A DNA stretch of 64,000 bases from Euzebya tangerina (GTDB lineage Bacteria; Actinomycetota; Nitriliruptoria; Euzebyales; Euzebyaceae). Location: positions 1 to 64,000 of the forward strand of contig NZ_PPDK01000005.1 in NCBI RefSeq assembly GCF_003074135.1, written 5' to 3'. The notes beneath the pieces were generated by a model that did no database searches, had not been told where the DNA came from, and saw only the letters and a program-made list of their open reading frames with translations. Positions 1 to 64,000 of this stretch are shown piece after piece (position 1 is the first letter of the stretch; every line of letters begins with the position of its first letter). The translations under genes and the position numbers were made by a program.

Positions 1-288
1 ACCCGTGATCATGTTCTTGACATAATCAGCATGGCCCGGCGCATCCACGTGGGCGTAATGCCGATTGTCGGTCTCATACTCCACATGCGACACATTGATC
101 GTGATGCCACGCTCCTTCTCCTCCGGAGCCTTATCAATGGCATCAAACGCCGAGGCCGTCACATTCGGGTTGTGCTTGGCCAACACCGTCGTGATCGCCG
201 CCGTCAACGTCGTCTTCCCATGATCGACATGACCAATCGTGCCGATATTCATATGCGGCTTCGTACGCTCGAACTTTTCCTTACCCAT
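1..288 (-). CDS. tuf: elongation factor Tu, N-terminal part (cut by window edge)
   Basis: This is the first 96 codons of EF-Tu, the GTPase that brings aminoacyl-tRNA to the ribosome. The G1 motif GHVDHGKTT and the switch region [15 protein letters not shown] are visible. The ATG at 286-288 follows a good Shine-Dalgarno (AGGAGA). It is the last gene of the str operon, 45 nt after fusA. Its codon use is odd beside fusA and rpsG: many codons end in T (GAT, CAT, AAT, GGT) where the neighbours almost always use C. The C-terminal three quarters lie outside the window. Confidence 0.97.
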
Positions 289-333
289 GGTTCTCTCCTG
301 TGGTGAAACGCGTAATCGTTGAGTCGTTGGGGG

Positions 334-2487
334 TTACTCGCCGCGAACCTTCGCGACGATCTCGGTTGCCAGTGCGCTCGGGACCTGTTCGAACCCGGAG
401 AACTGCATCGTGTAGGTCGCACGACCTTGGGTCTTCGACCGCAGATCCCCGACGTAGCCGAACATCTCACTGAGGGGCACGGTTGCGTTGACGACCTGGC
501 TGTTGCCGCGGGCGGTCATCGACGAGACCTGTCCGCGACGGGAGTTGAGGTCACCGATGACGTCTCCCATGTAGTCCTCGGGCGTGACGACCTCGACGTC
601 CATCACGGGCTCGAGCAGGACGGGCTTGCCCTGCTTTGCGGCGGCCTTGAGGGCCATCGAGGCGGCGATCTTGAACGCCATCTCGGAGGAGTCGACGTCG
701 TGGTAGGAGCCGTCGGTCAGTTCGGCGCGGATGTCGACCAGCGGGTAGCCGGCCATCACACCGCCCTCCATGGCCTCCTGGATGCCCTTGTCGACCGACC
801 CGATGTACTCGCGCGGGATGGATCCACCCTTGATCGAGTCGTCGAAGCGGTAGCCGCCGACCTCGCCGGTCTCCTTGCCGTCCTCGTCCTCGACCTTGAT
901 CTGGTCCTCTTCCGAGGCGAACGCGCCGGTCGGGTACAGGCTGATGACGAGTTCGGCGAACATGCCGGACCCACCGGTCTGGCGCTTGAGGCGCTCGAGG
1001 TGACCCTCGACCGGTCGGGAGATGGTCTCGCGGTAGGCGACCTCGGGCTTGCCGACGTTGGCGTCGACCTTGAACTCACGCATCAGACGGCTCACGATGA
1101 TCTCCAGGTGGAGCTCGCCCATGCCGCCGATGATGGTCTGGCCGGTCTCGTCGTCGGTGCGGACGGTGAAGGTCGGGTCCTCCTCGGCCAACTTCTGCAG
1201 GCCGGAGCCCATCTTCTGCTGGTCGGCCTTGGTCTTCGGCTCGATCGCGATGTGGATCACGGGCTTGGGGAAGTCCATGGTCTCGAGAATCACCGGGTGG
1301 TCGGGATCGCAGAGCGTGTCACCGGTGGTGGTGTGCTTCATCCCGACGGCGGCTGCGATGTCGCCGGTGAAGGCGGCTTCGCGGTCCTCCTGGGAGTTGG
1401 CGTGCATCTGCAGGATGCGGCCGAACCGCTCCTTCTTGTCCTTCGTGGAGTTGATCGCCGACGAGCCCTGCTCCACCTGACCGGAGTAGACCCGGAAGTA
1501 GGTGAGCTTCCCCACGTAGGGATCGGTCATGATCTTGAACGCCAGGGCACTGAACGGTGCGTCCTCGGAGGCCTCGCGCTCCATGGCATCGCCCGACTTG
1601 GGGTCGACGCCCTGGACCGGCGGGACGTCCTTGGGGGACGGCAGGTAGTTCACGACGGCGTCCAGGAGCATCTGGACGCCCTTGTTCTTGAACGCCGACC
1701 CGCAGAGCACCGGAGTGATGGCGCCGGAGATCGTGGCGTTGCGGATCCCCATCTGGAGGTCCATGCCGTCGAGATCGCCATCCTCGAAGTACTTCTCCAT
1801 GAGGGACTCGTCGGTCTCGGCGACTGCCTCGACCATCTTGTCCCGGTACTCCTGGCAGAGGTCCTTGAGGTTCTCGGGGATGTCGGTGACGTTCCAGGTG
1901 GCGCCCATGTCGTCGCCGGTGCCGTCCCAAACGCGGGCCTGCATGTCGAGCAGGTCGACGATGCCGACGAAGGTCGACTCGGCGCCGATCGGGATCTGGA
2001 GCGGGACGGGGTTGGCGCCGAGGCGCTCCTCGATGGTCCCGGAGGCCATCAGGAAGTCGGCACCGATCTTGTCCATCTTGTTGATGAAGCAGATGCGGGG
2101 GACGCCGTACTTGTCCGCCTGACGCCACACGGTCTCGGACTGTGGCTCGACGCCGGTACCGGCATCGAAGACCGCAACCGCACCATCGAGGACGCGGAGG
2201 GACCGCTCCACCTCGACGGTGAAGTCGACGTGCCCCGGGGTGTCGATGATGTTGATGACGTGTTCGTTCCAGGAACAGGTCGTCGCGGCGGAGGTGATCG
2301 TGATGCCACGCTCCTGCTCGTCGACCATCCAGTCCATGGTGGCGCCGCCGTCGTGGACCTCACCGATCTTGTAGTTGACCCCGGTGTAGTACAGGATCCG
2401 CTCGGTGGTCGTGGTCTTCCCGGCGTCGATGTGGGCCATGATCCCGATGTTCCGGACCTTGCCCAAGGGGTGCGTGCGCTTAGCCAA
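334..2487 (-). CDS. fusA: elongation factor G
   Basis: Full-length EF-G (717 residues, normal for the family), the GTPase that drives ribosomal translocation and, with RRF, recycling. The G1 motif [15 protein letters not shown] (about residues 18-32), DTPGHVDF (G3) and [10 protein letters not shown] (G4) are intact. The start [10 protein letters not shown] is 10 nt after the rpsG stop. Codon use is strongly C/G-ending. It sits in the usual rpsL-rpsG-fusA-tuf order, so co-transcription from the rpsL promoter is expected. Confidence 0.98.
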
Positions 2488-2497
2488 TGTCAGTCAC

Positions 2498-2968
2498 CTA
2501 CCAGCGGTAGTGCGCGAACGCCTTGTTGGCGTCGGCCATCTTGTGGGTGTCTTCGCGCCGCTTGACGGCGTTGCCGATGTTGTTGGAGGCGTCGAGGAGC
2601 TCGTTGGCGAGCCGCTCGGCCATGCTCTTCTCACGGCGGTTTCGTGCGAACTGGACCAGCCAGCGCAGAGCGAGGGTGGTGGCCCGGCTGGGCTTGACCT
2701 CGATCGGGACCTGGTAGGTGGCACCACCCACGCGGCGGGACTTCACCTCGAGAGCCGGCGAGACGTTCTCCAGGGCCTTCTTGAACACCTGGACCGGGTC
2801 GGCGCCGGTGCGGGCACCGATGGTCTCGAACGCGTCGTAGACGATGCGCTCGGCGGTCGAGCGCTTGCCATCGCTCATGATCCGGTTGATCAGCTGGGTG
2901 ACCTGGACGTCGTGGTACTTCGGGTCCAGGACCTGCTTGCGCTTGGGCGCGGGGCCTTTGCGTGGCAT
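2498..2968 (-). CDS. rpsG: 30S ribosomal protein S7
   Basis: 156 residues, typical for bacterial S7, which nucleates folding of the 16S rRNA 3' major domain. It begins [10 protein letters not shown] and ends in the usual aromatic AFAHYRW tail. The ATG at 2966-2968 lies 6 nt after the rpsL stop, so it is translated as part of the str operon. Nothing is unusual about it. Confidence 0.98.
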
Positions 2969-2974
2969 GCGTTC

Positions 2975-3346
<372 letters not shown>

Positions 3347-3679
3347 GTGGTTCCTCTTGGTGGTGGCTTGCGGGCTGGATGGGCCCATCTCATGTGGCTC
3401 GCGTCCGACACACGGTGTCGGGCGTTTCGCCTCAGGTTCTGGATGGCACGCGTCTGGCTGGTGCGGCGGTCGGCATACAGCTTGGGTGCTGCACCAGCAG
3501 TGGTTCTGCCAGTTACGCCTGTGGGGGAGCTGATGTGCGCAGTCACACACGAATGCGCCCGTAAGCACGGACGCGGACCCAAGAGAGTAGGTGGAGGGTG
3601 CCGAGGTGTCAACGTCGGACGCGCAGCCCACACGGCCAGGTGGACAGCCAGTGTCACCGGCTGTTGCCATGATGGGGGC
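3347..3679 (+). other. divergent intergenic region between rpsL and the P450 gene
   Basis: 333 bases between two divergent starts. It holds the candidate str-operon promoter at 3584-3612 and therefore a leader of about 230 nt before rpsL. I see no convincing small gene, tRNA or riboswitch fold. The P450 start is preceded by a G-rich stretch (GATGGGGGC) that can serve as its ribosome-binding site. Confidence 0.6.
3584..3612 (-). promoter_or_regulatory. candidate sigma-A promoter of the str operon
   Basis: On the minus strand a perfect -35 hexamer TTGACA (3612-3607) is followed after exactly 17 nt by TACTCT (3589-3584), which keeps the TA...T positions of a -10 box. Transcription would start near 3577. 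It lacks the upstream repeat found at the polysaccharide-operon promoters, so it serves as a local comparison for a housekeeping promoter. Confidence 0.6.
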
Positions 3680-4906
3680 ATGCATCACGAGGGCCGGCAC
3701 ACAACCGCCGACGCATGTCCCCACCCAGAGGCCCATCGCCGAACCGGTCCTCGGACGAGCGATCCAGCGCCACGGGCCAGCGTCGCTCTGGATGATGACG
3801 GCGTCTGGCGGGTCCGCGGCGTCGACCCGGCCCGTCAGGTGCTGCGGAGCACCGCCACCACCCAGGCAGGGTTCCAGGCGGACTCGATCCGGGCGAGTCT
3901 GACCATGATCGATGACCCGATGCTCTTCCTGGAGGGGCCGGCGCACCGGGAACTGCGAACGGCAACGGCGCGCTTCTTCACCCCGAAGGCCGTCGCGTCC
4001 TACGAGGACATGATCGCGGCATACGCGGAGGAGCTGATCGAGGATCTGAGAGCGGCCGGCAGCGCGGACCTGTCGGACCTCTCCATGCGACTCTCCGTCC
4101 GGGTCGCGGCTGAGGTGGTGGGCCTCACCAACTCCCCCACCGCCGGCCTGGCCCGGCGTCTGGACGCCTTCTTCTCGCTCGAGCCGATCAATCCGCGCAC
4201 CCGGCTGCGACCGAGCAGTCTCAAGGCGCTGGCCGTCGCCCAACTCCACACCGCACGCTTCTTCATCCAGGACGTCCTGCCGGCCATCCGGGCTCGACGC
4301 CGCCAACCGCAGGACGACCTGATCTCCCACCTCATCAGTCGGGAGTACTCCAACCTTGCGATCCTGACCGAGTGCATCACCTTCGCGGCCGCCGGCATGG
4401 TGACGACCCGCGAGTTCATCTGTGCAGCGGCCTGGCACCTCCTGGAGGACCCCGAACTCCACGCGACCTACACCGGCGGCGACCAGGCAGCTCGGACCCG
4501 ACTGCTGCACGAGATCCTGCGCGTCGAGCCGGTTGTGGGCACGCTGCATCGTCGGACGACCGCGCCGCTGTCAATCACGCTGGAGGGGTACTCGGTCACC
4601 ATTCCAGCCGGTGATCTGGTGGAGGTCGACATCCACGCCTCAAACGACGACCCGACCTGCGTCGCGGCCCCGGCGGACGTGGTCTGGCCCGACCGCGCTC
4701 GCACGTCGGGCGTGAAGCCGTACGGGCTCAGCTTCGGCGACGGCATCCACATGTGCCCTGGCGCCTTCATCGCGATCGAGGAGACCGACATCTTCCTGAC
4801 GCGGCTGCTCAGCCTCGAGCAGTTGCAGTTGGTCCAAGAGCCCGAACTCGGACGCAACGAGGTCGTCCAGGGGTATGAGATCCGAGACCTCCGCGTCATG
4901 GTCTGA
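3680..4906 (+). CDS. cytochrome P450
   Basis: 408-residue bacterial class I-type P450, soluble, needing external ferredoxin and reductase; the substrate is unknown. The heme loop [10 protein letters not shown] (residues 352-361, Cys359 ligand) and the K-helix ExxR (EILR, from residue 278) are intact. The I-helix reads AAGMVTTRE (residues 237-245), so the usual Asp/Glu before the conserved Thr is Val241, which should alter proton delivery for O2 activation. I chose the ATG at 3680 because the protein becomes P450-like soon after it and a G-rich site precedes it; the frame stays open upstream but antisense to rpsL. It stands alone next to the str operon and no redox partner is adjacent. Confidence 0.88.
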
Positions 4907-5211
4907 GCTTCTGGCATCCCCGCAATGACGGAGAGTAGTCAGGTCGCGATTGCGACGACGTCGCCCTCCCGTTGCCCTCAGCAGGCATTTCTGTAACGTC
5001 CCGTTTACACAGCGGAACGCTGAGTGTCTTCTCGATGACAGTGTTGGCGGATTGTTATCGCAGGGGTTGTGACGCTGCGTGAATGGAGGTAGAAGTGTTT
5101 TCACGTCACCCCACCACGGCGGGAAGCGCAGTGCGTGTGTGCGGGAGACGTTGGGCCCTGCGGTCACCAGACCGAGAGGGGGCAGTCCCAGAACGTCCAG
5201 ATTGAGGGATC
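4907..5211 (+). other. intergenic region upstream of the SARP regulator gene
   Basis: About 305 bases without a supported gene. It should contain the promoter of the 5212-11013 operon, but I could not identify a clear -35/-10 pair, and the GTCAA-N5-CGCAAAA element of the other polysaccharide operons is not evident here. The last 20 bases include GAGGGA, a plausible ribosome-binding site for the ATG at 5212. Confidence 0.5.
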
Positions 5212-8200
5212 ATGGAGAACATAGAGGTTCGACTCTTCGGGTCGATGCGCGTCCGGCGGGCCGACGGCTCGTACGTCGAAACGGCTGATTGGCGAACGTC
5301 GATGACCCGGTCGCTGCTGGTGCTGCTCTCACTTGCGGCACCGGCACCCATTCCGGCCGAGCGGGCGCTCGAGGCCATCTGGCCCAACGTGGACCCGAAG
5401 AAATCGCGGGCACGACTGCGAACGGCGGCATCGCAGATTCGCAAGACGATCAACAGCGACTGCATCGACCGAGAGGGCGACTCGTTGGTCCTCAAAGACG
5501 TGTGGGTCGACACCCGCGCCTTCGAGTCGCTGGTCGGGCTGGCGCGCCGACAGTTCATGCTCGGCCACACCGAGCGGGGCATCAAGGCAGCACACGACGC
5601 GCTGGGCCTGTACGCAGGAGACCTCTACGACGACGGCTCATCCGCAGAGTGGATCACCCCCCGGCGCGCCCACTTCCGGCGGCTCCACCGGGACATCCTC
5701 ATCGAGACGGCTGAGGCCGCACTGAGCGTCGGACGACACCAGGACGCCGTGGACGCCGCTGTACAGGTGGCTCGCACCGCGCCGGCCGACGAGCGCGCCT
5801 GCCGGGCACTGATGCGGGGCTACAGGCTCCTCGGTGAGACGCAGGCGGCCTTCGCCACCTACGACACGTGCAAGACGGCCCTGGCGGAGTTGGTCGGCGC
5901 CGACCCGTCCGCCGAGACGCAGGCCGTCCACATGAACCTGTTGGGCTCGTCCCGACGACGGCCGGCACCGCCGGCATTCACCGGACGGGACGACGTGATG
6001 GCCCGGCTGACCGACATCACCGATGATGTCTTCGACAGGGCTGACGCCTGCCTGGTGCAACTGGTCGGCCCCGATGGCTCGGGGAAGAGCCGGGTCCTCG
6101 ACGAGCTGATGCAGACCACTGCAGGTCAGACGTCGCTCATCCGGGTCGGAACCACGACCGGCGACCACGATCACACCCTGCTGGAGCGGGTGTCGGCGGC
6201 ACTCAGCCCGTCCGAGGACAGCGGCACCATCGCCGTCGACCGACCAACGCTCCTCTGCCTGGACGAGATGCAGTGGGCCCCCGCAGCACAGATCAAGGAA
6301 CTCGGCGGCCGCATCGCGAAGCTGCAGGCCCCATTGGTGCTGGTGGCCGCGACAACCGCTCCGACCGAGGCGAAGTCGAAGGTCGTCGAGCTCCGCTCCT
6401 TGGACACCGCCAGCGTGACCGCCGTCACCGAGCACGTCGCGGGCGGCCGGCTGGCCCCCGAGACCATCGCCTACCTGGTCGACCATGCCGGCGGCCAACC
6501 CGGCCCGCTGATCGACGAGGCAGCGCGGCTGCGCGATGGGGGCCTCCTGCGCCGCACCAGTGCTGGTCTGGTGCGGGTGGACAGCCAGTGGGGTGTGGTC
6601 AACACCACCACACCTCACGCCCAGGTAGAGGCGGCACGCTCGACCCTGCCAACCACGGCGCTGGACGTGTTGGACGTCCTCGCCGTCCTCGACGAGCCGA
6701 TCAGCCTGGCGAAGCTGGAGCAGCTCCACGTCGTCGACGGCCCCGCGGCTGCACTCGATACGCTCCTCGACGTCGGGCTGCTCGTCCTCGAGGAGAACCG
6801 CTACGCCTTCTGCAGCCAAGAGGTGCGAGACGCGGCGTACCACTGGCTGCGCGAGAGCACACGACGACGGTTGCACGAGCACATCGGGAACGAGACGTCG
6901 GGGATGCTGTCCCACGCCAGTCGACTGCGCCACTGGGTGGCCGCCGGCTCGCCTCGTTCCGAGCAGCCCGGCCCGACGCCGATCACCCCCGTCAGCGCGG
7001 ACACTCCCCTGGAGCTCGAGGTCCAGCTCGACGAGTTCGCCGCACCCCTCGACGCCGTCAACCAGGTGACCGCCTTCGTCGACCGTCTCTCCACGCTGGT
7101 CACGATCATGCAGCAGGCCAGGGGCAACGGTGAGGTCGAGACCGCCCGACACGCCTCGGACCTGGCGATCACGCTCGCCGAGACCCATCACCGTGGCAGC
7201 CTCCCCGAGCTGTACCGCTGGCGCGCCGAGATGTTGCTGTCCGACGAAGACGCGCTGTCCTGGTTGAGCAGAGCCGAGGAGGTCGTCGAGCCGAGCGATC
7301 TGATCGAGCGATCGGAGATCTCCAGCGCCCGAGGACGCGTGTGTTGTCAGTGGTCCACCCGACTGGCCGTCGAGGCCCACCGCAACGCGGTCAGCCTGGC
7401 GGATCAGTCCGAGCAGCTCGGGCGACGCGTGCGTGCCCGGGCGTGGCTGGTCGAATCCCTGCTCGCCGGCCGGGCCTTCGCCGAGGCGGACGAGGTCTCC
7501 CGGACCATGGCCGATCTGGCCGACACCGCCGACGACGACGTCCTGCGGGCGATCGCGCTCCGCACCATCACGAGGCCGCGACTGGCCATGCTCATGGGCT
7601 CGTCAACACGGCGGACGCTCAGTCGGGCCTGGCCAGCATCCCGAGAGGACCGGGACGTCCACGCCTCCATCGGCGCGGCCCTGGCCCATGCGGCGCACGA
7701 TGCGGGTGACGAGGACGCGAGGGAGGCAGCCCATCTGGCTGAGGTGCTCTGCGAGGGCACACCCCGCGAGCCGTCGTGGCACCTGCTGGCCGCCCACCTG
7801 GCCATTGAACGAGGGGACATCACCGCCTGCCTCGGGAGCCTCGAGGCGATCGGCCCAGACCCGAAGTGGGCCGCCGTGCACGCCACCTGGCAACACCTGA
7901 CCGCCGGCCGGTGCCTGGCCGCGCAGAACGACCACCAGGCCGCAGTCGAGCAGTTCCGGCACGCGGCCGAGTTGGCTCGCAACAGCGGTGCGACGCTCCA
8001 CCTGGGCGAAATCACCGCGCGGCTGGCCCTCTCACTTTCCTCAACCGATTCGCAGGCGGCCCACCAACTGCTGGAGGAGGTCACGGCACGCATCGGCCCG
8101 GGCGGCCACCCCCGGGAGCAGGCGCTGCTGATGCTTGCCCGGGCACACCTCGTCGCCAGGGCCGGTCACGCCGCTCAAGCACGGGTGATCGCGCTGACCG

Positions 8201-8373
8201 CACGTCGTGTCGTCGACAAGGCAGGGCTCCCTCGCCTGGCGGACGAGATCAACGGCTTCGTCCGAGAACAGCTGACCCCCGAGCCACCCGACGCGATCAT
8301 CGATCTGGCGAGTTTGCAGTCTTCTGACACCTCCGGGGCAGCGTCCACGCTATGGAATTCGAGGACCTTGTGA
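5212..8373 (+). CDS. SARP-type (BTAD) transcriptional regulator with AAA ATPase and TPR-like region
   Basis: 1053 residues. The N-terminus (1-90) resembles an OmpR-type winged helix (VRLFGSMRVRRADGS...), followed by a bacterial transcriptional activator domain at about 95-245. A STAND/AAA-type ATPase follows, with Walker A LVGPDGSGKS (residues 284-293) and Walker B TLLCLDEMQW near 346. The long helical C-terminal half looks like TPR repeats. This is the AfsR-like large SARP layout; I see no C-terminal LuxR helix-turn-helix. SARPs normally activate secondary-metabolite operons by binding direct repeats with 11-bp period at the -35. Here the gene overlaps the next by 22 nt and heads an operon of polysaccharide genes, so a role as locus activator is the natural inference. 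Confidence 0.88.
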   Translation: MENIEVRLFGSMRVRRADGSYVETADWRTSMTRSLLVLLSLAAPAPIPAERALEAIWPNVDPKKSRARLRTAASQIRKTINSDCIDREGDSLVLKDVWVDTRAFESLVGLARRQFMLGHTERGIKAAHDALGLYAGDLYDDGSSAEWITPRRAHFRRLHRDILIETAEAALSVGRHQDAVDAAVQVARTAPADERACRALMRGYRLLGETQAAFATYDTCKTALAELVGADPSAETQAVHMNLLGSSRRRPAPPAFTGRDDVMARLTDITDDVFDRADACLVQLVGPDGSGKSRVLDELMQTTAGQTSLIRVGTTTGDHDHTLLERVSAALSPSEDSGTIAVDRPTLLCLDEMQWAPAAQIKELGGRIAKLQAPLVLVAATTAPTEAKSKVVELRSLDTASVTAVTEHVAGGRLAPETIAYLVDHAGGQPGPLIDEAARLRDGGLLRRTSAGLVRVDSQWGVVNTTTPHAQVEAARSTLPTTALDVLDVLAVLDEPISLAKLEQLHVVDGPAAALDTLLDVGLLVLEENRYAFCSQEVRDAAYHWLRESTRRRLHEHIGNETSGMLSHASRLRHWVAAGSPRSEQPGPTPITPVSADTPLELEVQLDEFAAPLDAVNQVTAFVDRLSTLVTIMQQARGNGEVETARHASDLAITLAETHHRGSLPELYRWRAEMLLSDEDALSWLSRAEEVVEPSDLIERSEISSARGRVCCQWSTRLAVEAHRNAVSLADQSEQLGRRVRARAWLVESLLAGRAFAEADEVSRTMADLADTADDDVLRAIALRTITRPRLAMLMGSSTRRTLSRAWPASREDRDVHASIGAALAHAAHDAGDEDAREAAHLAEVLCEGTPREPSWHLLAAHLAIERGDITACLGSLEAIGPDPKWAAVHATWQHLTAGRCLAAQNDHQAAVEQFRHAAELARNSGATLHLGEITARLALSLSSTDSQAAHQLLEEVTARIGPGGHPREQALLMLARAHLVARAGHAAQARVIALTARRVVDKAGLPRLADEINGFVREQLTPEPPDAIIDLASLQSSDTSGAASTLWNSRTL

Positions 8374-8780
8374 CCTTAGACGTGCGATCGAGTGATGGGG
8401 AGGCACCACGCGCGACCGTGTACTTCAGCCCGGACCTGGCACTCGGCCCGGTCCCCCTCGCCAAAGTCGGAGCGATGATCGAGGACCTGGCCGCGGTCCG
8501 AGGCTCGCTCCGAGACGTCCCAGACGCCGATGCCAGCCCCGTTCCCGACACCCGTTTGCATTCCTTTGATACGCCGCTGGGACCATCCGATGGCATGAGG
8601 GACGCACGATTGCGATTGGTTCTTGAACTGACCGACGATGCCGGTGGAGGCACCTACGCCCGGCTCCGTCAATTCGATCAGACGGTCGACTACGGTCCGA
8701 TCAACGTGCAGGACCTGCCGTTCCTGATCGAAGCGTTGCTCGACGAGCCGGTGCAGGTCGGCTCGCCGCTCGACGGGTGA
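8352..8780 (+). CDS. small hypothetical protein in the SARP operon
   Basis: 142 residues, acidic, no membrane segment or signal peptide, and no family I recognise. The start at 8352 (MEFEDLVTLDVR) overlaps the end of the regulator gene by 22 nt and its stop overlaps the next GTG start (GTGA), so it is very probably translated by coupling. Position between a regulator and a glycosyltransferase suggests an accessory or regulatory role, but nothing in the sequence proves one. Confidence 0.72.
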   Translation: MEFEDLVTLDVRSSDGEAPRATVYFSPDLALGPVPLAKVGAMIEDLAAVRGSLRDVPDADASPVPDTRLHSFDTPLGPSDGMRDARLRLVLELTDDAGGGTYARLRQFDQTVDYGPINVQDLPFLIEALLDEPVQVGSPLDG

Positions 8781-9739
8781 TCCGGCCGCTGGCGGCGGCA
8801 CCAGCGGCCGTGGCCACGGCTCCGTCGACACGCCGCCTCGGCGTGGTCATCGTCACCTACAACAGCGCGGCCGTCATCGAGCAACTGCTCGACACGCTGC
8901 CGGCTGCGCTGTCGGGCATTGCGACGCATCGGGTCATGGTCGTCGACAACAACTCGGCCGATGCCACGCCCCACATCGTCGCCCGTCGTGACGACGTCAC
9001 CCTCGTCCGCAACCCGCGCAACCTCGGCTACGCCGCTGCCTGCAACGTCGGCGCCGCCCACCTGGACGACGATGACGACCTCCTCCTCCTGAACGCCGAC
9101 CTTCGCCCGGAGCCGGGATCGATTGCCCGAATGCTGGCGGTCGCCGACGAGCACGACCAGATCGCGGTCGTGGTACCGCGACTGGTTGACGACCACGGCG
9201 GGACCGCCCTGTCCCAGCGACGTGAACCCACGGTCAGCCGGGCCGTCGGCGAGGCCGTCCTGGGGCGCCGCGCCCGTCGCTTCTCACTGAGCAGCGAGGT
9301 GGTGGCCGATGCTGGACGCTACGAGACCTCCGGTCCGACGGACTGGGCCACCGGGGCGGCCATGCTCATCACGAGTGGCGGCCGTCGACGCGTAGGACGG
9401 TGGGACGAGCGCTTCTTCCTATACTCCGAGGAGACGGACTACTGCCTTCGGGTGGCAGACGCCGGAATGCTCACCTGGTACGAGCCGACCGCCACGATGC
9501 AGCACAGCGGGGGCGCCGCACACACCGATCCCCGTCTGTGGAGCCTGCTGACGGTCAACCGGGTGAAGCTGTTCGGCAAGCGCAACGGACCCGCAGCGGC
9601 CCGGCTGTTCTGGGCTGCGGCCTTCCTCGGCGAGGTCCTCCGACTGCCGCGGCACCCCCGTCACCGGGCTGCCTCCGGCGCCCTGCTGCGGCTGGCGCTG
9701 TCCCGCACGATCCCCTTCCGCACCGTGCGGTGGAGCTGA
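8777..9739 (+). CDS. family 2 glycosyltransferase (rhamnosyltransferase-like)
   Basis: 320-residue GT-A fold enzyme. VVIVTYNSAAVIEQLL near the N-terminus, VVDNNSADAT, NPRNLGYAAACNVG and the LLLLNADLRPEPGS segment form the nucleotide-sugar site; RWDERFFLYSEETDYCLRV is the acceptor-side motif typical of WbbL-like rhamnosyltransferases. It probably adds a sugar to the lipid-linked repeat unit at the cytoplasmic face. The GTG start overlaps the preceding stop (GTGA) and the next gene starts within its TGA, so all are translated together. Sugar and linkage cannot be read from sequence. Confidence 0.9.
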   Translation: MIRPLAAAPAAVATAPSTRRLGVVIVTYNSAAVIEQLLDTLPAALSGIATHRVMVVDNNSADATPHIVARRDDVTLVRNPRNLGYAAACNVGAAHLDDDDDLLLLNADLRPEPGSIARMLAVADEHDQIAVVVPRLVDDHGGTALSQRREPTVSRAVGEAVLGRRARRFSLSSEVVADAGRYETSGPTDWATGAAMLITSGGRRRVGRWDERFFLYSEETDYCLRVADAGMLTWYEPTATMQHSGGAAHTDPRLWSLLTVNRVKLFGKRNGPAAARLFWAAAFLGEVLRLPRHPRHRAASGALLRLALSRTIPFRTVRWS

Positions 9740-11013
9740 TGGCCACCCGCCGGCCGCGCATCTGCCTGTTCGGCGCGTCGGACGACACCGGCAACCTCGG
9801 CGTCTCGGCGTTGATGACGGGCACGCTGCTGGGTCTGGCCAAGCGGCATCCCATGATGCACATGACCGTCTTCGATCACGGGCTTGGACACCGCGACGGC
9901 GAGTTGACCGCTCCCGATGGACAGACGGTGCCGTTCGACCGTCGCGGTGCGCGGATCGGACGCCGATACCACCGCGCGGAGAACCTGTGGACCATGAGCC
10001 TCGCCGCCCGGATCGGGGGGTGGGGGAACGCCGGGGCGCGGGCGGTGACCGACGCCGATGTCGTGCTGGACATCAGCGGCGGCGACAGCTTCACCGATCT
10101 CTATGGCCAACGTCGCTTCGATCAGGTGATCAAGTCAAAGCTGCTGGCCCTTCGGTGCGGCACGCCGCTGGTGCTGCTCCCCCAGACCTACGGGCCGTTC
10201 AGGCAGGAGCGCAACCGCAACGCAGCCGCAGACGTCCTGCGGCGCTCGACGCTGGCCTACGCCCGCGGCGCCGACGGGTTCCGGGCGCTGCAGGACCTGC
10301 TCGGCAACGACTTCGACCCGACCCGCCACCGCCAGGGCGTCGATGTTGCACTCACGATGCCGCCCCGACCGGTGAACAACGTCGTGGGCCAGCTGGTCCG
10401 CCGGGACGGTCGGCCGATCATCGGCCTGAACGTGAGCGGGCTGCTCTTCGGCAGGACGACCCGCCGCTACGACCTGACCATCGCCTACGACCGGGCCATC
10501 CTCGAGCTGGTCCAGCGTCTGCTGGCGAACTCAGACGCACGGATCGTGCTGATCCCGCACGTGACCGGTCAGGGGGAGTCCGATGCCGGAGCCAATCGAC
10601 GCGTGGCCGACGTCATCGCCGATCCGGCCAGGGTGGTGGCTGCCCCGCCGGGCCTCGATGCCCAGTCCACCAAGTGGCTCATCAGCCAGACCGACTGGTT
10701 CTGCGGGACCCGGATGCATGCCACCATCGCAGCGCTGTCGACCGGCACCCCGGTCGCTGCGATCGCCTACAGCCACAAGACTCGCGAGGTCTTCGAGACC
10801 TGCGGAATCCCGGACGAGGTCGCCGACGCCCGTGAGCTGTCCACGACGGAGCTGGTGGACCAGTTGTGGGGGTCGTGGACGCGCCGGGACCTCGTGACGG
10901 CCCAACTCGCTGCGGCCCGCGCGACCCTCCTGGGGGCCGCCGAGCGTCAGCTGGACGAGATCGCGGCGGCGTGCGGCGTTCGGGTGTCCGGGTCTGCAGC
11001 CCTGCCGCGCTGA
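9739..11013 (+). CDS. polysaccharide pyruvyl transferase family protein
   Basis: 424 residues beginning MATRRPRICLFGASDDTGN, with the start ATG overlapping the glycosyltransferase stop (TGATGG). Features of the family are the N-terminal DTGNLGVSALM glycine loop, DISGGDSFTDLYG, and the C-terminal GTRMHATIAALSTGTPVAAIAYSHK block. Enzymes of this family transfer pyruvate from phosphoenolpyruvate to sugars as ketals, giving the polymer negative charge; some members act differently (for example CsaB on wall polymers). It ends the SARP operon and faces the convergent sugar transferase gene 43 nt away. Confidence 0.88.
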   Translation: MATRRPRICLFGASDDTGNLGVSALMTGTLLGLAKRHPMMHMTVFDHGLGHRDGELTAPDGQTVPFDRRGARIGRRYHRAENLWTMSLAARIGGWGNAGARAVTDADVVLDISGGDSFTDLYGQRRFDQVIKSKLLALRCGTPLVLLPQTYGPFRQERNRNAAADVLRRSTLAYARGADGFRALQDLLGNDFDPTRHRQGVDVALTMPPRPVNNVVGQLVRRDGRPIIGLNVSGLLFGRTTRRYDLTIAYDRAILELVQRLLANSDARIVLIPHVTGQGESDAGANRRVADVIADPARVVAAPPGLDAQSTKWLISQTDWFCGTRMHATIAALSTGTPVAAIAYSHKTREVFETCGIPDEVADARELSTTELVDQLWGSWTRRDLVTAQLAAARATLLGAAERQLDEIAAACGVRVSGSAALPR

Positions 11014-11056
11014 GACGGCCTGCCCGACAGAGAGTCCGCTGCCCCGCTGAGGGCTC

Positions 11057-12634
11057 CTACGCCGCAGCCGTGCGCTCTGCAGACGCGTGGGTCCGCGGAG
11101 TCCTACCAACGGCACGCTTGGCTACATCGACCAGGCTCCGCACGCCACGGTGCATCACCACGGGGACGGTCGTCACCATGATCACGAAGTCGAGCCGCAG
11201 CGACCAGTTGTCCACGTAGTACAGGTCCAGCATCTCGTAGCTGAAGAAGCTGGGGTTGTCACGGGCCTCGACCTGCCACAGACCAGTCAGCCCGGGCAAG
11301 ACCCGATTGCGGTCGACCAGACGGCCTTCGAACGCCGCAGCTTCCTCGGGGAGGGCCGGGCGGGGCCCGACGAGGCTCATCTCACCGCGAAGGACGTTCA
11401 CGAGCTGGGGCAGTTCGTCGATGCTCGACGCGCGGAGGAAGCGACCCAGACGCGTGACCCGTGGGTCGTGGGCGATCTTGAACAGTGGCCCCGTTCGCTC
11501 GTTCTGCTGCGCGAGCGTGGCCTTGCGCTGCTCCGCATCGCAGACCATGGTCCGGAACTTCAGCAAGGTGAACGATCGGCCGTCTTGGCCGATCCGGCTC
11601 TGCCGGAACAGGACCGGCCCGTCGCCACCTGCGCGGATCCCCACGGCGGCCAGGGCGATGAGCGGTGAGGCCAGAGCCAGCACAACGGCGGAACCGACGA
11701 TGTCGACGGAACGCTTCACGGCCGCCTGCCAGGTGCGCGCATGGCGGGTTCGCACACGGACCATCGAGCCGACACCGAGCGTCGACAGCTTGATGGCGCT
11801 GGGATCAAGCCCGCCGAGACCAGCCGACACGTTGATGTCGACCCGCTCCGACTGCAACTCGCGGAGCGCGGTTCCGAGCGCATCCGGCCCCAACCCGCCG
11901 CCCGCGATCACGATCGAGGTGGCGCCAGCCGATTGCGTGATCCTGCGGATGTGGTGCAGGGTGCCGAGCCACGGCAGGCCGCGCAGGCCGGGGTGAATGT
12001 CGAGTGGGTGGCCGACCCGCCCGACGACGGTGAGCGCCAATTCGGGGTACTCGCTCATCAGTCGGTACAGCCAGGTGGCCTCTTCATCGTCACCAACCAG
12101 GACGACGCGCTGCGGGCTGGTCCAGTGCTCCGGCAGCCGTCGTGCCACAACCCGGGTGAGTGCACGTCCGATCGCCAAGCCGAACACCAGGACCACGCTG
12201 AACACCGCAACACGGGTCAGGTGGAGCGGAGGCAGCAAGGTCGCCTGCACCAGCAGGAGGGCCAGTCCGACCTCCAACGAAACCGCCGCGAGCTCCATGG
12301 TCTCGACGGTCCGGGCCTTGCCCAGGGAGACGCTCTGCCGGCGGCCGACACCCAAGCGGAGCAGCGCTACCGCGACGGCCACCCCGACGATCTGCAGGGT
12401 CTGCACTGCGGACTGACCGCTACCGAGGACGCCGAACCCGACCGCACCGACAGCGCTCAGGTCAACCAGACGAGCCACCACACGCCAGTGGCGAGGACTG
12501 CGTAGCCCCGCATCCGGCAGGGACGGCTCACGTGCTGCCGGCGACGTGGACTCGACGCGGACGTCGGTCTCGACGTTCCGTGTCGCCGAGCCGGTATCCC
12601 GCAGGTTGATGACGACGTGATTGCCCTGGGTCAT
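11057..12634 (-). CDS. polyprenyl-phosphate sugar-1-phosphate transferase (WbaP/ExoY-type)
   Basis: 525 residues. The N-terminal part has several hydrophobic segments and a CoA-binding-3-like Rossmann domain (RVVLVGDDEEATWLYRL), and the C-terminal 200 residues are the catalytic domain: LLKFRTM, DPRVTRLGRFLRASSIDELP, SLVGPRPALPEE and PGLTGLWQV. It starts repeat-unit synthesis by moving a hexose-1-phosphate from a UDP-sugar to undecaprenyl phosphate. The ATG at 12634 overlaps the stop of the upstream glycosyltransferase gene (ATGA), so the two are translationally coupled and probably read from the element at 13680-13697. Confidence 0.93.
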   Translation of the reverse strand: MTQGNHVVINLRDTGSATRNVETDVRVESTSPAAREPSLPDAGLRSPRHWRVVARLVDLSAVGAVGFGVLGSGQSAVQTLQIVGVAVAVALLRLGVGRRQSVSLGKARTVETMELAAVSLEVGLALLLVQATLLPPLHLTRVAVFSVVLVFGLAIGRALTRVVARRLPEHWTSPQRVVLVGDDEEATWLYRLMSEYPELALTVVGRVGHPLDIHPGLRGLPWLGTLHHIRRITQSAGATSIVIAGGGLGPDALGTALRELQSERVDINVSAGLGGLDPSAIKLSTLGVGSMVRVRTRHARTWQAAVKRSVDIVGSAVVLALASPLIALAAVGIRAGGDGPVLFRQSRIGQDGRSFTLLKFRTMVCDAEQRKATLAQQNERTGPLFKIAHDPRVTRLGRFLRASSIDELPQLVNVLRGEMSLVGPRPALPEEAAAFEGRLVDRNRVLPGLTGLWQVEARDNPSFFSYEMLDLYYVDNWSLRLDFVIMVTTVPVVMHRGVRSLVDVAKRAVGRTPRTHASAERTAAA

Positions 12635-13635
12635 GCTGCCCTCGTCAGCGGTCGCGTGCGCTCGGTGCTCCGCGGTTCCTCGTCCAGCTCGAATGGTTGG
12701 ACACCGGAACGCATGCATCCGCGGCTCGCCGCCGCCGTCAGGGTGGCCCGGTCGAGCTGATCGGGGTCCGACACCGTCGCCAACCCGAGACGCTCGACCT
12801 CGGTTGCGGTGATCCGCTGGTGGTTGTCCACGTGTTCGTCGTGGTCGGGGTCGCGGGGTAGGACGACCGGATGCTTTCCCGCCTGGAGGCAGCTCAGGAT
12901 CACGCCGGTCCCCGCGTGTGCAACGACCACGTCGGCCCACTCGAAGAGCATCGACATCTCGTCCGCCGGGATGAGTGCCTCGCAGCGACCCGGCAGCGAC
13001 TCCTCTGACGTGGTCACACCGAGCTGCCAGACGACGGTGTCGGCTCGGCCGAGATTCCGCCGCACGGCCTGCACCAACCGAGGAAAGGTGTAGGAGGGGT
13101 GGGTTCCGAGGCTCACCAACACCTTCAGGCCCCTCGTGGGCTCAGGTCGTGGTCGCGAGGGCATGAAGCCCTCGTAGATCGACCCGACGAACTGCCAGCG
13201 CCCACCCGCCCAGTCTGGATACTGGGTGTACAGCTTGACGCCGGGAGCCAGGGCTTCGAGCAGTCGACCGCTCAGTGACGGCCCGGTCACCCGTGACGCG
13301 CTCTCGATGTAGTGCGTGGGGATGCCCAGCTGGGCCGACTGCATGAGATAGGGAACCGCGATGCCGGCGCCGGTGCTGATGACGCGTTCGATGTGACCAC
13401 CTGCGAGGACTCGATTGGCTCCACGCCAGTTCCGGGCGGCGTTGCCCAGATGGCGGGTCGACGGCCCGTAGCCGCGGACGAAGTGATCGTGGGCCAGCGT
13501 GCTCTCGGCGTGGAGATCGTCGTAAGACACCCAACTCGATGGCCCGAGTGCCGGCTGCAGCCGCCGGGACAACATCCGAAGCTGTGTCAGGTGACCGCCG
13601 GCCGAGGCCACCATCAGGGTCGTTGCCTGTCTCAT
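12631..13635 (-). CDS. glycosyltransferase, Alg14-Alg13-type fusion (GT28-like)
   Basis: 334 residues. The N-terminal half resembles Alg14/EpsE-type membrane partners (VASAGGHLTQLRML, ISTGAGIAVPYL, ESASRVTGPSLSG) and the C-terminal half resembles Alg13/GT28 catalytic partners (VSLGTHPSYTFPRLV, ADVVVAHAGTGVILSCLQAG, PRDPDHDEHVDNHQ). In many bacteria these are two proteins; here they are one chain. It likely adds the second sugar to the lipid-linked primer made by the coupled sugar transferase. The ATG at 13635 is preceded by GGAGGAG on the minus strand; the frame is open further upstream, but that part has no family match. Confidence 0.88.
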   Translation of the reverse strand: MRQATTLMVASAGGHLTQLRMLSRRLQPALGPSSWVSYDDLHAESTLAHDHFVRGYGPSTRHLGNAARNWRGANRVLAGGHIERVISTGAGIAVPYLMQSAQLGIPTHYIESASRVTGPSLSGRLLEALAPGVKLYTQYPDWAGGRWQFVGSIYEGFMPSRPRPEPTRGLKVLVSLGTHPSYTFPRLVQAVRRNLGRADTVVWQLGVTTSEESLPGRCEALIPADEMSMLFEWADVVVAHAGTGVILSCLQAGKHPVVLPRDPDHDEHVDNHQRITATEVERLGLATVSDPDQLDRATLTAAASRGCMRSGVQPFELDEEPRSTERTRPLTRAA

Positions 13636-13679
13636 GTCAGACTCCTCCGATTGCTGTCGAACCCAGCATCGGAGCGGGC

Positions 13680-13697
13680 TGTCAAGACCTCGCAAAA
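13680..13697 (-). promoter_or_regulatory. shared polysaccharide-operon element, copy B
   Basis: On the plus strand this reads TGTCAA-GACCT-CGCAAAA; on the coding (minus) strand it is TTTTGCG, 5 nt, TTGACA. It lies 45 nt upstream of the glycosyltransferase start at 13635. The same 12 fixed bases with the same 5-nt spacing occur upstream of two other operons. The sequence 17 nt after TTGACA is not A/T-rich, which suggests activator dependence. Confidence 0.7.
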
Positions 13698-13726
13698 CGC
13701 AGCAATGGACCCAGCGGACCCCGTCC

Positions 13727-14671
13727 TCAGCCGCTCCTGGAACCTGCGACGTGTGGAGCCCAGCCCGAGAGGTCGAGTCCTGTCAGCGCTGCCAACTCAC
13801 GATTGTCGGCGGCGAACTGATCGTCGATCTCTCGGAGGACGCTGCGATCGGACGGATCCAGGACCTCCTTCGAGGAGAACTGCCAGCGGTCGTAGAGGCG
13901 CTTCACAGGCCGGGCCATCGTTCGGTAGCCGGGCAGTCGCCTCAGTGATGGAAGCACCGACCGGAGCGCCGTGTCGCCTGCGGCGACTCGGGGTGCGCGA
14001 CTGGTGTTGTGGGCTCGGAGTGAGTGGTTGTCGTAGAAGGCCGGATCGATGCCGACGTGTCTGGCTATGCCCGCGACCACAGCGATCGGGCTTTCGACCA
14101 GATCCTCGAAGAGCACCGTGTGGATGCGGTCGCGCCCAAGCCGGTCGTACCACGATGACAGGTAGGTGACGTACCGCGAGTGGTCGAGGGTGCCCGCGAG
14201 GATGGTCATGCTGCCCGGTATTTCCCGCCCTTGGAGCCGTTCGACGAATTCGGCGAAGGAGACGCGTCGATCCAGGGCTCCCTGGCGGTTGCGGGCGTAG
14301 TTGTACATCGAGTACACGCGGTCGGATGGGCGCCGGAGGCTGAAGACGACCTTGACGTCCTCGAGTCGCTCCAGCACCTGGAGAGGCGTGTGCTGATACA
14401 TGTAGTCCGGCGTTGCGTCCATCACGACGCGGTGCCGGTCGGCCCGGTACTCGGGGAAGAACTGGCGGTAGCCCGCCATCCCGTGAACCGACACGTTCGC
14501 TGCCTGCCGGGCCAGCGAGTGGTCCCGATCGAACAGGAATCGGGTCTCCTTCGGCTGGGCCGGACAGACAGCAGGGTGCAGTGCCAGGTACTCGTACAGC
14601 GAGGTGGTGCCGCACCGTGCCGCGCCCGCGATGACGAGGTTCGGGTACAGGCTGTCGCGGTCACGGTGCAT
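13727..14671 (-). CDS. sulfotransferase
   Basis: 314-residue soluble PAPS-dependent sulfotransferase. The 5'-phosphosulfate loop is IAGAARCGTTSLYEYL near residues 14-29 and the 3'-phosphate site is SLRRPSDRVYSMYNY. It probably sulfates a sugar of the exported polymer or its lipid-linked unit. The chosen start (MHRDRDSLYPNLVIAG, 14671) overlaps the stop of the ligase gene by 11 nt; a longer frame adds only Pro/Ser-rich residues. It is the last gene of the 18693-13727 operon. I saw no PAPS-synthesis genes in the window. Confidence 0.88.
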   Translation of the reverse strand: MHRDRDSLYPNLVIAGAARCGTTSLYEYLALHPAVCPAQPKETRFLFDRDHSLARQAANVSVHGMAGYRQFFPEYRADRHRVVMDATPDYMYQHTPLQVLERLEDVKVVFSLRRPSDRVYSMYNYARNRQGALDRRVSFAEFVERLQGREIPGSMTILAGTLDHSRYVTYLSSWYDRLGRDRIHTVLFEDLVESPIAVVAGIARHVGIDPAFYDNHSLRAHNTSRAPRVAAGDTALRSVLPSLRRLPGYRTMARPVKRLYDRWQFSSKEVLDPSDRSVLREIDDQFAADNRELAALTGLDLSGWAPHVAGSRSG

Positions 14672-16088
14672 GTGCGTCCACCGTGTTGTGACGGGTGGGG
14701 GCGACGGTTGGGGGAACGGCGAGGGGTCTGATGCCCAGCTCTCGTTCACGCTGCCGCATCCGCTCCAGTCGAACGATCGTGTACAGGGCGCCCGCGCATC
14801 CCATCAGCACGAACAGCGTGCCGTACAGGATGCGGTAGAAGAAGGCGTCGAATGTCGCCAGGCTGCTGGTGATCGCCAGGATCGAACTGGCGAGTGCCTG
14901 CCCGAGATGGCGTGTCTCGGCAGCCTGGGAGAGCACGCCCGCTCGATGTGCCAGCGCGGCAGCGCCGAGCAGCAGCAGAAGGGTGAGGCCAAGACCCAGA
15001 AGCCCGTTCTGAATGGCAGTGCGATACAGCTCGTTGTCCAGCAGGAAGTAGTCCTCCTGGTTGTAGGTCCCGAACCCGATGCCAACCACGGGTGACTCCC
15101 GGACCAGCTCGACGACGCGCGGGAACCGCTCGGTGCGTGCCGTGATGCTCGGGTCGCTACCGGCATTGAGGATCAGGCTGCGGATGGTGCCGAGCAGGCC
15201 AGGAACCACTGCCCACATCGCACAACAGAAGACGCCACCCATCACCGCCATGTGGAGCCGTCGACGCGCGGACCACGCAAGGCTGAGCGTCAGCAGACCG
15301 ACGACCGCGGCCACCATGGCAGAGCGGCTCAACGACATGGCGCCTCCAGCACCGAGGAGGAGGACGGCGGTGGTCGCCAGACGGCGTACACGCCGGGACG
15401 GCCCGTAGAAGGCGTGATGCAAGGCGATCGGGATCAAGCCGACGCACACGACGCCGTACTCGATGGGATGAAGCGCCGTACCGAAGGGGCGATTGAAGAT
15501 GGACCGAGAACCGACGCCGAACAACTCGCTCTTGAGCGTCAAGCCAGGAACGCGGATGAACTGGACCGGGTCGAAGCCGGTGGTGAACTGGATAACGCCG
15601 ATCAATGCCATCAGCGCGCCGACGGCTGTCAGCCGACGCGTGAAGGTGTCCAGACGATCACGCTCGCGGACACCCTCGGCGATCAGCATGGCGACGCCGC
15701 TGCCCGCGATGAGCGCGGCGAAGCTCCGGAGTGAACTGTTGGCCTCCACATCCGACAGATGGCGAAGCCAGGCAAAGCACAAGCTGACCCCGCAGAACCA
15801 GACGTAGGCACCCATCAGCCACCGCAGCGGCTGCGGCTCCTGGGGGAGCGCCAGCGCAGGGTTGATTCGTGAGAGGAACCACCACAGTGCGCAGACCAGC
15901 GCGAGCATCACGGCGGGTGTTCCGATGTCGCTCAGTGGGCCGACGACCAGCCGCGCCGGCAGGACGTAGAGGAAGCCGAGATAGACGGTGAGGACGGCTA
16001 CCGGGTCCCGACGACTCATCTGGGACGCCAGGAAGAGACCGACCAAGCCCACCCCCGCGACTGCCAGGAGCAGCAGCAACGTGACCAT
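14661..16088 (-). CDS. O-antigen ligase / Wzy polymerase family membrane protein
   Basis: 475 residues with about a dozen hydrophobic segments. The large external loop and following block (ITARTERFPRVVELVRESPVVGIGFGTYN) match the Wzy_C/O-antigen-ligase pattern. Beside Wzz and Wzx it is most likely the polymerase that joins flipped repeat units outside the membrane, rather than an LPS ligase, because this is a Gram-positive-type genome. Its start overlaps the Wzz stop by one base (TGATG). Confidence 0.88.
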   Translation of the reverse strand: MVTLLLLLAVAGVGLVGLFLASQMSRRDPVAVLTVYLGFLYVLPARLVVGPLSDIGTPAVMLALVCALWWFLSRINPALALPQEPQPLRWLMGAYVWFCGVSLCFAWLRHLSDVEANSSLRSFAALIAGSGVAMLIAEGVRERDRLDTFTRRLTAVGALMALIGVIQFTTGFDPVQFIRVPGLTLKSELFGVGSRSIFNRPFGTALHPIEYGVVCVGLIPIALHHAFYGPSRRVRRLATTAVLLLGAGGAMSLSRSAMVAAVVGLLTLSLAWSARRRLHMAVMGGVFCCAMWAVVPGLLGTIRSLILNAGSDPSITARTERFPRVVELVRESPVVGIGFGTYNQEDYFLLDNELYRTAIQNGLLGLGLTLLLLLGAAALAHRAGVLSQAAETRHLGQALASSILAITSSLATFDAFFYRILYGTLFVLMGCAGALYTIVRLERMRQRERELGIRPLAVPPTVAPTRHNTVDAHAP

Positions 16089-17260
16089 CAGGCAGCGGCG
16101 TCGGTCCGGGGCCGGCGCCGCCGCAGGCGCTGGCGGGAAGCCTCTCGCGACTCCGGACGCTCTGTGTTCGTGGTCGGCGTCGTCTCAGCGTCCTTCACCG
16201 CAGGTGGGGGTGGAACGTTCGTGGCGACGAAGCCCGACGCACCCGCGTGCGAGGCCTGGTTCGAGCGACGCCGGGCGATCCCGTCGACTGCCAGCGCCAG
16301 CATGACGGACGCGAGGACGCCGAGTGCAGCCAGCGTGACCAGAGGCCGTGTCAGATTGGTCGAGAGCAGCGCTGCCTCGCGAGGCGTGACGAGCCCTAGG
16401 AGTTGCAGGCGTTCCGTCGAAGCCACGCCCGCGGCGTCCTGCAATTCGTCGAGTCGAGCAGACAGTGCCGAGTTCAGCCGTTCGTACACGGCGATGGTCT
16501 CGTCGGCCGATGTTCCGGTCACCTGGAGCGCGATGATGGGAGCGCTGTCGCGTCCCTCGGCACCGACCGCGAACTCGACCTCCTCCCCGAGGCCAAGCGC
16601 ATCGATGAACCCCGGATCCTGCATGCCGGCGGTGAGGACTCGCACGGTGTAGGCATTGGCCCCGTACGGGTTGCTGCCCACAGCGAAGTTGGAGATGATG
16701 GCAGACCCACGGGCAACGTAGTGGATGAGCGCTGGAGACTCGGCTGTCGTGATGGTGAGGTACTCGGCCGCAGCCATGGTTGGTTCGGACAGGACCACGA
16801 ATGCATCGGAGCCGGTGCCGAGGTCATCTGCCTGCTGACGTTGCAGCAGCTCAGCCTCAGCACGTTCGAGGAGGACCGCCACCGTGTCGGACAGACCGTC
16901 AGGGGCCGTGCCTGAGGCCTCGATGTTGATGATGCCACCGTTCTCCTGAGGCTGGATGCTGTACTGCGTCGGCAGACCACGGGCCTCCAGATCTTGGACG
17001 ACCTCGTCGCTGCGGAGGATCTCCGCAACAATGAAGTTGTTGACGGTGCGCGCCTGGCTGGATGCCCCCTCTTCCTGACCGACAGCCCGCTGCAGGAGGA
17101 CCGAGCCAACAGCCTCATACTCGGGTTCGATGCGCTCCGACAGTTGCCACAGCCCGACGCCTGTGAGCACGAGGACAGGCAGGACGATCATCCAACGGCG
17201 AAGGGTGATCTTGGCCACGGTGAAGATGTCCATCCCCATGGTCTGGTCTTGCGTGGTCAT
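16088..17260 (-). CDS. Wzz-like chain-length determinant protein
   Basis: 390 residues with one membrane segment near the N-terminus (about 24-41, IVLPVLVLTGVGLWQL), a large external domain, and a second near 310-330 (PLVTLAALGVLASVMLALAV), followed by a basic cytoplasmic tail (RQRLRRRRPRTDAAA). This is the polysaccharide co-polymerase layout that sets chain length. No Walker motifs follow, so a BY-kinase domain is absent. It overlaps its upstream neighbour by 4 nt and its downstream one by 1 nt. Confidence 0.85.
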   Translation of the reverse strand: MTTQDQTMGMDIFTVAKITLRRWMIVLPVLVLTGVGLWQLSERIEPEYEAVGSVLLQRAVGQEEGASSQARTVNNFIVAEILRSDEVVQDLEARGLPTQYSIQPQENGGIINIEASGTAPDGLSDTVAVLLERAEAELLQRQQADDLGTGSDAFVVLSEPTMAAAEYLTITTAESPALIHYVARGSAIISNFAVGSNPYGANAYTVRVLTAGMQDPGFIDALGLGEEVEFAVGAEGRDSAPIIALQVTGTSADETIAVYERLNSALSARLDELQDAAGVASTERLQLLGLVTPREAALLSTNLTRPLVTLAALGVLASVMLALAVDGIARRRSNQASHAGASGFVATNVPPPPAVKDAETTPTTNTERPESREASRQRLRRRRPRTDAAA

Positions 17261-18693
17261 ACCGTCTCCTGAGTGATGAGGGACTCGCTCTTGGTGGTCC
17301 TGCGTCCTGGGCGACCAACGGCCACCAGAGTCGGGTGGGTCAGGTCGAATGCGGGTCGTCGCAGATGCGTGCCGAGGCGACGCAGCCGTCTGCCATCGAC
17401 CCGCTCGATGTCAAGGCCGGCCAGCTCCATCCACGCCGACAGCCGTCTCCAGTTCGACCGATGAATCCCACAGCGCGCGAACCCTGCCCGAGCGGGCGGG
17501 AGCGGATGCGACGTTCGGCGGAGGCGCAGTTGCAGCGCGTGCTGGCGCATGTTGGGGGCCGTCACGATGATCTGGCCGTCCGCCGAGAGCAGTCCGCGGA
17601 GCTCGGCCAGCAACGCCGGCGGATTGGGCACCCGATGGATCAGGTCGTGGATCCAGATGGCGTCAAAGCGCTCGCCGGCCAGCCGAGCCAGTGCATCGTC
17701 GAAGTTGGGGGCGACGGTCTGCAGGCCTCGATGCCGTGCGAGGGCGCCGACGATGTCATCGACGGGAACGCCGACGACTCGGGCCGCATCGGGAAACAGT
17801 GCAAGCTCGACCTCACCCGTCGTACTCCCGACGCTCAGGACCTGTCCGGTGGTCATGGCGGCATGGCGCCAGAGATGCTCAGGGATCTCCTGGTCGAAGT
17901 ACCGGCGATTCCACCGCGTCGTTTCAACGTCGGTCTCGGTCTGTACCAGGGTCCGACCGTCGAGTTGCCCATCGCGAAGGCGACGGAGCGCGCTGACCTG
18001 CAACCGGAAGTCCTCGGCACCGATCCCGTCACCGCCACGATTGCTGTCGGACAGGTGGCAGACGACGAACTCGTCCACCCGATCGAGGCAGATCAGCCAC
18101 TCGAGGCCACCACGTGTGTAGAAGTTGCTGGTTGCCGAGGCGCCCTCAGCCACCTCATCGACTGGCAGCGTCGTCAGACGACCGGCATCGATTGCGCAGG
18201 TCAATTGCTTCGCCGACACCACGTACATCGCCGAGTGCATGTCGGTGAAGGCCGCGAACCCCAGCCCGTCGATGGTACGGAGCGAGGAGGGCTGCCAGTG
18301 GTGGACCGTACGAAAGGACCGGTGCGTGCAGTCGCCGGAGGGCCGGGGCTGGCACCGGAGAAAGCCTGGCACGATCTCGACGGGGAGTCGCTCGTTCAGC
18401 TCGCTGAAGGACGACAGGTTCTGCTCAGTCACGAGTATGTCGCCCGCGCTGTAGACGAACAGGTCATAGCGGTCGACTCGCTCGGCGAAGAGCTGTGCGT
18501 GGCCAAGCGGAAGCGATCCCACACCATGCAGCGGCACCACCGTTGCGTTCAAGCCCGATGTGAGGCCTGGCTCGTTCGATAGCACGACCACATCGACATC
18601 GAAGTCGGTCATCGCCTCGTACGACCGAATGATCCGGTCGAGGAACGCCGCCTCGGGTCTTCCGGGGCTGGCAATCGCCACTAGCACTCGCAA
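17257..18693 (-). CDS. two-domain protein: glycosyltransferase-like N-terminus and SAM methyltransferase-like C-terminus
   Basis: 478 residues. The first half (MRVLVAIASPGRPEAAFLDRI...) resembles the Rossmann-type start of a sugar enzyme, with FVYSAGDILVTE as a possible active-site segment, but I do not recognise the family. The second half has a class I methyltransferase pattern (VLSVGSTTGEVELALFPDA, DAIWIHDLIHRVPNPPALLAELRGLL, GQIIVTAPN). The start is TTG at 18691-18693 with a strong GGAGGA site 8 nt away. It heads the 18693-13727 operon. A role in modifying the repeat unit is inferred from position only. Confidence 0.75.
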   Translation of the reverse strand: MRVLVAIASPGRPEAAFLDRIIRSYEAMTDFDVDVVVLSNEPGLTSGLNATVVPLHGVGSLPLGHAQLFAERVDRYDLFVYSAGDILVTEQNLSSFSELNERLPVEIVPGFLRCQPRPSGDCTHRSFRTVHHWQPSSLRTIDGLGFAAFTDMHSAMYVVSAKQLTCAIDAGRLTTLPVDEVAEGASATSNFYTRGGLEWLICLDRVDEFVVCHLSDSNRGGDGIGAEDFRLQVSALRRLRDGQLDGRTLVQTETDVETTRWNRRYFDQEIPEHLWRHAAMTTGQVLSVGSTTGEVELALFPDAARVVGVPVDDIVGALARHRGLQTVAPNFDDALARLAGERFDAIWIHDLIHRVPNPPALLAELRGLLSADGQIIVTAPNMRQHALQLRLRRTSHPLPPARAGFARCGIHRSNWRRLSAWMELAGLDIERVDGRRLRRLGTHLRRPAFDLTHPTLVAVGRPGRRTTKSESLITQETV

Positions 18694-18744
18694 CGATCAA
18701 TCCTCCGCGGTGTCGTCTGCTGAGTCGCCACAGTGCGGTCGTCC

Positions 18745-18762
18745 CGTCAATCGGGCGCAAAA
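18745..18762 (-). promoter_or_regulatory. shared polysaccharide-operon element, copy C
   Basis: The plus strand reads CGTCAA-TCGGG-CGCAAAA; the minus strand reads TTTTGCG, 5 nt, TTGACG, then after 14 nt TGG-CGAC, as in copy D. It is 52 nt upstream of the TTG start at 18693, in the divergent gap before the asparagine-synthase-like gene. Confidence 0.7.
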
Positions 18763-18825
18763 TGGCGCGCGCTCCATGTCCCGACCGACTTGACCCGTCC
18801 GCGGCCGCCATGATCAGATGAGGCG

Positions 18826-20682
18826 GTGTCTGATCACAGACCGCCAGGGCACGCAGTCGCCCTCACGGTGGGGCTATCCCGCCATTCAGGAGTCTCCCTC
18901 GACCGGTGGACGCGCGTCATCGATCAGTTGGGCGACCTCCTGCGGTCACTGGGGGGAGCCGATACCGAGGTGCAACGGTCGATCGGAGCCACCTCGGCAC
19001 TGCTCGATCTCGGTCCTGGACTGATTCGGCATGGAACGGACCGCAACGGGCAGGCTCTGGCTGCGTCGGTGGATCCCATGGTGGGCGGGGACGGGACCGT
19101 GGTCAGCCATGCCTCCGTCCTCGGAGGTAGTCCCGCAGTGGCTCGGCGGCGACTGGGCGCGGTCGTGCCGCCGTTTCGATACGTGTTGCACGACCGCGCG
19201 AGCGACACCGTCTCGGCTGGGGCCGACGGGCTCGGCCTTGCGCACATCTATGTCGCCAAGGCTGACGGCATCGTGCTGGCCTCCACCTCGGCGACGCTTC
19301 TGGCGCTGGCGACGGCCACCAGCGTCGACCAGTCGGCGCTCAAGGTCTACTCGCTGCTGGGCTGCTTCTTGGGCGAGCAGACGTTGTACTCCGGTGTCCG
19401 GAAGCTCGCTGCGGGGGAGCACGTCGAGCTGAACTCGGGGAAGCTCCTATTCCACCAGCAACCCGATTCTGTCCCCGTCGCCGTTCGTGAGGAGGGCTTC
19501 TTCCCCGACCTGGCCACCGCCGCTCAGGCCGGAGTCGAGGTGCTGGACGAGGTGTTCGCGGGCTACGCCATCACCCACCCATCACCTCTCTTCGAGCTGA
19601 GCGGCGGCATGGACAGCAGGTTGTTGCTGGCCTTCTCGTCCCGTCACGAATGGCGTGATCGGCGGGGACTGACCATCGGTCCGCAGGCATCGGCTGACGT
19701 CCAGCTGGCAGTCCAACTGGCCGAACGGCGGGACGTGCCGCTCACCGTCGTCCCATACGCCGTCTTCGGCGACTGGGACCCTGCGGCGACCCTTCACCGC
19801 GTGACGACGGCGGCCCGACATCGCGACTTTGCCTCGAACGGGTTGACCGGCGCCATCTTCGATGATGTCTCGGCACGCACCGAGGCCTCTGCGCAGATCA
19901 GCGGACAGGGTGGCGAGCTGGGCCGTGGGAGCTACTACGCCGGACAGGCCGAGCGACGCGGTGTCACAGCGCAGGATGCCCTTCGGATCGTGCAGTGGCG
20001 TCTCGCTGTGAACCAGGCCGCCGCGGCTGATGTGCTGAGTGCCAGCGTCCTGGAGGACCGCGAGGCTGTGCTCCGCGATGCATCATGGGGCTACGTCAGG
20101 GATCTGCCGGACGTCTGGCCGGGTGCAACTGACCAGATCTACCTCTTCGGGCGCATGCAGCGCTGGGCCGGGATCGCCTACTCCAAGTGGACGAGCGATC
20201 GTCCTCGCCTACTGCCCTTCTTCCATCCCGCGTACGTCGAGTGGGCGGCTCAGGTGCCAGTCCACCTGAAACGCGAGTCACGGACGTTCGTCGAGATGAT
20301 GTCCCGCGTTGACTTGGAGCTCGCGAAGACGCCGTTGACCTCGGGGCTGACACCACAACAGACGGTCAGCCCATCACTGGCCGGACGCGTTCGACGGGCG
20401 CGTCGCGATACCCGTCGTGCAGCGCGCAAGATCGGCCAACGACTCGGCGGCGGCCGACACGCTCCCGCGGGAGCGGCGCAGTTGGCGGCGACGGTGCAAA
20501 GCGCGTGGCGGCAGGAGTGGCCCGAGTCGCTGGACGAATCGGGGTTCTTCGACGAGCAGGCTTTGGCCGAGGTCAGGTCCGGCGCTCGGGCATTGGACGC
20601 GGTCACCGTGGCGTTCATGGTCAACGTCAGCCAGGCGACGGCGATGCTACAAGCCGGCCACCCTCACGGTGCGGCCGCGTGA
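18826..20682 (+). CDS. asparagine synthase-like protein without a glutaminase cysteine
   Basis: 618 residues. The C-terminal half carries the ATP-pyrophosphatase loop SGGMDSR (residues 259-265) of asparagine synthase B-type enzymes. The N-terminal half is related to the class II glutamine amidotransferase region but has no Cys at position 2 (MSDHRPPGH), so it should not release ammonia from glutamine. Such proteins act as amide-forming ligases or tailoring enzymes in many gene clusters. The start is probably GTG 18826; the only upstream purine run is 4 nt away, so a downstream start or a leaderless message is possible. It lies convergent to the beta-helix gene with a 4-nt gap. Confidence 0.8.
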   Translation: MSDHRPPGHAVALTVGLSRHSGVSLDRWTRVIDQLGDLLRSLGGADTEVQRSIGATSALLDLGPGLIRHGTDRNGQALAASVDPMVGGDGTVVSHASVLGGSPAVARRRLGAVVPPFRYVLHDRASDTVSAGADGLGLAHIYVAKADGIVLASTSATLLALATATSVDQSALKVYSLLGCFLGEQTLYSGVRKLAAGEHVELNSGKLLFHQQPDSVPVAVREEGFFPDLATAAQAGVEVLDEVFAGYAITHPSPLFELSGGMDSRLLLAFSSRHEWRDRRGLTIGPQASADVQLAVQLAERRDVPLTVVPYAVFGDWDPAATLHRVTTAARHRDFASNGLTGAIFDDVSARTEASAQISGQGGELGRGSYYAGQAERRGVTAQDALRIVQWRLAVNQAAAADVLSASVLEDREAVLRDASWGYVRDLPDVWPGATDQIYLFGRMQRWAGIAYSKWTSDRPRLLPFFHPAYVEWAAQVPVHLKRESRTFVEMMSRVDLELAKTPLTSGLTPQQTVSPSLAGRVRRARRDTRRAARKIGQRLGGGRHAPAGAAQLAATVQSAWRQEWPESLDESGFFDEQALAEVRSGARALDAVTVAFMVNVSQATAMLQAGHPHGAAA

Positions 20683-20686
20683 CCGG

Positions 20687-22327
20687 CTAGTCGATGACCT
20701 CGCCGTCCAGGTAGCTGTTGTTCGACCAGACGTTGCCGGGGCAGTCGTCGCACCAGTTGGTGACCGGGCCGAACGAGTGGTTCCTGGTGAAGCGGTTGTC
20801 GGTGAAGCGGATGTTGTTGAGTGAGTCGCCGGCGGCCTTGTTGTCCCCTCCGTTGAAGCTGTAGCCACCGCCATCGAACACCACCTCGGACACATCGACG
20901 TAGGAGATGGTTGCGTCGGAGTAGAGGGCGAGTGCACTCGAGGTCGACCCTTCGAGGAAGCTCCGCGAGATGGCGTAGTCGGTGCCGCCCCGGGTGGACA
21001 TCGCCGTGTTGTGGCTTCCGGCGTAGGTCTGGATGTCCTGGACGGAGGTGTAGGTGATGCGAGCCCCGCCGTTGAGCCTGATGCCTCCGGAGTGGCCTCG
21101 GATGTTCACTCGGTCAGCGGTCAGCTGGTTGCCAGGCCACGTGAGAATCGCCGTCTCGCACTTGGGGTCTGACCCACCAGCACAGCCGAAGCCCTCGATC
21201 GACACGTTCTCGACGGTCAGTGAGTTGACGAGTTCGCGGTCTGCGGCCGCGACGTAGATCGCGTACCAGTCACCGGATCCGGTGATCTTGGTGTTGCGGA
21301 TCGTCACGTCGTCGTGCATCACGCGGATGTTGCCGCGCACGAGCATGCCGTCGATCACCTGGCCGTCACGGCTGGTCGTCATCGTCGACGTGAGCGTGAG
21401 GTCGGCTTCGGTCAGCCCGGCGTGGGCGATACCCGTGTTCTGGCCGAACCACGCCCGGATCACGTCCAGATCGCCTGACTGGTAGGCCTCCTCCCAGGTC
21501 GCGTCCAGCGGCGGCGGAGGGGCCGGGTCGCCTCCGGGCGGGGGCTCGGTCGCGGGCGGGGGCTCCGTCGGCGCGGCGGTCTGGGGGGGTGTCGACTCAC
21601 CGCTGTCGGCCGCGACGAGCGACGCGTTGTCGACCAGGTGCACGTCGCCATATGACGCCCCCTGGATGAAGACACGCAGACCGACGTGGGTCGTGTCCGA
21701 GGGCGCCACCCCCGAGCAGGTGTGGGTGGTCCACCCCGTGTCCGCCTGCTGGGTCAGTGGGCCGGAGTCGTTCGTCGCCAGGATGGAGCCATCGGCTGCA
21801 TACCACCGCAACTCACACCGAACGGTTGTGGCGGTGCCGAGCGGTGTCGTCTGCACGGAGCCGCTGTACTCGACCCCTGCGGTGGCGGAGGGACTACCCG
21901 ACCCGGCAGCCGTTCCGACTCGTGCGGTGCCCGACGCGTCGGGGAAGGGACCGTCCGCTGAGACGTCCACGCGAAGCACGCGGTCGCCCACGACCGCTGG
22001 ACCGTCGCTGGTTCGTATCTCGGTGTTGCCCTGCGGTATCCAGCCGCTGGTACCGGCTCCGTCGAACCGGTGCTGCTCCTGACTGAGCAGGTTGTCGTCC
22101 GCCGTGACCAGTGCCTGACGGACGAAGTGCGTGGTCTGATCGGCTTCCGGGAGCGGTTGCCGCGCCGGTGCGGGCCGACTGAACACGACCGCGGCCGCGA
22201 CGAGCAGGACGACCATTATCCCGTAGAGCGCCCAGCGCTCACTCGCCCCCTGCTTGTCAGCCGCCGTGGCTGACGCTGGAACGCGTGTCACGGGATTCGA
22301 TCCTGACACGTCGTGCTCGTCAGTCAT
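20687..22327 (-). CDS. membrane-anchored right-handed beta-helix protein
   Basis: 546 residues. A short cytoplasmic N-terminus is followed by one membrane segment at about 34-52 (ALYGIMVVLLVAAAVVF), a jelly-roll-like carbohydrate-binding region, a Pro-rich linker (TEPPPATEPPPGGD), and a C-terminal parallel beta-helix with short repeated strands (DVTIRNTKITGSGDWYAIYV...). This resembles pectate-lyase-fold proteins that bind or cleave polysaccharides; catalytic residues cannot be assigned by eye. The ATG at 22327 overlaps the preceding gene by 8 nt. As the last gene of the Wzx operon it may trim or bind the exported polymer. Confidence 0.8.
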   Translation of the reverse strand: MTDEHDVSGSNPVTRVPASATAADKQGASERWALYGIMVVLLVAAAVVFSRPAPARQPLPEADQTTHFVRQALVTADDNLLSQEQHRFDGAGTSGWIPQGNTEIRTSDGPAVVGDRVLRVDVSADGPFPDASGTARVGTAAGSGSPSATAGVEYSGSVQTTPLGTATTVRCELRWYAADGSILATNDSGPLTQQADTGWTTHTCSGVAPSDTTHVGLRVFIQGASYGDVHLVDNASLVAADSGESTPPQTAAPTEPPPATEPPPGGDPAPPPPLDATWEEAYQSGDLDVIRAWFGQNTGIAHAGLTEADLTLTSTMTTSRDGQVIDGMLVRGNIRVMHDDVTIRNTKITGSGDWYAIYVAAADRELVNSLTVENVSIEGFGCAGGSDPKCETAILTWPGNQLTADRVNIRGHSGGIRLNGGARITYTSVQDIQTYAGSHNTAMSTRGGTDYAISRSFLEGSTSSALALYSDATISYVDVSEVVFDGGGYSFNGGDNKAAGDSLNNIRFTDNRFTRNHSFGPVTNWCDDCPGNVWSNNSYLDGEVID

Positions 22328-23600
22328 GTTGTCCCTTCGGGCGGTATGGGACGACCGGTCTCCGCCGCCGAAGCTGCTTGCGGCGCACCCGTGAGATCGT
22401 GCCGACGGTCGATCGAAGCTTCCCGCGGACGTCCAGCGCCCCCCACCAGGCGGCCACCGTCGGCATCCCCTCGAACCGTGGTGCTGGGAGGCCGAGCAGC
22501 CGGAGGGAGGTGATGCGGCCGCCAACCGATCCTCGGACCCGCTCCAATCCCGGCTGGGAGGCAGGGAGCAGTTGCGGATCCACCACTTCGGCGACGATCG
22601 CGCCGGACGCCACCGCTGCGTGCATGATCCTGCGACCACGTTCGGTCCTGACCACGATCAGGCTGCGGCCGGGCTCGCCCTCCTCGATCTCGCGGTACCA
22701 CGGGTCGCCGACGGCGATGTCTGCAATCTCGCCCGTGTGGTCCGCGCAGACGTAGCAGCGCCACTGCCGGTGGCGCTGGAGGATGGCACCCCACGACTCC
22801 TCGTAGGAGAGCGCCGGAGGTGACTCCGACGGTTTCGACGTGGTGGCGATTGCCTGGCCGGGCCAGCCATCCCCGCGATACCGGACACCGGTCAGGTCCG
22901 CGGGATCAACGCCCATGACCTCGAGCATCTCGAGCGTTCCGCGCGTCGTCGGGGTGCCAGCGCAGAAGATGCCGATCGTCAGGCCCAGGTTCCGGTCGAG
23001 CGCGGGATCGCGTCGCCGCGCCTTCGCCGTGGCTGCCACGTCGCACGGCTTGCCGATGAAGACACACGGAGCGGGCGCGCTGACGACCTTGTCGAGTCCG
23101 TCGCAGGGGCTTGCCGGCGCGTAGCGCGACCCGGTGGCAGCGGCCACCTCCTCCGGCGTGGTGCTCAACACGGTCTCGTTCAGGTACGGCACGTCGGCTC
23201 GACCGCGGATGTGCAGCGCCCCGTGCATGCCCTCGTGCTCGAGACAGTGGATCGCCAGGGCAGTGGCCGCTCCGCCGCTGGAGCCGGCAACGCGCACATC
23301 GTGGTCACCTGCCCACCCCTCCCAGACCTCGAGGACCGGGCCCCAGGTATTGCGAAGCGCCGGAATCAAGCCATCCGTGGGCCCGTCCTCGTGCGCAACC
23401 CCGATCCCCGGACAGACCGCCAGGGCGGCTTCCGTCGGCGCCTCGACGCCATCGACCATCTTCACGAGTGGCCGGCGGCCCTGGTCCAGGTCGTCAACCA
23501 TCTGGACCACGTCAGGTTGGGCGAAGGCGCACGCACCACAGCCGGCGCACAGCTGTCGTTCGGCGACGTCGGTGATGCTGGCGATCAACCGAGCGGCCAC
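22320..23600 (-). CDS. coenzyme F420 hydrogenase/dehydrogenase beta-subunit (FrhB/FdhB) family protein
   Basis: 426 residues. The N-terminus has CAGCGAC (Cys18, 21, 24) plus Cys63 as a likely 4Fe-4S site, then the flavin/F420-binding FrhB-type domain (SSGGAATALAIHCLEHEG, CVFIGKPCDVAATAKA) and a second Cys pair in CYVCADHTGEIADIAVGDPW. Relatives in polysaccharide loci are annotated as polysaccharide pyruvyl transferases' partners or sugar reductases; the substrate is not established. The start is GTG at 23600. It sits between the flippase and the beta-helix genes. Confidence 0.85.
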   Translation of the reverse strand: MAARLIASITDVAERQLCAGCGACAFAQPDVVQMVDDLDQGRRPLVKMVDGVEAPTEAALAVCPGIGVAHEDGPTDGLIPALRNTWGPVLEVWEGWAGDHDVRVAGSSGGAATALAIHCLEHEGMHGALHIRGRADVPYLNETVLSTTPEEVAAATGSRYAPASPCDGLDKVVSAPAPCVFIGKPCDVAATAKARRRDPALDRNLGLTIGIFCAGTPTTRGTLEMLEVMGVDPADLTGVRYRGDGWPGQAIATTSKPSESPPALSYEESWGAILQRHRQWRCYVCADHTGEIADIAVGDPWYREIEEGEPGRSLIVVRTERGRRIMHAAVASGAIVAEVVDPQLLPASQPGLERVRGSVGGRITSLRLLGLPAPRFEGMPTVAAWWGALDVRGKLRSTVGTISRVRRKQLRRRRPVVPYRPKGQHD

Positions 23601-23643
23601 GGCTAGTCGACCTCCGAGGACGTCAGAGCGAGGAGGATGATGA

Positions 23644-25200
23644 TCATCGGTGCGCCTCTCCGGCCAGTGATGTTGACCGCGTTGACATCATCGACTGAGA
23701 TCCTGTGGTCTTGAGGCCTCGCGCCACGAGTTCGCGCAGTTCCGGGAGGAGGAGGCCACCCAACACCACGGCAACAACGCCGGCCGTGAGACCCACCAGT
23801 GGCAGCTGTGCCAGCGCAGGGAGGCCGAGCGCGACCCTGTCGACACCGGCGCCGATCAGCCCGGCGGCGACGCCGACCACAGCGGGCCGGACCAGCGGCC
23901 GGACCTGGTCGGCAAGGCGTCGGATTCCTCCGAACCGTCGGAGGATGAAGACGTGGAGCGCGCAGATGATGAGGCCGTAGACCAGCGCCCGCGCCGCGGC
24001 CATCCCGACCGCCTGCTGCGACGGGTCCAGTGCCCCGAGCGTCAGGCCTGCGGCGACGAAGCTGCCGGCGCTCACCAGCGCAGCCACGATCGAGAGTCCC
24101 GCCTGGACGAAGGGTCTGCCGACCGCCTGCAGGAGCGGCCCGTCGAGGAGGATCACCACCCGGATCGCGCCGACGACACAGAGCACCTGCGCCACGCGAG
24201 CAGCGCTCTCCCAGTCTCCACCGAGCAGTTGGGTCAGCGGGTCGGCAACGGCGACGAGGATCCCCAACAGCGGCAGCCCGGCCACGCCGGCCAGGCGCAT
24301 GAGTCGGATGAGACGTCGCGTGAGCTCAACGGGATCACGCTGGTGCGGAGACAGCTCCGGAAGCGCCAGCGAGCGGATCGGCCCAACGGCACCAGCGATC
24401 ACGGTCTCGACCAGTCGGGCTCCCAACCGATAGATGCCGACGACCGTCGGCCCGAAGAAGAGACCGATGAGGAGGGCATCCGCTCGGTTGTTGACGAAGA
24501 CCGCGATGCTGGTCAGGAAGGCCCCCGATGAGAAGCCGAGCAGATCTCTCGCAGCCCCCCGGGAGAAGCGGAGTGTCGGCCGCCAGGAGCTGACGGACCA
24601 CAGCACCACCATGGAGGTCGCCCCCACGACGAGTTGCTGGGCGACCAGTGCGTAGACCCCCCAGCCGTTGAGGGCACCGACGAGGCCGACCGCCGCCCCG
24701 GCGATCTGGGCGCCGAGCGTGCGGTGGGCCAGCGTCTTGAACGCCATCTGCCGGCGCAGCAGGGCTTCCTGCACGACGGAGAGGCCCTTGATCACCACCA
24801 GCGGCGACAGGGCGATGATGACCCCGCGCAGTTGCGGCGTGCTGTTCGCATCGGCCCACCACCCGGCTCCGGCGACGCCGATGCCGGTGACCACGAGGCT
24901 CGTGCCCATGACCAGCCAGAATCCGGAGTCCCGATGGGCGTCCGTCAGGTCATCACGCTGGATGAGCGCGGACACCATCCCCTGGCGTTGGAGCAGGTCG
25001 ATGAACGTCACGTACACGCTGGCCATGGCCGCGACCCCGAATGCCTCGGGCCCGAGCAGCGCGGCCAGCACGAACATGACCACCACGGTGAGAAGCTGCT
25101 GCCCACCGTCCATGACGTACGTCCACACGGTCATGAGGATGAAGCCACGCCGTGTGGCGGTGACGCGACCCCGAGCCGCGTCGCGCTCGTCTGCCGTCAC
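23644..25200 (-). CDS. Wzx-type polysaccharide flippase (MOP superfamily)
   Basis: 518 residues with 12-14 hydrophobic segments and the usual opening of the family (TVWTYVMDGGQQLLTVVVMFVLAALLGPEAFG). It likely flips the undecaprenyl-linked repeat unit across the membrane for polymerisation by the protein at 14661-16088. The start is GTG (25198-25200). It is separated from the upstream glycosyltransferase by 31 nt and is read with it. Confidence 0.9.
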   Translation of the reverse strand: MTADERDAARGRVTATRRGFILMTVWTYVMDGGQQLLTVVVMFVLAALLGPEAFGVAAMASVYVTFIDLLQRQGMVSALIQRDDLTDAHRDSGFWLVMGTSLVVTGIGVAGAGWWADANSTPQLRGVIIALSPLVVIKGLSVVQEALLRRQMAFKTLAHRTLGAQIAGAAVGLVGALNGWGVYALVAQQLVVGATSMVVLWSVSSWRPTLRFSRGAARDLLGFSSGAFLTSIAVFVNNRADALLIGLFFGPTVVGIYRLGARLVETVIAGAVGPIRSLALPELSPHQRDPVELTRRLIRLMRLAGVAGLPLLGILVAVADPLTQLLGGDWESAARVAQVLCVVGAIRVVILLDGPLLQAVGRPFVQAGLSIVAALVSAGSFVAAGLTLGALDPSQQAVGMAAARALVYGLIICALHVFILRRFGGIRRLADQVRPLVRPAVVGVAAGLIGAGVDRVALGLPALAQLPLVGLTAGVVAVVLGGLLLPELRELVARGLKTTGSQSMMSTRSTSLAGEAHR

Positions 25201-25231
25201 AGCCCCTTCTCCGCGGTCGCGGATGGATCAG

Positions 25232-26143
25232 TCATCGTGGCCGACCGGCGAGGCTCGGCGTGGACCGCGACGAGTCGTCTCGGTCCCATCCGGCGCTGCG
25301 GCCCGTGAGTTGCCGCAGCCGTGTCACCAATCGGGCATGGGCATTCACCAGGACGTACACCGGCACGGCCGGCAACAGCGAGAGGTCGTTGCGCACGACC
25401 GTCAGCCACTGACGGCCTCGACGCGTCGAGCGATCCCGACCCTCGGGACCTGCCTGGTCCAACTCCCGGTTGCCCGCGACCGTCCGTGGCTTGCGGCGGA
25501 GCAGTCCCCGGAGATTGCCCGATGCAGCCACCGTTGATTGCGCTCCGTCGACGACGACCCGGCGATGGCTCGGGACCAGATCACGGACGAAGTGATCGTC
25601 GCCCGTGATGTCAGGGAACCGCGTGAACGACGCTCGCGCAGTTCGTGACAGCGCATAGACCCCCCTGCCGACTGTGTCATCGCGGACGGATGGAAGCTGG
25701 GACCAGATCCTCATGTACAGCCGGACGGATCGCGTGGCTCCACGGGTGTCGATCAGCAACCGGGGTGAGGCCACGTCGACGTCTCCGCTCGCCAGTGCGT
25801 GTGCGATCGCGTCGATCGATCCCGGTGACAGCACGACGTCGGAGTCGATGTAGAGCCGGGGAAAGGCGGTGACCATCCCGTCGCCGTGGTTGAGCGCCGC
25901 GATCTTCGAGGGCTCCTCGAGCTCGGCGACCATGACGCGATCGCCGAACGTGGTCCGGGCGACGTGGGCCGTGTCGTCCGTGCAGCCATTGCAGACCACC
26001 ACGATCTGGTCCGTGACGTGCAGCTGCGACACGATCGATCGCAGCGTGTCCTCGATGCCGCGCTCCTCGTTGTGAGCGGGCACGATGACGGCCACGGGAT
26101 CACGATGGCCGCCACTCGCGGAATCCGACTGGACGCTTGACAC
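25232..26143 (-). CDS. family 2 glycosyltransferase
   Basis: About 303 residues with a GT-A core: VAVIVPAHNEERGIEDTLRS, VVCNGCTDDTAHVA, LYIDSDVVLSPGSIDAIAHAL (the DSD metal site) and the acceptor-side DITGDDHFVRDL. I place the start at GTG 26143. A longer GTG start at 26188 is in frame, but it lies only 14 nt from the TTGACA of element A and adds residues outside the domain. It is the first gene of the 26143-20687 operon. Donor and acceptor are unknown. Confidence 0.85.
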   Translation of the reverse strand: MSSVQSDSASGGHRDPVAVIVPAHNEERGIEDTLRSIVSQLHVTDQIVVVCNGCTDDTAHVARTTFGDRVMVAELEEPSKIAALNHGDGMVTAFPRLYIDSDVVLSPGSIDAIAHALASGDVDVASPRLLIDTRGATRSVRLYMRIWSQLPSVRDDTVGRGVYALSRTARASFTRFPDITGDDHFVRDLVPSHRRVVVDGAQSTVAASGNLRGLLRRKPRTVAGNRELDQAGPEGRDRSTRRGRQWLTVVRNDLSLLPAVPVYVLVNAHARLVTRLRQLTGRSAGWDRDDSSRSTPSLAGRPR

Positions 26144-26201
26144 CTGTTCTCGCTTCTGCTGACGTGGGGTGCTCGGGTGGACCCACACGGTCCGCGTGTG
26201 G

Positions 26202-26219
26202 TGTCAACGCGTCGCAAAA
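26202..26219 (-). promoter_or_regulatory. shared polysaccharide-operon element, copy A
   Basis: The plus strand reads TGTCAA-CGCGT-CGCAAAA; the minus strand reads TTTTGCG, 5 nt, TTGACA. A further TTGCG lies just upstream on the same strand. It faces the glycosyltransferase-Wzx operon (59 nt before GTG 26143) and sits about 30 bp from the oppositely oriented copy E. Confidence 0.7.
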
Positions 26220-26247
26220 GCGCAACGCGTCACCGGTGGGCCGCAAG

Positions 26248-26264
26248 TTGACGAAGCGTTGACG
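26248..26264 (+). promoter_or_regulatory. shared element, plus-oriented copy E (11-bp direct repeat)
   Basis: Two TTGACG hexamers at 26248-26253 and 26259-26264 have an exact 11-bp period, as in copy D. The second is followed after 14 nt by TGG, as in copies B, C and D. It lies about 68 nt before the GTG start of the LamG-like gene at 26333. Confidence 0.6.
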
Positions 26265-26332
26265 GCACCATGCCTCCATGGAGCGTGGCAACGTCTGTCA
26301 ATGCAACTCACGGCGACCAAGGAATCCTCTCC

Positions 26333-29300
26333 GTGCACCTCTCCACCCGCAGTCGGCGACTTGCGCCTGCGCATCGAATCCTCGTCCTGCTCATGGGCCT
26401 CGCGCTCGTGCTCGCCACACTGCCCGCGGCGATGGCGCAGACGACGACGTTCACCTCCGATGACTTCCACGATGGCATCGACAGCAACCGGTGGCGGACA
26501 GCGGACCTGATCGGAGACGGATCGGTCCAAGCGGTCGGCACCGGGACCAGTTCAGCGCAGGCGGCACTGTCGGTTCCGGCCGGTGTGTCACACGATCCAT
26601 GGGACGTCAACCGGGCCGTGCGGCTGCTCCAGGACGTCGCCGACACGGACCTCACGGTGGACGTGGGCTTCGACTCGATCCCCTCCGAGCAGTTCCAGAT
26701 GCAGGGTTTGATGCTCGAACAGGACGCGGACAACTGGCTCCGGATCGAGGTCTACTCCGACGGGTCGACCCTGAACCTTCTCGCTGTCGCGACGATCGCT
26801 GGACAGAGCTCGGTCGAGATGACCTCAGCCATCGCCGCCGAGCAGACGGTCGCCTTGCGCGTCGAACGCGACGGCGACGTCTGGGCGCTGTGGTGGGCGG
26901 GCGACGGCAATGCGTTCCAGGAGATCGGCACCTTCACCGCTGCGCTGACCCTCGCCGAGGCAGGACCGTACGTGGCCAACCACGGGCCGTCGCCGGCCTA
27001 CACGGCGTTGGTGGACTACGTGTTCGACACGGCGAACCCGATCGATCCCGAGGATACGCCGGTACCCGCTGCAGGCGTCATCGTGCCGGACGACTTCTCC
27101 GACGGCCTGGATCCGGTCTGGACGGTGGTCGACCCACTCGGTGACGGCAACGTCGCCACGAACGGTCAGGGCAGCGCCGATGCCACGCTTGATCTGTCGG
27201 TGCCGGCGGGTGTGTCGCACGATCCGTGGGACACCAACCTTGGGCTTCGGGTGACCCAGCCAGTGGACGACGTGGACGTCGACATCGAGGTGAAGTTCGA
27301 GTCGGTGCCGTCTTCCAGGTACCAGATCCAGGGGCTGCTCTTCGAGCAGGACGAGCAGAACTGGCTGCGCTTCGATGTGTACTCGAGCGGTTCGAAGCTC
27401 TGGGCGTTCGCTGCAGAGACAATCGCCGGGGACTCCGATCAGCGCATTCGGCGGAGGGTCGCCCTCGACGGCCCCATGTGGCTCCGCGTGTCGCGACTCG
27501 GGAACGTCTTCACGCTGTCCTACAGCGACGATGGGGTCGAGTTCTTCGAGGCCGGCAGCTTCGCCAGCGACCTGTCGATCACGGCGATGGGGCCGGTGGT
27601 CGGCAATCACACACCGTCGCCCGCCTTCACATCCTCGGTGGACTACGTCGCGCTGAGTGCCGATCCGATCGATCCAGAAGACCCCATAGCCGTCGACCCC
27701 ACCCCGACCCCGACGCCCACACCCACTCCGACACCCACCCCGACACCCACGCCAACCCCAACTCCGACACCCACGCCAACCCCAACTCCGACACCCACGC
27801 CAACCCCAACTCCGACACCCACGCCCACCCCCACTCCGACACCCACCCCCACGCCGACACCCACCCCCACGCCGACACCCACCCCCACGTCGACACCCAC
27901 CCCCACGCCGACACCGACACCCACGCCGACTCCGACACCCGCGTCGTTCCTGGTCCGCGACGACTTCTCCGATGGCGTTGATCCGGTGTGGACCGTCGTG
28001 GATCACGTCGGCGATGGCATAGCAGCCGAAGCCGGGCAGGGCACGGCCGATGCAAGCCTCGATCTGACCGTCCCGGCGGGTGTGTCCCATGACCCCTGGC
28101 AGGTCAACCGGTCACTGCGGCTCGTCCAACCAGTTGCCGACACCGACTTCGACGTGGAGGTCAAGTTCGACTCCATTCCAACTGAGCGCTATCAGGCCCA
28201 GGGCTTGCTGGTGGAGCAGGATGCGGACAACTGGTTGCGCTTCGACGTGTACTCCAGCGGGTCGGCCGAACGGATCTTCGCTGCTGCCACCACCGATGGG
28301 CAGAGCAGGGTGAAGATCTCGGCCGCGATCGACCTCGACGGCCCCATCTGGCTGCGGGTCGCCCGGGCAGGGGATGATTACACGCTCTCCTACAGCCACG
28401 ACGGCGTCGACTTCTCGATTGCGGGGACGTTTGCAGCCGACTTGGACGTCTCGTGGATCGGCCCGTTCGCCTCGAACCACGACCCGGCGCCGGAGTTCAC
28501 GGCAGTCGTCGACTACGTGACCGACACGCTTCGCCCCTTCGACCCCGAGGACCCCATCGATCCGGGTGCAACACCGACACCGACGCCCACACCCACACCG
28601 ACACCGACACCGACACCAACATCCACCCCGACACCGACCCCGACGCCCACGCCCACGGAACCGTGGACCCCGACGTCTGACGGTTCTTGGTGGAGCACCG
28701 AACACGACTATCGGATCCCGCTCTCGGTGACCGTGCAGTCGCCGGGCGTCGACGATCTCGTCACCGAGGTCGCGGTCGACCTGGATGCCGCACTCCAGGC
28801 CGCAGGTGCCGACCCCATCGATGTCGACCTGTCGTCGCTCCGCGTGGTCGAGGTCGACTCGAACGACCTCGTCATCGACGACGACGTGGCCTTCCAGTTC
28901 GATGCATTGACCCAGCCCACGGCCGGAGAGTTGGTGCTGCGCGTGACCGGCGCGACCCCGCAGGACACGACCCGCGACTACCACCTCTACGTCAGCAGTG
29001 GACCCTCCCAGATCCCGGCTGCCGACATACCCGTGATGGTGACGACGTCGACCGCGACGGATGAGGGTCAGTCAAGTGCCGAGATCTCGACCCCCAACGG
29101 AGCGTGGTCCTACCAGCTGGATGCCGGTGCTTTCTCAAGCCTCGTCGACGCCGACCAGAGCGACTGGATCAACTACAGCACCGCTCCTGGAGCGGCCGGG
29201 GCGTACCGCGGCATCCCGAACCTGGTCTTCCCGGAGCAGCACTTCCACCCGGGCGCCACGAGCGCCACGACCACCATCGAGGCGTCCGGCCCCATCCGCA

Positions 29301-31009
29301 CGACCTTGCTGTCCACGACCGCCGATGGCTGGCAGGCCCGGTGGGACCTGACACCAACACACGCGACCATGACGGTGCTGTCGGCACCGGATGACTACTG
29401 GTTCCTCTACGAGGGGACCCCCGGCGGCGAGTTGGACCTGACGGAGGACACCGTGACCAGGGCGGGCGGCGTCACCACTGACGCGGGAACCGCCTGGACG
29501 GAGGACTTGCCGGACCAGGAGTGGGTCGTCGTCACCGACGGGCCCACAGATCGCTCGCTCTTCGTCGTCTCGCACGAGGGCGACGCCGCCATTGACTCCT
29601 ATCGGGACATGAACGGCCAGATGACGGTGCTCGGCCTCGGGCGGGATGGGCTGTCCACAGGCCTGGAGGGCGCGCCCCGGTCCTTCTCCGTCGGACTGGC
29701 CGACGCCGACCCGGCCACACGCATCTCAACGGCCGTGGCGGTGGTCAGCTCAACGGCGGGGGCCGCGGTCCCCCAGAACCCGGATCCGTCGGACACCGAA
29801 CCTCCCTCGATCTCAGACCTGACCGCCATCGTTCAGGGCAGCGAGGCCGTGGTCACCTGGACCACCGACGAACCCGCCACCTCCGCCGTCTCCTACGGCG
29901 AGACGACTGCCTACGAACTGGGGACAGTGTCGAGCTCCGCCTTGGTGACCACGCACGACGTCCGAATAGACGGGCTGTCGCCGGGGACGACGTATCACCT
30001 GCAGGCGGCGTCGTCGGACGCCGCGGGCAACTCGACCACGTCGGCCGACCAGACGGTTGCGGTCCCTGCCGGCACCGGCGGCCCCACCATCGACGTCTGG
30101 TACGGCGACACACAACAGATCGGTGCCCAGGGCACCCCGCAGCCGATATTCAATCTTCTCGGCAACGTCGACGACCCCGATGGCGTCTCTGCGCTCTCCT
30201 ATCAGGTCAACGGCGGCGCCTCGCGTCAGCTGAGCGTGGGACCGAACCTCCGGAGACTGCAGTTCGCCGGCGACTTCAACGCCGACATCCCACTGGACCA
30301 ATTGGACGTCGGAGCCAATGATGTCGCCCTCACGGCCACCGACGGCCTCGGCAACACCTCGACGCACACGGTCGTCGTGACCCGGTCGAACGGAAGCGGC
30401 CCAGGCGTGCCGCAGGTGATCGACTGGTCCGAGCCTTCGGCCGCAGATCTTCACCAGCCGGTTGATGGCCTGTGGTCCGTCGGCGACGTCCTCCGGACCG
30501 TCGAGGTGGGCTATGACCGGATCATCGCGGTCGGAGATGACTCGTGGACCGACGTCGATGTCACGGTTCCCTTCACCGTCCATGCGATGGGTCCGGACAG
30601 CGGAACGCCGCAGAGCGGGGCTCCGCTCGTCGGTCTTGGCTTGCGCTGGCAGGGACATACGGCGATCAATAGCCAGCAGCCGAGCTACGGCTACTACCCG
30701 ATCGGCGCCTACGGCTGGTACCGCTGGCAGAACGGCGGACGTCTGGAGTTGAGCGGAACCGACTTCACTCCACTCGACCGGCAGGGGAACGTGCCACTGG
30801 TCCTCGGGACCGAGTACGTCATGCGCGCCTCCGCCGAGACGCTCACCTCCGGCACGCGGTATCGGTACAAGATGTGGCCTGCCGGCACGGCCGAGCCTGA
30901 CTGGCAGATGGAGATCAACACAGCGACCGGGCTGCAGTCGGGCGGCGTCGTACTCATCGCCCACCACGTCGATGTGTCCTTCGGCGACGTCCAGGTCACC
31001 ACTCCCTGA
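26333..31009 (+). CDS. large secreted multidomain protein with three LamG-like repeats
   Basis: 1558 residues from a GTG start with AAGGA 8 nt upstream. It has a Sec signal peptide (basic start, hydrophobic [19 protein letters not shown] cleavage site). Three related concanavalin-fold units of about 195 residues begin DDF[HS]DG at about residues 43, 253 and 543; units 2 and 3 are separated by a Thr-Pro linker (about 455-538) and a second Thr-Pro linker follows unit 3 (745-777). Then come a DUF2341-like domain (786-893), an FN3 domain (1163-1245) and a C-terminal LamG-like domain (1363-1558). I see no sortase motif or wall-binding repeat. Probably an extracellular glycan-binding or matrix protein; enzymatic activity is not evident. 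Confidence 0.85.
27698..27946 (+). repeat. Thr-Pro linker coding repeat 1
   Basis: About 250 bp of degenerate CCNACN units encode some 40 Pro-Thr pairs. Within it a 24-bp unit beginning ACGCCAACCCCAACTCC is repeated three times in tandem (about 27748-27820). It forms an extended linker before the third LamG-like unit. Such repeats readily change in number. Confidence 0.9.
28567..28662 (+). repeat. Thr-Pro linker coding repeat 2
   Basis: About 95 bp of ACNCCN units encode a second Pro-Thr linker of about 30 residues, separating the third LamG-like unit from the DUF2341-like domain. Confidence 0.85.
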
Positions 31010-31026
31010 TCCTGCGGCGCCACGAA

Positions 31027-31060
31027 ACGACCCGGCCCACCTCGCGGCGGGCCGGGTCGT
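31027..31060. terminator. bidirectional intrinsic-type terminator
   Basis: A perfect 12-bp inverted repeat, ACGACCCGGCCC / GGGCCGGGTCGT, with a 10-nt loop sits between the convergent ends of the LamG-like gene (31009) and the glycosyltransferase (31073). T-runs are weak, as is usual in high-GC actinobacteria. Confidence 0.8.
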
Positions 31061-31072
31061 CGGTAGACTGGG

Positions 31073-31987
31073 TCAGTTTGTGCGCAACTGAGCGCGGTGG
31101 GTGATCAGCGCTCGCAACTCCCGCTTCTTCCGACCGCCGAACACGCGGAGTCTCCTGCTGTAGTGCGCGGCAAGCGCCGCAGCTGTGACCTGACCCTTCT
31201 GGGCCACCGCCAGCTCGCTCCGAGTTATCGCCTTCAGCAGTCCCCACACCATCTGTTCCCAGATGGGAAGCACCAGTGCCGCGCGAACCGCATCCGGGTT
31301 GTACCAAGCGGTGCGGTCGCGGGTCGACGTGTTGGCCGTGTTCGAGCGCTGCGCGTGCTTCCGGAGTCGGAAGAGCGGTTCCTCCACCTCCCGGATCTTG
31401 CCCATCATGGCCATCTCGGCCATCAGCACGTAATCAGCGCCGCAGAAGCTTCCGATGAGTCCGGACTGGCGAAGAGCGTCCGTTCGATAGACACCGAATA
31501 CCGGATCACACATGCTGAGCGACCGCAAGAGCTTCTGGATCCGCTTGGCCGGCCGCGGATCGTCAGAGGCGATCCGGTCCAGCGGGGACCGGACGCTCAG
31601 ACCCCGATCATCGATCAGTTCGCCGAGTGGATAGACCATCACGACATCGTCGTCTGATTCCTGGAACGCCTGCAGGCAAGCCTCCAGCATCCTCGGGTGA
31701 CACTCGTCGTCGTGAGCCGCCCACTTGAAGAATTCGCCCCGGGCCAGTTCGAAAGCTCGGTTGTAGTTCCTGGAAGCGCCGATGTTGCGTTCGTTTCGGT
31801 GATAGGACACGCGGTCATCGCGCCTGGCCAGCGACCGGCAGATCTCTTCCGTGCGATCCGTAGACGCGTTGTCGACGATGATCAATTCGAAATCGGTGAA
31901 GGTCTGCTCCAGCAACGACATGGCGGAGCTCTCGAGGTAGTTCTCGCCGTTGTACACGGGCAGGCCGATGCTGAGGACGGGCGGCAT
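31073..31987 (-). CDS. family 2 glycosyltransferase
   Basis: 304 residues starting MPPVLSIGLPVYNGENYLE; IIVDNASTDRTEEICR, NIGASRNYNRAFELARGEFFKWAAHDDECHP (the metal-site region reads HDD) and a helical C-terminus fit GT2 enzymes. The ATG is 2 nt after the preceding stop. It is the last gene of the nucleotide-sugar operon that begins at 38566 and ends at the hairpin at 31027-31060. Confidence 0.88.
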   Translation of the reverse strand: MPPVLSIGLPVYNGENYLESSAMSLLEQTFTDFELIIVDNASTDRTEEICRSLARRDDRVSYHRNERNIGASRNYNRAFELARGEFFKWAAHDDECHPRMLEACLQAFQESDDDVVMVYPLGELIDDRGLSVRSPLDRIASDDPRPAKRIQKLLRSLSMCDPVFGVYRTDALRQSGLIGSFCGADYVLMAEMAMMGKIREVEEPLFRLRKHAQRSNTANTSTRDRTAWYNPDAVRAALVLPIWEQMVWGLLKAITRSELAVAQKGQVTAAALAAHYSRRLRVFGGRKKRELRALITHRAQLRTN

Positions 31988-31989
31988 GA

Positions 31990-33045
31990 TCAGTCCACAA
32001 GCCCTGCACACTGGAGGTAGTCGGGGGATGCGAACAGGAACCCCTGATCCAGCAGGTCCTCCGCGGCGTCGAACTCGCGGGCCGTGTCCGTCCGTATCCG
32101 GTGATCCGGCTTGGACTCGATCAGCTTCATGAGGTCCTCGTATCCCTGTCGGGTTGCGGGGAATGCCTCGTGATTGAGCACCGATGTCTCGTAGCAGTTG
32201 CTGACGAGTTTGTAGTGGAGGATGGCTGCTGAGACGTCAGCGACGGATGCCCTGTTGACGAAGTGCACCTGACTGAAGAGCTCCAGGTCCCGGTCCGTTC
32301 GGAACAGCGAGTGCTTGGTCAACAGGCAGTCGAGACCGAAGAGTTCACCACGGATCCCACCGAAGAAGAGTTCTGATTCCGGGTTGCCCAACTGATTCCT
32401 GGCGGCAAAGCGCTCAGCGAGGGTGCTCGCGCGATACGGCTCGGATCGGGCAGCGGACAGATCGTAGTAGCGATACCTGGTCTGGAAGTCATCGTTCGAC
32501 GAGGACGCCGCAAGGCTCGCGATCCGCTCGTCGGAGAACATGTCGACCATCTGGGTGAGTACTGCCGTGAAGTCGCGCTCGTCCAGATAGCGGAGGAACT
32601 CGTCCAGCTTCAAGCGATTGCTGTGCGGATACTCGAAGAACTCGTCGATATCAACATCGAGGCACCACCCGCCGTGCACTGCCCGCTGCGCGATCGCACG
32701 CTTGAGAGCGCCCTGATAGCTCCCGACTGGCAGGAGGCAGCGGTAGACGGAGACGTCCTCGAAGCCGCGTGCGATGTCGACCGTTGCATCATCCGAGCCG
32801 TTGTCGAGCAGGAATATGTGTCGGAATCCAGCACTGAGATAGTGCTCGATGAACGCCTGCGCGTAGTAGTCACCGTTCTTGACCAGACACGTGACCGCCG
32901 CCTGCCCTGCTTCGAGTTCCACGTCCGGCGCCCCATGGAGAAGCTCGAACGCCTGCCGGACCCGTGTGGTGCTGATCCGTTGCCGGACGGTCCGTGGCAT
33001 CAGCTGCCGGGCCTTGGACCGAACGCTCACCCGAGGAGGGGTCAA
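31990..33045 (-). CDS. glycosyltransferase of the Glyco_tranf_2_4 / GT92-like type
   Basis: 351 residues. VTCLVKNGDYYAQAFIEHYLSAG, IFLLDNGSDDAT and the WCLDVDIDEFFEYP block (DxDEF metal site) are the hallmarks of this group. The start appears to be TTG (33043-33045), overlapping the upstream stop by 4 nt. It probably contributes one linkage of the repeat unit; donor unknown. A few relatives act on proteins or lipids instead. Confidence 0.82.
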   Translation of the reverse strand: MTPPRVSVRSKARQLMPRTVRQRISTTRVRQAFELLHGAPDVELEAGQAAVTCLVKNGDYYAQAFIEHYLSAGFRHIFLLDNGSDDATVDIARGFEDVSVYRCLLPVGSYQGALKRAIAQRAVHGGWCLDVDIDEFFEYPHSNRLKLDEFLRYLDERDFTAVLTQMVDMFSDERIASLAASSSNDDFQTRYRYYDLSAARSEPYRASTLAERFAARNQLGNPESELFFGGIRGELFGLDCLLTKHSLFRTDRDLELFSQVHFVNRASVADVSAAILHYKLVSNCYETSVLNHEAFPATRQGYEDLMKLIESKPDHRIRTDTAREFDAAEDLLDQGFLFASPDYLQCAGLVD

Positions 33046-34262
33046 CGGGCCACCACGATCTCTGCGTCCACACCGAGCCGCTCGAGCGACCCGCGGATCT
33101 CGCCCTCGTAGTTGCCGTTCATGATCACGACCAGCGAGGCGTCGAGGCCGATGAGCGCCTGCGGCGGCAACACGCTCTGACCGGTCACCGGCAGGCGCTT
33201 GCCGGCCTTCTTCTCGCTGACGTCGACGACCTGCGCCTGCATGGCGTGGGGGACGAGGTTGCAGTAGGTGACACCCTTCGAGCCGGCTCCCCAGATCACG
33301 ATCGGGCCCGCATCCCGATGCTGATCCAACAGCTCGGCCTGCCGCTCGATCGCAGCGTTGAAGCGACGACCGAAGCCCCGGCAGGCGGTGACGAGGGCTT
33401 CCAGCTCCTCGCTCGATCGGATGCCCGGCGCCCCGTCCAGGTCCGTGACACCGCCCGTCGTGAACCCCTCGATCCAGGCGAACTGGTCACCGAAGGTCCG
33501 GCCGGTGCGCGTCACCTCGAAGCCGGCCTCGTCGAAGGTGGACCGCAGCGCGCTCTGATCGAAGTACAGCGGGTGTTCGTAGATGACGTCCCAGAAGGCG
33601 TCCCTCGTCACCATGTACGCGGCGTCCGGGACCTCGAGGTAGATCGGGACTCGCGAGCCGGGCTGACGCGGCCGGGTCCGGTCGGCGATGCTGCGCAGGA
33701 GCGCAACCGGGTCGGCGACGTGCTCCAGGACATGCCGGCAGACGACCAGATCCGCCGTCTCCTCACCCCACCCCAGGCCTGTCTCGACCCGCTCACCACC
33801 AGCCCGCTGTTCGTCGGGATCGTGGCTCGGGTCGAAGCCGACCCCGTCGCAGCCCGCCGCCTCGCACAGCAGCGCCAGGAACTCGCCGCTGCCAGCCCCG
33901 ACCTCGAGGACCCGGCCGCCGGCCAGGTCGTGGTCGCCGGCCAGCCGGGCCGCCAGCCCCTCCGCCCAGACACCGAACACTCCGGAGCCGTGCAGGGAGT
34001 TCTCGTAGGCGGGGCTGTACTCCACCAGCCGCTCGTCGAACTGGGCATTGGCGATGAGCCCGCAGTGGTGACACACCACGAGGTCGATCTGGGCGGTGGG
34101 AGCAGCCCGCGCGGCGGAGTGATCGGTGTAGAGCACGTTGTTGAAGACCGGGACGGCGTCCAACTGCAGGAAGCTCTCCCGCTCGGTTCCACCACAGGCC
34201 GGGCAGCTCGCGTTCGACGCCGCGGGAGCCCACGGCGCAGGCCGTGTCAGCAGCTGGGCCAT
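33042..34262 (-). CDS. C-methyltransferase-type protein, third of three tandem copies
   Basis: 406 residues. It has an N-terminal zinc-binding segment (CPACGG...CHHCG), a class I SAM domain (VLEVGAGSGEFLALL, VVCRHVLEHVADP) and a C-terminal Rossmann-like domain (IVIWGAGSKGVTYCNLV), the architecture of TylCIII/NovU sugar 3-C-methyltransferases. The catalytic-site region reads VIYEHPLYF: Glu-His is kept, but the Tyr two before Glu is Ile. It overlaps the second copy by one base and the next gene by 4. Confidence 0.85.
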   Translation of the reverse strand: MAQLLTRPAPWAPAASNASCPACGGTERESFLQLDAVPVFNNVLYTDHSAARAAPTAQIDLVVCHHCGLIANAQFDERLVEYSPAYENSLHGSGVFGVWAEGLAARLAGDHDLAGGRVLEVGAGSGEFLALLCEAAGCDGVGFDPSHDPDEQRAGGERVETGLGWGEETADLVVCRHVLEHVADPVALLRSIADRTRPRQPGSRVPIYLEVPDAAYMVTRDAFWDVIYEHPLYFDQSALRSTFDEAGFEVTRTGRTFGDQFAWIEGFTTGGVTDLDGAPGIRSSEELEALVTACRGFGRRFNAAIERQAELLDQHRDAGPIVIWGAGSKGVTYCNLVPHAMQAQVVDVSEKKAGKRLPVTGQSVLPPQALIGLDASLVVIMNGNYEGEIRGSLERLGVDAEIVVAR

Positions 34263-35446
34263 CAGACCGCGACCAGCCGCGCCGAGGACCCCATCGCGTC
34301 CAGCTCGGCCTGGATCTCCGCGGTGTAGACCGGGTTCATCGCGATCACCAGCGCGGGGTCGTACTCGCGGAGGAAGTCGGGAGCGACGATCTCCTGCCCG
34401 CCGCCGGCGATGAACTTGCCGTGCTTGTGGGGGTTGATGTCGACGGCGTAGCGGATCGGTGTGTCCTCGCCCAGGGCGCCCAGGTAGGACACCCCCTTGG
34501 ACCCGGAGCCCCAGATGACCGTCCGACCACCCGTGGCTGCAACCTCATCCACCAGCGCTCGGGTCTCCTCCATTCGGGTCTCGAATGCCTCGGTGAACCC
34601 CCGGACGGCCTTGCGCAGCACATCGACGTCGTCCTCCAGTGGGAGCGCCGCGGGCGCGGCGACATCCGAGCCCGACGGGCGCGCCTCAAGCAGGATGTAC
34701 TGGTCGTCGTACGCCAGGCTCACGTCGGTGACCTCGAAGCCGGTCTCACGGAACAGCCGCACCAGCGAGCCGGCGGTGAAGTAGGCGCAGTGCTCGTAGT
34801 AGAGGTCCCAGAAGGCCCCCTCCTCGAGCACGCGCAGCACGTCGGGGACCTCCCAGAGCACGGGGATGTCACGATCGCCGATGGCAGTACGTACGTCCTG
34901 CATGAACGCACGGACGTCGTGGATGTGCTCCAGCGTATGCCGGCACACGACCGCGTCCTCGGTGATCTGCCCATAGGTGTCGTCGAAGAACGCGCGCTGC
35001 CAACGGATCCGGTCGGTGTCCCGCCGCTCGGGGCGGACGCCAGGATCGATCCCGGTACCTCCCTCCAGGCCGGCTCGGACCATGAACTCGAGGAACTCGC
35101 CCTTGCCACAGCCGATCTCGATGGCCGTCTTGCCGGCCAGGTCGTGGTCAGCGACCCACCGAGCAGCCAACTCCTCGGCCCACCCCACGAAGCACTCCGA
35201 GAACGCCTGGGTCTCCTCGTACCGCTCGGAGTACTCCGTCAGCGTCGGGTCGAAGGCCCGGTTGGTGATGAAGCCGCAGGTCTCACACATGGCGAGCTGC
35301 AGGCGACCGGTGGGCAGCGCCTCCACGTCGGCCATGTCGTCGAGGAGCAGGCATGAGTTGGTCGGGACCGACTCCACCGCGTGGAAGTCGGTCAGAGACG
35401 ATCCAAGACACGCCGGGCAGTGGTTGATCACGGGTGACCCGGTCAC
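34262..35446 (-). CDS. C-methyltransferase-type protein, second of three tandem copies
   Basis: 394 residues with the same three-part architecture: CPACLGS...CETCG zinc segment, AIEIGCGKGEFLEFMV SAM loop, and VIWGSGSKGVSYLGAL in the C-terminal domain. The active-site region LYYEHCAYF keeps Tyr, Glu and His. Its start overlaps the previous gene by 4 nt. The three copies differ widely from each other, so they are old paralogues rather than a recent duplication; each may act on a different sugar or a carbon or N/O position. Confidence 0.85.
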   Translation of the reverse strand: MTGSPVINHCPACLGSSLTDFHAVESVPTNSCLLLDDMADVEALPTGRLQLAMCETCGFITNRAFDPTLTEYSERYEETQAFSECFVGWAEELAARWVADHDLAGKTAIEIGCGKGEFLEFMVRAGLEGGTGIDPGVRPERRDTDRIRWQRAFFDDTYGQITEDAVVCRHTLEHIHDVRAFMQDVRTAIGDRDIPVLWEVPDVLRVLEEGAFWDLYYEHCAYFTAGSLVRLFRETGFEVTDVSLAYDDQYILLEARPSGSDVAAPAALPLEDDVDVLRKAVRGFTEAFETRMEETRALVDEVAATGGRTVIWGSGSKGVSYLGALGEDTPIRYAVDINPHKHGKFIAGGGQEIVAPDFLREYDPALVIAMNPVYTAEIQAELDAMGSSARLVAV

Positions 35447-36750
35447 GACAGAGCCTCCGTCTGGGTGTCCTCAGCCGCGCCACCGACGTTCGAGCCGCCA
35501 GGGCTCTGGACCGCCTGCTGGAGCTCCGCCGGAGTCGGCACCGGCACGAGGAACGTCCCGCCGCGTCGGACGTACTCGGCCTGCTGAGCCACGATCTCGT
35601 CGGCGAAGTTCCACGCCAGGATCAGGACGTCGTCAGGCTGCTCCTCGAGCAGCGCCTCGGTGGGACGGACCGGGACGTGAACCCCGGGCATCATCAGCCC
35701 GTGCTTGTGGACGTTGCGGTCGACGACGAAGTCGAGCAGGTCGGTCCCGATGCCGGAGGCGTTGAGCAGGGTGCTCCCCTTCGCAGCGGCCCCATAGGCA
35801 GCGATGGTCCGCCCCGCGGCCCGTCGCTCGATCAGCAGTGCCCGGAGTGCGTCGATGTTGGCCTGCACCCGCTCGCCGAAGTCGGCGTAGTAGGCAAACC
35901 CGGTGACCCCCTCGGCCTCCTCGAGCGCCGTGAACTCCCGCACCCGGTCGCTGACATCCTCGACCGGGCCGCAGTGCCACCGCAGCGTTCCGCCGTGGAG
36001 GTCGGGGAAGTACTCGACGTCGTTGAGGAAGAGGCCGTGCCGTCGCATCAGGTTGTGGACCGACGTGCAGGAGTAGTAGCTGAAGTGCTCGTGGTAGATC
36101 GTGTCGAACTCGGCGTGTTGGACCAGATCGTGCACCCAGGGGTTCTCGACCGTGATCAGCCCGTCGTCCGCGATGAGCTCGGCCATGCCGCCGACGAAGC
36201 TGTCGAGGTCGGGCACGTGCGCCATCACGTTGTTGGCGATGATGACGTCGGCCTGCTTGCCCTCGGCGCGCAGCCGCTGTGCGACCTCGACGCCGAAGAA
36301 CTCCACCAGGGTCGGGATGCCGTTCTCGATGGCCACCGCAGCCTGATCGGGCGCCGGGTCGATGCCGAGCACGGGGATCCCCTGCTCGGCGAAGTTCTTC
36401 AGCAGGTAGCCGTCGTTGCTGGCCAGTTCGACGACCAGGGAGTCCTCACCCAGTCCGCGACTGGTGATCAGGTTGGTCGCGTGCGCCCGGCTGTGCTCCA
36501 GCAGATGATCGCTGAAGGAGGAGAAGTACAGGTAGTTGTCCACGAACAACGTCTGCGGTGGGACGTCGTGCAGGATCTGGACCAGGGTGCACTCCTCGCA
36601 GAAGGCCACCTCGAGGGGAAAGCGCTGCTCCGCTGCGTCGATGTCGTCGGGGCGGACCAGGGCATCGGCCAGTGGCGTCTTGCCCAGTGACAGGAACGGC
36701 CGCAGGGTCTCGCCACCGCAGGCCCGGCAGGCCGTGATGGCGGCGGTCAT
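35443..36750 (-). CDS. C-methyltransferase-type protein, first of three tandem copies
   Basis: 435 residues, the most canonical copy. The zinc segment is CRACGG...CEECTL, the SAM region VVELASNDGYLLKNF, the active site IYHEHFSYYS (the Tyr-x-Glu-His motif of TcaB9/TylCIII-type enzymes), and the C-terminal Rossmann-like domain contains AAYGAAAKGSTLLNAS. Such enzymes methylate C3 of 4-keto-deoxysugar nucleotides to make branched sugars. It overlaps the SDR gene's stop by 4 nt. Confidence 0.88.
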   Translation of the reverse strand: MTAAITACRACGGETLRPFLSLGKTPLADALVRPDDIDAAEQRFPLEVAFCEECTLVQILHDVPPQTLFVDNYLYFSSFSDHLLEHSRAHATNLITSRGLGEDSLVVELASNDGYLLKNFAEQGIPVLGIDPAPDQAAVAIENGIPTLVEFFGVEVAQRLRAEGKQADVIIANNVMAHVPDLDSFVGGMAELIADDGLITVENPWVHDLVQHAEFDTIYHEHFSYYSCTSVHNLMRRHGLFLNDVEYFPDLHGGTLRWHCGPVEDVSDRVREFTALEEAEGVTGFAYYADFGERVQANIDALRALLIERRAAGRTIAAYGAAAKGSTLLNASGIGTDLLDFVVDRNVHKHGLMMPGVHVPVRPTEALLEEQPDDVLILAWNFADEIVAQQAEYVRRGGTFLVPVPTPAELQQAVQSPGGSNVGGAAEDTQTEALS

Positions 36751-37796
36751 GACGCCACCCTGCTCGCGCGGCTCAGCACCCAGCGCAAGGAGTCATCCAG
36801 TCGTCCTGCGCCCATCTCGGCTCGGACGTGCTTGAGCCGTTGCAGGCCGCCGCCCTCGAGCTGTTCGCGGGTCAGCCCGACCGCCTGGAAGAGGTCACGC
36901 AGCTGCTCAGCACCGGTCTCGACCGTCCACTGGGGGACGGCGTGCGGCAGCAGGGACGCCAACTTGTCGCAGTCCACGCGGTAGTTCCGCTTGTCGGGCC
37001 CGGCGTTCGGACCGAAGCCGATGATCGAGTCGGGCACGACGCCGTGGACGATCTCGGCGACGTCACGGATCCGGTAGTTCTCCGCGGTTGCGCCGACGTT
37101 GAACGCTTCGTTGTGCACCAGTTGGGTGGGCGCCTCCAGGATGGCGAGCGCCACCCGGGAGATGTCCTCGATGTGGACCAGCGGGCGCCACGGGGTGCCG
37201 TCGCTCTTCAGCAACACCTCGCCGATGGCGACGGCGTACCCGGTCAGGTTGTTGACCACCAGGTCCCCACGCAGCCGCGGCGAGACGCCGTAGGCCGTTG
37301 CGTTGCGCATGAACGTCGGGCTGAAGTTGTCATCCGCGAGGGCGGAGATGTCACGCTCGGAGAGGACCTTGGACTCACCGTACGGCGTCACGGGAAGGAA
37401 GTCGGCGGACTCGTCGATGTAGCTGTCGCCGTGGGCGCCGTAGAGGCTGCAGGAGGAGGAGTAGACGAACTTCGAGACGCCTGCCTCCTTCGCCAGAGCT
37501 GCCAACCGCGCCGGGGCACGGTGATTGATGGCATAGGTGGTGTCGGGGTTGAGGTCGCCCAAGGGGTCGTTGGAGATGGCGGCCAGGTCGACGACGGCGT
37601 CGAAGCCGCGCAGATCCTCCACCGTGACGTCCCGCGTGTCCTTGCGGATCGCGGGCGGCTCCGACGGGGCCGGCCCGATGCCGCAGTCCTCGTACAGGAA
37701 CGAGTCGAGCCCGGTGACCTCGTGGCCTGCCCGCTGCAGCATCGGAACCAGGACGGTGCCGATGTAGCCGGCGTGGCCGGTGACCAGAACGCGCAT
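36747..37796 (-). CDS. NAD-dependent epimerase/dehydratase (SDR family)
   Basis: 349 residues beginning MRVLVTGHAGYIGTVLVP, with SSSCSLYG and the YGESK catalytic Tyr-Lys pair of extended SDRs. It acts on a nucleotide sugar, presumably the CDP-sugar produced by the cytidylyltransferase gene just upstream. It does not look like a typical RfbG CDP-glucose 4,6-dehydratase, so the exact reaction (epimerase, reductase or dehydratase) is open. The ATG is 2 nt after the preceding stop. Confidence 0.85.
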   Translation of the reverse strand: MRVLVTGHAGYIGTVLVPMLQRAGHEVTGLDSFLYEDCGIGPAPSEPPAIRKDTRDVTVEDLRGFDAVVDLAAISNDPLGDLNPDTTYAINHRAPARLAALAKEAGVSKFVYSSSCSLYGAHGDSYIDESADFLPVTPYGESKVLSERDISALADDNFSPTFMRNATAYGVSPRLRGDLVVNNLTGYAVAIGEVLLKSDGTPWRPLVHIEDISRVALAILEAPTQLVHNEAFNVGATAENYRIRDVAEIVHGVVPDSIIGFGPNAGPDKRNYRVDCDKLASLLPHAVPQWTVETGAEQLRDLFQAVGLTREQLEGGGLQRLKHVRAEMGAGRLDDSLRWVLSRASRVAS

Positions 37797-37798
37797 CG

Positions 37799-38566
37799 TC
37801 ACCACACCTTCCAGACGGGCCCGTCGACCCACAGCTGTTCGAGGCGCTTCTTGTCCCGGATCGTGTCCATGCACTGCCAGAACCCGTAGTGGCGGTAGGC
37901 CATCAGCTCGCCGTCCTTGGCCAGCTTGATCATGGGCTCGAGCTCGAACTGCGTGTCGTCCCCGTCGATGTAGTTGGCCACCTCGGGCTCCATCACGAAG
38001 AAGGCGCCGTTGATCCACCCCTCACCGGTCTGGGGCTTCTCGGAGAACTCGCTGACCGCGTCACCGTCGAAGGTCATGTGTCCGAAGCGGGCCGGTGGTC
38101 GGACGGCCGTCATGGTCACGAGCTTCCCGTGGGACCGGTGGAAGGCCAGCAGGTCGTCCAGGTCCACATCGCTGACACCATCACCCCAGGTGAGCATGAA
38201 CGTGCCGTCCTGTGCCAGGTACGGCACCAGCTGCTTGATCCGGCCGCCGGTTGCCGTCGGGAGGCCGGTGTCGACCAAGGTGACCTCCCAGTCCTCGATC
38301 TCTCCCTCGTGTCGGGTCACCTTGCCGGCACCCAGGTTGACGGTCAGGTTGGAGGCCAGCGAGGCGTACTCGAGCAGCCACCGCTTGATCACGTCGCCCT
38401 TGTACCCCAGTGCCACGGCGAACTCGGTGTGATCGAAGGAGGCGTAGTACTTCATGATGTGCCACATGATCGGCCGGCCCCCGATCTCAACCATCGGCTT
38501 CGGCTTGACCTCGGTCTCCTCAGCCAGCCGGGTCCCGAGACCTCCGGCCAGAATGCCTACTCTCAT
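37799..38566 (-). CDS. rfbF: glucose-1-phosphate cytidylyltransferase
   Basis: 255 residues, normal for RfbF. GILAGGLGTRL is the nucleotide loop, followed by KPKPMVEIGGRPIMWHIM, TWGDGVSD and EKPQTGEGWINGAFFVMEP. It forms CDP-glucose from glucose-1-phosphate and CTP, the entry to CDP-deoxysugars. As first gene of the 38566-31073 operon it sets the sugar-nucleotide chemistry; the ensuing SDR and methyltransferases suggest a branched CDP-sugar. No separate 4,6-dehydratase gene is visible in the window. Confidence 0.93.
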   Translation of the reverse strand: MRVGILAGGLGTRLAEETEVKPKPMVEIGGRPIMWHIMKYYASFDHTEFAVALGYKGDVIKRWLLEYASLASNLTVNLGAGKVTRHEGEIEDWEVTLVDTGLPTATGGRIKQLVPYLAQDGTFMLTWGDGVSDVDLDDLLAFHRSHGKLVTMTAVRPPARFGHMTFDGDAVSEFSEKPQTGEGWINGAFFVMEPEVANYIDGDDTQFELEPMIKLAKDGELMAYRHYGFWQCMDTIRDKKRLEQLWVDGPVWKVW

Positions 38567-38648
38567 GGATGTGCTCTCCCTCTAGATGACTCGCACGATG
38601 TTCGGCCCTCGCCGCTGCTGACGAGGTGTCGCCACCTTCGTGTCGGCC

Positions 38649-38666
38649 TGTCAAGGCGCCGTCAAA
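38649..38666 (-). promoter_or_regulatory. shared polysaccharide-operon element, copy D
   Basis: The plus strand reads TGTCAA-GGCGCC-GTCAAA. On the minus strand this is TTTGAC, 6 nt, TTGACA: an exact TTGAC direct repeat with an 11-bp period. After TTGACA and 14 nt comes TGG-CGAC, matching copy C. It lies 83 nt upstream of rfbF. Confidence 0.68.
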
Positions 38667-38690
38667 TGGGAGAGCGCGCGCCTGGTGGCC

Positions 38691-39041
38691 TTACCGCGAG
38701 AGGGGGTTGCTGAGGAAGGTGGCGTCCTCGACCGGTGAGCCACCGACCAGGTGCTCGGCGACGATGCGCTTCGCCAAGCCGGTGTCCACGCCGCCGTACC
38801 AGACGCCGTCGGGGTAGACCACGACCACCGAGCCGCCACCCTTGCAGATGTTCATGCACGTGGTCTTGGTGACCGTGAGTTCCGCGCGAAGCCCGGCGTT
38901 GGCGATGCCGTGCTTCAGCGTCTTCGCGACGTCCTTGCCGGACTTGCAGTCAGACGCCGTGCACACGAAGACGTGCTGCTGCATGGTGGCCATCTTGGCC
39001 TTCTCGGCGCGCTTGCGAAGGCGCTTCAGGTCCGTTCCCAC
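38691..39041 (-). CDS. thioredoxin-like [2Fe-2S] ferredoxin
   Basis: 116 residues from GTG 39041 (AGGA 9 nt upstream), or 100 from the in-frame ATG at 38993. Four Cys fit a 2Fe-2S site: HVFVCTASDCKSG and TTCMNICKGGGS, followed by VVVVYPDGVWYGGV, as in Aquifex-type thioredoxin-like ferredoxins and NuoE C-termini. A small electron carrier; the partner is not identifiable, though the FrhB-like protein and the P450 in the window are possible users (inference). It is read by itself between the terminator at 39191 and rfbF. Confidence 0.85.
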   Translation of the reverse strand: MGTDLKRLRKRAEKAKMATMQQHVFVCTASDCKSGKDVAKTLKHGIANAGLRAELTVTKTTCMNICKGGGSVVVVYPDGVWYGGVDTGLAKRIVAEHLVGGSPVEDATFLSNPLSR

Positions 39042-39190
39042 GGGTTGTCGTCCTGCTCGTCGGTGGTGCGGGGGTTCGCCTCGTCGGTCAGTACCGAAGG
39101 TGAGGTTAAGTGAAATCCAGCCCCGCACTGTAGTGCTCACCGATCCAGCCTGCGACCACCAATCGAGGACGACGTGTCGGGACGTGACGA

Positions 39191-39222
39191 CGGCCGCCCT
39201 CCGGGGAGACGGAGGGTGGCCG
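39191..39222. terminator. hairpin terminator after the Asp-rich wall protein gene
   Basis: A 12-bp stem, CGGCCGCCCTCC / GGAGGGTGGCCG (one G-U pair), with an 8-nt loop lies just past the stop of the Asp-rich gene (39254) and before the ferredoxin start. Confidence 0.6.
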
Positions 39223-39253
39223 CGGTGATGGTCGATGGCGTCAGTGAACAGCC

Positions 39254-39964
39254 CTAGTCGTCGTCCCCATCGTCATCGTCGTCATCCCCATCGTCGTCGT
39301 CCTCGTCGTCATCGTCATCGTCCTCGTCGTCATCGTCATCGTCGTCACGGTCGTCGTCATCGTGTGCCGCGGCGTCGGCGAGGACCTGGTCGCAGATGGC
39401 CCCTGGGCCTCCGAGCGCGACGACACGGTCCGGGTCGAGGCGATCGATCTCCTCGAGCACGACGCCCGGGATCTCGCCGCATGATGGCACCAGGAGGATC
39501 GGGCCGTCGGTCAGCACCCCGCCGGCGACGGCATCCGCGGAGTCATCGGCCCGCGCGAGGTAGGCGGTGTCGGCACCGTCGGAGAACTGGTCTGCGGAGA
39601 TGGCCACTGCCGTGTGGAAGCGGGTGTCGCCGAACAGGCGGGCGGTGACGCGCGAGTCGTCGTCCCCGTTGTCGTCATCGTCGTCGCCTGGACCGTCGTC
39701 ATCGCCCGGACCCTCATCATCGTCATCATCCCCCGGGCCGTCGTCGTCCCCGTTGTCGTCATCGTCGTCGCCAGGGCCGTCATCGTCGCCCGGGCCATCG
39801 TCCTCATCGTCGTCATCATCATCCCCCGGACCGTCGTCATCGTCGTCGCCCTCGCCATCGAAGGTGGGAAGTGCCGGCGCCTGGACGGTGGCCAGGGCTG
39901 CTGACGCGAGCCCCAGGCTCATCAGGACGGCCAAGACCATCGCCAGGTAGGTGTGTCTGCGCAC
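39254..39964 (-). CDS. secreted Asp-rich protein with one cell-wall-binding repeat
   Basis: 236 residues from a GTG with a strong GAGGAG site. A Sec signal peptide (TYLAMVLAVLMSLGLASAALA) is followed by an extremely acidic tract of Asp with Gly-Pro breaks (about residues 36-103), one wall-binding repeat 2 unit (RLFGDTRFHTAVAISADQF to AAAH) and a second Asp-rich tail of about 35 residues. The wall-binding unit should hold the protein on the envelope. The acidic arms could bind Ca2+ or other cations or mimic anionic matrix polymers. No enzymatic motif. It precedes the two giant proteins on the opposite strand. Confidence 0.85.
   Translation of the reverse strand: MRRHTYLAMVLAVLMSLGLASAALATVQAPALPTFDGEGDDDDDGPGDDDDDDEDDGPGDDDGPGDDDDDNGDDDGPGDDDDDEGPGDDDGPGDDDDDNGDDDSRVTARLFGDTRFHTAVAISADQFSDGADTAYLARADDSADAVAGGVLTDGPILLVPSCGEIPGVVLEEIDRLDPDRVVALGGPGAICDQVLADAAAHDDDDRDDDDDDDEDDDDDDEDDDDGDDDDDDGDDD
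39655..39862 (-). repeat. Asp-codon repeat tract (N-terminal acidic region)
   Basis: About 200 bp of GAC/GAT triplets interrupted by GGG/CCG/GGT codons encodes the DDDDDGPGDDDD-type region. A second, shorter tract lies at 39256-39363. Both are prone to slippage, so the length may vary among strains. Confidence 0.8.
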
Positions 39965-40106
39965 GGTGTTCTCCTCGGTGTGATCGGTGCGGTTCGTGGC
40001 TCGAGCCGCGGTGATGTCACTGTGCGAGCCGGTCCTTGGACAGACGTGAGCCCTCCATGAGAGAACCCTTATGTATCAACCGCGGACGGCGACGGTCTCC
40101 ACGTAT

Positions 40107-40144
40107 GCCGGCGGGTGTCGAAACCTTGACGCGACCCCGCCGGC
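40107..40144. other. hairpin in the upstream region of the 1067-residue protein gene
   Basis: An inverted repeat GCCGGCGGG / CCCGCCGGC with an inner GTCG/CGAC extension, broken by one unpaired base, gives a 13-bp stem with an 11-nt loop. It overlaps the -35 box of the promoter at 40126-40154, so it may be an operator or a 5' structure rather than a terminator. Confidence 0.45.
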
Positions 40145-40154
40145 CGTTGATAGT
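40126..40154 (+). promoter_or_regulatory. candidate promoter of the two-gene giant-protein operon
   Basis: TTGACG (40126-40131) and GATAGT (40149-40154) are separated by 17 nt, a good sigma-A-like pair 40 nt upstream of the ATG at 40194. The upstream 11-bp repeat of the polysaccharide elements is absent. Confidence 0.5.
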
Positions 40155-40193
40155 CCATGGTCCAGCCAACGGCCCACTTTGTGAGGGAGTGCG

Positions 40194-43100
40194 ATGCCGA
40201 ATCCGTCAGAACTGCCGCCGCCATCTTTCGCGTTCGGACGCAGACGACTGCTGCAAGGCGGTCTCGTCCTGTTCTCCGCGACCATGCTCGACGCCACGCT
40301 ACCGACCTCGGCATCGGGACAGGAGTTCGCTGGCTTCCAACTGCTGCGCCTGCGTCGGCGTGAGGACCAGCTCAACCTGAATCTGCAGCTCTTCGGTCTG
40401 AACTTCGACGGGCAGCAGCTGACGCGAGGCTCGGGCCGGGCATTCATCGTCGTGGAGTTCCCGCCGCAGCACGTGCTGGAGGAGGCGTTCCTCGAGAGCG
40501 ACCCCGCTCTGGAACCGATCACGCCTGAGACCCGCGGCGGTCAGCAGGTGGGGCTGGGCGTGCGAGCTCGCCTCTCCGGTACCAGCCGACTGGCCTTCCG
40601 GATCCCCGACGACATCGACGCAATACCGCTGACACCGGAGGGCCTGTTCAACTGGGCGGCGTGGACCGCCTCCCTCGTCGGCGCCGCACAGGCGCCGGGG
40701 GCGGCACCGAGCCAGCCCTCCGGCACGCAGACGGCGATCGAGCTGCCCTGGTGGCTGCTGCTCAGTCCGGATGACACCTCCGGTTGGGCGCACTCGGCGA
40801 CCCCGGTCGATCTGGGCGGACCGCGGACGGAGCTGTGGCACACCCGACTCGCGCGCCTGCAGGGCGGCGAGCTGAGCGAGGACTCCCCTCGCCCGGTCCG
40901 CGCGGTCTGGGCGCGTGATCAGGGGTTGGACGAGCACCTCCAGGGTGAGGAGCGGTTGACCGACAGCGGTGTCCCCTTCGCCGATGGTGGCCTGGTCCCC
41001 ATGTACCCGGTGGATCGCGGGGACATCGTGATGTCGACCGCGGGCTGGCCCGGGACGACGGCCTACCGGCTGGACCCCGAGCCGGTCGAGGCCCACCGGT
41101 TGGCGCTGTCGCCCTTCGGTGGGTGGCTCGACTCCACGGGGAACTGGGCGGAGGAGCCCGAGGGGCAGCCGGCATCGACCTCGCTCGAGTCGTGGCGCCA
41201 CATCGCCGCCGTGGGCCGCGACAACTACGTCCGTATCGTCCGTCGCGGGTTCCTGTTCCCCTTCGGTCACCGCGCCTCTCTGGTCCGAGTGACCGAGCGC
41301 CGCTTCACCCCCGTCCAGATCGACGGCCAGACGCGGCAGGTCGCCCTCCTGCGGCAGAAGTTCTTCATCATCGTCCGCGAGCCGGTGCAGACGTACGGCA
41401 CCGGAGTGCCCTTCGGCGGTGCCGCCACACCGTTCGATCGGATCGAGGTGCTCACCCTCACGACACCATCCCTCGACGCGCCCCCGAACGACGTGGCTCC
41501 GGATGTCGGTGTGATCGATCTCCAGGGCGAGGGTCCTGGGGCACCGCCGGAGAACGCATCGGAGGTCTTCGTCCCGGCCATTGATGGAGAACCGTTCCGG
41601 TTCGTCGTGGATGCCCGTGACTACGACGGGGTCCATCACACCTTCACCAGCGCCGTCGCGTTCGTCGAGCTGACCTCCGCGGAGAACGCGGCAGTGATCG
41701 ATCGGCTGATCGACCGGTGGGAGTCGCAGAACCCCGACGGACCACTGCGGCGCTCAGACCTGCAGGGACGCCGCGTCATGCTGAGCGAACCGTCGACCGA
41801 CAAGCCCGGCAACTCCGAGGCCATCACGAACTCGCTGTCGTGGAGCGGCGTTCCCTTCCCCGGACAGCGCCCTGCCTTCTCCCCCTTCCTCTCGTTTGCC
41901 CGCATCGTCCCGGAAGCGGCGGAGGCGATGCTCGGCGGCGCCGTCGGCAGCGACATCCCGATGAGCTACACCGCCGCCTACCTCGACGCCGGCGGTTTCC
42001 TGGGCGGGCCACTGGAGGACGCGGGGGCGTTCATGGCCTTCGCCGACGATCTCGTCGACGAGGTCGCACCCGGGTTGGACTTCGCGGGCAGCGGCAAGTC
42101 CGACCGGAGCGGTGGCTCGGTCAGCCCGGGTCTTGTCATCAGGTCGCTGTCCCGGGCGGTCGGCATCGCCGGCGACCCATCGACGTTGCTGCCCACGGGT
42201 GGCATCGACCTCGCCGCGCTCTTCTCCGACCTGGGCGGCTTCCTCGGCAACATCCTGCTGGAGAACGTGCTCCCGACGGATGTGTCCTTGGAGGAGGGGC
42301 CGTTCGCCCTCGAGAGCCGCCGCGAGGGCGACATCGTGACCAGTCGGATGACGGTGAACTCCGGCCTGGTCGATTGGCCCAGCGACGATCCGGTCTTCCT
42401 GGCATCGGAGGGCACACCCGCCAAGCTGCTGATCGAGGTCACCAACGTCGTCCCGCTGACCAACCCGCAGGCGGCCACCACCGACATCGTCGGCGAGGTC
42501 ACGAACTTCTCGATCATCCTCTTCGGCCCCGTCCCGTTCATCCAGGTCGACTTCTCCGCGCTGACCTTCGAGGCTCGGCCGGGCCAGAGCCCCACCGTCG
42601 ATCCGGGCATCATCGACGTCTTCCCGCCGGACAACAGTCCGCTCAACTTCATCGATCAGGTCCTCAGCCTGCTGCCCACCGACACCTTCGGGTTCGACGT
42701 CGACATCTCCGCGGCCGGCGTCACGGCAGGGCTCGACACCACCTTCCCGACCATCACCATCGGGGCCCTGCAGATCCACCAGCCCAATCTGGGCGTGGCG
42801 GTCACGATCCCGTTCAACGGCGACCCGTTCGCTCTGCGCTTCAACCTGGGCCGGCGGGACCTGCCCATCGCGGTGACCTACCTCGCCCTGGGCGGCGGGT
42901 TCTGGTTCGAGGTCGAGGTCACGGGCAGCACCGTCATCCTGCTCACCGTCGGCATCGAGGTCCGCGCGTCCGCCGAGGTCGGGGTCGGCCCGTTCAAGGC
43001 CAAGGGCAGCATCGCCGTCGGCATCTTCTTCTCGATCGAGAACAAGGACGGCCAGGAATCGGCCATCCTCGGCGGCTACATCCGCGCCGAGGTCGAGGTC

Positions 43101-43397
43101 AACGTCCTGATCCTCGGTGTCCACATCACCTTCGAGCTGGTGATGACCTACGACTTCAACAGCAACCAGGCCACCGGCCGCGCAACCGTGGAGATCGAAG
43201 TCGAGATCGCCTTCATCGGCTTCTCCTGGTCGATCGAGGTGGAACGCAAGATCGGCGGCGGTGGCGGCGGAGGCGGCGGCCTCCGCCAAGGCCAGGCCGC
43301 GGGCTTCCTGGGACCCACCGCAACACCCCGGTTCGGTGACACCCTTGCCGAGGGGGACTGGGCGGCGTACTGCGACGCCTTCGCACCAGTGGCGTAG
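40194..43397 (+). CDS. large Tat-signal protein of unknown function
   Basis: 1067 residues, start supported by GAGGGAG. The N-terminus FGRRRLLQGGLVLFSATMLDATLPTSASG is a Tat-type signal (twin Arg, hydrophobic stretch, AxG-like site). The middle (about 60-600) is beta-rich with no family I can name. The last 250 residues are a long run of alternating short amphipathic strands (FWFEVEVTGSTVILLTVGIEV, GVHITFELVMTYDFN, ATVEIEVEIAFIGFSWSIEVE), ending in a poly-Gly stretch, as in extended beta-sheet or lipid-groove folds. It is co-transcribed with the 1851-residue gene 37 nt downstream. It is probably exported folded and may bind or carry that partner; this is inference. Confidence 0.7.
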   Translation: MPNPSELPPPSFAFGRRRLLQGGLVLFSATMLDATLPTSASGQEFAGFQLLRLRRREDQLNLNLQLFGLNFDGQQLTRGSGRAFIVVEFPPQHVLEEAFLESDPALEPITPETRGGQQVGLGVRARLSGTSRLAFRIPDDIDAIPLTPEGLFNWAAWTASLVGAAQAPGAAPSQPSGTQTAIELPWWLLLSPDDTSGWAHSATPVDLGGPRTELWHTRLARLQGGELSEDSPRPVRAVWARDQGLDEHLQGEERLTDSGVPFADGGLVPMYPVDRGDIVMSTAGWPGTTAYRLDPEPVEAHRLALSPFGGWLDSTGNWAEEPEGQPASTSLESWRHIAAVGRDNYVRIVRRGFLFPFGHRASLVRVTERRFTPVQIDGQTRQVALLRQKFFIIVREPVQTYGTGVPFGGAATPFDRIEVLTLTTPSLDAPPNDVAPDVGVIDLQGEGPGAPPENASEVFVPAIDGEPFRFVVDARDYDGVHHTFTSAVAFVELTSAENAAVIDRLIDRWESQNPDGPLRRSDLQGRRVMLSEPSTDKPGNSEAITNSLSWSGVPFPGQRPAFSPFLSFARIVPEAAEAMLGGAVGSDIPMSYTAAYLDAGGFLGGPLEDAGAFMAFADDLVDEVAPGLDFAGSGKSDRSGGSVSPGLVIRSLSRAVGIAGDPSTLLPTGGIDLAALFSDLGGFLGNILLENVLPTDVSLEEGPFALESRREGDIVTSRMTVNSGLVDWPSDDPVFLASEGTPAKLLIEVTNVVPLTNPQAATTDIVGEVTNFSIILFGPVPFIQVDFSALTFEARPGQSPTVDPGIIDVFPPDNSPLNFIDQVLSLLPTDTFGFDVDISAAGVTAGLDTTFPTITIGALQIHQPNLGVAVTIPFNGDPFALRFNLGRRDLPIAVTYLALGGGFWFEVEVTGSTVILLTVGIEVRASAEVGVGPFKAKGSIAVGIFFSIENKDGQESAILGGYIRAEVEVNVLILGVHITFELVMTYDFNSNQATGRATVEIEVEIAFIGFSWSIEVERKIGGGGGGGGGLRQGQAAGFLGPTATPRFGDTLAEGDWAAYCDAFAPVA

Positions 43398-43434
43398 CAC
43401 GGACACACGCAAGCAAAGGACAGAGGGATCCACC

Positions 43435-46400
43435 ATGAGTCAACTGACCTGGACCGTCCTCCCGAACGGGATCACCGACGACGGCACCATCGCCCGGCTG
43501 AGCGTGCACCTCGACATCACCACCGTCGAGGGGAGCCTGGTCGACCACGAGGAGTTCCTGACGGGCGACTCCCCGTCCTGGCCCCCGGATGACATCACCT
43601 TCGATGTCGTGATCGGCCCACTCGGCGGTGCCGAGTCCGAGATCACGCGCCTGACGGCCACACCGGTGGAGCTGGCCGACTCCGCCACCTGGGGTGAGCT
43701 GTTCGAGCCGGACTCGCCGAGCAGTGACGAGCCGTTCGTGGACCGGACCGACGTCCCGATCCACACCTATCCCTCCGCCCAGTTGGCCGACTTCATCCGT
43801 GACGCCTACGTGGACGCGGCCGTGCGTGCGCCGGAGACCGGGCCCAAGCGCTGCGATCTGCTGGCGCGGGGATGGCGGAACCTGGCCTTCACCACGCCCG
43901 CCGGCAACCGGCTGGAACAGCCAGTCCGGGACGCGCTGGACACCATCCACGCCGGGGAGGCTGACGGCCCGCCGGTCGTCGACACCAGGTCCGGACAGAC
44001 GTTCTCGCAGATCGACGCGCTGGTGGCGGCACCCCTCGAGACGGTGGCGTTCGCCCAACTGCGGGACTACTACACGCCGCCAGACCTGAACGACGAGCTC
44101 GTGGCTGCGGCGTACGCCCAGCCACTGGCGCCTCTGGGGCTCAACCTGCGGCGAGCCATCTCGGCCATCAACGCCCAACCCTTCCTCCAACGGCTCTTCG
44201 GGCTCGTGTTCGATCTGGAGATTCCACTGCCGGCGCCGCGGGGCGACCAGCCGGTGTACGTCGTGCCGCGCTCCTCCCGCCTGGCGACCTCACGGAACCG
44301 CCTCCCCGCGACCATGACGGACACCACCACGTGGCTGGCCCGGCCACGAGCGGGCAGCGACTACGCCGACGGCTACTTGCGGCTCGAGGAGCCCGAGACC
44401 GGCAAGGTCATCGACTTCGACCTGGACGGCGGCGCCCTGGGTGCCACCATCTTCGCCGGGACGCTGCTGACCGTCGAGCAGAACCTGACCATCGACACGC
44501 CGGAGACCACGAACCTCCCCGCCCTCCGCAATCAGGGACTGATGGTCACCCGGCCCGGCAACGCCGCGACACTCCACGCCGTGCTCGTGGCCGGATTGGC
44601 GGCCCAGGAGCCGTTGAACAACGGCCAGCTGATCCTGTTCGCGGACGACCTCGTCCGGGGCTTGCGGTTCGACGTCCGCCGGGACGAGGGTTCCTGGCAG
44701 TCGCTGATGCGTCGCTCCTCGACGTACGTCTTCCCCGGGACGCTGGGCGAGGTGACCATCGACGACGAAGAGGGGTACATCCCCCGGACGCCGAGTGCCA
44801 GGCCCGGCAGCCCGGACTGGTATCTATCGGAGACGCTCCTGTGGTGGGATGGCTGGAGCCCCATCCTTCCCAGGCCGGGTCGTGTCCTGAACGCCGACCT
44901 CGAGGACGCCGACGTGGCGGTGGAGCCGCCGACCAATGACGAGCCCGATCCGGACTTCCCGGTCTTGACCAGCCACGGCCTCGTTCCTGGGTCTCAGACG
45001 GCGCTGCGGGCCGGGAGTCAGTACACCTTCCGTGCCCGGATCGTCGACCTGGCCGGCAACTCCGTCCCGGTCGACGACAACGCAAGCCACGCCACCGAGC
45101 CGGTCATCTACCGCCGCTTCCAGCCTCTCAACCCGCCCGACCTTGCGCTGCGGACCTCTCCAGGTGCAGGCGAGGACGTCACCACGGTCGTCCTGCGAAG
45201 CGACGTGGACACCGACCCGAGCCCGGCGACGTCACAGCGGCACCTCGTTCCGCCGCGGTCGGAGTACACCCAAGCTGAGATCCTGGGTCTGCTGGATCGG
45301 CCGGACGGCACACCTGACCCGGCGCGGTACGCCGAGCTGGCCCAGCGGGATGCGGCAGACCTGTCAACCGTGCCCGGCGCCACCCCAGACCCTGACCGCC
45401 CCGGCGTCCTGCTGTACGGCCAGGAGACCATCACCATCGACTGGTTGGCCGACCCCTGGATCGGTGACATGAACCTGCGGGTGCTCGACGGCCCCTACGC
45501 CGACGCCATCGCCCAACTGCCCATCACGGGGATCAGCCGGCGCCTGATCGTCAACCAGGGGGATGCTGAGCCGACCGCCGGGGCCGCCGGCTTCACCGTG
45601 CCGCTCCGGAAGGCCGACATCGTTCACGTCAGGCTGACCTCGGTGCCGGTGGATGAGACCGTCGACCTCCTCGGCATCCAGGGGTGGATGCGGGACGACC
45701 TCGACCCCGCGCAGATCCAGGACACGCTGGCACTGATCGCAACCGGTCGACACGTGATGGTGTCCCCGCCCCGTGACCTGACGTTGGTGCACGCCGTCAG
45801 GCGTCCGCTGCTCGTGCCCGGCTTCGCCGACGGCTCGCCGACGATCTTTCGTCGTCCAGACGCCACCTGGGCGGGGCTGGGCGGCACCATCGAGTTCCAC
45901 CGTCGCTCCACGGTGCAGTTGGAGATCGGGGCCTCATGGGAGGAGTACACCGACGCAGGGCCCGGGGGACCGCCACCCACGGACCCCGACGGCCCGGACG
46001 GCGTGGCGCCGATCGCCACGCGCGATGGGTCGGCGGTGGTGCTGGGCCAACTCGACTACGACGGGACCGACGAGATCGATCTGGCCTTCGACACCCGCCA
46101 GGAGTTCGGCGACACCCGTCATCGACAGGTCGCCTACGACATCACCGCCACCAGCCGATTCGTGGAGTACTTCGCCGAGCGCGTCAGCCCAGATCCCACC
46201 TGGCAGCCGGGAACGGAGATCGCCGATCTCGGTCCGCAACTCCAGGCGGATGAGGAAGTCGTGCCCGGGTCGATCACGGTCATCGCGCAGTTGCCCGGCG
46301 GGGCACCTGACCAGCCGCTTCGCGAGGTGAAGCTGGTCGAGCGCCGCGAACGCAGCGACGGCAGCGGCCCCACGCCAGGACACTATGTGGTCGATCGGGA

Positions 46401-48990
46401 GGACTGGATCGTGTCAGCGGTCAGCGCCGGGGAGGCAGCCGCACCGACCCTGGCAGCAATCCCCGACGGCACCCCGCTGAAGGTCCTCTACACCCTCCCT
46501 CCCGTGGTGCAGGAGTCGGGCCAGACGGAGCTCATCTCGGTGCCCGCCTCGGCCCGGCCACAGAGTCCGGTGGTCAAGTGGGTCGTCCCGGCCTTCGATC
46601 TGACTCACCAGCAGTCGGACAGCACGGTGGCCTCCGTCCGTGAGGGCGGCTGGCTTCGGGTCTATCTCGACCGACCGTGGTGGACCTCTGGCGAAAGCGA
46701 GATGCTCGGCGTGCTGACCTACCCCGCCGCCGAGCTGCAGGGCACGGCAGCAGTCGACCTCCCTGCTGACGACCCCCTACGGCCCTACGTGACCCAGTGG
46801 GGCGAGGACCCGGTCCTGTCCGGCGAGCCACTCCCACTGCGGTATCCGCCCATGGGTGCCTTTCCCGAGGCCCAGGTGACCGAGTACGGGGTGCGACTCG
46901 CCGAGGACCCCGGAGCCGCACCCCGGCCGCGTGGCCCGATTGCCTCCCTCGCGGCCCAGAGCCCCCCGCCACTGGCCGTGAACGTCGCCGGCCACGCTCC
47001 TGTCTATGACGCAGACCGAGATCTGTGGGCGGTCGACGTCAAGGTCCTCGGGGGACGGGCGTACCGGCCGTTCACCCGACTGGCGTTGGCCCGGTACCAG
47101 CCGGAGTCCCTCACGGGTCTGGAGCTCTCCGAGGTGGTCCTCGCCGACCTCATCCAGCTGGACCCCGACCGGTTCGTCAGCGTGACCCTACTCGAGGACT
47201 TCCGGTTGGCGGTTGCCCTCAGCGGCATCACCTACACCGAGGCCGCGCCGGGCACGCCGCTGATCGGGCGTGCCTACGCAACCGTCGAGGTCCTTCGGGA
47301 CGGCTTCACGACCGAGGACCCCCAAGAGGTGGCGTACGACTCGCTGGCCGGATCCGGCCGTCAACTGCTGGAGAGCGGCCCAGCCGTAGATGGGGTTGCG
47401 GCGTGGACGGGGCAGCTCGGTGTTGCTGCCGGACAAGACATCCGGGTTGTCTTCGAGCAGTACGAGCTCATCCCGGTCCAAACATCGGCGGGCGGAATCG
47501 CCGAATTTCCTGGCGAACGGCTGGTGCACACCGACACCATCCGGCTGCGCATACCTGACGACGCCAGCGACCTGGTGATCGTCACACCGGACACACTGGA
47601 GGGACCCATCACTGGGCTGCCGGAGATCGTGGACCCCGTTCCGGCCCCGCCGCCCGCGACGGTTGTCCTGGTCGCGTTGGACTTCGGCCCCGATCCGTCG
47701 CAGCAACTCGTCGTGCCGCGCCAGGGATCGACATCGGGTGAGGGCGCCGGAAGCACCGGGCAGTTCGCGGGGCCCGCCGACGGCGCGGTGGCTGCGGTGC
47801 GGTTCAGCGACGCCTCTGGAGCCGGGAGCCTGACCGTCCGAACCATCGAGGAACGCCCCGGCGGCCTGGGCCTCGGGATCACACCCATCGGCCCGGCCGT
47901 GACCGTGATCGCCTCCGGGGTCACGCACGGCACCGTGGAGGTCGACCTGCCCGCGCCGGGCAACGGTCCCGAACGGGTCTACCAACAAGTCGGCCGCACC
48001 TGGGTTGACGTCACCCTCGCTCGTTCGGACGGCGTCGTCACGGCCTCGAGCAACTCCCTGTCGACCTTCGTGGTGGGCCTCCCCACCGGGTATCGCCGCT
48101 TCGCCGGGCCCGACCGGATCGCCACGGCCATCGCCATCTCCGAGGCGACGTTCGCACCGGGTGTGCGGCGCGCATATCTGGCGACGGCCGGCAACTTCCC
48201 GGATGCCCTGGCTGCCGGTCCTCCCGCGTCCATGGCCAACTCGCCGGTGCTGCTGGTCGGCGACTCGCTCTCGCCGCTCACGGGGGAGGAGCTGGTGCGC
48301 CTGGACCCCTGCGAGGTCGTGATCCTGGGCAGCACGGCGGCTGTCTCCGAGACGGTGGCCGAGCAGGTCCGCGCACTCGGCTTCGGCGTCCGGCGGGTCG
48401 CCGGCCCCGAGCGCTTCTCCACCGCGGCGGCCATCTCAGAGGACGCCTTCCCGAACGGGGCCAGCATCGCCTACATCGCCACGGGCGAGGCGTTCCCGGA
48501 TGCGCTGGCCGGTGGCACAGCCGCAGCTCGCGATCGTGCCCCGATGCTGCTGGTCCAGCGCGATGGCCTCCCGGCCCCGACTGAGGCCGAGCTGAGGCGA
48601 CTGTCTCCCTCCCGGATCGTGATCCTGGGCGGGGAGGCAGCCGTCTCGGCTGCCGTGGCCGACCAACTCGGGGCGCTGGGTGGGGCTCGGGTCGAGCGCT
48701 ACGCCGGGCCTGACCGCTTCTCGACAGCCGCCGCGGTGGCGGCGTCGTTCGGGACCGCGAAGACCGTCTTCGTGGCGACTGGCAACGAGTTCCCCGATGC
48801 GCTGGCCGGTGTGCCGGCCGCTGGGATCGAGCGGGCCGCGCTGGTGCTGGTCCAGCCAGACGCCGTGCCCGATGTGGCCGCCACCCAGCTGTCGCGGCTG
48901 CGCCCGGACCAGATCGTGGTGTTGGGCGGGACCGCCGCCGTCGGTGCGGAGCTCGACGGCATCCTGCAGCAGTACTTGGCCACGGCCTAG
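43435..48990 (+). CDS. giant protein with three C-terminal cell-wall-binding repeats, no visible signal peptide
   Basis: 1851 residues; the ATG at 43435 has GAGGGA 10 nt upstream. Residues about 1-1540 are unlike any family I know, with a conserved-looking aromatic block SETLLWWDGWSPILPRPGR and QYTFRARIVDLAGNSV, an Ig-like signature. The last 300 residues are three wall-binding repeat 2 units (RFAGPDRIATAIAISEATF; VAGPERFSTAAAISEDAF; YAGPDRFSTAAAVAASF), each of about 98 residues. It therefore should sit on the cell wall. The N-terminus (MSQLTWTVLPNGITDDG) has no Sec or Tat signal, even in the upstream in-frame extension, so export may depend on its Tat-signal neighbour or another route. Confidence 0.75.
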   Translation: MSQLTWTVLPNGITDDGTIARLSVHLDITTVEGSLVDHEEFLTGDSPSWPPDDITFDVVIGPLGGAESEITRLTATPVELADSATWGELFEPDSPSSDEPFVDRTDVPIHTYPSAQLADFIRDAYVDAAVRAPETGPKRCDLLARGWRNLAFTTPAGNRLEQPVRDALDTIHAGEADGPPVVDTRSGQTFSQIDALVAAPLETVAFAQLRDYYTPPDLNDELVAAAYAQPLAPLGLNLRRAISAINAQPFLQRLFGLVFDLEIPLPAPRGDQPVYVVPRSSRLATSRNRLPATMTDTTTWLARPRAGSDYADGYLRLEEPETGKVIDFDLDGGALGATIFAGTLLTVEQNLTIDTPETTNLPALRNQGLMVTRPGNAATLHAVLVAGLAAQEPLNNGQLILFADDLVRGLRFDVRRDEGSWQSLMRRSSTYVFPGTLGEVTIDDEEGYIPRTPSARPGSPDWYLSETLLWWDGWSPILPRPGRVLNADLEDADVAVEPPTNDEPDPDFPVLTSHGLVPGSQTALRAGSQYTFRARIVDLAGNSVPVDDNASHATEPVIYRRFQPLNPPDLALRTSPGAGEDVTTVVLRSDVDTDPSPATSQRHLVPPRSEYTQAEILGLLDRPDGTPDPARYAELAQRDAADLSTVPGATPDPDRPGVLLYGQETITIDWLADPWIGDMNLRVLDGPYADAIAQLPITGISRRLIVNQGDAEPTAGAAGFTVPLRKADIVHVRLTSVPVDETVDLLGIQGWMRDDLDPAQIQDTLALIATGRHVMVSPPRDLTLVHAVRRPLLVPGFADGSPTIFRRPDATWAGLGGTIEFHRRSTVQLEIGASWEEYTDAGPGGPPPTDPDGPDGVAPIATRDGSAVVLGQLDYDGTDEIDLAFDTRQEFGDTRHRQVAYDITATSRFVEYFAERVSPDPTWQPGTEIADLGPQLQADEEVVPGSITVIAQLPGGAPDQPLREVKLVERRERSDGSGPTPGHYVVDREDWIVSAVSAGEAAAPTLAAIPDGTPLKVLYTLPPVVQESGQTELISVPASARPQSPVVKWVVPAFDLTHQQSDSTVASVREGGWLRVYLDRPWWTSGESEMLGVLTYPAAELQGTAAVDLPADDPLRPYVTQWGEDPVLSGEPLPLRYPPMGAFPEAQVTEYGVRLAEDPGAAPRPRGPIASLAAQSPPPLAVNVAGHAPVYDADRDLWAVDVKVLGGRAYRPFTRLALARYQPESLTGLELSEVVLADLIQLDPDRFVSVTLLEDFRLAVALSGITYTEAAPGTPLIGRAYATVEVLRDGFTTEDPQEVAYDSLAGSGRQLLESGPAVDGVAAWTGQLGVAAGQDIRVVFEQYELIPVQTSAGGIAEFPGERLVHTDTIRLRIPDDASDLVIVTPDTLEGPITGLPEIVDPVPAPPPATVVLVALDFGPDPSQQLVVPRQGSTSGEGAGSTGQFAGPADGAVAAVRFSDASGAGSLTVRTIEERPGGLGLGITPIGPAVTVIASGVTHGTVEVDLPAPGNGPERVYQQVGRTWVDVTLARSDGVVTASSNSLSTFVVGLPTGYRRFAGPDRIATAIAISEATFAPGVRRAYLATAGNFPDALAAGPPASMANSPVLLVGDSLSPLTGEELVRLDPCEVVILGSTAAVSETVAEQVRALGFGVRRVAGPERFSTAAAISEDAFPNGASIAYIATGEAFPDALAGGTAAARDRAPMLLVQRDGLPAPTEAELRRLSPSRIVILGGEAAVSAAVADQLGALGGARVERYAGPDRFSTAAAVAASFGTAKTVFVATGNEFPDALAGVPAAGIERAALVLVQPDAVPDVAATQLSRLRPDQIVVLGGTAAVGAELDGILQQYLATA

Positions 48991-49073
48991 TCCGCGAGCG
49001 TCCCAACGAGCAACGGTGTCCTCGGGCGCGTCCCGGCACACGCGGCGGTCATGCTCCGCGAATCCGGCCGAAC

Positions 49074-50087
49074 CTAGGCGCTCTGGACGGTCTGGTTGCG
49101 GCCGCGCTCCTTGGCCTCGTAGAGCGCTCGATCGACCCGCTCGAGGCACTGCCCCACCGACTCGTCGGTCCCGAGGGTGCCGAATCCGATGGAGGCGGTG
49201 ATGCCCAGGTCCGCCTCGGCCAGGGCCGTTCGCAGCCGCTCTGCCACGGCGTAGCCCCCGGTGTCGAGTTGCGGCAGCACGATCAGGAACTCCTCCCCAC
49301 CCCAGCGGGCGGCCAGGTCGTGGCCGCGCAGCTTCTGCTGCAGCACGTCGGCGGTGCGCCGCAGGGTCTGATCACCGACGGCATGACCGTAGGTGTCGTT
49401 GATCCGCTTGAAGTGGTCGAGGTCGACCAGCATCAGCCCCGTACCCGGCGTCGCTGCCTGGATCAGCTGGGCGATCCCCCGACGGTTGAGCAGGCCGGTG
49501 AGCTCGTCCTTGCCCGCCAGGTCGCCTTGGACGACCGCCAGCTGTCGATCCTCCTGCTTGATGGACACGATGATGTCGACGCAGAGCACGACGCCGAGCA
49601 GGCAGCCGACGATCGAGGCACCATTGACCGACGGTACGTCCGATTGGGCAAGGACGATCACGAGCCCTGCGGCCGAGGACGCAGCCAGCGCACGTGCCGC
49701 ACGGCGCTCGAACGCGACGTAGAACGCCGCCACGATGCCGACCGCACCAAAGGCGGCGGTTGACTGATCGACGGCGGGCGCATCCCGCCCCACCACGTCG
49801 AGCACCTGAGCTCCGACGGCCAGGCCCGCCACGGCAACCATCAGGCGGCCCGCTGTCTCGTGGGTGATCCGCTCGAGCATCAGCAGCACCGCGCCGGCGG
49901 CGATGACGAAAGCCACCACGCCGAAGAGCGTGGCCGCGCGGGCATCGCCGGTCACGGCAAAGGCAACTGCGACACCACCCACGAGTGCACAGGCATACCA
50001 CGCGGCCACCTTGATGTAGCGCCGGTCCAGTGAGGCAAGCGTAGACCGGGTGCTCTCTTGGCGCGTGCGTGATCTCTCCACACACAT
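49074..50087 (-). CDS. membrane diguanylate cyclase (GGDEF)
   Basis: 337 residues: about six hydrophobic segments in the N-terminal 180 residues, then a GGDEF domain from about 195 (DELTGLLNRRGI, LVDLDHFKRINDTYGHAVGDQ) with active site RWGGEEF and the inhibitory-site motif RGHD five residues before it. It should make c-di-GMP from two GTP and be feedback-inhibited. No EAL domain and no separate sensor domain are visible, so the input is probably membrane-derived. The Shine-Dalgarno at the 50087 start is weak. It is not clearly part of an operon. Confidence 0.92.
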   Translation of the reverse strand: MCVERSRTRQESTRSTLASLDRRYIKVAAWYACALVGGVAVAFAVTGDARAATLFGVVAFVIAAGAVLLMLERITHETAGRLMVAVAGLAVGAQVLDVVGRDAPAVDQSTAAFGAVGIVAAFYVAFERRAARALAASSAAGLVIVLAQSDVPSVNGASIVGCLLGVVLCVDIIVSIKQEDRQLAVVQGDLAGKDELTGLLNRRGIAQLIQAATPGTGLMLVDLDHFKRINDTYGHAVGDQTLRRTADVLQQKLRGHDLAARWGGEEFLIVLPQLDTGGYAVAERLRTALAEADLGITASIGFGTLGTDESVGQCLERVDRALYEAKERGRNQTVQSA

Positions 50088-50138
50088 CAGATCGTCAGAT
50101 TGTCGGGATACTTGACCGGCCCCGCGAGATCGATCGGG

Positions 50139-51053
50139 TCAGCCGGTGGGAGCGAAGGCCGAGGGATCGGCGCTGAACGCCGCGCGGCACCCGGCCGCGC
50201 AGAAGACGTAGGTCCGACCGTCGTGATCGTGACGGTGGTGGGCCTCCTCGACGACCACGGTCATCCCGCACACCGGGTCGGTCGCCTCGGTCCGGACGCG
50301 TGGAGCCGTGACGATGCGCTGGAGGTCGCCGCGCGCCCGTCGTGCAACGAGGTCCGCGAGGATCGCGACCGCGATCTCGGTGTGGGTGGTCGAGCCCAGA
50401 TCCAGCCCGGCGGGACCGATGATCCGGTCGCCACCGCCGGGGTCGTCGAGGAGTTCGATCGTGGCGGCGCAGCGCTTCTTGGACCCGACCAACCCGATGT
50501 AGCCGGCATCGGTGGCGAGCGCGGCCCGGAGCGCCAGGTCGTCGTACTGACCTTGCGATGCCACAACAACGGCGGTGGAGGGATCGGGGGCTGGCAGCCC
50601 CAGGTCGGGTGAGGCGACCGCTCGCGCATCCCAGCCGATGGCCTGCGCCATGGTGATCAGCGCCTCGACCGCGGGGGTGTCGCCGACGGCGACGATGGCG
50701 GGGGGTGGGAGGTGGGGCTCCAGGTACATCTGCAGGGCTCCTTCGCTCTCGCACGCCATGGGGATCACCCGCACGCCGGGCGCCGGGGTGGCCTCCTCGT
50801 CGTCGAACTCACCGAGGAACAGCAGTCGGGGCTCGCCGTCCTGCAGGCTCTCGAGCGCCTCGCTGATCACGGACGGCTGAGCACACGCGCCGCCGACGAA
50901 CCCCTCGATGGAGCCGTCGGGCCAGACGATGGCGGCCCCGCCGAGCGGCCCGGACGTGGGCCCCTGGCGCCAGACGACCTTCGCGAGCACGAAGGCAGCC
51001 CGGTCGCGGGCCGCCCGGACGGCCTGCTCCATCATCTGGACGTCGGGCGTCAT
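50139..51053 (-). CDS. XdhC-family molybdoenzyme maturation factor fused to a YHS domain
   Basis: 304 residues. The first part resembles XdhC (LGGAAIVWPDGSIEGFVGGAC, AIVAVGDTPAVEALITMAQAIGWD, GYIGLVGSKKRC), which inserts the sulfurated molybdenum cofactor into xanthine-dehydrogenase-family enzymes. The last 45 residues are a YHS domain (DPVCGMTVVVEEAHHRHDHDG...FCAAGCRAAF), a small metal-binding unit. It follows coxMSL on the same strand with an 81-nt gap, so it is probably the maturation factor of this CO dehydrogenase. Confidence 0.88.
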   Translation of the reverse strand: MTPDVQMMEQAVRAARDRAAFVLAKVVWRQGPTSGPLGGAAIVWPDGSIEGFVGGACAQPSVISEALESLQDGEPRLLFLGEFDDEEATPAPGVRVIPMACESEGALQMYLEPHLPPPAIVAVGDTPAVEALITMAQAIGWDARAVASPDLGLPAPDPSTAVVVASQGQYDDLALRAALATDAGYIGLVGSKKRCAATIELLDDPGGGDRIIGPAGLDLGSTTHTEIAVAILADLVARRARGDLQRIVTAPRVRTEATDPVCGMTVVVEEAHHRHDHDGRTYVFCAAGCRAAFSADPSAFAPTG

Positions 51054-51134
51054 GACCGCCCCAGCCCCTCCCTTACTGGTCCACGATCGTGCAGGAAGCC
51101 GCGCATGTGTGGGTCAGACCCCGATCGTGTCGAA

Positions 51135-53512
<2,378 letters not shown>

Positions 53513-53516
<4 letters not shown>

Positions 53517-54100
53517 TCTGCAACCTCCTGCATCGTTGCCTCCTTGGGGCGGTCCGCGTCAGTCTGCTCGTCCTGCAGTTCCATGTCGTCGGCTTCGACG
53601 CCGTTGGAACCGGCCCGCATCTGGGCGCCGGCCTCCTGGATGGACTCGACGATGTTCATGTAGCCGGTGCAGCGGCACAGGTTGCCGCTGATGGCCCAGC
53701 GGACCTCGTCGTCGCCCGGGTCGTCGTTCTCCTCCAGCAGCGCTGCGCCGACCAGCATCATGGCCGGCGTGCAGTAGCCGCACTGGAGACCGTGCTTCTC
53801 CTTGAACGCTGCCTGGACCGGGTGGAGCTCCCCGTTCTGCTTCAATCCCTCGACGGTCATGATCTCGGCGCCGTCAGCCATCACGGCGAACATCGTGCAG
53901 GCCTTGATCGGCTTGCCGTCCAGCAAGACCGTGCAGACACCACACGAGGTCGTGTCACAGCCGATGTGGGTGCCCGTGAGCCCGAGACCCGTCCGGATGT
54001 GATCGACCAGCAGGGTCCTCGGGTCGAGCTCGCTGCTGTGCTCGACGCCGTTGACGGTCATGGTCACTGTCACGGCGGTCGAGGTGGTCAGGTCCGTCAT
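53513..54100 (-). CDS. coxS: carbon monoxide dehydrogenase, small (iron-sulfur) subunit
   Basis: 195 residues with two 2Fe-2S centres: the plant-type set CDTTSCGVCTVLLDG and the C-terminal set CGYCTPA...CRCTGY. It passes electrons from the Mo-Cu site to the FAD of CoxM. The ATG at 54100 overlaps the coxM stop (ATGA); a longer in-frame start lies within coxM and is not family-like. It has an acidic C-terminal tail of about 35 residues beyond the usual end. Confidence 0.95.
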
Positions 54101-54984
54101 GCGGTACTCCCGGTGGTCGGCTCGCTGGCGTGAGCTTGGTCGAGGGCGGAGGCCAGGCCCCGCCTGGTGTAGACGTCGACGATGTTCCGCTTCCACTTCT
54201 CGGTGCCGCGGACATCGGTGTGGGGGTTGGATGCGGCCGCGGTGGCTGAAGCGGCGTCGGCGAACAGCTCCTCGGTGGGCATCTGGCCGACCAGCATCTC
54301 CTCGGCCTCGGTCACCTTCGTGGCGTAGGGCACCACACTGGTCAGGCCGATCCCCGCGGCGGCGATGGTGCCGTCGTCGGCGAGTTCGAGGTGGGTAGCT
54401 ACTCCGACGGTGGCGTAGTCGCCGATCTTCCGCTCGAGTTTGTTGTAGACACCCCCGCTGGGTCCGCTCGGGACCGGGATCCGCACCTCGACGACCATCT
54501 CACCCTCGTCCAGGCTGTTCTCGAACAGGCCGACGATGAAGTCGGTGATGTCGATCTCACGGCGACCGTTCGGGCCCTGGGCGACCACGGTGGCTCCGGT
54601 GGCGAGCAGGACGGAGTTCCAATCACCTTCGGGGTCGCAGTGGGCCACCGAGCCGACCAACGTCCCACGGTTTCGCACCAGTGGATCGGCCACCCAGGGG
54701 GCGGCGCTTGCGACGGCGCCGGTCACGTCGTCGGAGGCGACGATGTCGGCGTGCCGGGCCAGTGCCCCGACGGCGACGTGGCCGTTCTCGCGCCGGACGT
54801 AGGCCAGCTCGTGCAGGCCGTTGATGTCCACCAGTCGCTCGGGGTAGGCGAAGCGCAGCTTCATCATCGGGATGAGCGACTGGCCGCCGGCCAGGATCCG
54901 GGTCTCGTCCGGATCCTCCGCGAGGGCCGCGACGGCCTCATCGATTGACCCCGCACGGAGGTACTCGTAGGTGGCTGGGAACAC
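54097..54984 (-). CDS. coxM: carbon monoxide dehydrogenase, medium (FAD) subunit
   Basis: 295 residues from GTG 54984 (GGAG 6 nt upstream), FPATYEYLRAGSIDEAVAAL. The FAD motifs AGGQSL and TLVGSVAHCDP are present; the usual second motif is T-x-G-G-S, so one Gly is Val here. It accepts electrons from CoxS. First gene of the coxM-coxS-coxL-xdhC run. A longer TTG start at 55011 is possible but less likely. Confidence 0.93.
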   Translation of the reverse strand: MFPATYEYLRAGSIDEAVAALAEDPDETRILAGGQSLIPMMKLRFAYPERLVDINGLHELAYVRRENGHVAVGALARHADIVASDDVTGAVASAAPWVADPLVRNRGTLVGSVAHCDPEGDWNSVLLATGATVVAQGPNGRREIDITDFIVGLFENSLDEGEMVVEVRIPVPSGPSGGVYNKLERKIGDYATVGVATHLELADDGTIAAAGIGLTSVVPYATKVTEAEEMLVGQMPTEELFADAASATAAASNPHTDVRGTEKWKRNIVDVYTRRGLASALDQAHASEPTTGSTA

Positions 54985-55173
54985 TCGCGACTCCGATCTC
55001 CAACGGACCAATTCATGGAGGACGCTATCCCACGGCGATGCCCGGCGGTAGGCGAATTGTCGATTCCCAAGACCTCGCTCGAAACCCCACTCACGCAGAC
55101 CTGGCAGTGGTCGTCGCTCGGGTTCTGGCTGTGATGGGCGCAGGCTCCAGCTGAAAGATCGACGCGGCTGATC

Positions 55174-56364
55174 TCACCGAAGGGTGGGGATGTGCGATGG
55201 GAGGTCACGACCGGTGAGTGCGGTGGCGATGCGCCGGCCGGCCTCCCGGTGGCCGAACAGGTTCCCTGCCACCGGTCCGATCTGCAACGCCGCCACGGCA
55301 CCCGCAACCCAGACGGGGACGCTCCCCCACCGCAGATCCGCAGACAGTGCTGGCAAGCCACCGTGCAGAGGAAGGGGTGATTGGTCCGCTATGTCGCCCA
55401 GCACGCCGTCCACCCGAATATCGCTCAGCCCGCCGAAGGCCGGCCACACCTCGTCGATCGGCAGGGCCCGTCCGGCCCGCGAGCGGACGATCGTCTGACC
55501 GTCGACGTCCAGCACCATGTCGACCTGATCATCCTCGTACAGGCGAACTGCTCCCTCGCGGCTCATCACTCGGAGTTGCTTGGCCGCCCACGCAGGCATC
55601 GACCCCCCGCCGCGTGCCTCGTCCGCCAGTTCGTGCCTCGTCGCAAAGTCTGCGGCATCGAACGCACCCATTCGAATGGGGCCGAGCCAGGTCGGATGGA
55701 CGTCCATCCGTCGCTCGACGAACGGCCGTCGTGCCAAGAGCGCCACGTCAGCACCGCCGGCAGCCGCCCCGAACGTGAGGTGGGCAGCGGACAACCCGCC
55801 CCCGACGATGAGGATTCGGCGCCCCGAGAGGTTCTCGCCCAGTCGACCGTTGGGGTGGACGTGCTCCGGGGGCACCTGCTCGAGCCACTGCGGCAACACC
55901 TGGCGGCGGGGGTTGGTGGCGACCACAACCCTCTCAGCCCGGATCGTCACGTCGTTCGCGAGGCGCACTGCCACGGCGTCGGACTCCAGTTGGGCTCCGA
56001 CGGCGCGAACACCGATGACGGCGTTGGTCAGCCGACACTCCTCCAGCACATCGGTGCAGAATCGAGCGAAGGCCGTGGTCGTCGGCACGTGCAGTCCGTC
56101 CGAGCGGCGTAGGTCGCGGTCCTGGTCCACGGACCGTACGAGCGCAAACGGGCTTGGATGCGGGTGATGCACGACCGGTGACCGCAGGTGCTCGATTCGC
56201 TGGGCAGCCATCTGGGCGTCCCACGTCGCCAGCCATCGTCCGGCCGGGTCGATGACGGCGAACTCATCCCGCCTGACGGCATCCGGGTCGGTCAACGCGA
56301 GGTGAACGGCCACCGACATGCCAGCAGGCCCGGCACCGACGACGAGGGTCCTGAGTCGTCCCAT
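55174..56364 (-). CDS. FAD/NAD(P)-binding oxidoreductase, flavin monooxygenase-like
   Basis: 396 residues from ATG 56364. Two Rossmann loops, VVGAGPAGMS near the N-terminus and IVGGGLSAAH near the middle, fit FAD and NAD(P)H sites, and ATNPRRQVLPQWL is an ATG-like strand. The pattern resembles lysine/ornithine N-monooxygenases of siderophore synthesis and related putative flavoproteins. With transport genes upstream and a Fur-like box at its start, a role in siderophore handling is plausible but not shown. No NRPS or siderophore synthase is in the window. Confidence 0.75.
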   Translation of the reverse strand: MGRLRTLVVGAGPAGMSVAVHLALTDPDAVRRDEFAVIDPAGRWLATWDAQMAAQRIEHLRSPVVHHPHPSPFALVRSVDQDRDLRRSDGLHVPTTTAFARFCTDVLEECRLTNAVIGVRAVGAQLESDAVAVRLANDVTIRAERVVVATNPRRQVLPQWLEQVPPEHVHPNGRLGENLSGRRILIVGGGLSAAHLTFGAAAGGADVALLARRPFVERRMDVHPTWLGPIRMGAFDAADFATRHELADEARGGGSMPAWAAKQLRVMSREGAVRLYEDDQVDMVLDVDGQTIVRSRAGRALPIDEVWPAFGGLSDIRVDGVLGDIADQSPLPLHGGLPALSADLRWGSVPVWVAGAVAALQIGPVAGNLFGHREAGRRIATALTGRDLPSHIPTLR

Positions 56365-56380
56365 GACTGCCAGCATAGAC

Positions 56381-56396
56381 GACAATGGTTGTCATT
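56381..56396. promoter_or_regulatory. candidate Fur/Zur-family operator
   Basis: GACAATGGTTGTCATT contains the palindrome GACAA-TGG-TTGTC, and its complement matches the Fur-family TGATAAT-N-ATTATCA pattern at 10 of 14 positions. It lies 16 nt before the flavoprotein start at 56364. Confidence 0.4.
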
Positions 56397-56520
56397 CGTA
56401 TCCATACGGATGGCCAATGACGAACTGGACGACGACATGGCGGAGAAGGAGCGGTGCTACCTCTCCGGGCGCTGACCTGGAAGTCCGTCCTCAATGCACG
56501 TCGTGCGCCAGCGACCGGAG

Positions 56521-58293
56521 CTACGGTCCGGCGGTCGTCGCCGTGGCATCGGTGATGCGCCACTCGCGTGCCGACTGCTGGGCACGCCACATCTCGGCGT
56601 AGCGACCATCAGCCGCGACGAGGTCGGCATGGACACCTCGTTCGGCGACCTCCCCATCCTCCAGCACGATGATCTGGTCGGCTGCCGCGACCGTCGACAG
56701 CCGGTGGGCGATCACGACCACGGTGCGGTCACGAACCAGGGTGTCGACGGCTTGTTGGACCGCCACCTCGCTCTCGGTGTCCAGTGCGGACGTGGGTTCG
56801 TCGAGAACCACGATCGGAGCGTTCTTCAAGATCGCTCGGGCGATGGAGATCCGCTGGCGTTCACCGCCGGAGAGTGCCCCGCCGATCTCGCCGACCGTCG
56901 TGTCGTAGCCCTGCGGCAGCCGTTCGATGAACGAATGGCAGTTCGCCGCTCGTGCCGCCGCTTCGATCTCGGTCCTGGTTGCCTGCGGTCTGGCCAGTCG
57001 GATGTTCTCCGCGATGGTGTCGTCGAAGAGGTAGACGTCCTGGAAGACGACCGAGATGTGCCGCATCAGCTCAGTCGGCTCAAGCGTCCGGATGTCGACA
57101 CCGCCGAGCGTCACGGTGCCAGACTGCGGGTCGGCGAACCTCGTGAGCATCCGTGTCACCGTCGTCTTGCCGCTGCCCGACGAACCGACCAGCGCGGTCA
57201 GGCTGCGGGCTGGGAAGGTGATGGAGAGGTCTCGGAGCACCGGCTCGTCGGTCCCCTCGTAGGCAAACGTCACGTCGTGCAGTGCCATCCCGCTCTCGTT
57301 GGAGGGGCTGATCTCGTCTGCCGCCCCGGCCTGCAGCACGGGGAGTGGCTCGGCAGCCATCAGCTCGGTGATCCGGTCCAATGCGGCTTCCATGAAGTCG
57401 AACATCGTGGCGAGGTTCGCGAACAGCGCGAGCGGCTCCGAGAAGCGCACCGAGACGGCGATGAGGGCCACGACCACGGAGGTCTCGAGGGTTGCGTCGA
57501 GCACGAACGACACCGCCAGCGCGGTCACGGCAACCGTGCCGACCTGGACGATGGTCGACATGCCGATGCTCGGCCACGTCCCCAACTGGAGGCCGTGCGT
57601 CTGCGCCTCCCGAAGGTGCGCGAGGGAGGCCTGCAGGCGGTCGGAGCGCGGACCGACCTGCCGGGTGGCACGCAGGACGGGTAGTCCCTGGGCGTACTCG
57701 ACCAACTGCGATGCGACCTCAGCGTGTGCCCGTGAGGAGATTCGGTTCTCCTTCGCGCCGATGCGCCGCACCAGTCCGTAGACCGGGACGGCCAGGGGGA
57801 AGACCAGCAGCAGCGCGAGCGCAAGACGCCAGTCGACGACGACCATCGCGAGGATCGTGACGGCGGGGGCCACAATGGTGGTGATCACCACGGCGTACAG
57901 GCCACCGGCGATCGACACCACGTCCTGGACACCCGAGGTCAGCACCATGTTGAGGTCGCCGGTCCGCCGCGCCAATAGCGTCTGCAGCGGCATGCGCTGC
58001 AGTTGCGCCCCCAGATCTTCCCGGACCTCGTCGGCGACATCGATGTAGACCTGCCACTCGGCGCGCCCCGATCCGAACCGGAGCGCCGCATCGAGCAGGA
58101 TCAAGGCGCCGATGCCGCCGATCCAGAACCAGACGCTCTCATCGCGGGCGAAGAGCGCGTCGAAGAATCCGAAGAGCCCGGCATACGCCAGCCCCTGGCA
58201 CACTGCGGCCAATGTGGCCAGCACCAGTGCTCGCCGCATCAGGGAGGCGTGTGAGCCGCAGACCTCGATCATGGCCCGGAACGTCGCGATCAT
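56521..58293 (-). CDS. siderophore ABC transporter, half transporter (YbtP/Q, IrtB-like)
   Basis: 590 residues: six-helix membrane domain (1-300) fused to an ATPase with GSSGSGKTTV (Walker A), ALSGGERQRISIARAIL (signature) and IVVLDEPTSALD (Walker B). It is paired by ATGA overlap with the next half transporter. Exporter-fold heterodimers of this kind (IrtAB, YbtPQ) import ferric siderophores. Its C-terminal motif set is canonical; the partner is not. Confidence 0.9.
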   Translation of the reverse strand: MIATFRAMIEVCGSHASLMRRALVLATLAAVCQGLAYAGLFGFFDALFARDESVWFWIGGIGALILLDAALRFGSGRAEWQVYIDVADEVREDLGAQLQRMPLQTLLARRTGDLNMVLTSGVQDVVSIAGGLYAVVITTIVAPAVTILAMVVVDWRLALALLLVFPLAVPVYGLVRRIGAKENRISSRAHAEVASQLVEYAQGLPVLRATRQVGPRSDRLQASLAHLREAQTHGLQLGTWPSIGMSTIVQVGTVAVTALAVSFVLDATLETSVVVALIAVSVRFSEPLALFANLATMFDFMEAALDRITELMAAEPLPVLQAGAADEISPSNESGMALHDVTFAYEGTDEPVLRDLSITFPARSLTALVGSSGSGKTTVTRMLTRFADPQSGTVTLGGVDIRTLEPTELMRHISVVFQDVYLFDDTIAENIRLARPQATRTEIEAAARAANCHSFIERLPQGYDTTVGEIGGALSGGERQRISIARAILKNAPIVVLDEPTSALDTESEVAVQQAVDTLVRDRTVVVIAHRLSTVAAADQIIVLEDGEVAERGVHADLVAADGRYAEMWRAQQSAREWRITDATATTAGP

Positions 58294-60164
58294 CGCTGCC
58301 CCTCCAAGCTGGTTGCTGCGTCAGGGGCCATCGCGCCGCCGGACCGCAACTCCCAGTCCTGTGCACGGCGATAGTGGTCCCACAGCGCGGCGTAGCGGCC
58401 AGCGGCCGCGACCAGCTGGCCGTGGGTCCCGCTCTCCACGACCTCGCCATGGTCGAGCACCACGATCTGGTCGGCATCCCTGATCGTCGAGAGTCGGTGC
58501 GCCACGACGATGAGGGTCCGGCCGACCGCCAGCCGCGCCAACGCCGCATGGATCTTCGCCTCGTTGTCGGGGTCGGCGAAGGCAGTGGCCTCATCCAGCA
58601 CGACGACCGGGCTATCCTGCAGGATCGCCCGTGCGATGGTGATGCGCTGTCGCTGGCCGCCGGAGAGGCTCGCGCCCCGTTCGCCGACGACGGTGTCGTA
58701 GCCGTGCGGCAGGTCGTCGGTGATGAAGTCGTGGGCCTGGGCGGCTCGCGCGGCGGACACCACCTGCTCATGGGTTGCATCCGTGCGCCCCAGGCGGATG
58801 TTGGCCACGACGGTGTCGTGCAGCAGGAACGGCGACTGGAACACGAAGGACACGTGGCCGAGCAGGGTGTCGGCTGACAGCTCACGGACGTCGACGCCGC
58901 CAACGAGTACCGAGCCCTGGTCGACGTCCCAGAAGCGAGGGATCAGCTGGGCGATCGTGGACTTGCCGGCGCCCGACGGTCCGACCAGCGCGGTCACCGT
59001 CCCGGCCGGCATCCAAATGCTGACATCACGAAGGGCATCGGTGTCACGCCCGGCGTAGCGAAACGTGACGTTGCGCAGTTCGACGGATGCGTCGGCGGGT
59101 TCGCGGCTGGCGTCGGCCTGCGGTAGCGCGGGGACGGCGCGCAGCCCACCCAGGCGCTTCACCGCGGCGTCGGCGTTGTTGATCAGCTGTTGCAGCCAGA
59201 TGATGGGGATGACCGCATCCGTGATCGCCGGCGCGATGATCAACACGCCCAGGAAGGTGGCGACGTCGAGGGTGCCGGCATCCACGAACAGCCATCCGGT
59301 GGGCAACAGCACGAGAACGGTAGGCAGGGCCGCGAAGAGGGTCCTGGCGATGTAGCCCCCGGTCTGGCTCTTGGCCGTCCACTCCCGGAGACGCTCGGTC
59401 GAGTCGTGCAGTGCGTCGCGGTACCGGCGGAACGAACCCGTCCCGTCATCGAAGGTCCGAACGACCTGCATCCCCTGGACGTACTCGTTGATGACCGCGT
59501 TGATCCGCTCGTTGGCATCATCAACTTCCCGCCGCGCCACGTCGTAGTCGCGAAACGCGAAGAACAGCCCGATCGCCCCGATTGGCACGATGGCGAGGGC
59601 GATGAGCGCCATCCGCCAGTCCAACACGAACAGCGCTATGACCCCAACCACTGGCGCAGCAAAGGACCGTGCGAAGAGTGGGGTCGAGTCTGCGACGAAC
59701 GCGTGCAGGGCGCGTACGTCATCCAGGACGATCTTCTTCAGCGCTCCCGATCCGGCGGTGACCACGTAGCCGAGGGGCACCCGCGCGAGGTGATCGGTCA
59801 GCTCGGTTCGCAGGATCTGCTCGAGGCGGAACGCGCCAAGGTGAGAGATGTGGAACGCGGCGACGCGTGCCACGAACGCCACGACGACGGCCGCTGCACT
59901 GACGCCGACGAAGGTCCACACGCGTCCCGTGTCGGGGTTGGTGGCGACCAGTTCGGACACGACGGGGAGCAGCGCGAAGAGCGCGACGAACCACGCCACC
60001 ATGCCCAGCGCCGCGAGGGCCATGGCCGTGCGGATCTGACTGTTGACCGGCGCGATGACCTGCCAGAGCCCGAGCTCTTGGATCGACCCGTCGACGGCGC
60101 GGTCGGCCGCTGACCCCGGCGGCTCGGCCTTCATGGTGGGGGGTGGCGCGTGGGTCGTCGACAT
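58290..60164 (-). CDS. siderophore ABC transporter, half transporter (IrtA/YbtQ-like)
   Basis: 624 residues with a membrane domain and ATPase: GPSGAGKSTI, SLSGGQRQRITIARAIL, and VVVLDEATAFADPDN, whose D-loop reads AFAD as in YbtQ/IrtA rather than SALD. Unlike mycobacterial IrtA it has no N-terminal siderophore-interacting domain; that function is in a separate gene at 61941. It overlaps its upstream MFS gene by one base and its partner by 4. Confidence 0.9.
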   Translation of the reverse strand: MSTTHAPPPTMKAEPPGSAADRAVDGSIQELGLWQVIAPVNSQIRTAMALAALGMVAWFVALFALLPVVSELVATNPDTGRVWTFVGVSAAAVVVAFVARVAAFHISHLGAFRLEQILRTELTDHLARVPLGYVVTAGSGALKKIVLDDVRALHAFVADSTPLFARSFAAPVVGVIALFVLDWRMALIALAIVPIGAIGLFFAFRDYDVARREVDDANERINAVINEYVQGMQVVRTFDDGTGSFRRYRDALHDSTERLREWTAKSQTGGYIARTLFAALPTVLVLLPTGWLFVDAGTLDVATFLGVLIIAPAITDAVIPIIWLQQLINNADAAVKRLGGLRAVPALPQADASREPADASVELRNVTFRYAGRDTDALRDVSIWMPAGTVTALVGPSGAGKSTIAQLIPRFWDVDQGSVLVGGVDVRELSADTLLGHVSFVFQSPFLLHDTVVANIRLGRTDATHEQVVSAARAAQAHDFITDDLPHGYDTVVGERGASLSGGQRQRITIARAILQDSPVVVLDEATAFADPDNEAKIHAALARLAVGRTLIVVAHRLSTIRDADQIVVLDHGEVVESGTHGQLVAAAGRYAALWDHYRRAQDWELRSGGAMAPDAATSLEGQR

Positions 60165-61441
60165 CAGCGGCTCCCGCTAGCTGTCGCGTCGGTCAGGACC
60201 AGGTCGCGTTCGCGTTCGAGCATCTGCTGCCGAAGGAGATTCTCGTGACCCCGCAAGTGGCGGGCGTACACCCCGACCCCGACAACCAGGAGCACCGCCG
60301 AGCCGATGACGACCGGTACGTAGCCGACGGCACCGGCGATGCCGAGACCGACGCCACCCGCGATGAAGCTCCAGATCATGCCGATCGAACTCATCAGCGT
60401 GTAGTCGCTGCCGGCGCTGTCGGTTCGCGAGTAGTCCATGTTCACCGTGTAGATCACCGACGTCGTGGCTGAGTATGACGTCAGGTACACGCAGATGGCC
60501 GTGATGATCAGCGCGTCGTTGCGGGAGCCACCGAACATCGGCAGCAGCGCCAACGTCGCCGCCACCTTTATCGCCGAGCCAGCGAGCACGGGCACCAACC
60601 GGCCGTACCGGCTCACGAGTGCCCCACCGACGAAGCCGCCGATCGCGGCCGGCACCGACGCGACCAGGCTGAGGACGACGCCGATGCGCGTGAGCGACCA
60701 GCCGATGTCGACCAACGCGGGCGTCAGCAGGCCGTAGCTGACCGCGACGCCGAGGTAGAGGAGCGGCACGACGACGAGTGCCCAGCGGCCCGCCCCAGGC
60801 TGGTGGAAGACGGTGCGCAGCGACCGGTAGGCGACGCCGAGTGATGCGGGTGTGGCGAGTGGTGGTGTGTCCTGCTCGCGGAAGCGAATGACAACGACCA
60901 GGGCGGTTGCTGTCATCGCAGCCAGCAGCAGCATTGCAGCGGTCCAGCCGAACGGGTCGAAGACCACCACGGTGAGTCCTCCGCCGAGGAGGTTGCCGAC
61001 GTACCCAGCGGCAACCTGGACACCGTTGGCCGTTCCGCGATCCTCCACGGCGATCAGTCGAACGGCCAGAGCATCGGCGGCGATGTCCTGGGTGGCCGAG
61101 AAGAACACGAGCAGCGCCGCCAGCGCCATGAGCGCGCCGAAGTCGTCTGGATCCGGCGACACGCCGAGCATGGTCAACAACGTCAGGACCATCGCGGTCT
61201 GGAGGACCAACAGGCAGGGCCGGTAGTGCCCGGACCGCCTTCCGCCGAAGCGATCGACCACCGGTGACCACAGGAACTTCACAGCCCATACCAGGCCCAG
61301 CCCCTGGATGATGCCGAGGCTCTCCAGCGACGCCCCGTTCTCCCGCAGGATCCCGGTCAGGCCGACGAGCAGGAAGCCGACACCGATGAACTGCGTGATG
61401 TACAGGGCCGACAGCAGTCGGTAGAGAGGGGCGCGTTCCAT
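60164..61441 (-). CDS. MFS siderophore permease (RhtX/FptX/YbtX-like)
   Basis: 425 residues with about 12 membrane helices. LWSPVVDRFGGRRSGHYRPCLL and SATQDIAADALAVR are characteristic of the AmpG-like RhtX/FptX group that imports siderophores such as rhizobactin and pyochelin; YbtX sits next to YbtPQ in yersiniabactin loci. This MFS-ABC-ABC order is the same. A Fur-like box (61460-61475) and a possible half IdeR site (ACCTTACC, 61449-61456) lie at its start. Confidence 0.87.
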   Translation of the reverse strand: MERAPLYRLLSALYITQFIGVGFLLVGLTGILRENGASLESLGIIQGLGLVWAVKFLWSPVVDRFGGRRSGHYRPCLLVLQTAMVLTLLTMLGVSPDPDDFGALMALAALLVFFSATQDIAADALAVRLIAVEDRGTANGVQVAAGYVGNLLGGGLTVVVFDPFGWTAAMLLLAAMTATALVVVIRFREQDTPPLATPASLGVAYRSLRTVFHQPGAGRWALVVVPLLYLGVAVSYGLLTPALVDIGWSLTRIGVVLSLVASVPAAIGGFVGGALVSRYGRLVPVLAGSAIKVAATLALLPMFGGSRNDALIITAICVYLTSYSATTSVIYTVNMDYSRTDSAGSDYTLMSSIGMIWSFIAGGVGLGIAGAVGYVPVVIGSAVLLVVGVGVYARHLRGHENLLRQQMLERERDLVLTDATASGSR

Positions 61442-61459
61442 GGCAAGACCTTACCTGTT

Positions 61460-61475
61460 AATGAGAACGGTTCCT
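61460..61475. promoter_or_regulatory. candidate Fur-family operator at the MFS permease start
   Basis: AATGAGAACGGTTCCT shares AATGA-x-AAC-xx-TT with the box at 56381-56396 (same strand sense as its complement). The match to the Fur consensus is modest, so this is tentative. Confidence 0.3.
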
Positions 61476-61566
61476 ATCCGCATTGCATGATAGTGCGAGT
61501 CCCTCCTGCATCGGTCGCTGGAGTCGCTGCTGTTCTGAACGCATCCACCAGAGCCGGCCTCGATAC

Positions 61567-61818
61567 TCAGTCGGTGTGGCTCGCGATGTAGAGCACGTCG
61601 AACTCCTCACCCAACCCACTCGACCAACCGTCGAACGACGCGGCCGCTTGACGCCGCCGAAGTCCGATCACGTAGCGCGTGCCCGCCAGGTCGACCTCCA
61701 CCCAGGCCTGCCCATCACCAATCGGGCGCGTGTCAATGACCTGCGAGACCTGATCGCGGGATGCACCTCGGGTGCGGCGCAGCCACTCCATCGCGAACGA
61801 ACTTGCATCACCAGACAT
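61567..61818 (-). CDS. small hypothetical protein divergent from the siderophore-interacting protein
   Basis: 83 residues, MSGDASSFAMEWLRRTRGASRDQ..., soluble and with no family I recognise. Its ATG at 61816-61818 lies directly beside the IdeR-like box, which suggests iron-regulated expression. It is short and no neighbour reads with it. Confidence 0.5.
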   Translation of the reverse strand: MSGDASSFAMEWLRRTRGASRDQVSQVIDTRPIGDGQAWVEVDLAGTRYVIGLRRRQAAASFDGWSSGLGEEFDVLYIASHTD

Positions 61819-61837
61819 ACTAGTTAGGTTAACCTTA
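61819..61837. promoter_or_regulatory. IdeR/DtxR-type iron box
   Basis: ACTAGTTAGGTTAACCTTA matches the 19-bp IdeR consensus at 14 of 19 positions and contains the perfect palindrome AGGTTAACCT. It lies between two divergent starts (61818 and 61941), so iron-loaded IdeR would repress both. Confidence 0.65.
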
Positions 61838-61874
61838 CCTCGTGCCGTAGGTCATAGCCGAGGACAGGGCAGCC

Positions 61875-61928
61875 ATGGATGACCTCAGCGCATTCGCGTT
61901 TCGCGCCTGGACCACTCGAGCGAGCTAG
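61875..61928 (+). CDS. possible leader peptide ORF before the siderophore-interacting protein
   Basis: ATG to TAG, 17 codons (MDDLSAFAFRAWTTRAS), preceded by AGGACAGGG and ending 12 nt before the ATG at 61941. It could be a translated uORF that couples or regulates translation, or chance. Confidence 0.3.
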   Translation: MDDLSAFAFRAWTTRAS

Positions 61929-61940
61929 GACCCCCATCAC

Positions 61941-63026
61941 ATGACCGACATCACCATCACCGGCTTCGACGACCGTGCGGCTGGAGAGTTGCAGGAGTTG
62001 ACCCTGCACCTCAACGACGAGCACACCGACACACTCGCTCTGGTCGCCGGTCTGCCGGATCCCTCCGACGGTGCGTCCGTTGTCGCAGTGTCGCCGGACG
62101 TGGTCACCTTCGTCGACACCAACGGCGGTCGCCACAACATCGCCTTCGCCGCAGATGTGTCATCGCTGGAGACCCTCCAAGGGGAGTTCATGCGGCTGCT
62201 CGGCGAAGCGCGGGCTTCTGCGCCGCCCGATCTGGCGCTGACCTCGCTGGAAGAGGAGTTCGCAGCCACGGCTGGTCTGCCGACCCTGCACACCACCGTC
62301 GTCGCAATCGAGGACGTCTCAGCCGGGATGCGTCAACTGACCCTACGGGGAGGGCTTGAGGAGTACGAGCCGGGTTCCCCCGACCAGTTCGTGTTCCTGA
62401 TGACGGGTGGGGCGGACGGCGGAGCCCTGACCGACGAGCAGACCTTCGAGTCCTACGTCGAGGCTGACGCGGAGACCCGTGCCGCTGGCGCGTACTACAC
62501 GGTGCGAGGTGTTAGGACCGATGCCCACGGGCGACCGGCGGAACTCGATCTATGGATCGTGCGCCATGACCACCCCGGCACCGTTGCGGCGTGGGCCGAC
62601 GGCGTCGAGCGAGGCACACCCGTCGCGATCTGGGGGCCCCGCAGCAACTACAAGCCGCCCGAACCAACCACGCAGGTCGCCCTGCTTGGAGACGAGACGG
62701 CCCTACCGGCCATCGGGGCCATCCTCGACGATCTGCCTGCTGACCGGTCGGCCACTGCTGTCGTTGAGGTTGCCGACCCCACCCACGTCGTTCCGCTGCC
62801 GGCAAGCGCGCGCATCGATGTGACCTGGTTCTTCCGCGACGGAGAACCTGCCGGCGCAACCGAGCGCCTGCTCGGGGCTCTCGAACAGATTGACGCTCCC
62901 GCGGATCAGACCAGTTGGTTCGGAGCGGCCGAGGTGCGGGTCGCGGGCGCGCTTCGACGCCACCTTCGACACGACCGCGACCTTCCCCGTGACCGGGTGA
63001 TGGTCACCGGCTACTGGCGTCGCTGA
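61941..63026 (+). CDS. siderophore-interacting FAD/NAD(P)H protein with N-terminal DUF2470 domain
   Basis: 361 residues. The first 90 resemble DUF2470 (LTLHLNDEHTDTLALVAG..., VVAVSPDVVTFVDTNGG), found in heme-handling proteins; then a flavin-binding half (YYTVRGVRTDAHGRPAELDLWIVRH) and the SIP NAD(P)H half (LLGDETALPAIGAIL, GYWRR terminal motif). It reduces Fe3+ from siderophores after import, matching the transporters at 56521-61441. The IdeR box upstream predicts induction under iron limitation. Confidence 0.88.
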   Translation: MTDITITGFDDRAAGELQELTLHLNDEHTDTLALVAGLPDPSDGASVVAVSPDVVTFVDTNGGRHNIAFAADVSSLETLQGEFMRLLGEARASAPPDLALTSLEEEFAATAGLPTLHTTVVAIEDVSAGMRQLTLRGGLEEYEPGSPDQFVFLMTGGADGGALTDEQTFESYVEADAETRAAGAYYTVRGVRTDAHGRPAELDLWIVRHDHPGTVAAWADGVERGTPVAIWGPRSNYKPPEPTTQVALLGDETALPAIGAILDDLPADRSATAVVEVADPTHVVPLPASARIDVTWFFRDGEPAGATERLLGALEQIDAPADQTSWFGAAEVRVAGALRRHLRHDRDLPRDRVMVTGYWRR

Positions 63027-63244
63027 GCCTGCTCTGACTCAGCCGTCAAGGCCGCCCGGAGCACCGGCAGCGCAAGGTGGTCCTTGGGCCTGGCGAGAGC
63101 CTCCTTCGACCGCACAACGTCGGCCAAACGAGCCACCTGGAACCGGCGCCCCTGCAGTTCCAACGTCACCACCTGATCCCCAAGATCCTCGTACCGGCCA
63201 ACGCCTGCAAGTTCGGGAAGAAGACGGCGAACGTCGAGGGTCAC
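63011..63244 (-). pseudogene. remnant of a nucleotidyltransferase (AbiEii-like), C-terminal part only
   Basis: 77 codons from GTG 63242-63244: LDVRRLLPELAGVGRYEDLGDQ... LADVVRSKEALARPKDHLALPVL. This fits only the C-terminal third of MNT/AbiEii-type nucleotidyltransferases, which normally have about 180 residues and an N-terminal GSxxxD catalytic part. The GTG overlaps the stop of the XRE gene (GTGA). The catalytic core is missing, so it is probably inactive, although the remaining peptide could still be made. Confidence 0.55.
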
Positions 63245-63561
63245 GATGAGACGACCTCGACCTCATCGACGAGTCGCACCCATCCCTCCCACGCATCGAT
63301 CCGCTCCTCGACCGTCAAACCCCGGAACCAGCGTGCCAGTGCCAAGTCATGACACTGGTCGTCCATCGTGCGCCGAGGCACCAGTTCAAGTTCATGACCC
63401 AACGCCGTGAGGATTCTCTCCATGGTGTCGAAGCGCGGCACGACCGTCCCTGACTCGTACCGTGCGATCGCCGACTGGGAGGTACCCACCAAAGCCGCCA
63501 CTGCGCGCTGGGAGAGCCCACATCGTTGGCGAGCCGTGCGGAGCAGTTGCGAAGCTGACAT
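63241..63561 (-). CDS. XRE-family helix-turn-helix protein
   Basis: 106 residues with an HTH of the XRE type at about 8-60 (LLRTARQRCGLSQRAVAALVGTSQSAIARYESG). The C-terminal part (ALARWFRGLTVEERIDAWEGWVRL) is typical of HTH partners of nucleotidyltransferases in toxin-antitoxin-like pairs. It is directly upstream of the truncated partner gene, so it may be an orphan antitoxin-like regulator. Confidence 0.8.
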   Translation of the reverse strand: MSASQLLRTARQRCGLSQRAVAALVGTSQSAIARYESGTVVPRFDTMERILTALGHELELVPRRTMDDQCHDLALARWFRGLTVEERIDAWEGWVRLVDEVEVVSS

Positions 63562-63640
63562 GTCGGATCCGTGACCCTGGGCGATGCTCGAAATGGTATC
63601 ACCCTGAGCATGGTGCTCATCAGAGCCTTACTCGCTCTGC

Positions 63641-64000
63641 TCAGGCGGTGCTTGTTGAGGCCAAGGACCTCAACATGCGCTCCAAACTCCACTCGAAGAC
63701 CGAGTCTGGGTCTTCCGGCATGGCCAGAAAGCCGTCCTGCATGGCCGCGAGGCTTGGGTACTCCTCGACATCGAGTGCGGCCATGAACGCCATCGTGTCC
63801 GCCACGCCCTCGGCACCGCCACGCTGCATGAACCGATCGGTCTTGCCGATGGCCGCGGTGAGCCAGGTGAGGAACAGGTTGTAGGCCTGAGCCAACTCGT
63901 CGCCAACGTGCCCCAAGTCATGCAGGCGGGCCGCGATGCCATCGCCAAGAGCCAGGCCATGTGGTCCTGTCGCGCCGGCCTCCATCAAGTACGCCGCCAA
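63641..64000 (-). CDS. TetR-family regulator, C-terminal part (cut by window edge)
   Basis: The last 119 or so codons of an open frame that continues beyond base 64000. AYNLFLTWLTAAIGKTDRFM, EYPSLAAMQDGFLAMPEDPDSVFEWSLERML resemble the ligand-binding C-terminus of TetR/AcrR regulators. The DNA-binding part lies outside the window, so the target is unknown. Confidence 0.7.
   Translation of the reverse strand: MAAYLMEAGATGPHGLALGDGIAARLHDLGHVGDELAQAYNLFLTWLTAAIGKTDRFMQRGGAEGVADTMAFMAALDVEEYPSLAAMQDGFLAMPEDPDSVFEWSLERMLRSLASTSTA

Follow-up and report, generated by a model that had tools for sequence, protein, structure and literature searches.

The locus described here raises the question of how a giant protein that carries cell-wall-binding repeats and no signal peptide could reach the wall, and whether the giant protein encoded directly before it has a part in this.

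Results

Gene layout

The window (the whole 64,000-nucleotide stretch of Euzebya tangerina DNA that was analysed) contains two long open reading frames on the forward strand. Gene A (40194–43397) encodes a Tat-signal protein of 1067 residues (114 kDa) that belongs to a family of relatives, and gene B (43435–48990) encodes a protein of 1851 residues (196 kDa) without a signal peptide. B starts with the ATG at 43435, 37 nt after the end of A, and the two products together amount to about 310 kDa. These positions, sizes and the gap agree with the original prediction, which had also placed both genes under a single promoter. A consensus scan gave one weak sigma-70-like candidate, TTGACG-17-GATAGT (40126–40154, forward strand), that lies 40 nt 5′ of A and matches the consensus at 9 of 12 positions (one found vs 0.3 expected). 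Between A and B, consensus matching showed no promoter-like and no terminator-like site. Since these are consensus matches only, transcription of A and B from a single promoter is plausible. It may be noted that the divergent neighbour (39254–39964, reverse strand) encodes a 236-residue protein with a Sec signal, in which long acidic runs rich in Asp and Gly flank a single CWB2-like stretch.

The host genome has no paralogue of A or B, save for matches to the CWB2 part of B. When A and B were compared with Pfam, NCBIfam, PHROGs, PADLOC and PDB sequences, no convincing match appeared outside CWB2; beyond CWB2-related matches, the family libraries returned one weak FN3-type match. Family profiles of A and B found no relatives in the PDB, and a limited search of the open-access literature gave no description of the pair. 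The earlier statement that neither protein matches a known family over most of its length is thus borne out.

A and B occur as a pair

Relatives of B were collected by scanning GTDB, with each species represented by one genome, for conserved motifs. The alignment of A did not have enough conserved stretches for a genome-wide scan, and hence that of B was used. The scan gave at least 290 confirmed relatives in about a dozen phyla, from which the best 80 were kept for further analysis. In 70 of the 72 loci where the start of B is complete, A was found directly 5′ of B on the same strand; the count becomes 71 when the locus L084, in which the contig ends within A, is included. The median gap between the two frames was 12 nt. 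The sole B without A, with 10 kb of upstream sequence present, came from a Chlorobiota metagenome-assembled genome (L081), so that homologues are not routinely found alone.

As the scan was run with B, these pairing rates are conditional on B, and a sample of 346 genomes of the window's phylum served as the reverse test. A was present in 11 of them and B in 10; every B-bearing genome also had A. In the eleventh A-positive genome (G150) the match was limited to the C-terminal region of A. The distance matrices of A and B were correlated with r = 0.93, compared to a permutation maximum of 0.18. It is strongly supported, therefore, that A and B form a two-gene module with near universal pairing, as had been proposed.

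At one locus (L151:4746–5560, reverse strand), the C-terminal amphipathic region of A occurs without the rest of A and with no B nearby; this element may represent either a mobile domain or a gene disrupted by a frameshift.

Distribution and gene neighbourhood

Among the best 80 of the 290 relatives of B, the phyla included Actinomycetota, Chloroflexota, Bacillota, Pseudomonadota, Acidobacteriota, Aminicenantota, Armatimonadota, Balneolota, Bacteroidota, Chlorobiota and Cyanobacteriota. A–B is a widespread family that has no entry in the libraries searched, Pfam, NCBIfam and the PDB among them. Plasmid searches showed plasmid-borne pairs in Streptomyces, Rhizobium, Sinorhizobium, Agrobacterium, Ruegeria, Cupriavidus and Diaphorobacter. 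In a FastTree tree of B, which has some long branches, phyla were interleaved (Bradyrhizobium with Silvibacterium, Paenibacillus with Nonomuraea), and this mixing implies horizontal spread of the pair.

A phage or viral origin was considered and rejected: there was no match in phage records and none in IMG/VR with the B motifs, A being scanned there by one pattern only. An anti-phage defence system was also rejected, as no PADLOC model matched and neighbours such as dpdE/F or an N6-methylase occurred at single plasmid loci only. At these, the pair adjoins dpdE/dpdF (L046:26771–30768) or N6-methylase, helicase and nuclease genes (L045), as in defence islands.

No third gene is conserved across lineages; only a Balneolota/Chlorobiota-type group shares a neighbour, a secreted protein of 640–750 residues that lies downstream of the pair (L084, L089, L095, L126) or nearby on the other strand (L085). 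It appears barrel-like by eye, with an aromatic C-terminal end in those read and no Pfam match in those scanned. Phospholipase-type genes (Tle1-like, patatin, zinc phospholipase C) lie beside four pairs (L101:13309–15681, upstream in L095, L031:20271–22784 and L047:7507–9309), which may be due to chance.

Predicted structure of A

The N-terminus of A (residues 1–46, GRRRLLQGGLVLFSATML...SASG; 40194–40331) has an RRR motif (GRRRLLQ), a hydrophobic stretch and the end SASG, and is Tat-like. The AlphaFold2 model of A, with a mean pLDDT of 80.4, is below 50 for these 46 residues and ordered afterwards. The Tat-type signal noted earlier for A is confirmed, and the host genome encodes TatC.

Residues 47–600 (40332–41993) form one or more predicted beta-rich domains, mostly with pLDDT above 85, and contain the conserved motif GRD.YVR.V..G.L.PFGHRA.LV.VTER. 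They are followed by a predicted region of amphipathic beta-strands at residues 704–1020 (42303–43253). When family-averaged hydrophobicity was compared between the two faces of the predicted strands and tested against shuffles, 11 of 17 strands in the C-terminal part were two-faced (P < 0.05), compared to 3 of 18 in the N-terminal part. The alternating amphipathic strands that had been noted in A are hence seen mainly at its C-terminal end.

The list of structural matches for A was occupied by its C-terminal part, and in it no relative of the N-terminal domain was prominent. VIA-align gave a porin-like match over about residues 828–1043 of the model; residues 832–1043 aligned with the porin CymA at Z = 14.4 (199 residues aligned, rmsd 4.7), and OmpG gave Z = 12.6. 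In Foldseek, weaker matches were obtained to microsomal triglyceride transfer protein, apoB100 and BPI-like P47 (E-values 0.007–0.04), and one relative of A had a sub-threshold match to Vit_b-sht_shell (E = 0.19). The region had no match to porins or any other Pfam family at E-values up to 5. Like CymA and OmpG, the last 200 residues or so of A are predicted to form an antiparallel amphipathic meander (Z of 12–14). Unlike porins, A has a Tat and not a Sec signal, occurs also in monoderms and lacks a porin family match, and its predicted meander is one domain of a larger protein. The model suggests that this porin-like meander may contact a membrane or lipid.

Core and wall-binding tail of B

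Residues 1–1372 of B (43435–47550) correspond to the family core, which begins with the conserved TWTVLPNG, contains predicted FN3/Ig-like domains and ends in ERLVHTDTI. AlphaFold2 was applied to the full-length core homologue of Nonomuraea typhae (L100; pLDDT 88.6), and the fold of the window protein is taken by homology at 32% identity. Several FN3/Ig-like domains were predicted, with generic matches to Ig/FN3 arrays (Z at most 9.7). In this general architecture B would resemble fibronectin, mastigoneme proteins and large adhesins, with which no sequence relationship was found. For both A and B, such predicted fold matches speak to shape and not to function.

The core is followed by a Pro-rich linker with a small domain (residues 1373–1552; 47551–48090), where no column was conserved in an alignment with 18 relatives. 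Three tandem CWB2 repeats complete the protein (48097–48357, 48394–48657 and, with approximate limits, 48694–48954; the third is a further stretch in the Pfam scan). They scored above the Pfam threshold (PF04122, E = 1.8e-46), so the wall-binding repeats of the original prediction are indeed present. In C. difficile, wall anchoring needs three tandem CWB2 repeats (PMC4973711), and like the Cwp/SlpA proteins of that organism, B is a very large protein with the repeats at one terminus. Unlike CWB2 wall proteins, it lacks a signal peptide of its own.

The tail is a local addition to the window protein. Relatives of B end near its residue 1372, where the motif R-[LV]-V-Y/H-x-D is conserved, and none of the others examined carried CWB2. 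In two sister species with genomes just as rich in CWB2 (G002 and G003), the B frames stop at the end of the core. Wall anchoring, therefore, is not a property of the A–B family. Other tails occur elsewhere: in Saccharothrix (L063) B carries an Ig-like Big_3_5 tail, and its A has no Tat signal. In Paenibacillus (L069, L123) the C-terminal tail of B is weakly TPR-like, again beside an A without Tat signal. It may be added that the genus and one further family member (G000–G004) have 129 to 163 CWB2 matches listed per genome, an unusually large set of wall proteins; 163 are listed for the host genome.

Export signals

In a motif-plus-hydrophobicity test, Tat-like signals were found in 35 of 67 A frames (and a few more by eye) and in none of 72 B frames. 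For the B of the window, the longest open frame was also considered, and it too lacks a signal peptide, the in-frame upstream extension being without a hydrophobic segment. This absence, on which the original prediction did not comment, is the most consequential addition to it. On the tree of B, the Tat state of A switched at least seven times, and B gained no signal anywhere. A keeps its Tat signal in many phyla.

As a control, CWB2 proteins of the host were checked for signal peptides in a sample of 20 stretches of its genome, along with one further protein of the window; one additional match, cut by the edge of its stretch, was left uncounted. All 21 of the other complete CWB2 proteins had a signal peptide of their own, B of the window being the exception among 22 that could be scored.

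On plasmid pC of S. meliloti LMB1, the order of genes is A–B–tatA, with tatA about 50 nt after B (TatA, Pfam E = 2.4e-9). This tatA-like gene (L036:25661–25825) lies beside a conjugation system. The long type of Tat-bearing A in rhizobia and Ruegeria is 329–363 kDa alone; in rhizobia the A–B complex would exceed 500 kDa, compared to about 310 kDa in the window organism.

Discussion

If the CWB2 tail is functional, B must leave the cell by a route other than a signal peptide of its own. The simplest such route would be a ride on A through Tat, because the E. coli complexes HybOC and PaoABC, for which Tat hitchhiking is established, travel in this way (PMC4273604). As in those systems, the A and B genes are adjacent, one subunit bears a Tat signal and a signal-less partner is expected outside; unlike them, A–B has no recognised cofactor-enzyme family. 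We give slightly better than an even chance to the following reading. A and B would be two subunits made from one operon that fold and associate in the cytoplasm. The complex would then exit through the Tat translocase on the signal peptide of A, with B as the hitchhiker, and in the window organism the three CWB2 repeats of B would tether it to the wall. Pairing, gene order, co-inheritance, a Tat-like signal confined to A and the CWB2 repeats of B are observed, and the complex, its joint export and its display on the wall are inferred. Also in favour are the Tat state of A, which switches repeatedly on the tree while B stays signal-less, the exceptional lack of a signal on B among the CWB2 proteins checked, TatC in the host and the tatA gene after B on plasmid pC.

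The original prediction had seen in this locus an envelope system with one freely secreted and one wall-anchored part. For the window copy, Tat on A and CWB2 on B agree with an envelope system; wall anchoring does not extend to the family, as no other B examined has CWB2, and about half of the A proteins have no recognisable signal. The division into two separately exported parts probably has to be modified to joint export, since an anchored B without its own signal fits a joint A–B complex better.

Several points count against joint export. A complex of the 114- and 196-kDa proteins would be well above reported Tat cargo: PaoABC, at 135 kDa, was called among the largest exported (PMC4273604), and a review gives up to 150 kDa (PMC6708511). 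Unless it were shielded, the porin-like surface predicted for A would be difficult to maintain in solution inside the cell. Unlike the known hitchhikers, about half of the A proteins lost or never had the Tat signal, so export of the complex need not hold in all hosts; many members of the family may function in the cytoplasm or exit by another route. The Saccharothrix A lacks a Tat signal although its B has an Ig-like tail, which speaks against a simple rule, and the lone B of Chlorobiota is a further exception.

One alternative is that B stays in the cytoplasm, its CWB2 tail being non-functional or a recently fused passenger, and that A is exported alone or the pair is mainly intracellular. 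The confinement of CWB2 to the window copy, within a genus of at least 155 CWB2 matches per genome where the B of sister species lacks it, fits this, as does the TPR-like tail of the Paenibacillus B beside a signal-less A. However, A retains its Tat signal in many phyla, three repeats are kept above the Pfam threshold and every other scorable CWB2 protein that was checked bears a signal, and we regard a cytoplasmic B as unlikely.

We consider it improbable that A leaves by Tat and B by a signal-independent route (lysis, vesicles or a holin), the two meeting only on the wall. The missing signal of B would be accounted for, and such a route would be needed if the complex were external everywhere, given that nearly half of the A relatives are signal-less. 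Yet the constant adjacency, the A-first order and a repeated gain or loss of Tat confined to A fit one exported unit better.

With joint export of A and B as the preferred reading, the C-terminal fold of A offers the leading guess at the role of the complex, namely contact with membrane or lipid. Tentatively, the amphipathic meander may contact a membrane or carry a hydrophobic ligand, with B as an Ig/FN3 rod that positions A. A bolder version, which we think doubtful, would be a horizontally spread apparatus in which a porin-like protein and an Ig/FN3 rod form a megacomplex of between 310 and more than 550 kDa that acts on membranes or lipids outside the cell. It would be the largest folded Tat cargo known and would in some cases have a plasmid-borne TatA of its own.

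A two-component weapon, in which B is a shell or receptor binder and the strands of A enter a target membrane to form a beta-barrel, seems quite improbable. The porin-like match, the strongly two-faced strands, the patchy accessory distribution on plasmids and the phospholipase-type genes at four loci are in its favour; but the searches gave no toxin, RHS or pore-former family, the phospholipase neighbours are few, and a common fold does not show function. As to a Tc-type toxin complex, Pfam scans of A, B and a set of relatives gave no RHS/YD or SpvB-type domain. Equally improbable is a carrier in the manner of large lipid transfer proteins, whose inward-facing greasy groove would hold a lipid or some other hydrophobic ligand. 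The Foldseek matches to triglyceride transfer protein, apoB100 and P47 and the sub-threshold Vit_b-sht_shell match are in its favour; the scores of the fold matches are weak next to those for porins.

Thus, about a dozen phyla share a conserved pair of giant proteins that has no Pfam, NCBIfam or PDB entry. The window copy is a natural experiment, in that a wall anchor has been joined to a signal-less subunit. Joint export, if true, would present the exporter of folded proteins with an unusually large load, and the size of the pair against the reported limit of Tat cargo is the most interesting tension of the system.

Follow-up and report, generated by a model that had tools for sequence, protein, structure and literature searches.

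How could a protein that carries wall-binding repeats come to the wall when it shows no export signal of its own? The question is raised by a pair of genes in a 64,000-nucleotide stretch of the Euzebya tangerina genome (contig NZ_PPDK01000005.1, positions 1 to 64,000; the whole of this stretch is called the window). Positions refer to the window, and features lie on its forward (+) strand unless stated otherwise. The second gene of the pair (43435..48990) encodes a protein of 1851 aa and 195.9 kDa without a signal peptide, called the giant below. The gene directly upstream (40194..43397) encodes its partner, a protein of 1067 aa and 113.5 kDa from an uncharacterised family. The initial annotation had proposed that the two proteins may be exported together by the twin-arginine translocation (Tat) system, with the giant as a hitchhiker on the signal of the partner.

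Reading frame and start of the giant

In the ORF reading of the window, the giant frame has zero internal stops over 1851 codons, and third-position GC is even along the frame (0.80-0.94). A ribosome-binding site, AGAGGGA (43422..43428), is found six bases 5' of ATG 43435. Relatives of the giant start at the same point, and most of them have a W-T-x-L-P-x-G motif in the first 15 residues (WTVLPNG in the window protein). Since most relatives have this motif only a few residues behind their start codon, there is no space for a signal. Judged by the ribosome-binding site and the conserved opening, ATG 43435 is the start of the giant.

The frame is open back to 43147, within the partner gene, and the first start codon in this extension is GTG 43261. 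It would add 58 residues, which are hydrophilic and overlap the 3' end of the partner. No signal-like hydrophobic stretch of the Sec or Tat type was found at the giant start or in the upstream extension, and both were negative in our signal scan, which is an own heuristic and not SignalP, so that single calls may err. The earlier statement that the giant lacks a signal at its N-terminus and in the extension to 43261 was thus borne out, and a search for a cryptic signal or an upstream start that could overturn it found none, the start being fixed by the two features above. Internal starts were checked as well, and none yields a credible signal. The only candidate with a ribosome-site-like sequence, an ATG at residue 370, was rejected because it lies inside a conserved core motif. 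Among 33 giants, window included, none was positive in either the Tat or the Sec scan.

The conserved core of the giant family comprises residues 1-1371 (43435..47547), and other complete giants terminate where this core terminates. In the window giant it is followed by a linker region unique to this protein (residues 1372-1545; 47548..48069), for which nothing convincing as a source was found among the fetched CWB2 stretches of the same genome (best E 0.001), and then by the wall-binding repeats.

CWB2 repeats in the giant and in the genome

The three wall-binding repeats reported earlier were recovered as three matches to CWB2 (Pfam PF04122, E 1.8e-46) at the C-terminus of the giant (48097..48357, 48394..48657 and 48697..48951). 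CWB2 repeats occur in wall-anchored proteins such as SlpA and the Cwp proteins of Clostridioides difficile. Like such proteins, and like many CWB2 proteins of the same genome, the giant has three of them at its C-terminus. It differs in having no signal peptide of its own, and also because its remainder comes from a family without CWB2 in any other member scanned (none of the 16 other members of set A1, and none of 6 further giants or pieces).

In order to compare the giant with the other CWB2 proteins of the genome, which contains at least 163 CWB2 matches, we collected 83 CWB2 ORFs from 60 fetched stretches and the window (about 100 frames are listed genome-wide). Two of these were pieces of other genes and were removed (the 3' part of L104_-_7415 is listed separately as L106_-_1, and L110_+_11372 runs on in another frame as L110_+_13600), so that 81 genes were left. 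A signal-like N-terminus was seen in 80 of the 81 genes examined (78 by scan, and the Sec-like L058 and Tat-like L111 by eye), with the giant as the sole exception. Two CWB2 genes, L092_+_761 (NRRTLLG) and L111_+_1254 (SRRSFVQ), have Tat-like signals of their own, so that Tat appears to handle CWB2 proteins in this genome. CWB2 is described as a non-covalent surface-binding motif in the cited passage of PMC12445088. The repeat region of the giant is up to 50% identical to that of a signal-bearing CWB2 protein of the same genome (L062), and such a module on the giant makes sense mainly outside the cell.

The expansion of the CWB2 module in this genome is extreme, as the 60 fetched stretches plus the window already contain 81 distinct genes. 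A small CWB2 protein encoded next to the pair and divergent from it (39254-39964, minus strand) has a Sec-like signal and a single CWB2 repeat between long Asp/Gly-rich repeats. The two L110 frames (11372 and 13600) represent a CWB2 gene broken by a frame change inside the second repeat; it sits in a tandem cluster (C3:281795-292406).

A two-gene family with a variable signal on the partner

Relatives of both proteins were found across Actinomycetota and Pseudomonadota, at 20-33% identity to the window proteins, including a distant pair in Piscinibacter caeni. In the window, partner and giant genes are on the same strand with 37 bases between them. In 33 of 33 readable junctions, the partner gene was directly upstream of the giant gene on the same strand, at a distance of -4 to 67 bases. 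These 33 junction loci include G595 and leave out the window; the 33 pairs used for the signal scans include the window and leave out G595. Apart from generic transporter-like ORFs, the loci share no further conserved gene next to the pair.

In a phylum sample of 396 genomes, including the window's own, the giant was present in 11 and the partner in 10, all 10 being common to both; the eleventh giant genome (G162) also has a partner, by locus reading or profile. The partner was detected in 6 of 66 genomes of the class, and in 4/129, 9/200 and 6/118 genomes of the orders of G208, G325 and G230, respectively, in sets that overlap the 396-genome sample in part. Plasmid records contained 11 giants and 15 partners (Streptomyces, Cupriavidus, Rhizobium, Diaphorobacter and others); seven of these records were read, and 4 of the 11 giant and 8 of the 15 partner matches were left out. 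Three loci were excluded from the giant and partner counts (G595, partner start missing; G641, weak partial match; G592, partner fused to another stretch and giant start not found), and L037 and L043 were used solely as C-terminal pieces. Partner starts are unsure for G756 and G492, as is the exact start of the G230 partner. No relative of the pair was found in phages.

Searches for function returned little. Pfam and PADLOC gave no match in either protein beyond CWB2, and the partner was also without PHROGs or NCBIfam match. For the giant, the sole NCBIfam match, to an S-layer family, was below threshold and covered the CWB2 region, and PHROGs gave families of the CWB2 region and a weak central-tail-fibre match (residues 521-552, E 0.039), with no other match. 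A profile search against PDB found no match for the partner; for the giant, it returned no more than a weak FN3-like one (FN3con, E 0.15). Some relatives of the pair have weak or low-complexity family matches. In the giant of Streptomyces nigrescens (L034), residues 655-698 match PG_binding_1 below threshold (E 1.7e-4, 22.1 bits versus a cut-off of 23); no signal was detected in the partner of this giant. In the literature searched, mostly its open part, we found no paper naming the giant or partner family, and none joining Tat hitchhiking with wall-binding proteins. On sequence grounds, the pair is an uncharacterised, widespread two-gene cassette.

The partner of the window begins with a Tat-like signal (40194..40325, MPNPSELPPPSFAFGRRRLLQGGLVLFSATMLDATLPTSASGQ; scan result, with a predicted cleavage site), in which GRRRLLQ precedes a hydrophobic stretch. 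The twin-arginine signal ascribed to it in the initial annotation therefore held up in the Tat scan. At the other end, the partner has a conserved tail of the W-x-x-Y-C-x-A-F-A type (43359..43385), and 25 of 27 complete partners share the pattern W..[YRH]...F; it is possible that this is a docking tail. Before the tail, a low-confidence model has long beta-strands (AlphaFold2, single-sequence: pLDDT 40 for the C-terminal third of the partner, and 37 for the linker and CWB2 region of the giant).

Tat signals were not restricted to the window. Nine of 33 partners passed the scan (the window and 8 of 32 relatives), against 1.1% of shuffled partner N-termini (145 of 13200). The Tat-positive partners are those of the window, G162, G406, G208, G457, G230, G819, Streptomyces NBC_01334 and Piscinibacter, the last with a lipobox-like cysteine besides the Tat signal. 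In the remaining 24 of 33, neither a Tat nor a Sec signal was detectable. The gene unit is intact in all nine Tat-type loci, the G230 partner being broken into two frames. On a tree of the giants, built without the signal region (which sits on the partner), the Tat label takes 4 changes, of which strong branches require at least 3. Six of the Tat-type loci, the window among them, group together (support 97). Because the branches of Piscinibacter, G162 and G230 are long, the number of changes is approximate. The Tat signal thus appears to have been gained or lost about four times, on the partner alone, and never to have been gained by the giant. As 24 of the 33 pairs are signal-less on both proteins, the pair seems to be kept without need of export.

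Frame breaks in the partner occur twice, in L039 (G230) and in L031 (Rhizobium TP23). In G230, the break parts the Tat-signal portion from the remainder of the partner, and the giant frame is open.

Low cysteine content of the giant was considered as a sign of export and dropped. Tat-type giants had fewer cysteines than the others (p 0.009, Pseudomonadota left out, uncorrected for kinship), whereas partner cysteines did not differ between the two groups (p 0.53). The difference in giants is not evidence because of kinship (only three independent pairs), the equal partners, the Piscinibacter exception (a giant with 22 cysteines) and the yardstick of exported CWB2 proteins of the same genome, which, at a median of 6.3 per 1000, are not poor in cysteine.

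Proposed joint export through Tat and competing explanations

We give a somewhat better than even chance to the reading that partner and giant form one complex, which in this organism would be exported through Tat by way of the partner signal and held at the wall by CWB2. The complex would form in the cytoplasm, the twin-arginine signal of the partner would escort the signal-less giant through Tat in a joint translocation, and the C-terminal repeats of the giant would then anchor the complex at the wall. That the two proteins form one complex is suggested by the strict gene unit, and with a Tat signal on the partner such a complex would be taken out as a whole, so that the giant would need no signal. 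Export of the partner alone would split the unit at each gain of a signal, yet the unit is kept. The genome has the Tat genes for this route (TatC, a neighbouring TatA, and a second TatA/B). The relatives suggest a mostly signal-less pair, with about four lineages gaining (or losing) the Tat signal of the partner, and in the lineage of the window the giant additionally bears the wall-binding module.

A helper and passenger of this kind are known from actinomycetes. In the secretion of Streptomyces tyrosinase (MelC1-MelC2), a helper with a signal secretes its signal-less partner, as would be the case here; the MelC helper is a small copper chaperone, whereas the present partner has 1067 aa. Hitchhiking on Tat is established for HybOC and PaoABC (PMC4273604, cited passage), and a 2026 structural study states in its cited passage that hetero-oligomeric Tat substrates are transported after assembly (PMC13323110). 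HybOC and PaoABC share with the present pair the layout of one subunit with a Tat signal and another without, and the export of a preformed complex is the route proposed here too. In contrast to these cofactor enzymes (PaoABC has 135 kDa according to the cited passage), the present pair consists of two large members of an uncharacterised family, has wall-binding repeats on the passenger, and has mostly relatives without any signal.

The main objection to hitchhiking is size. The combined mass of the pair is about 305 kDa (195.9 kDa plus about 109 kDa), compared to 135-150 kDa in the cited passages. Tat is stated there to handle cargo 'up to 150 kDa' (PMC6708511), and PaoABC is called 'one of the largest' Tat-exported structures (PMC4273604). 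The same passages describe the upper size limit of Tat as not determined (PMC6708511, PMC4273604), and the cited part of PMC9251779 gives no size for Tat cargo.

The hitchhiking proposal of the initial annotation thus came through in part. It gained from the strictness of the two-gene unit in two phyla, from a Tat signal that comes and goes on the partner while the giant is always signal-less, and from the association of wall-binding repeats with a signal in all other CWB2 genes examined. It was weakened by a mass twice that of the largest cited Tat cargo and by the pairs that are signal-less on both proteins. As the comparative evidence favours hitchhiking, the pair is filed as a candidate hitchhiker pair of an uncharacterised family.

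The two weakening points also speak for a giant that acts inside the cell or reaches the outside only through lysis, as does the presence of CWB2 on the window giant only. The repeats would then be a recent fusion, either without a role inside the cell or binding the wall polymer of lysed neighbours, and the partner may exit alone. We consider this unlikely, though worth keeping in mind, since it leaves unexplained the recurrent Tat signal on the partner alone with the unit intact, and since CWB2 goes with a signal in the 80 other genes examined. A giant that exits by its own signal-less route, shared by the whole family, with the Tat signal of the partner as a separate matter, would account for wall-binding repeats on a protein whose family has no signal in any member. 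In Streptomyces nigrescens, where the partner is signal-less, the PG_binding_1 match of the giant, although below threshold, hints at wall contact there too and fits such a route. It is improbable nevertheless, as no such route was identified, no third conserved gene accompanies the pair, and an ESX/type VII route finds 0 WXG100 matches in the genome.

Least credible, and in our view very improbable, is an artefact. A signal could have been lost or misread through a frameshift or a misplaced start, or an assembly error could have joined a cytoplasmic protein to a CWB2 protein. The linker and CWB2 region is indeed missing from every other giant scanned, and frame breaks are known in this genome (L110) and in the partners of relatives (G230, Rhizobium TP23). 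Yet the 1851 codons are open with steady third-position GC, and the start has its ribosome-binding site and an opening conserved in most relatives.

A broader form of the hitchhiking reading is held more tentatively, and is in our judgement somewhat doubtful. The family could be a two-protein machine whose place, inside or outside the cell, changes in evolution as just one of its two subunits gains or loses a Tat signal. In the lineage of the window, Tat would then carry a folded complex of about 305 kDa, twice the mass of the largest cargo in the cited passages, with CWB2 holding the giant at the surface.

Together, these observations define a widespread, uncharacterised two-gene family, and a missing signal alone does not exclude a surface location. 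As the natural pair would lie far beyond the size range known for Tat, and as its natural relatives differ in whether the partner has a signal, the question of how large a Tat cargo can be would become directly testable.
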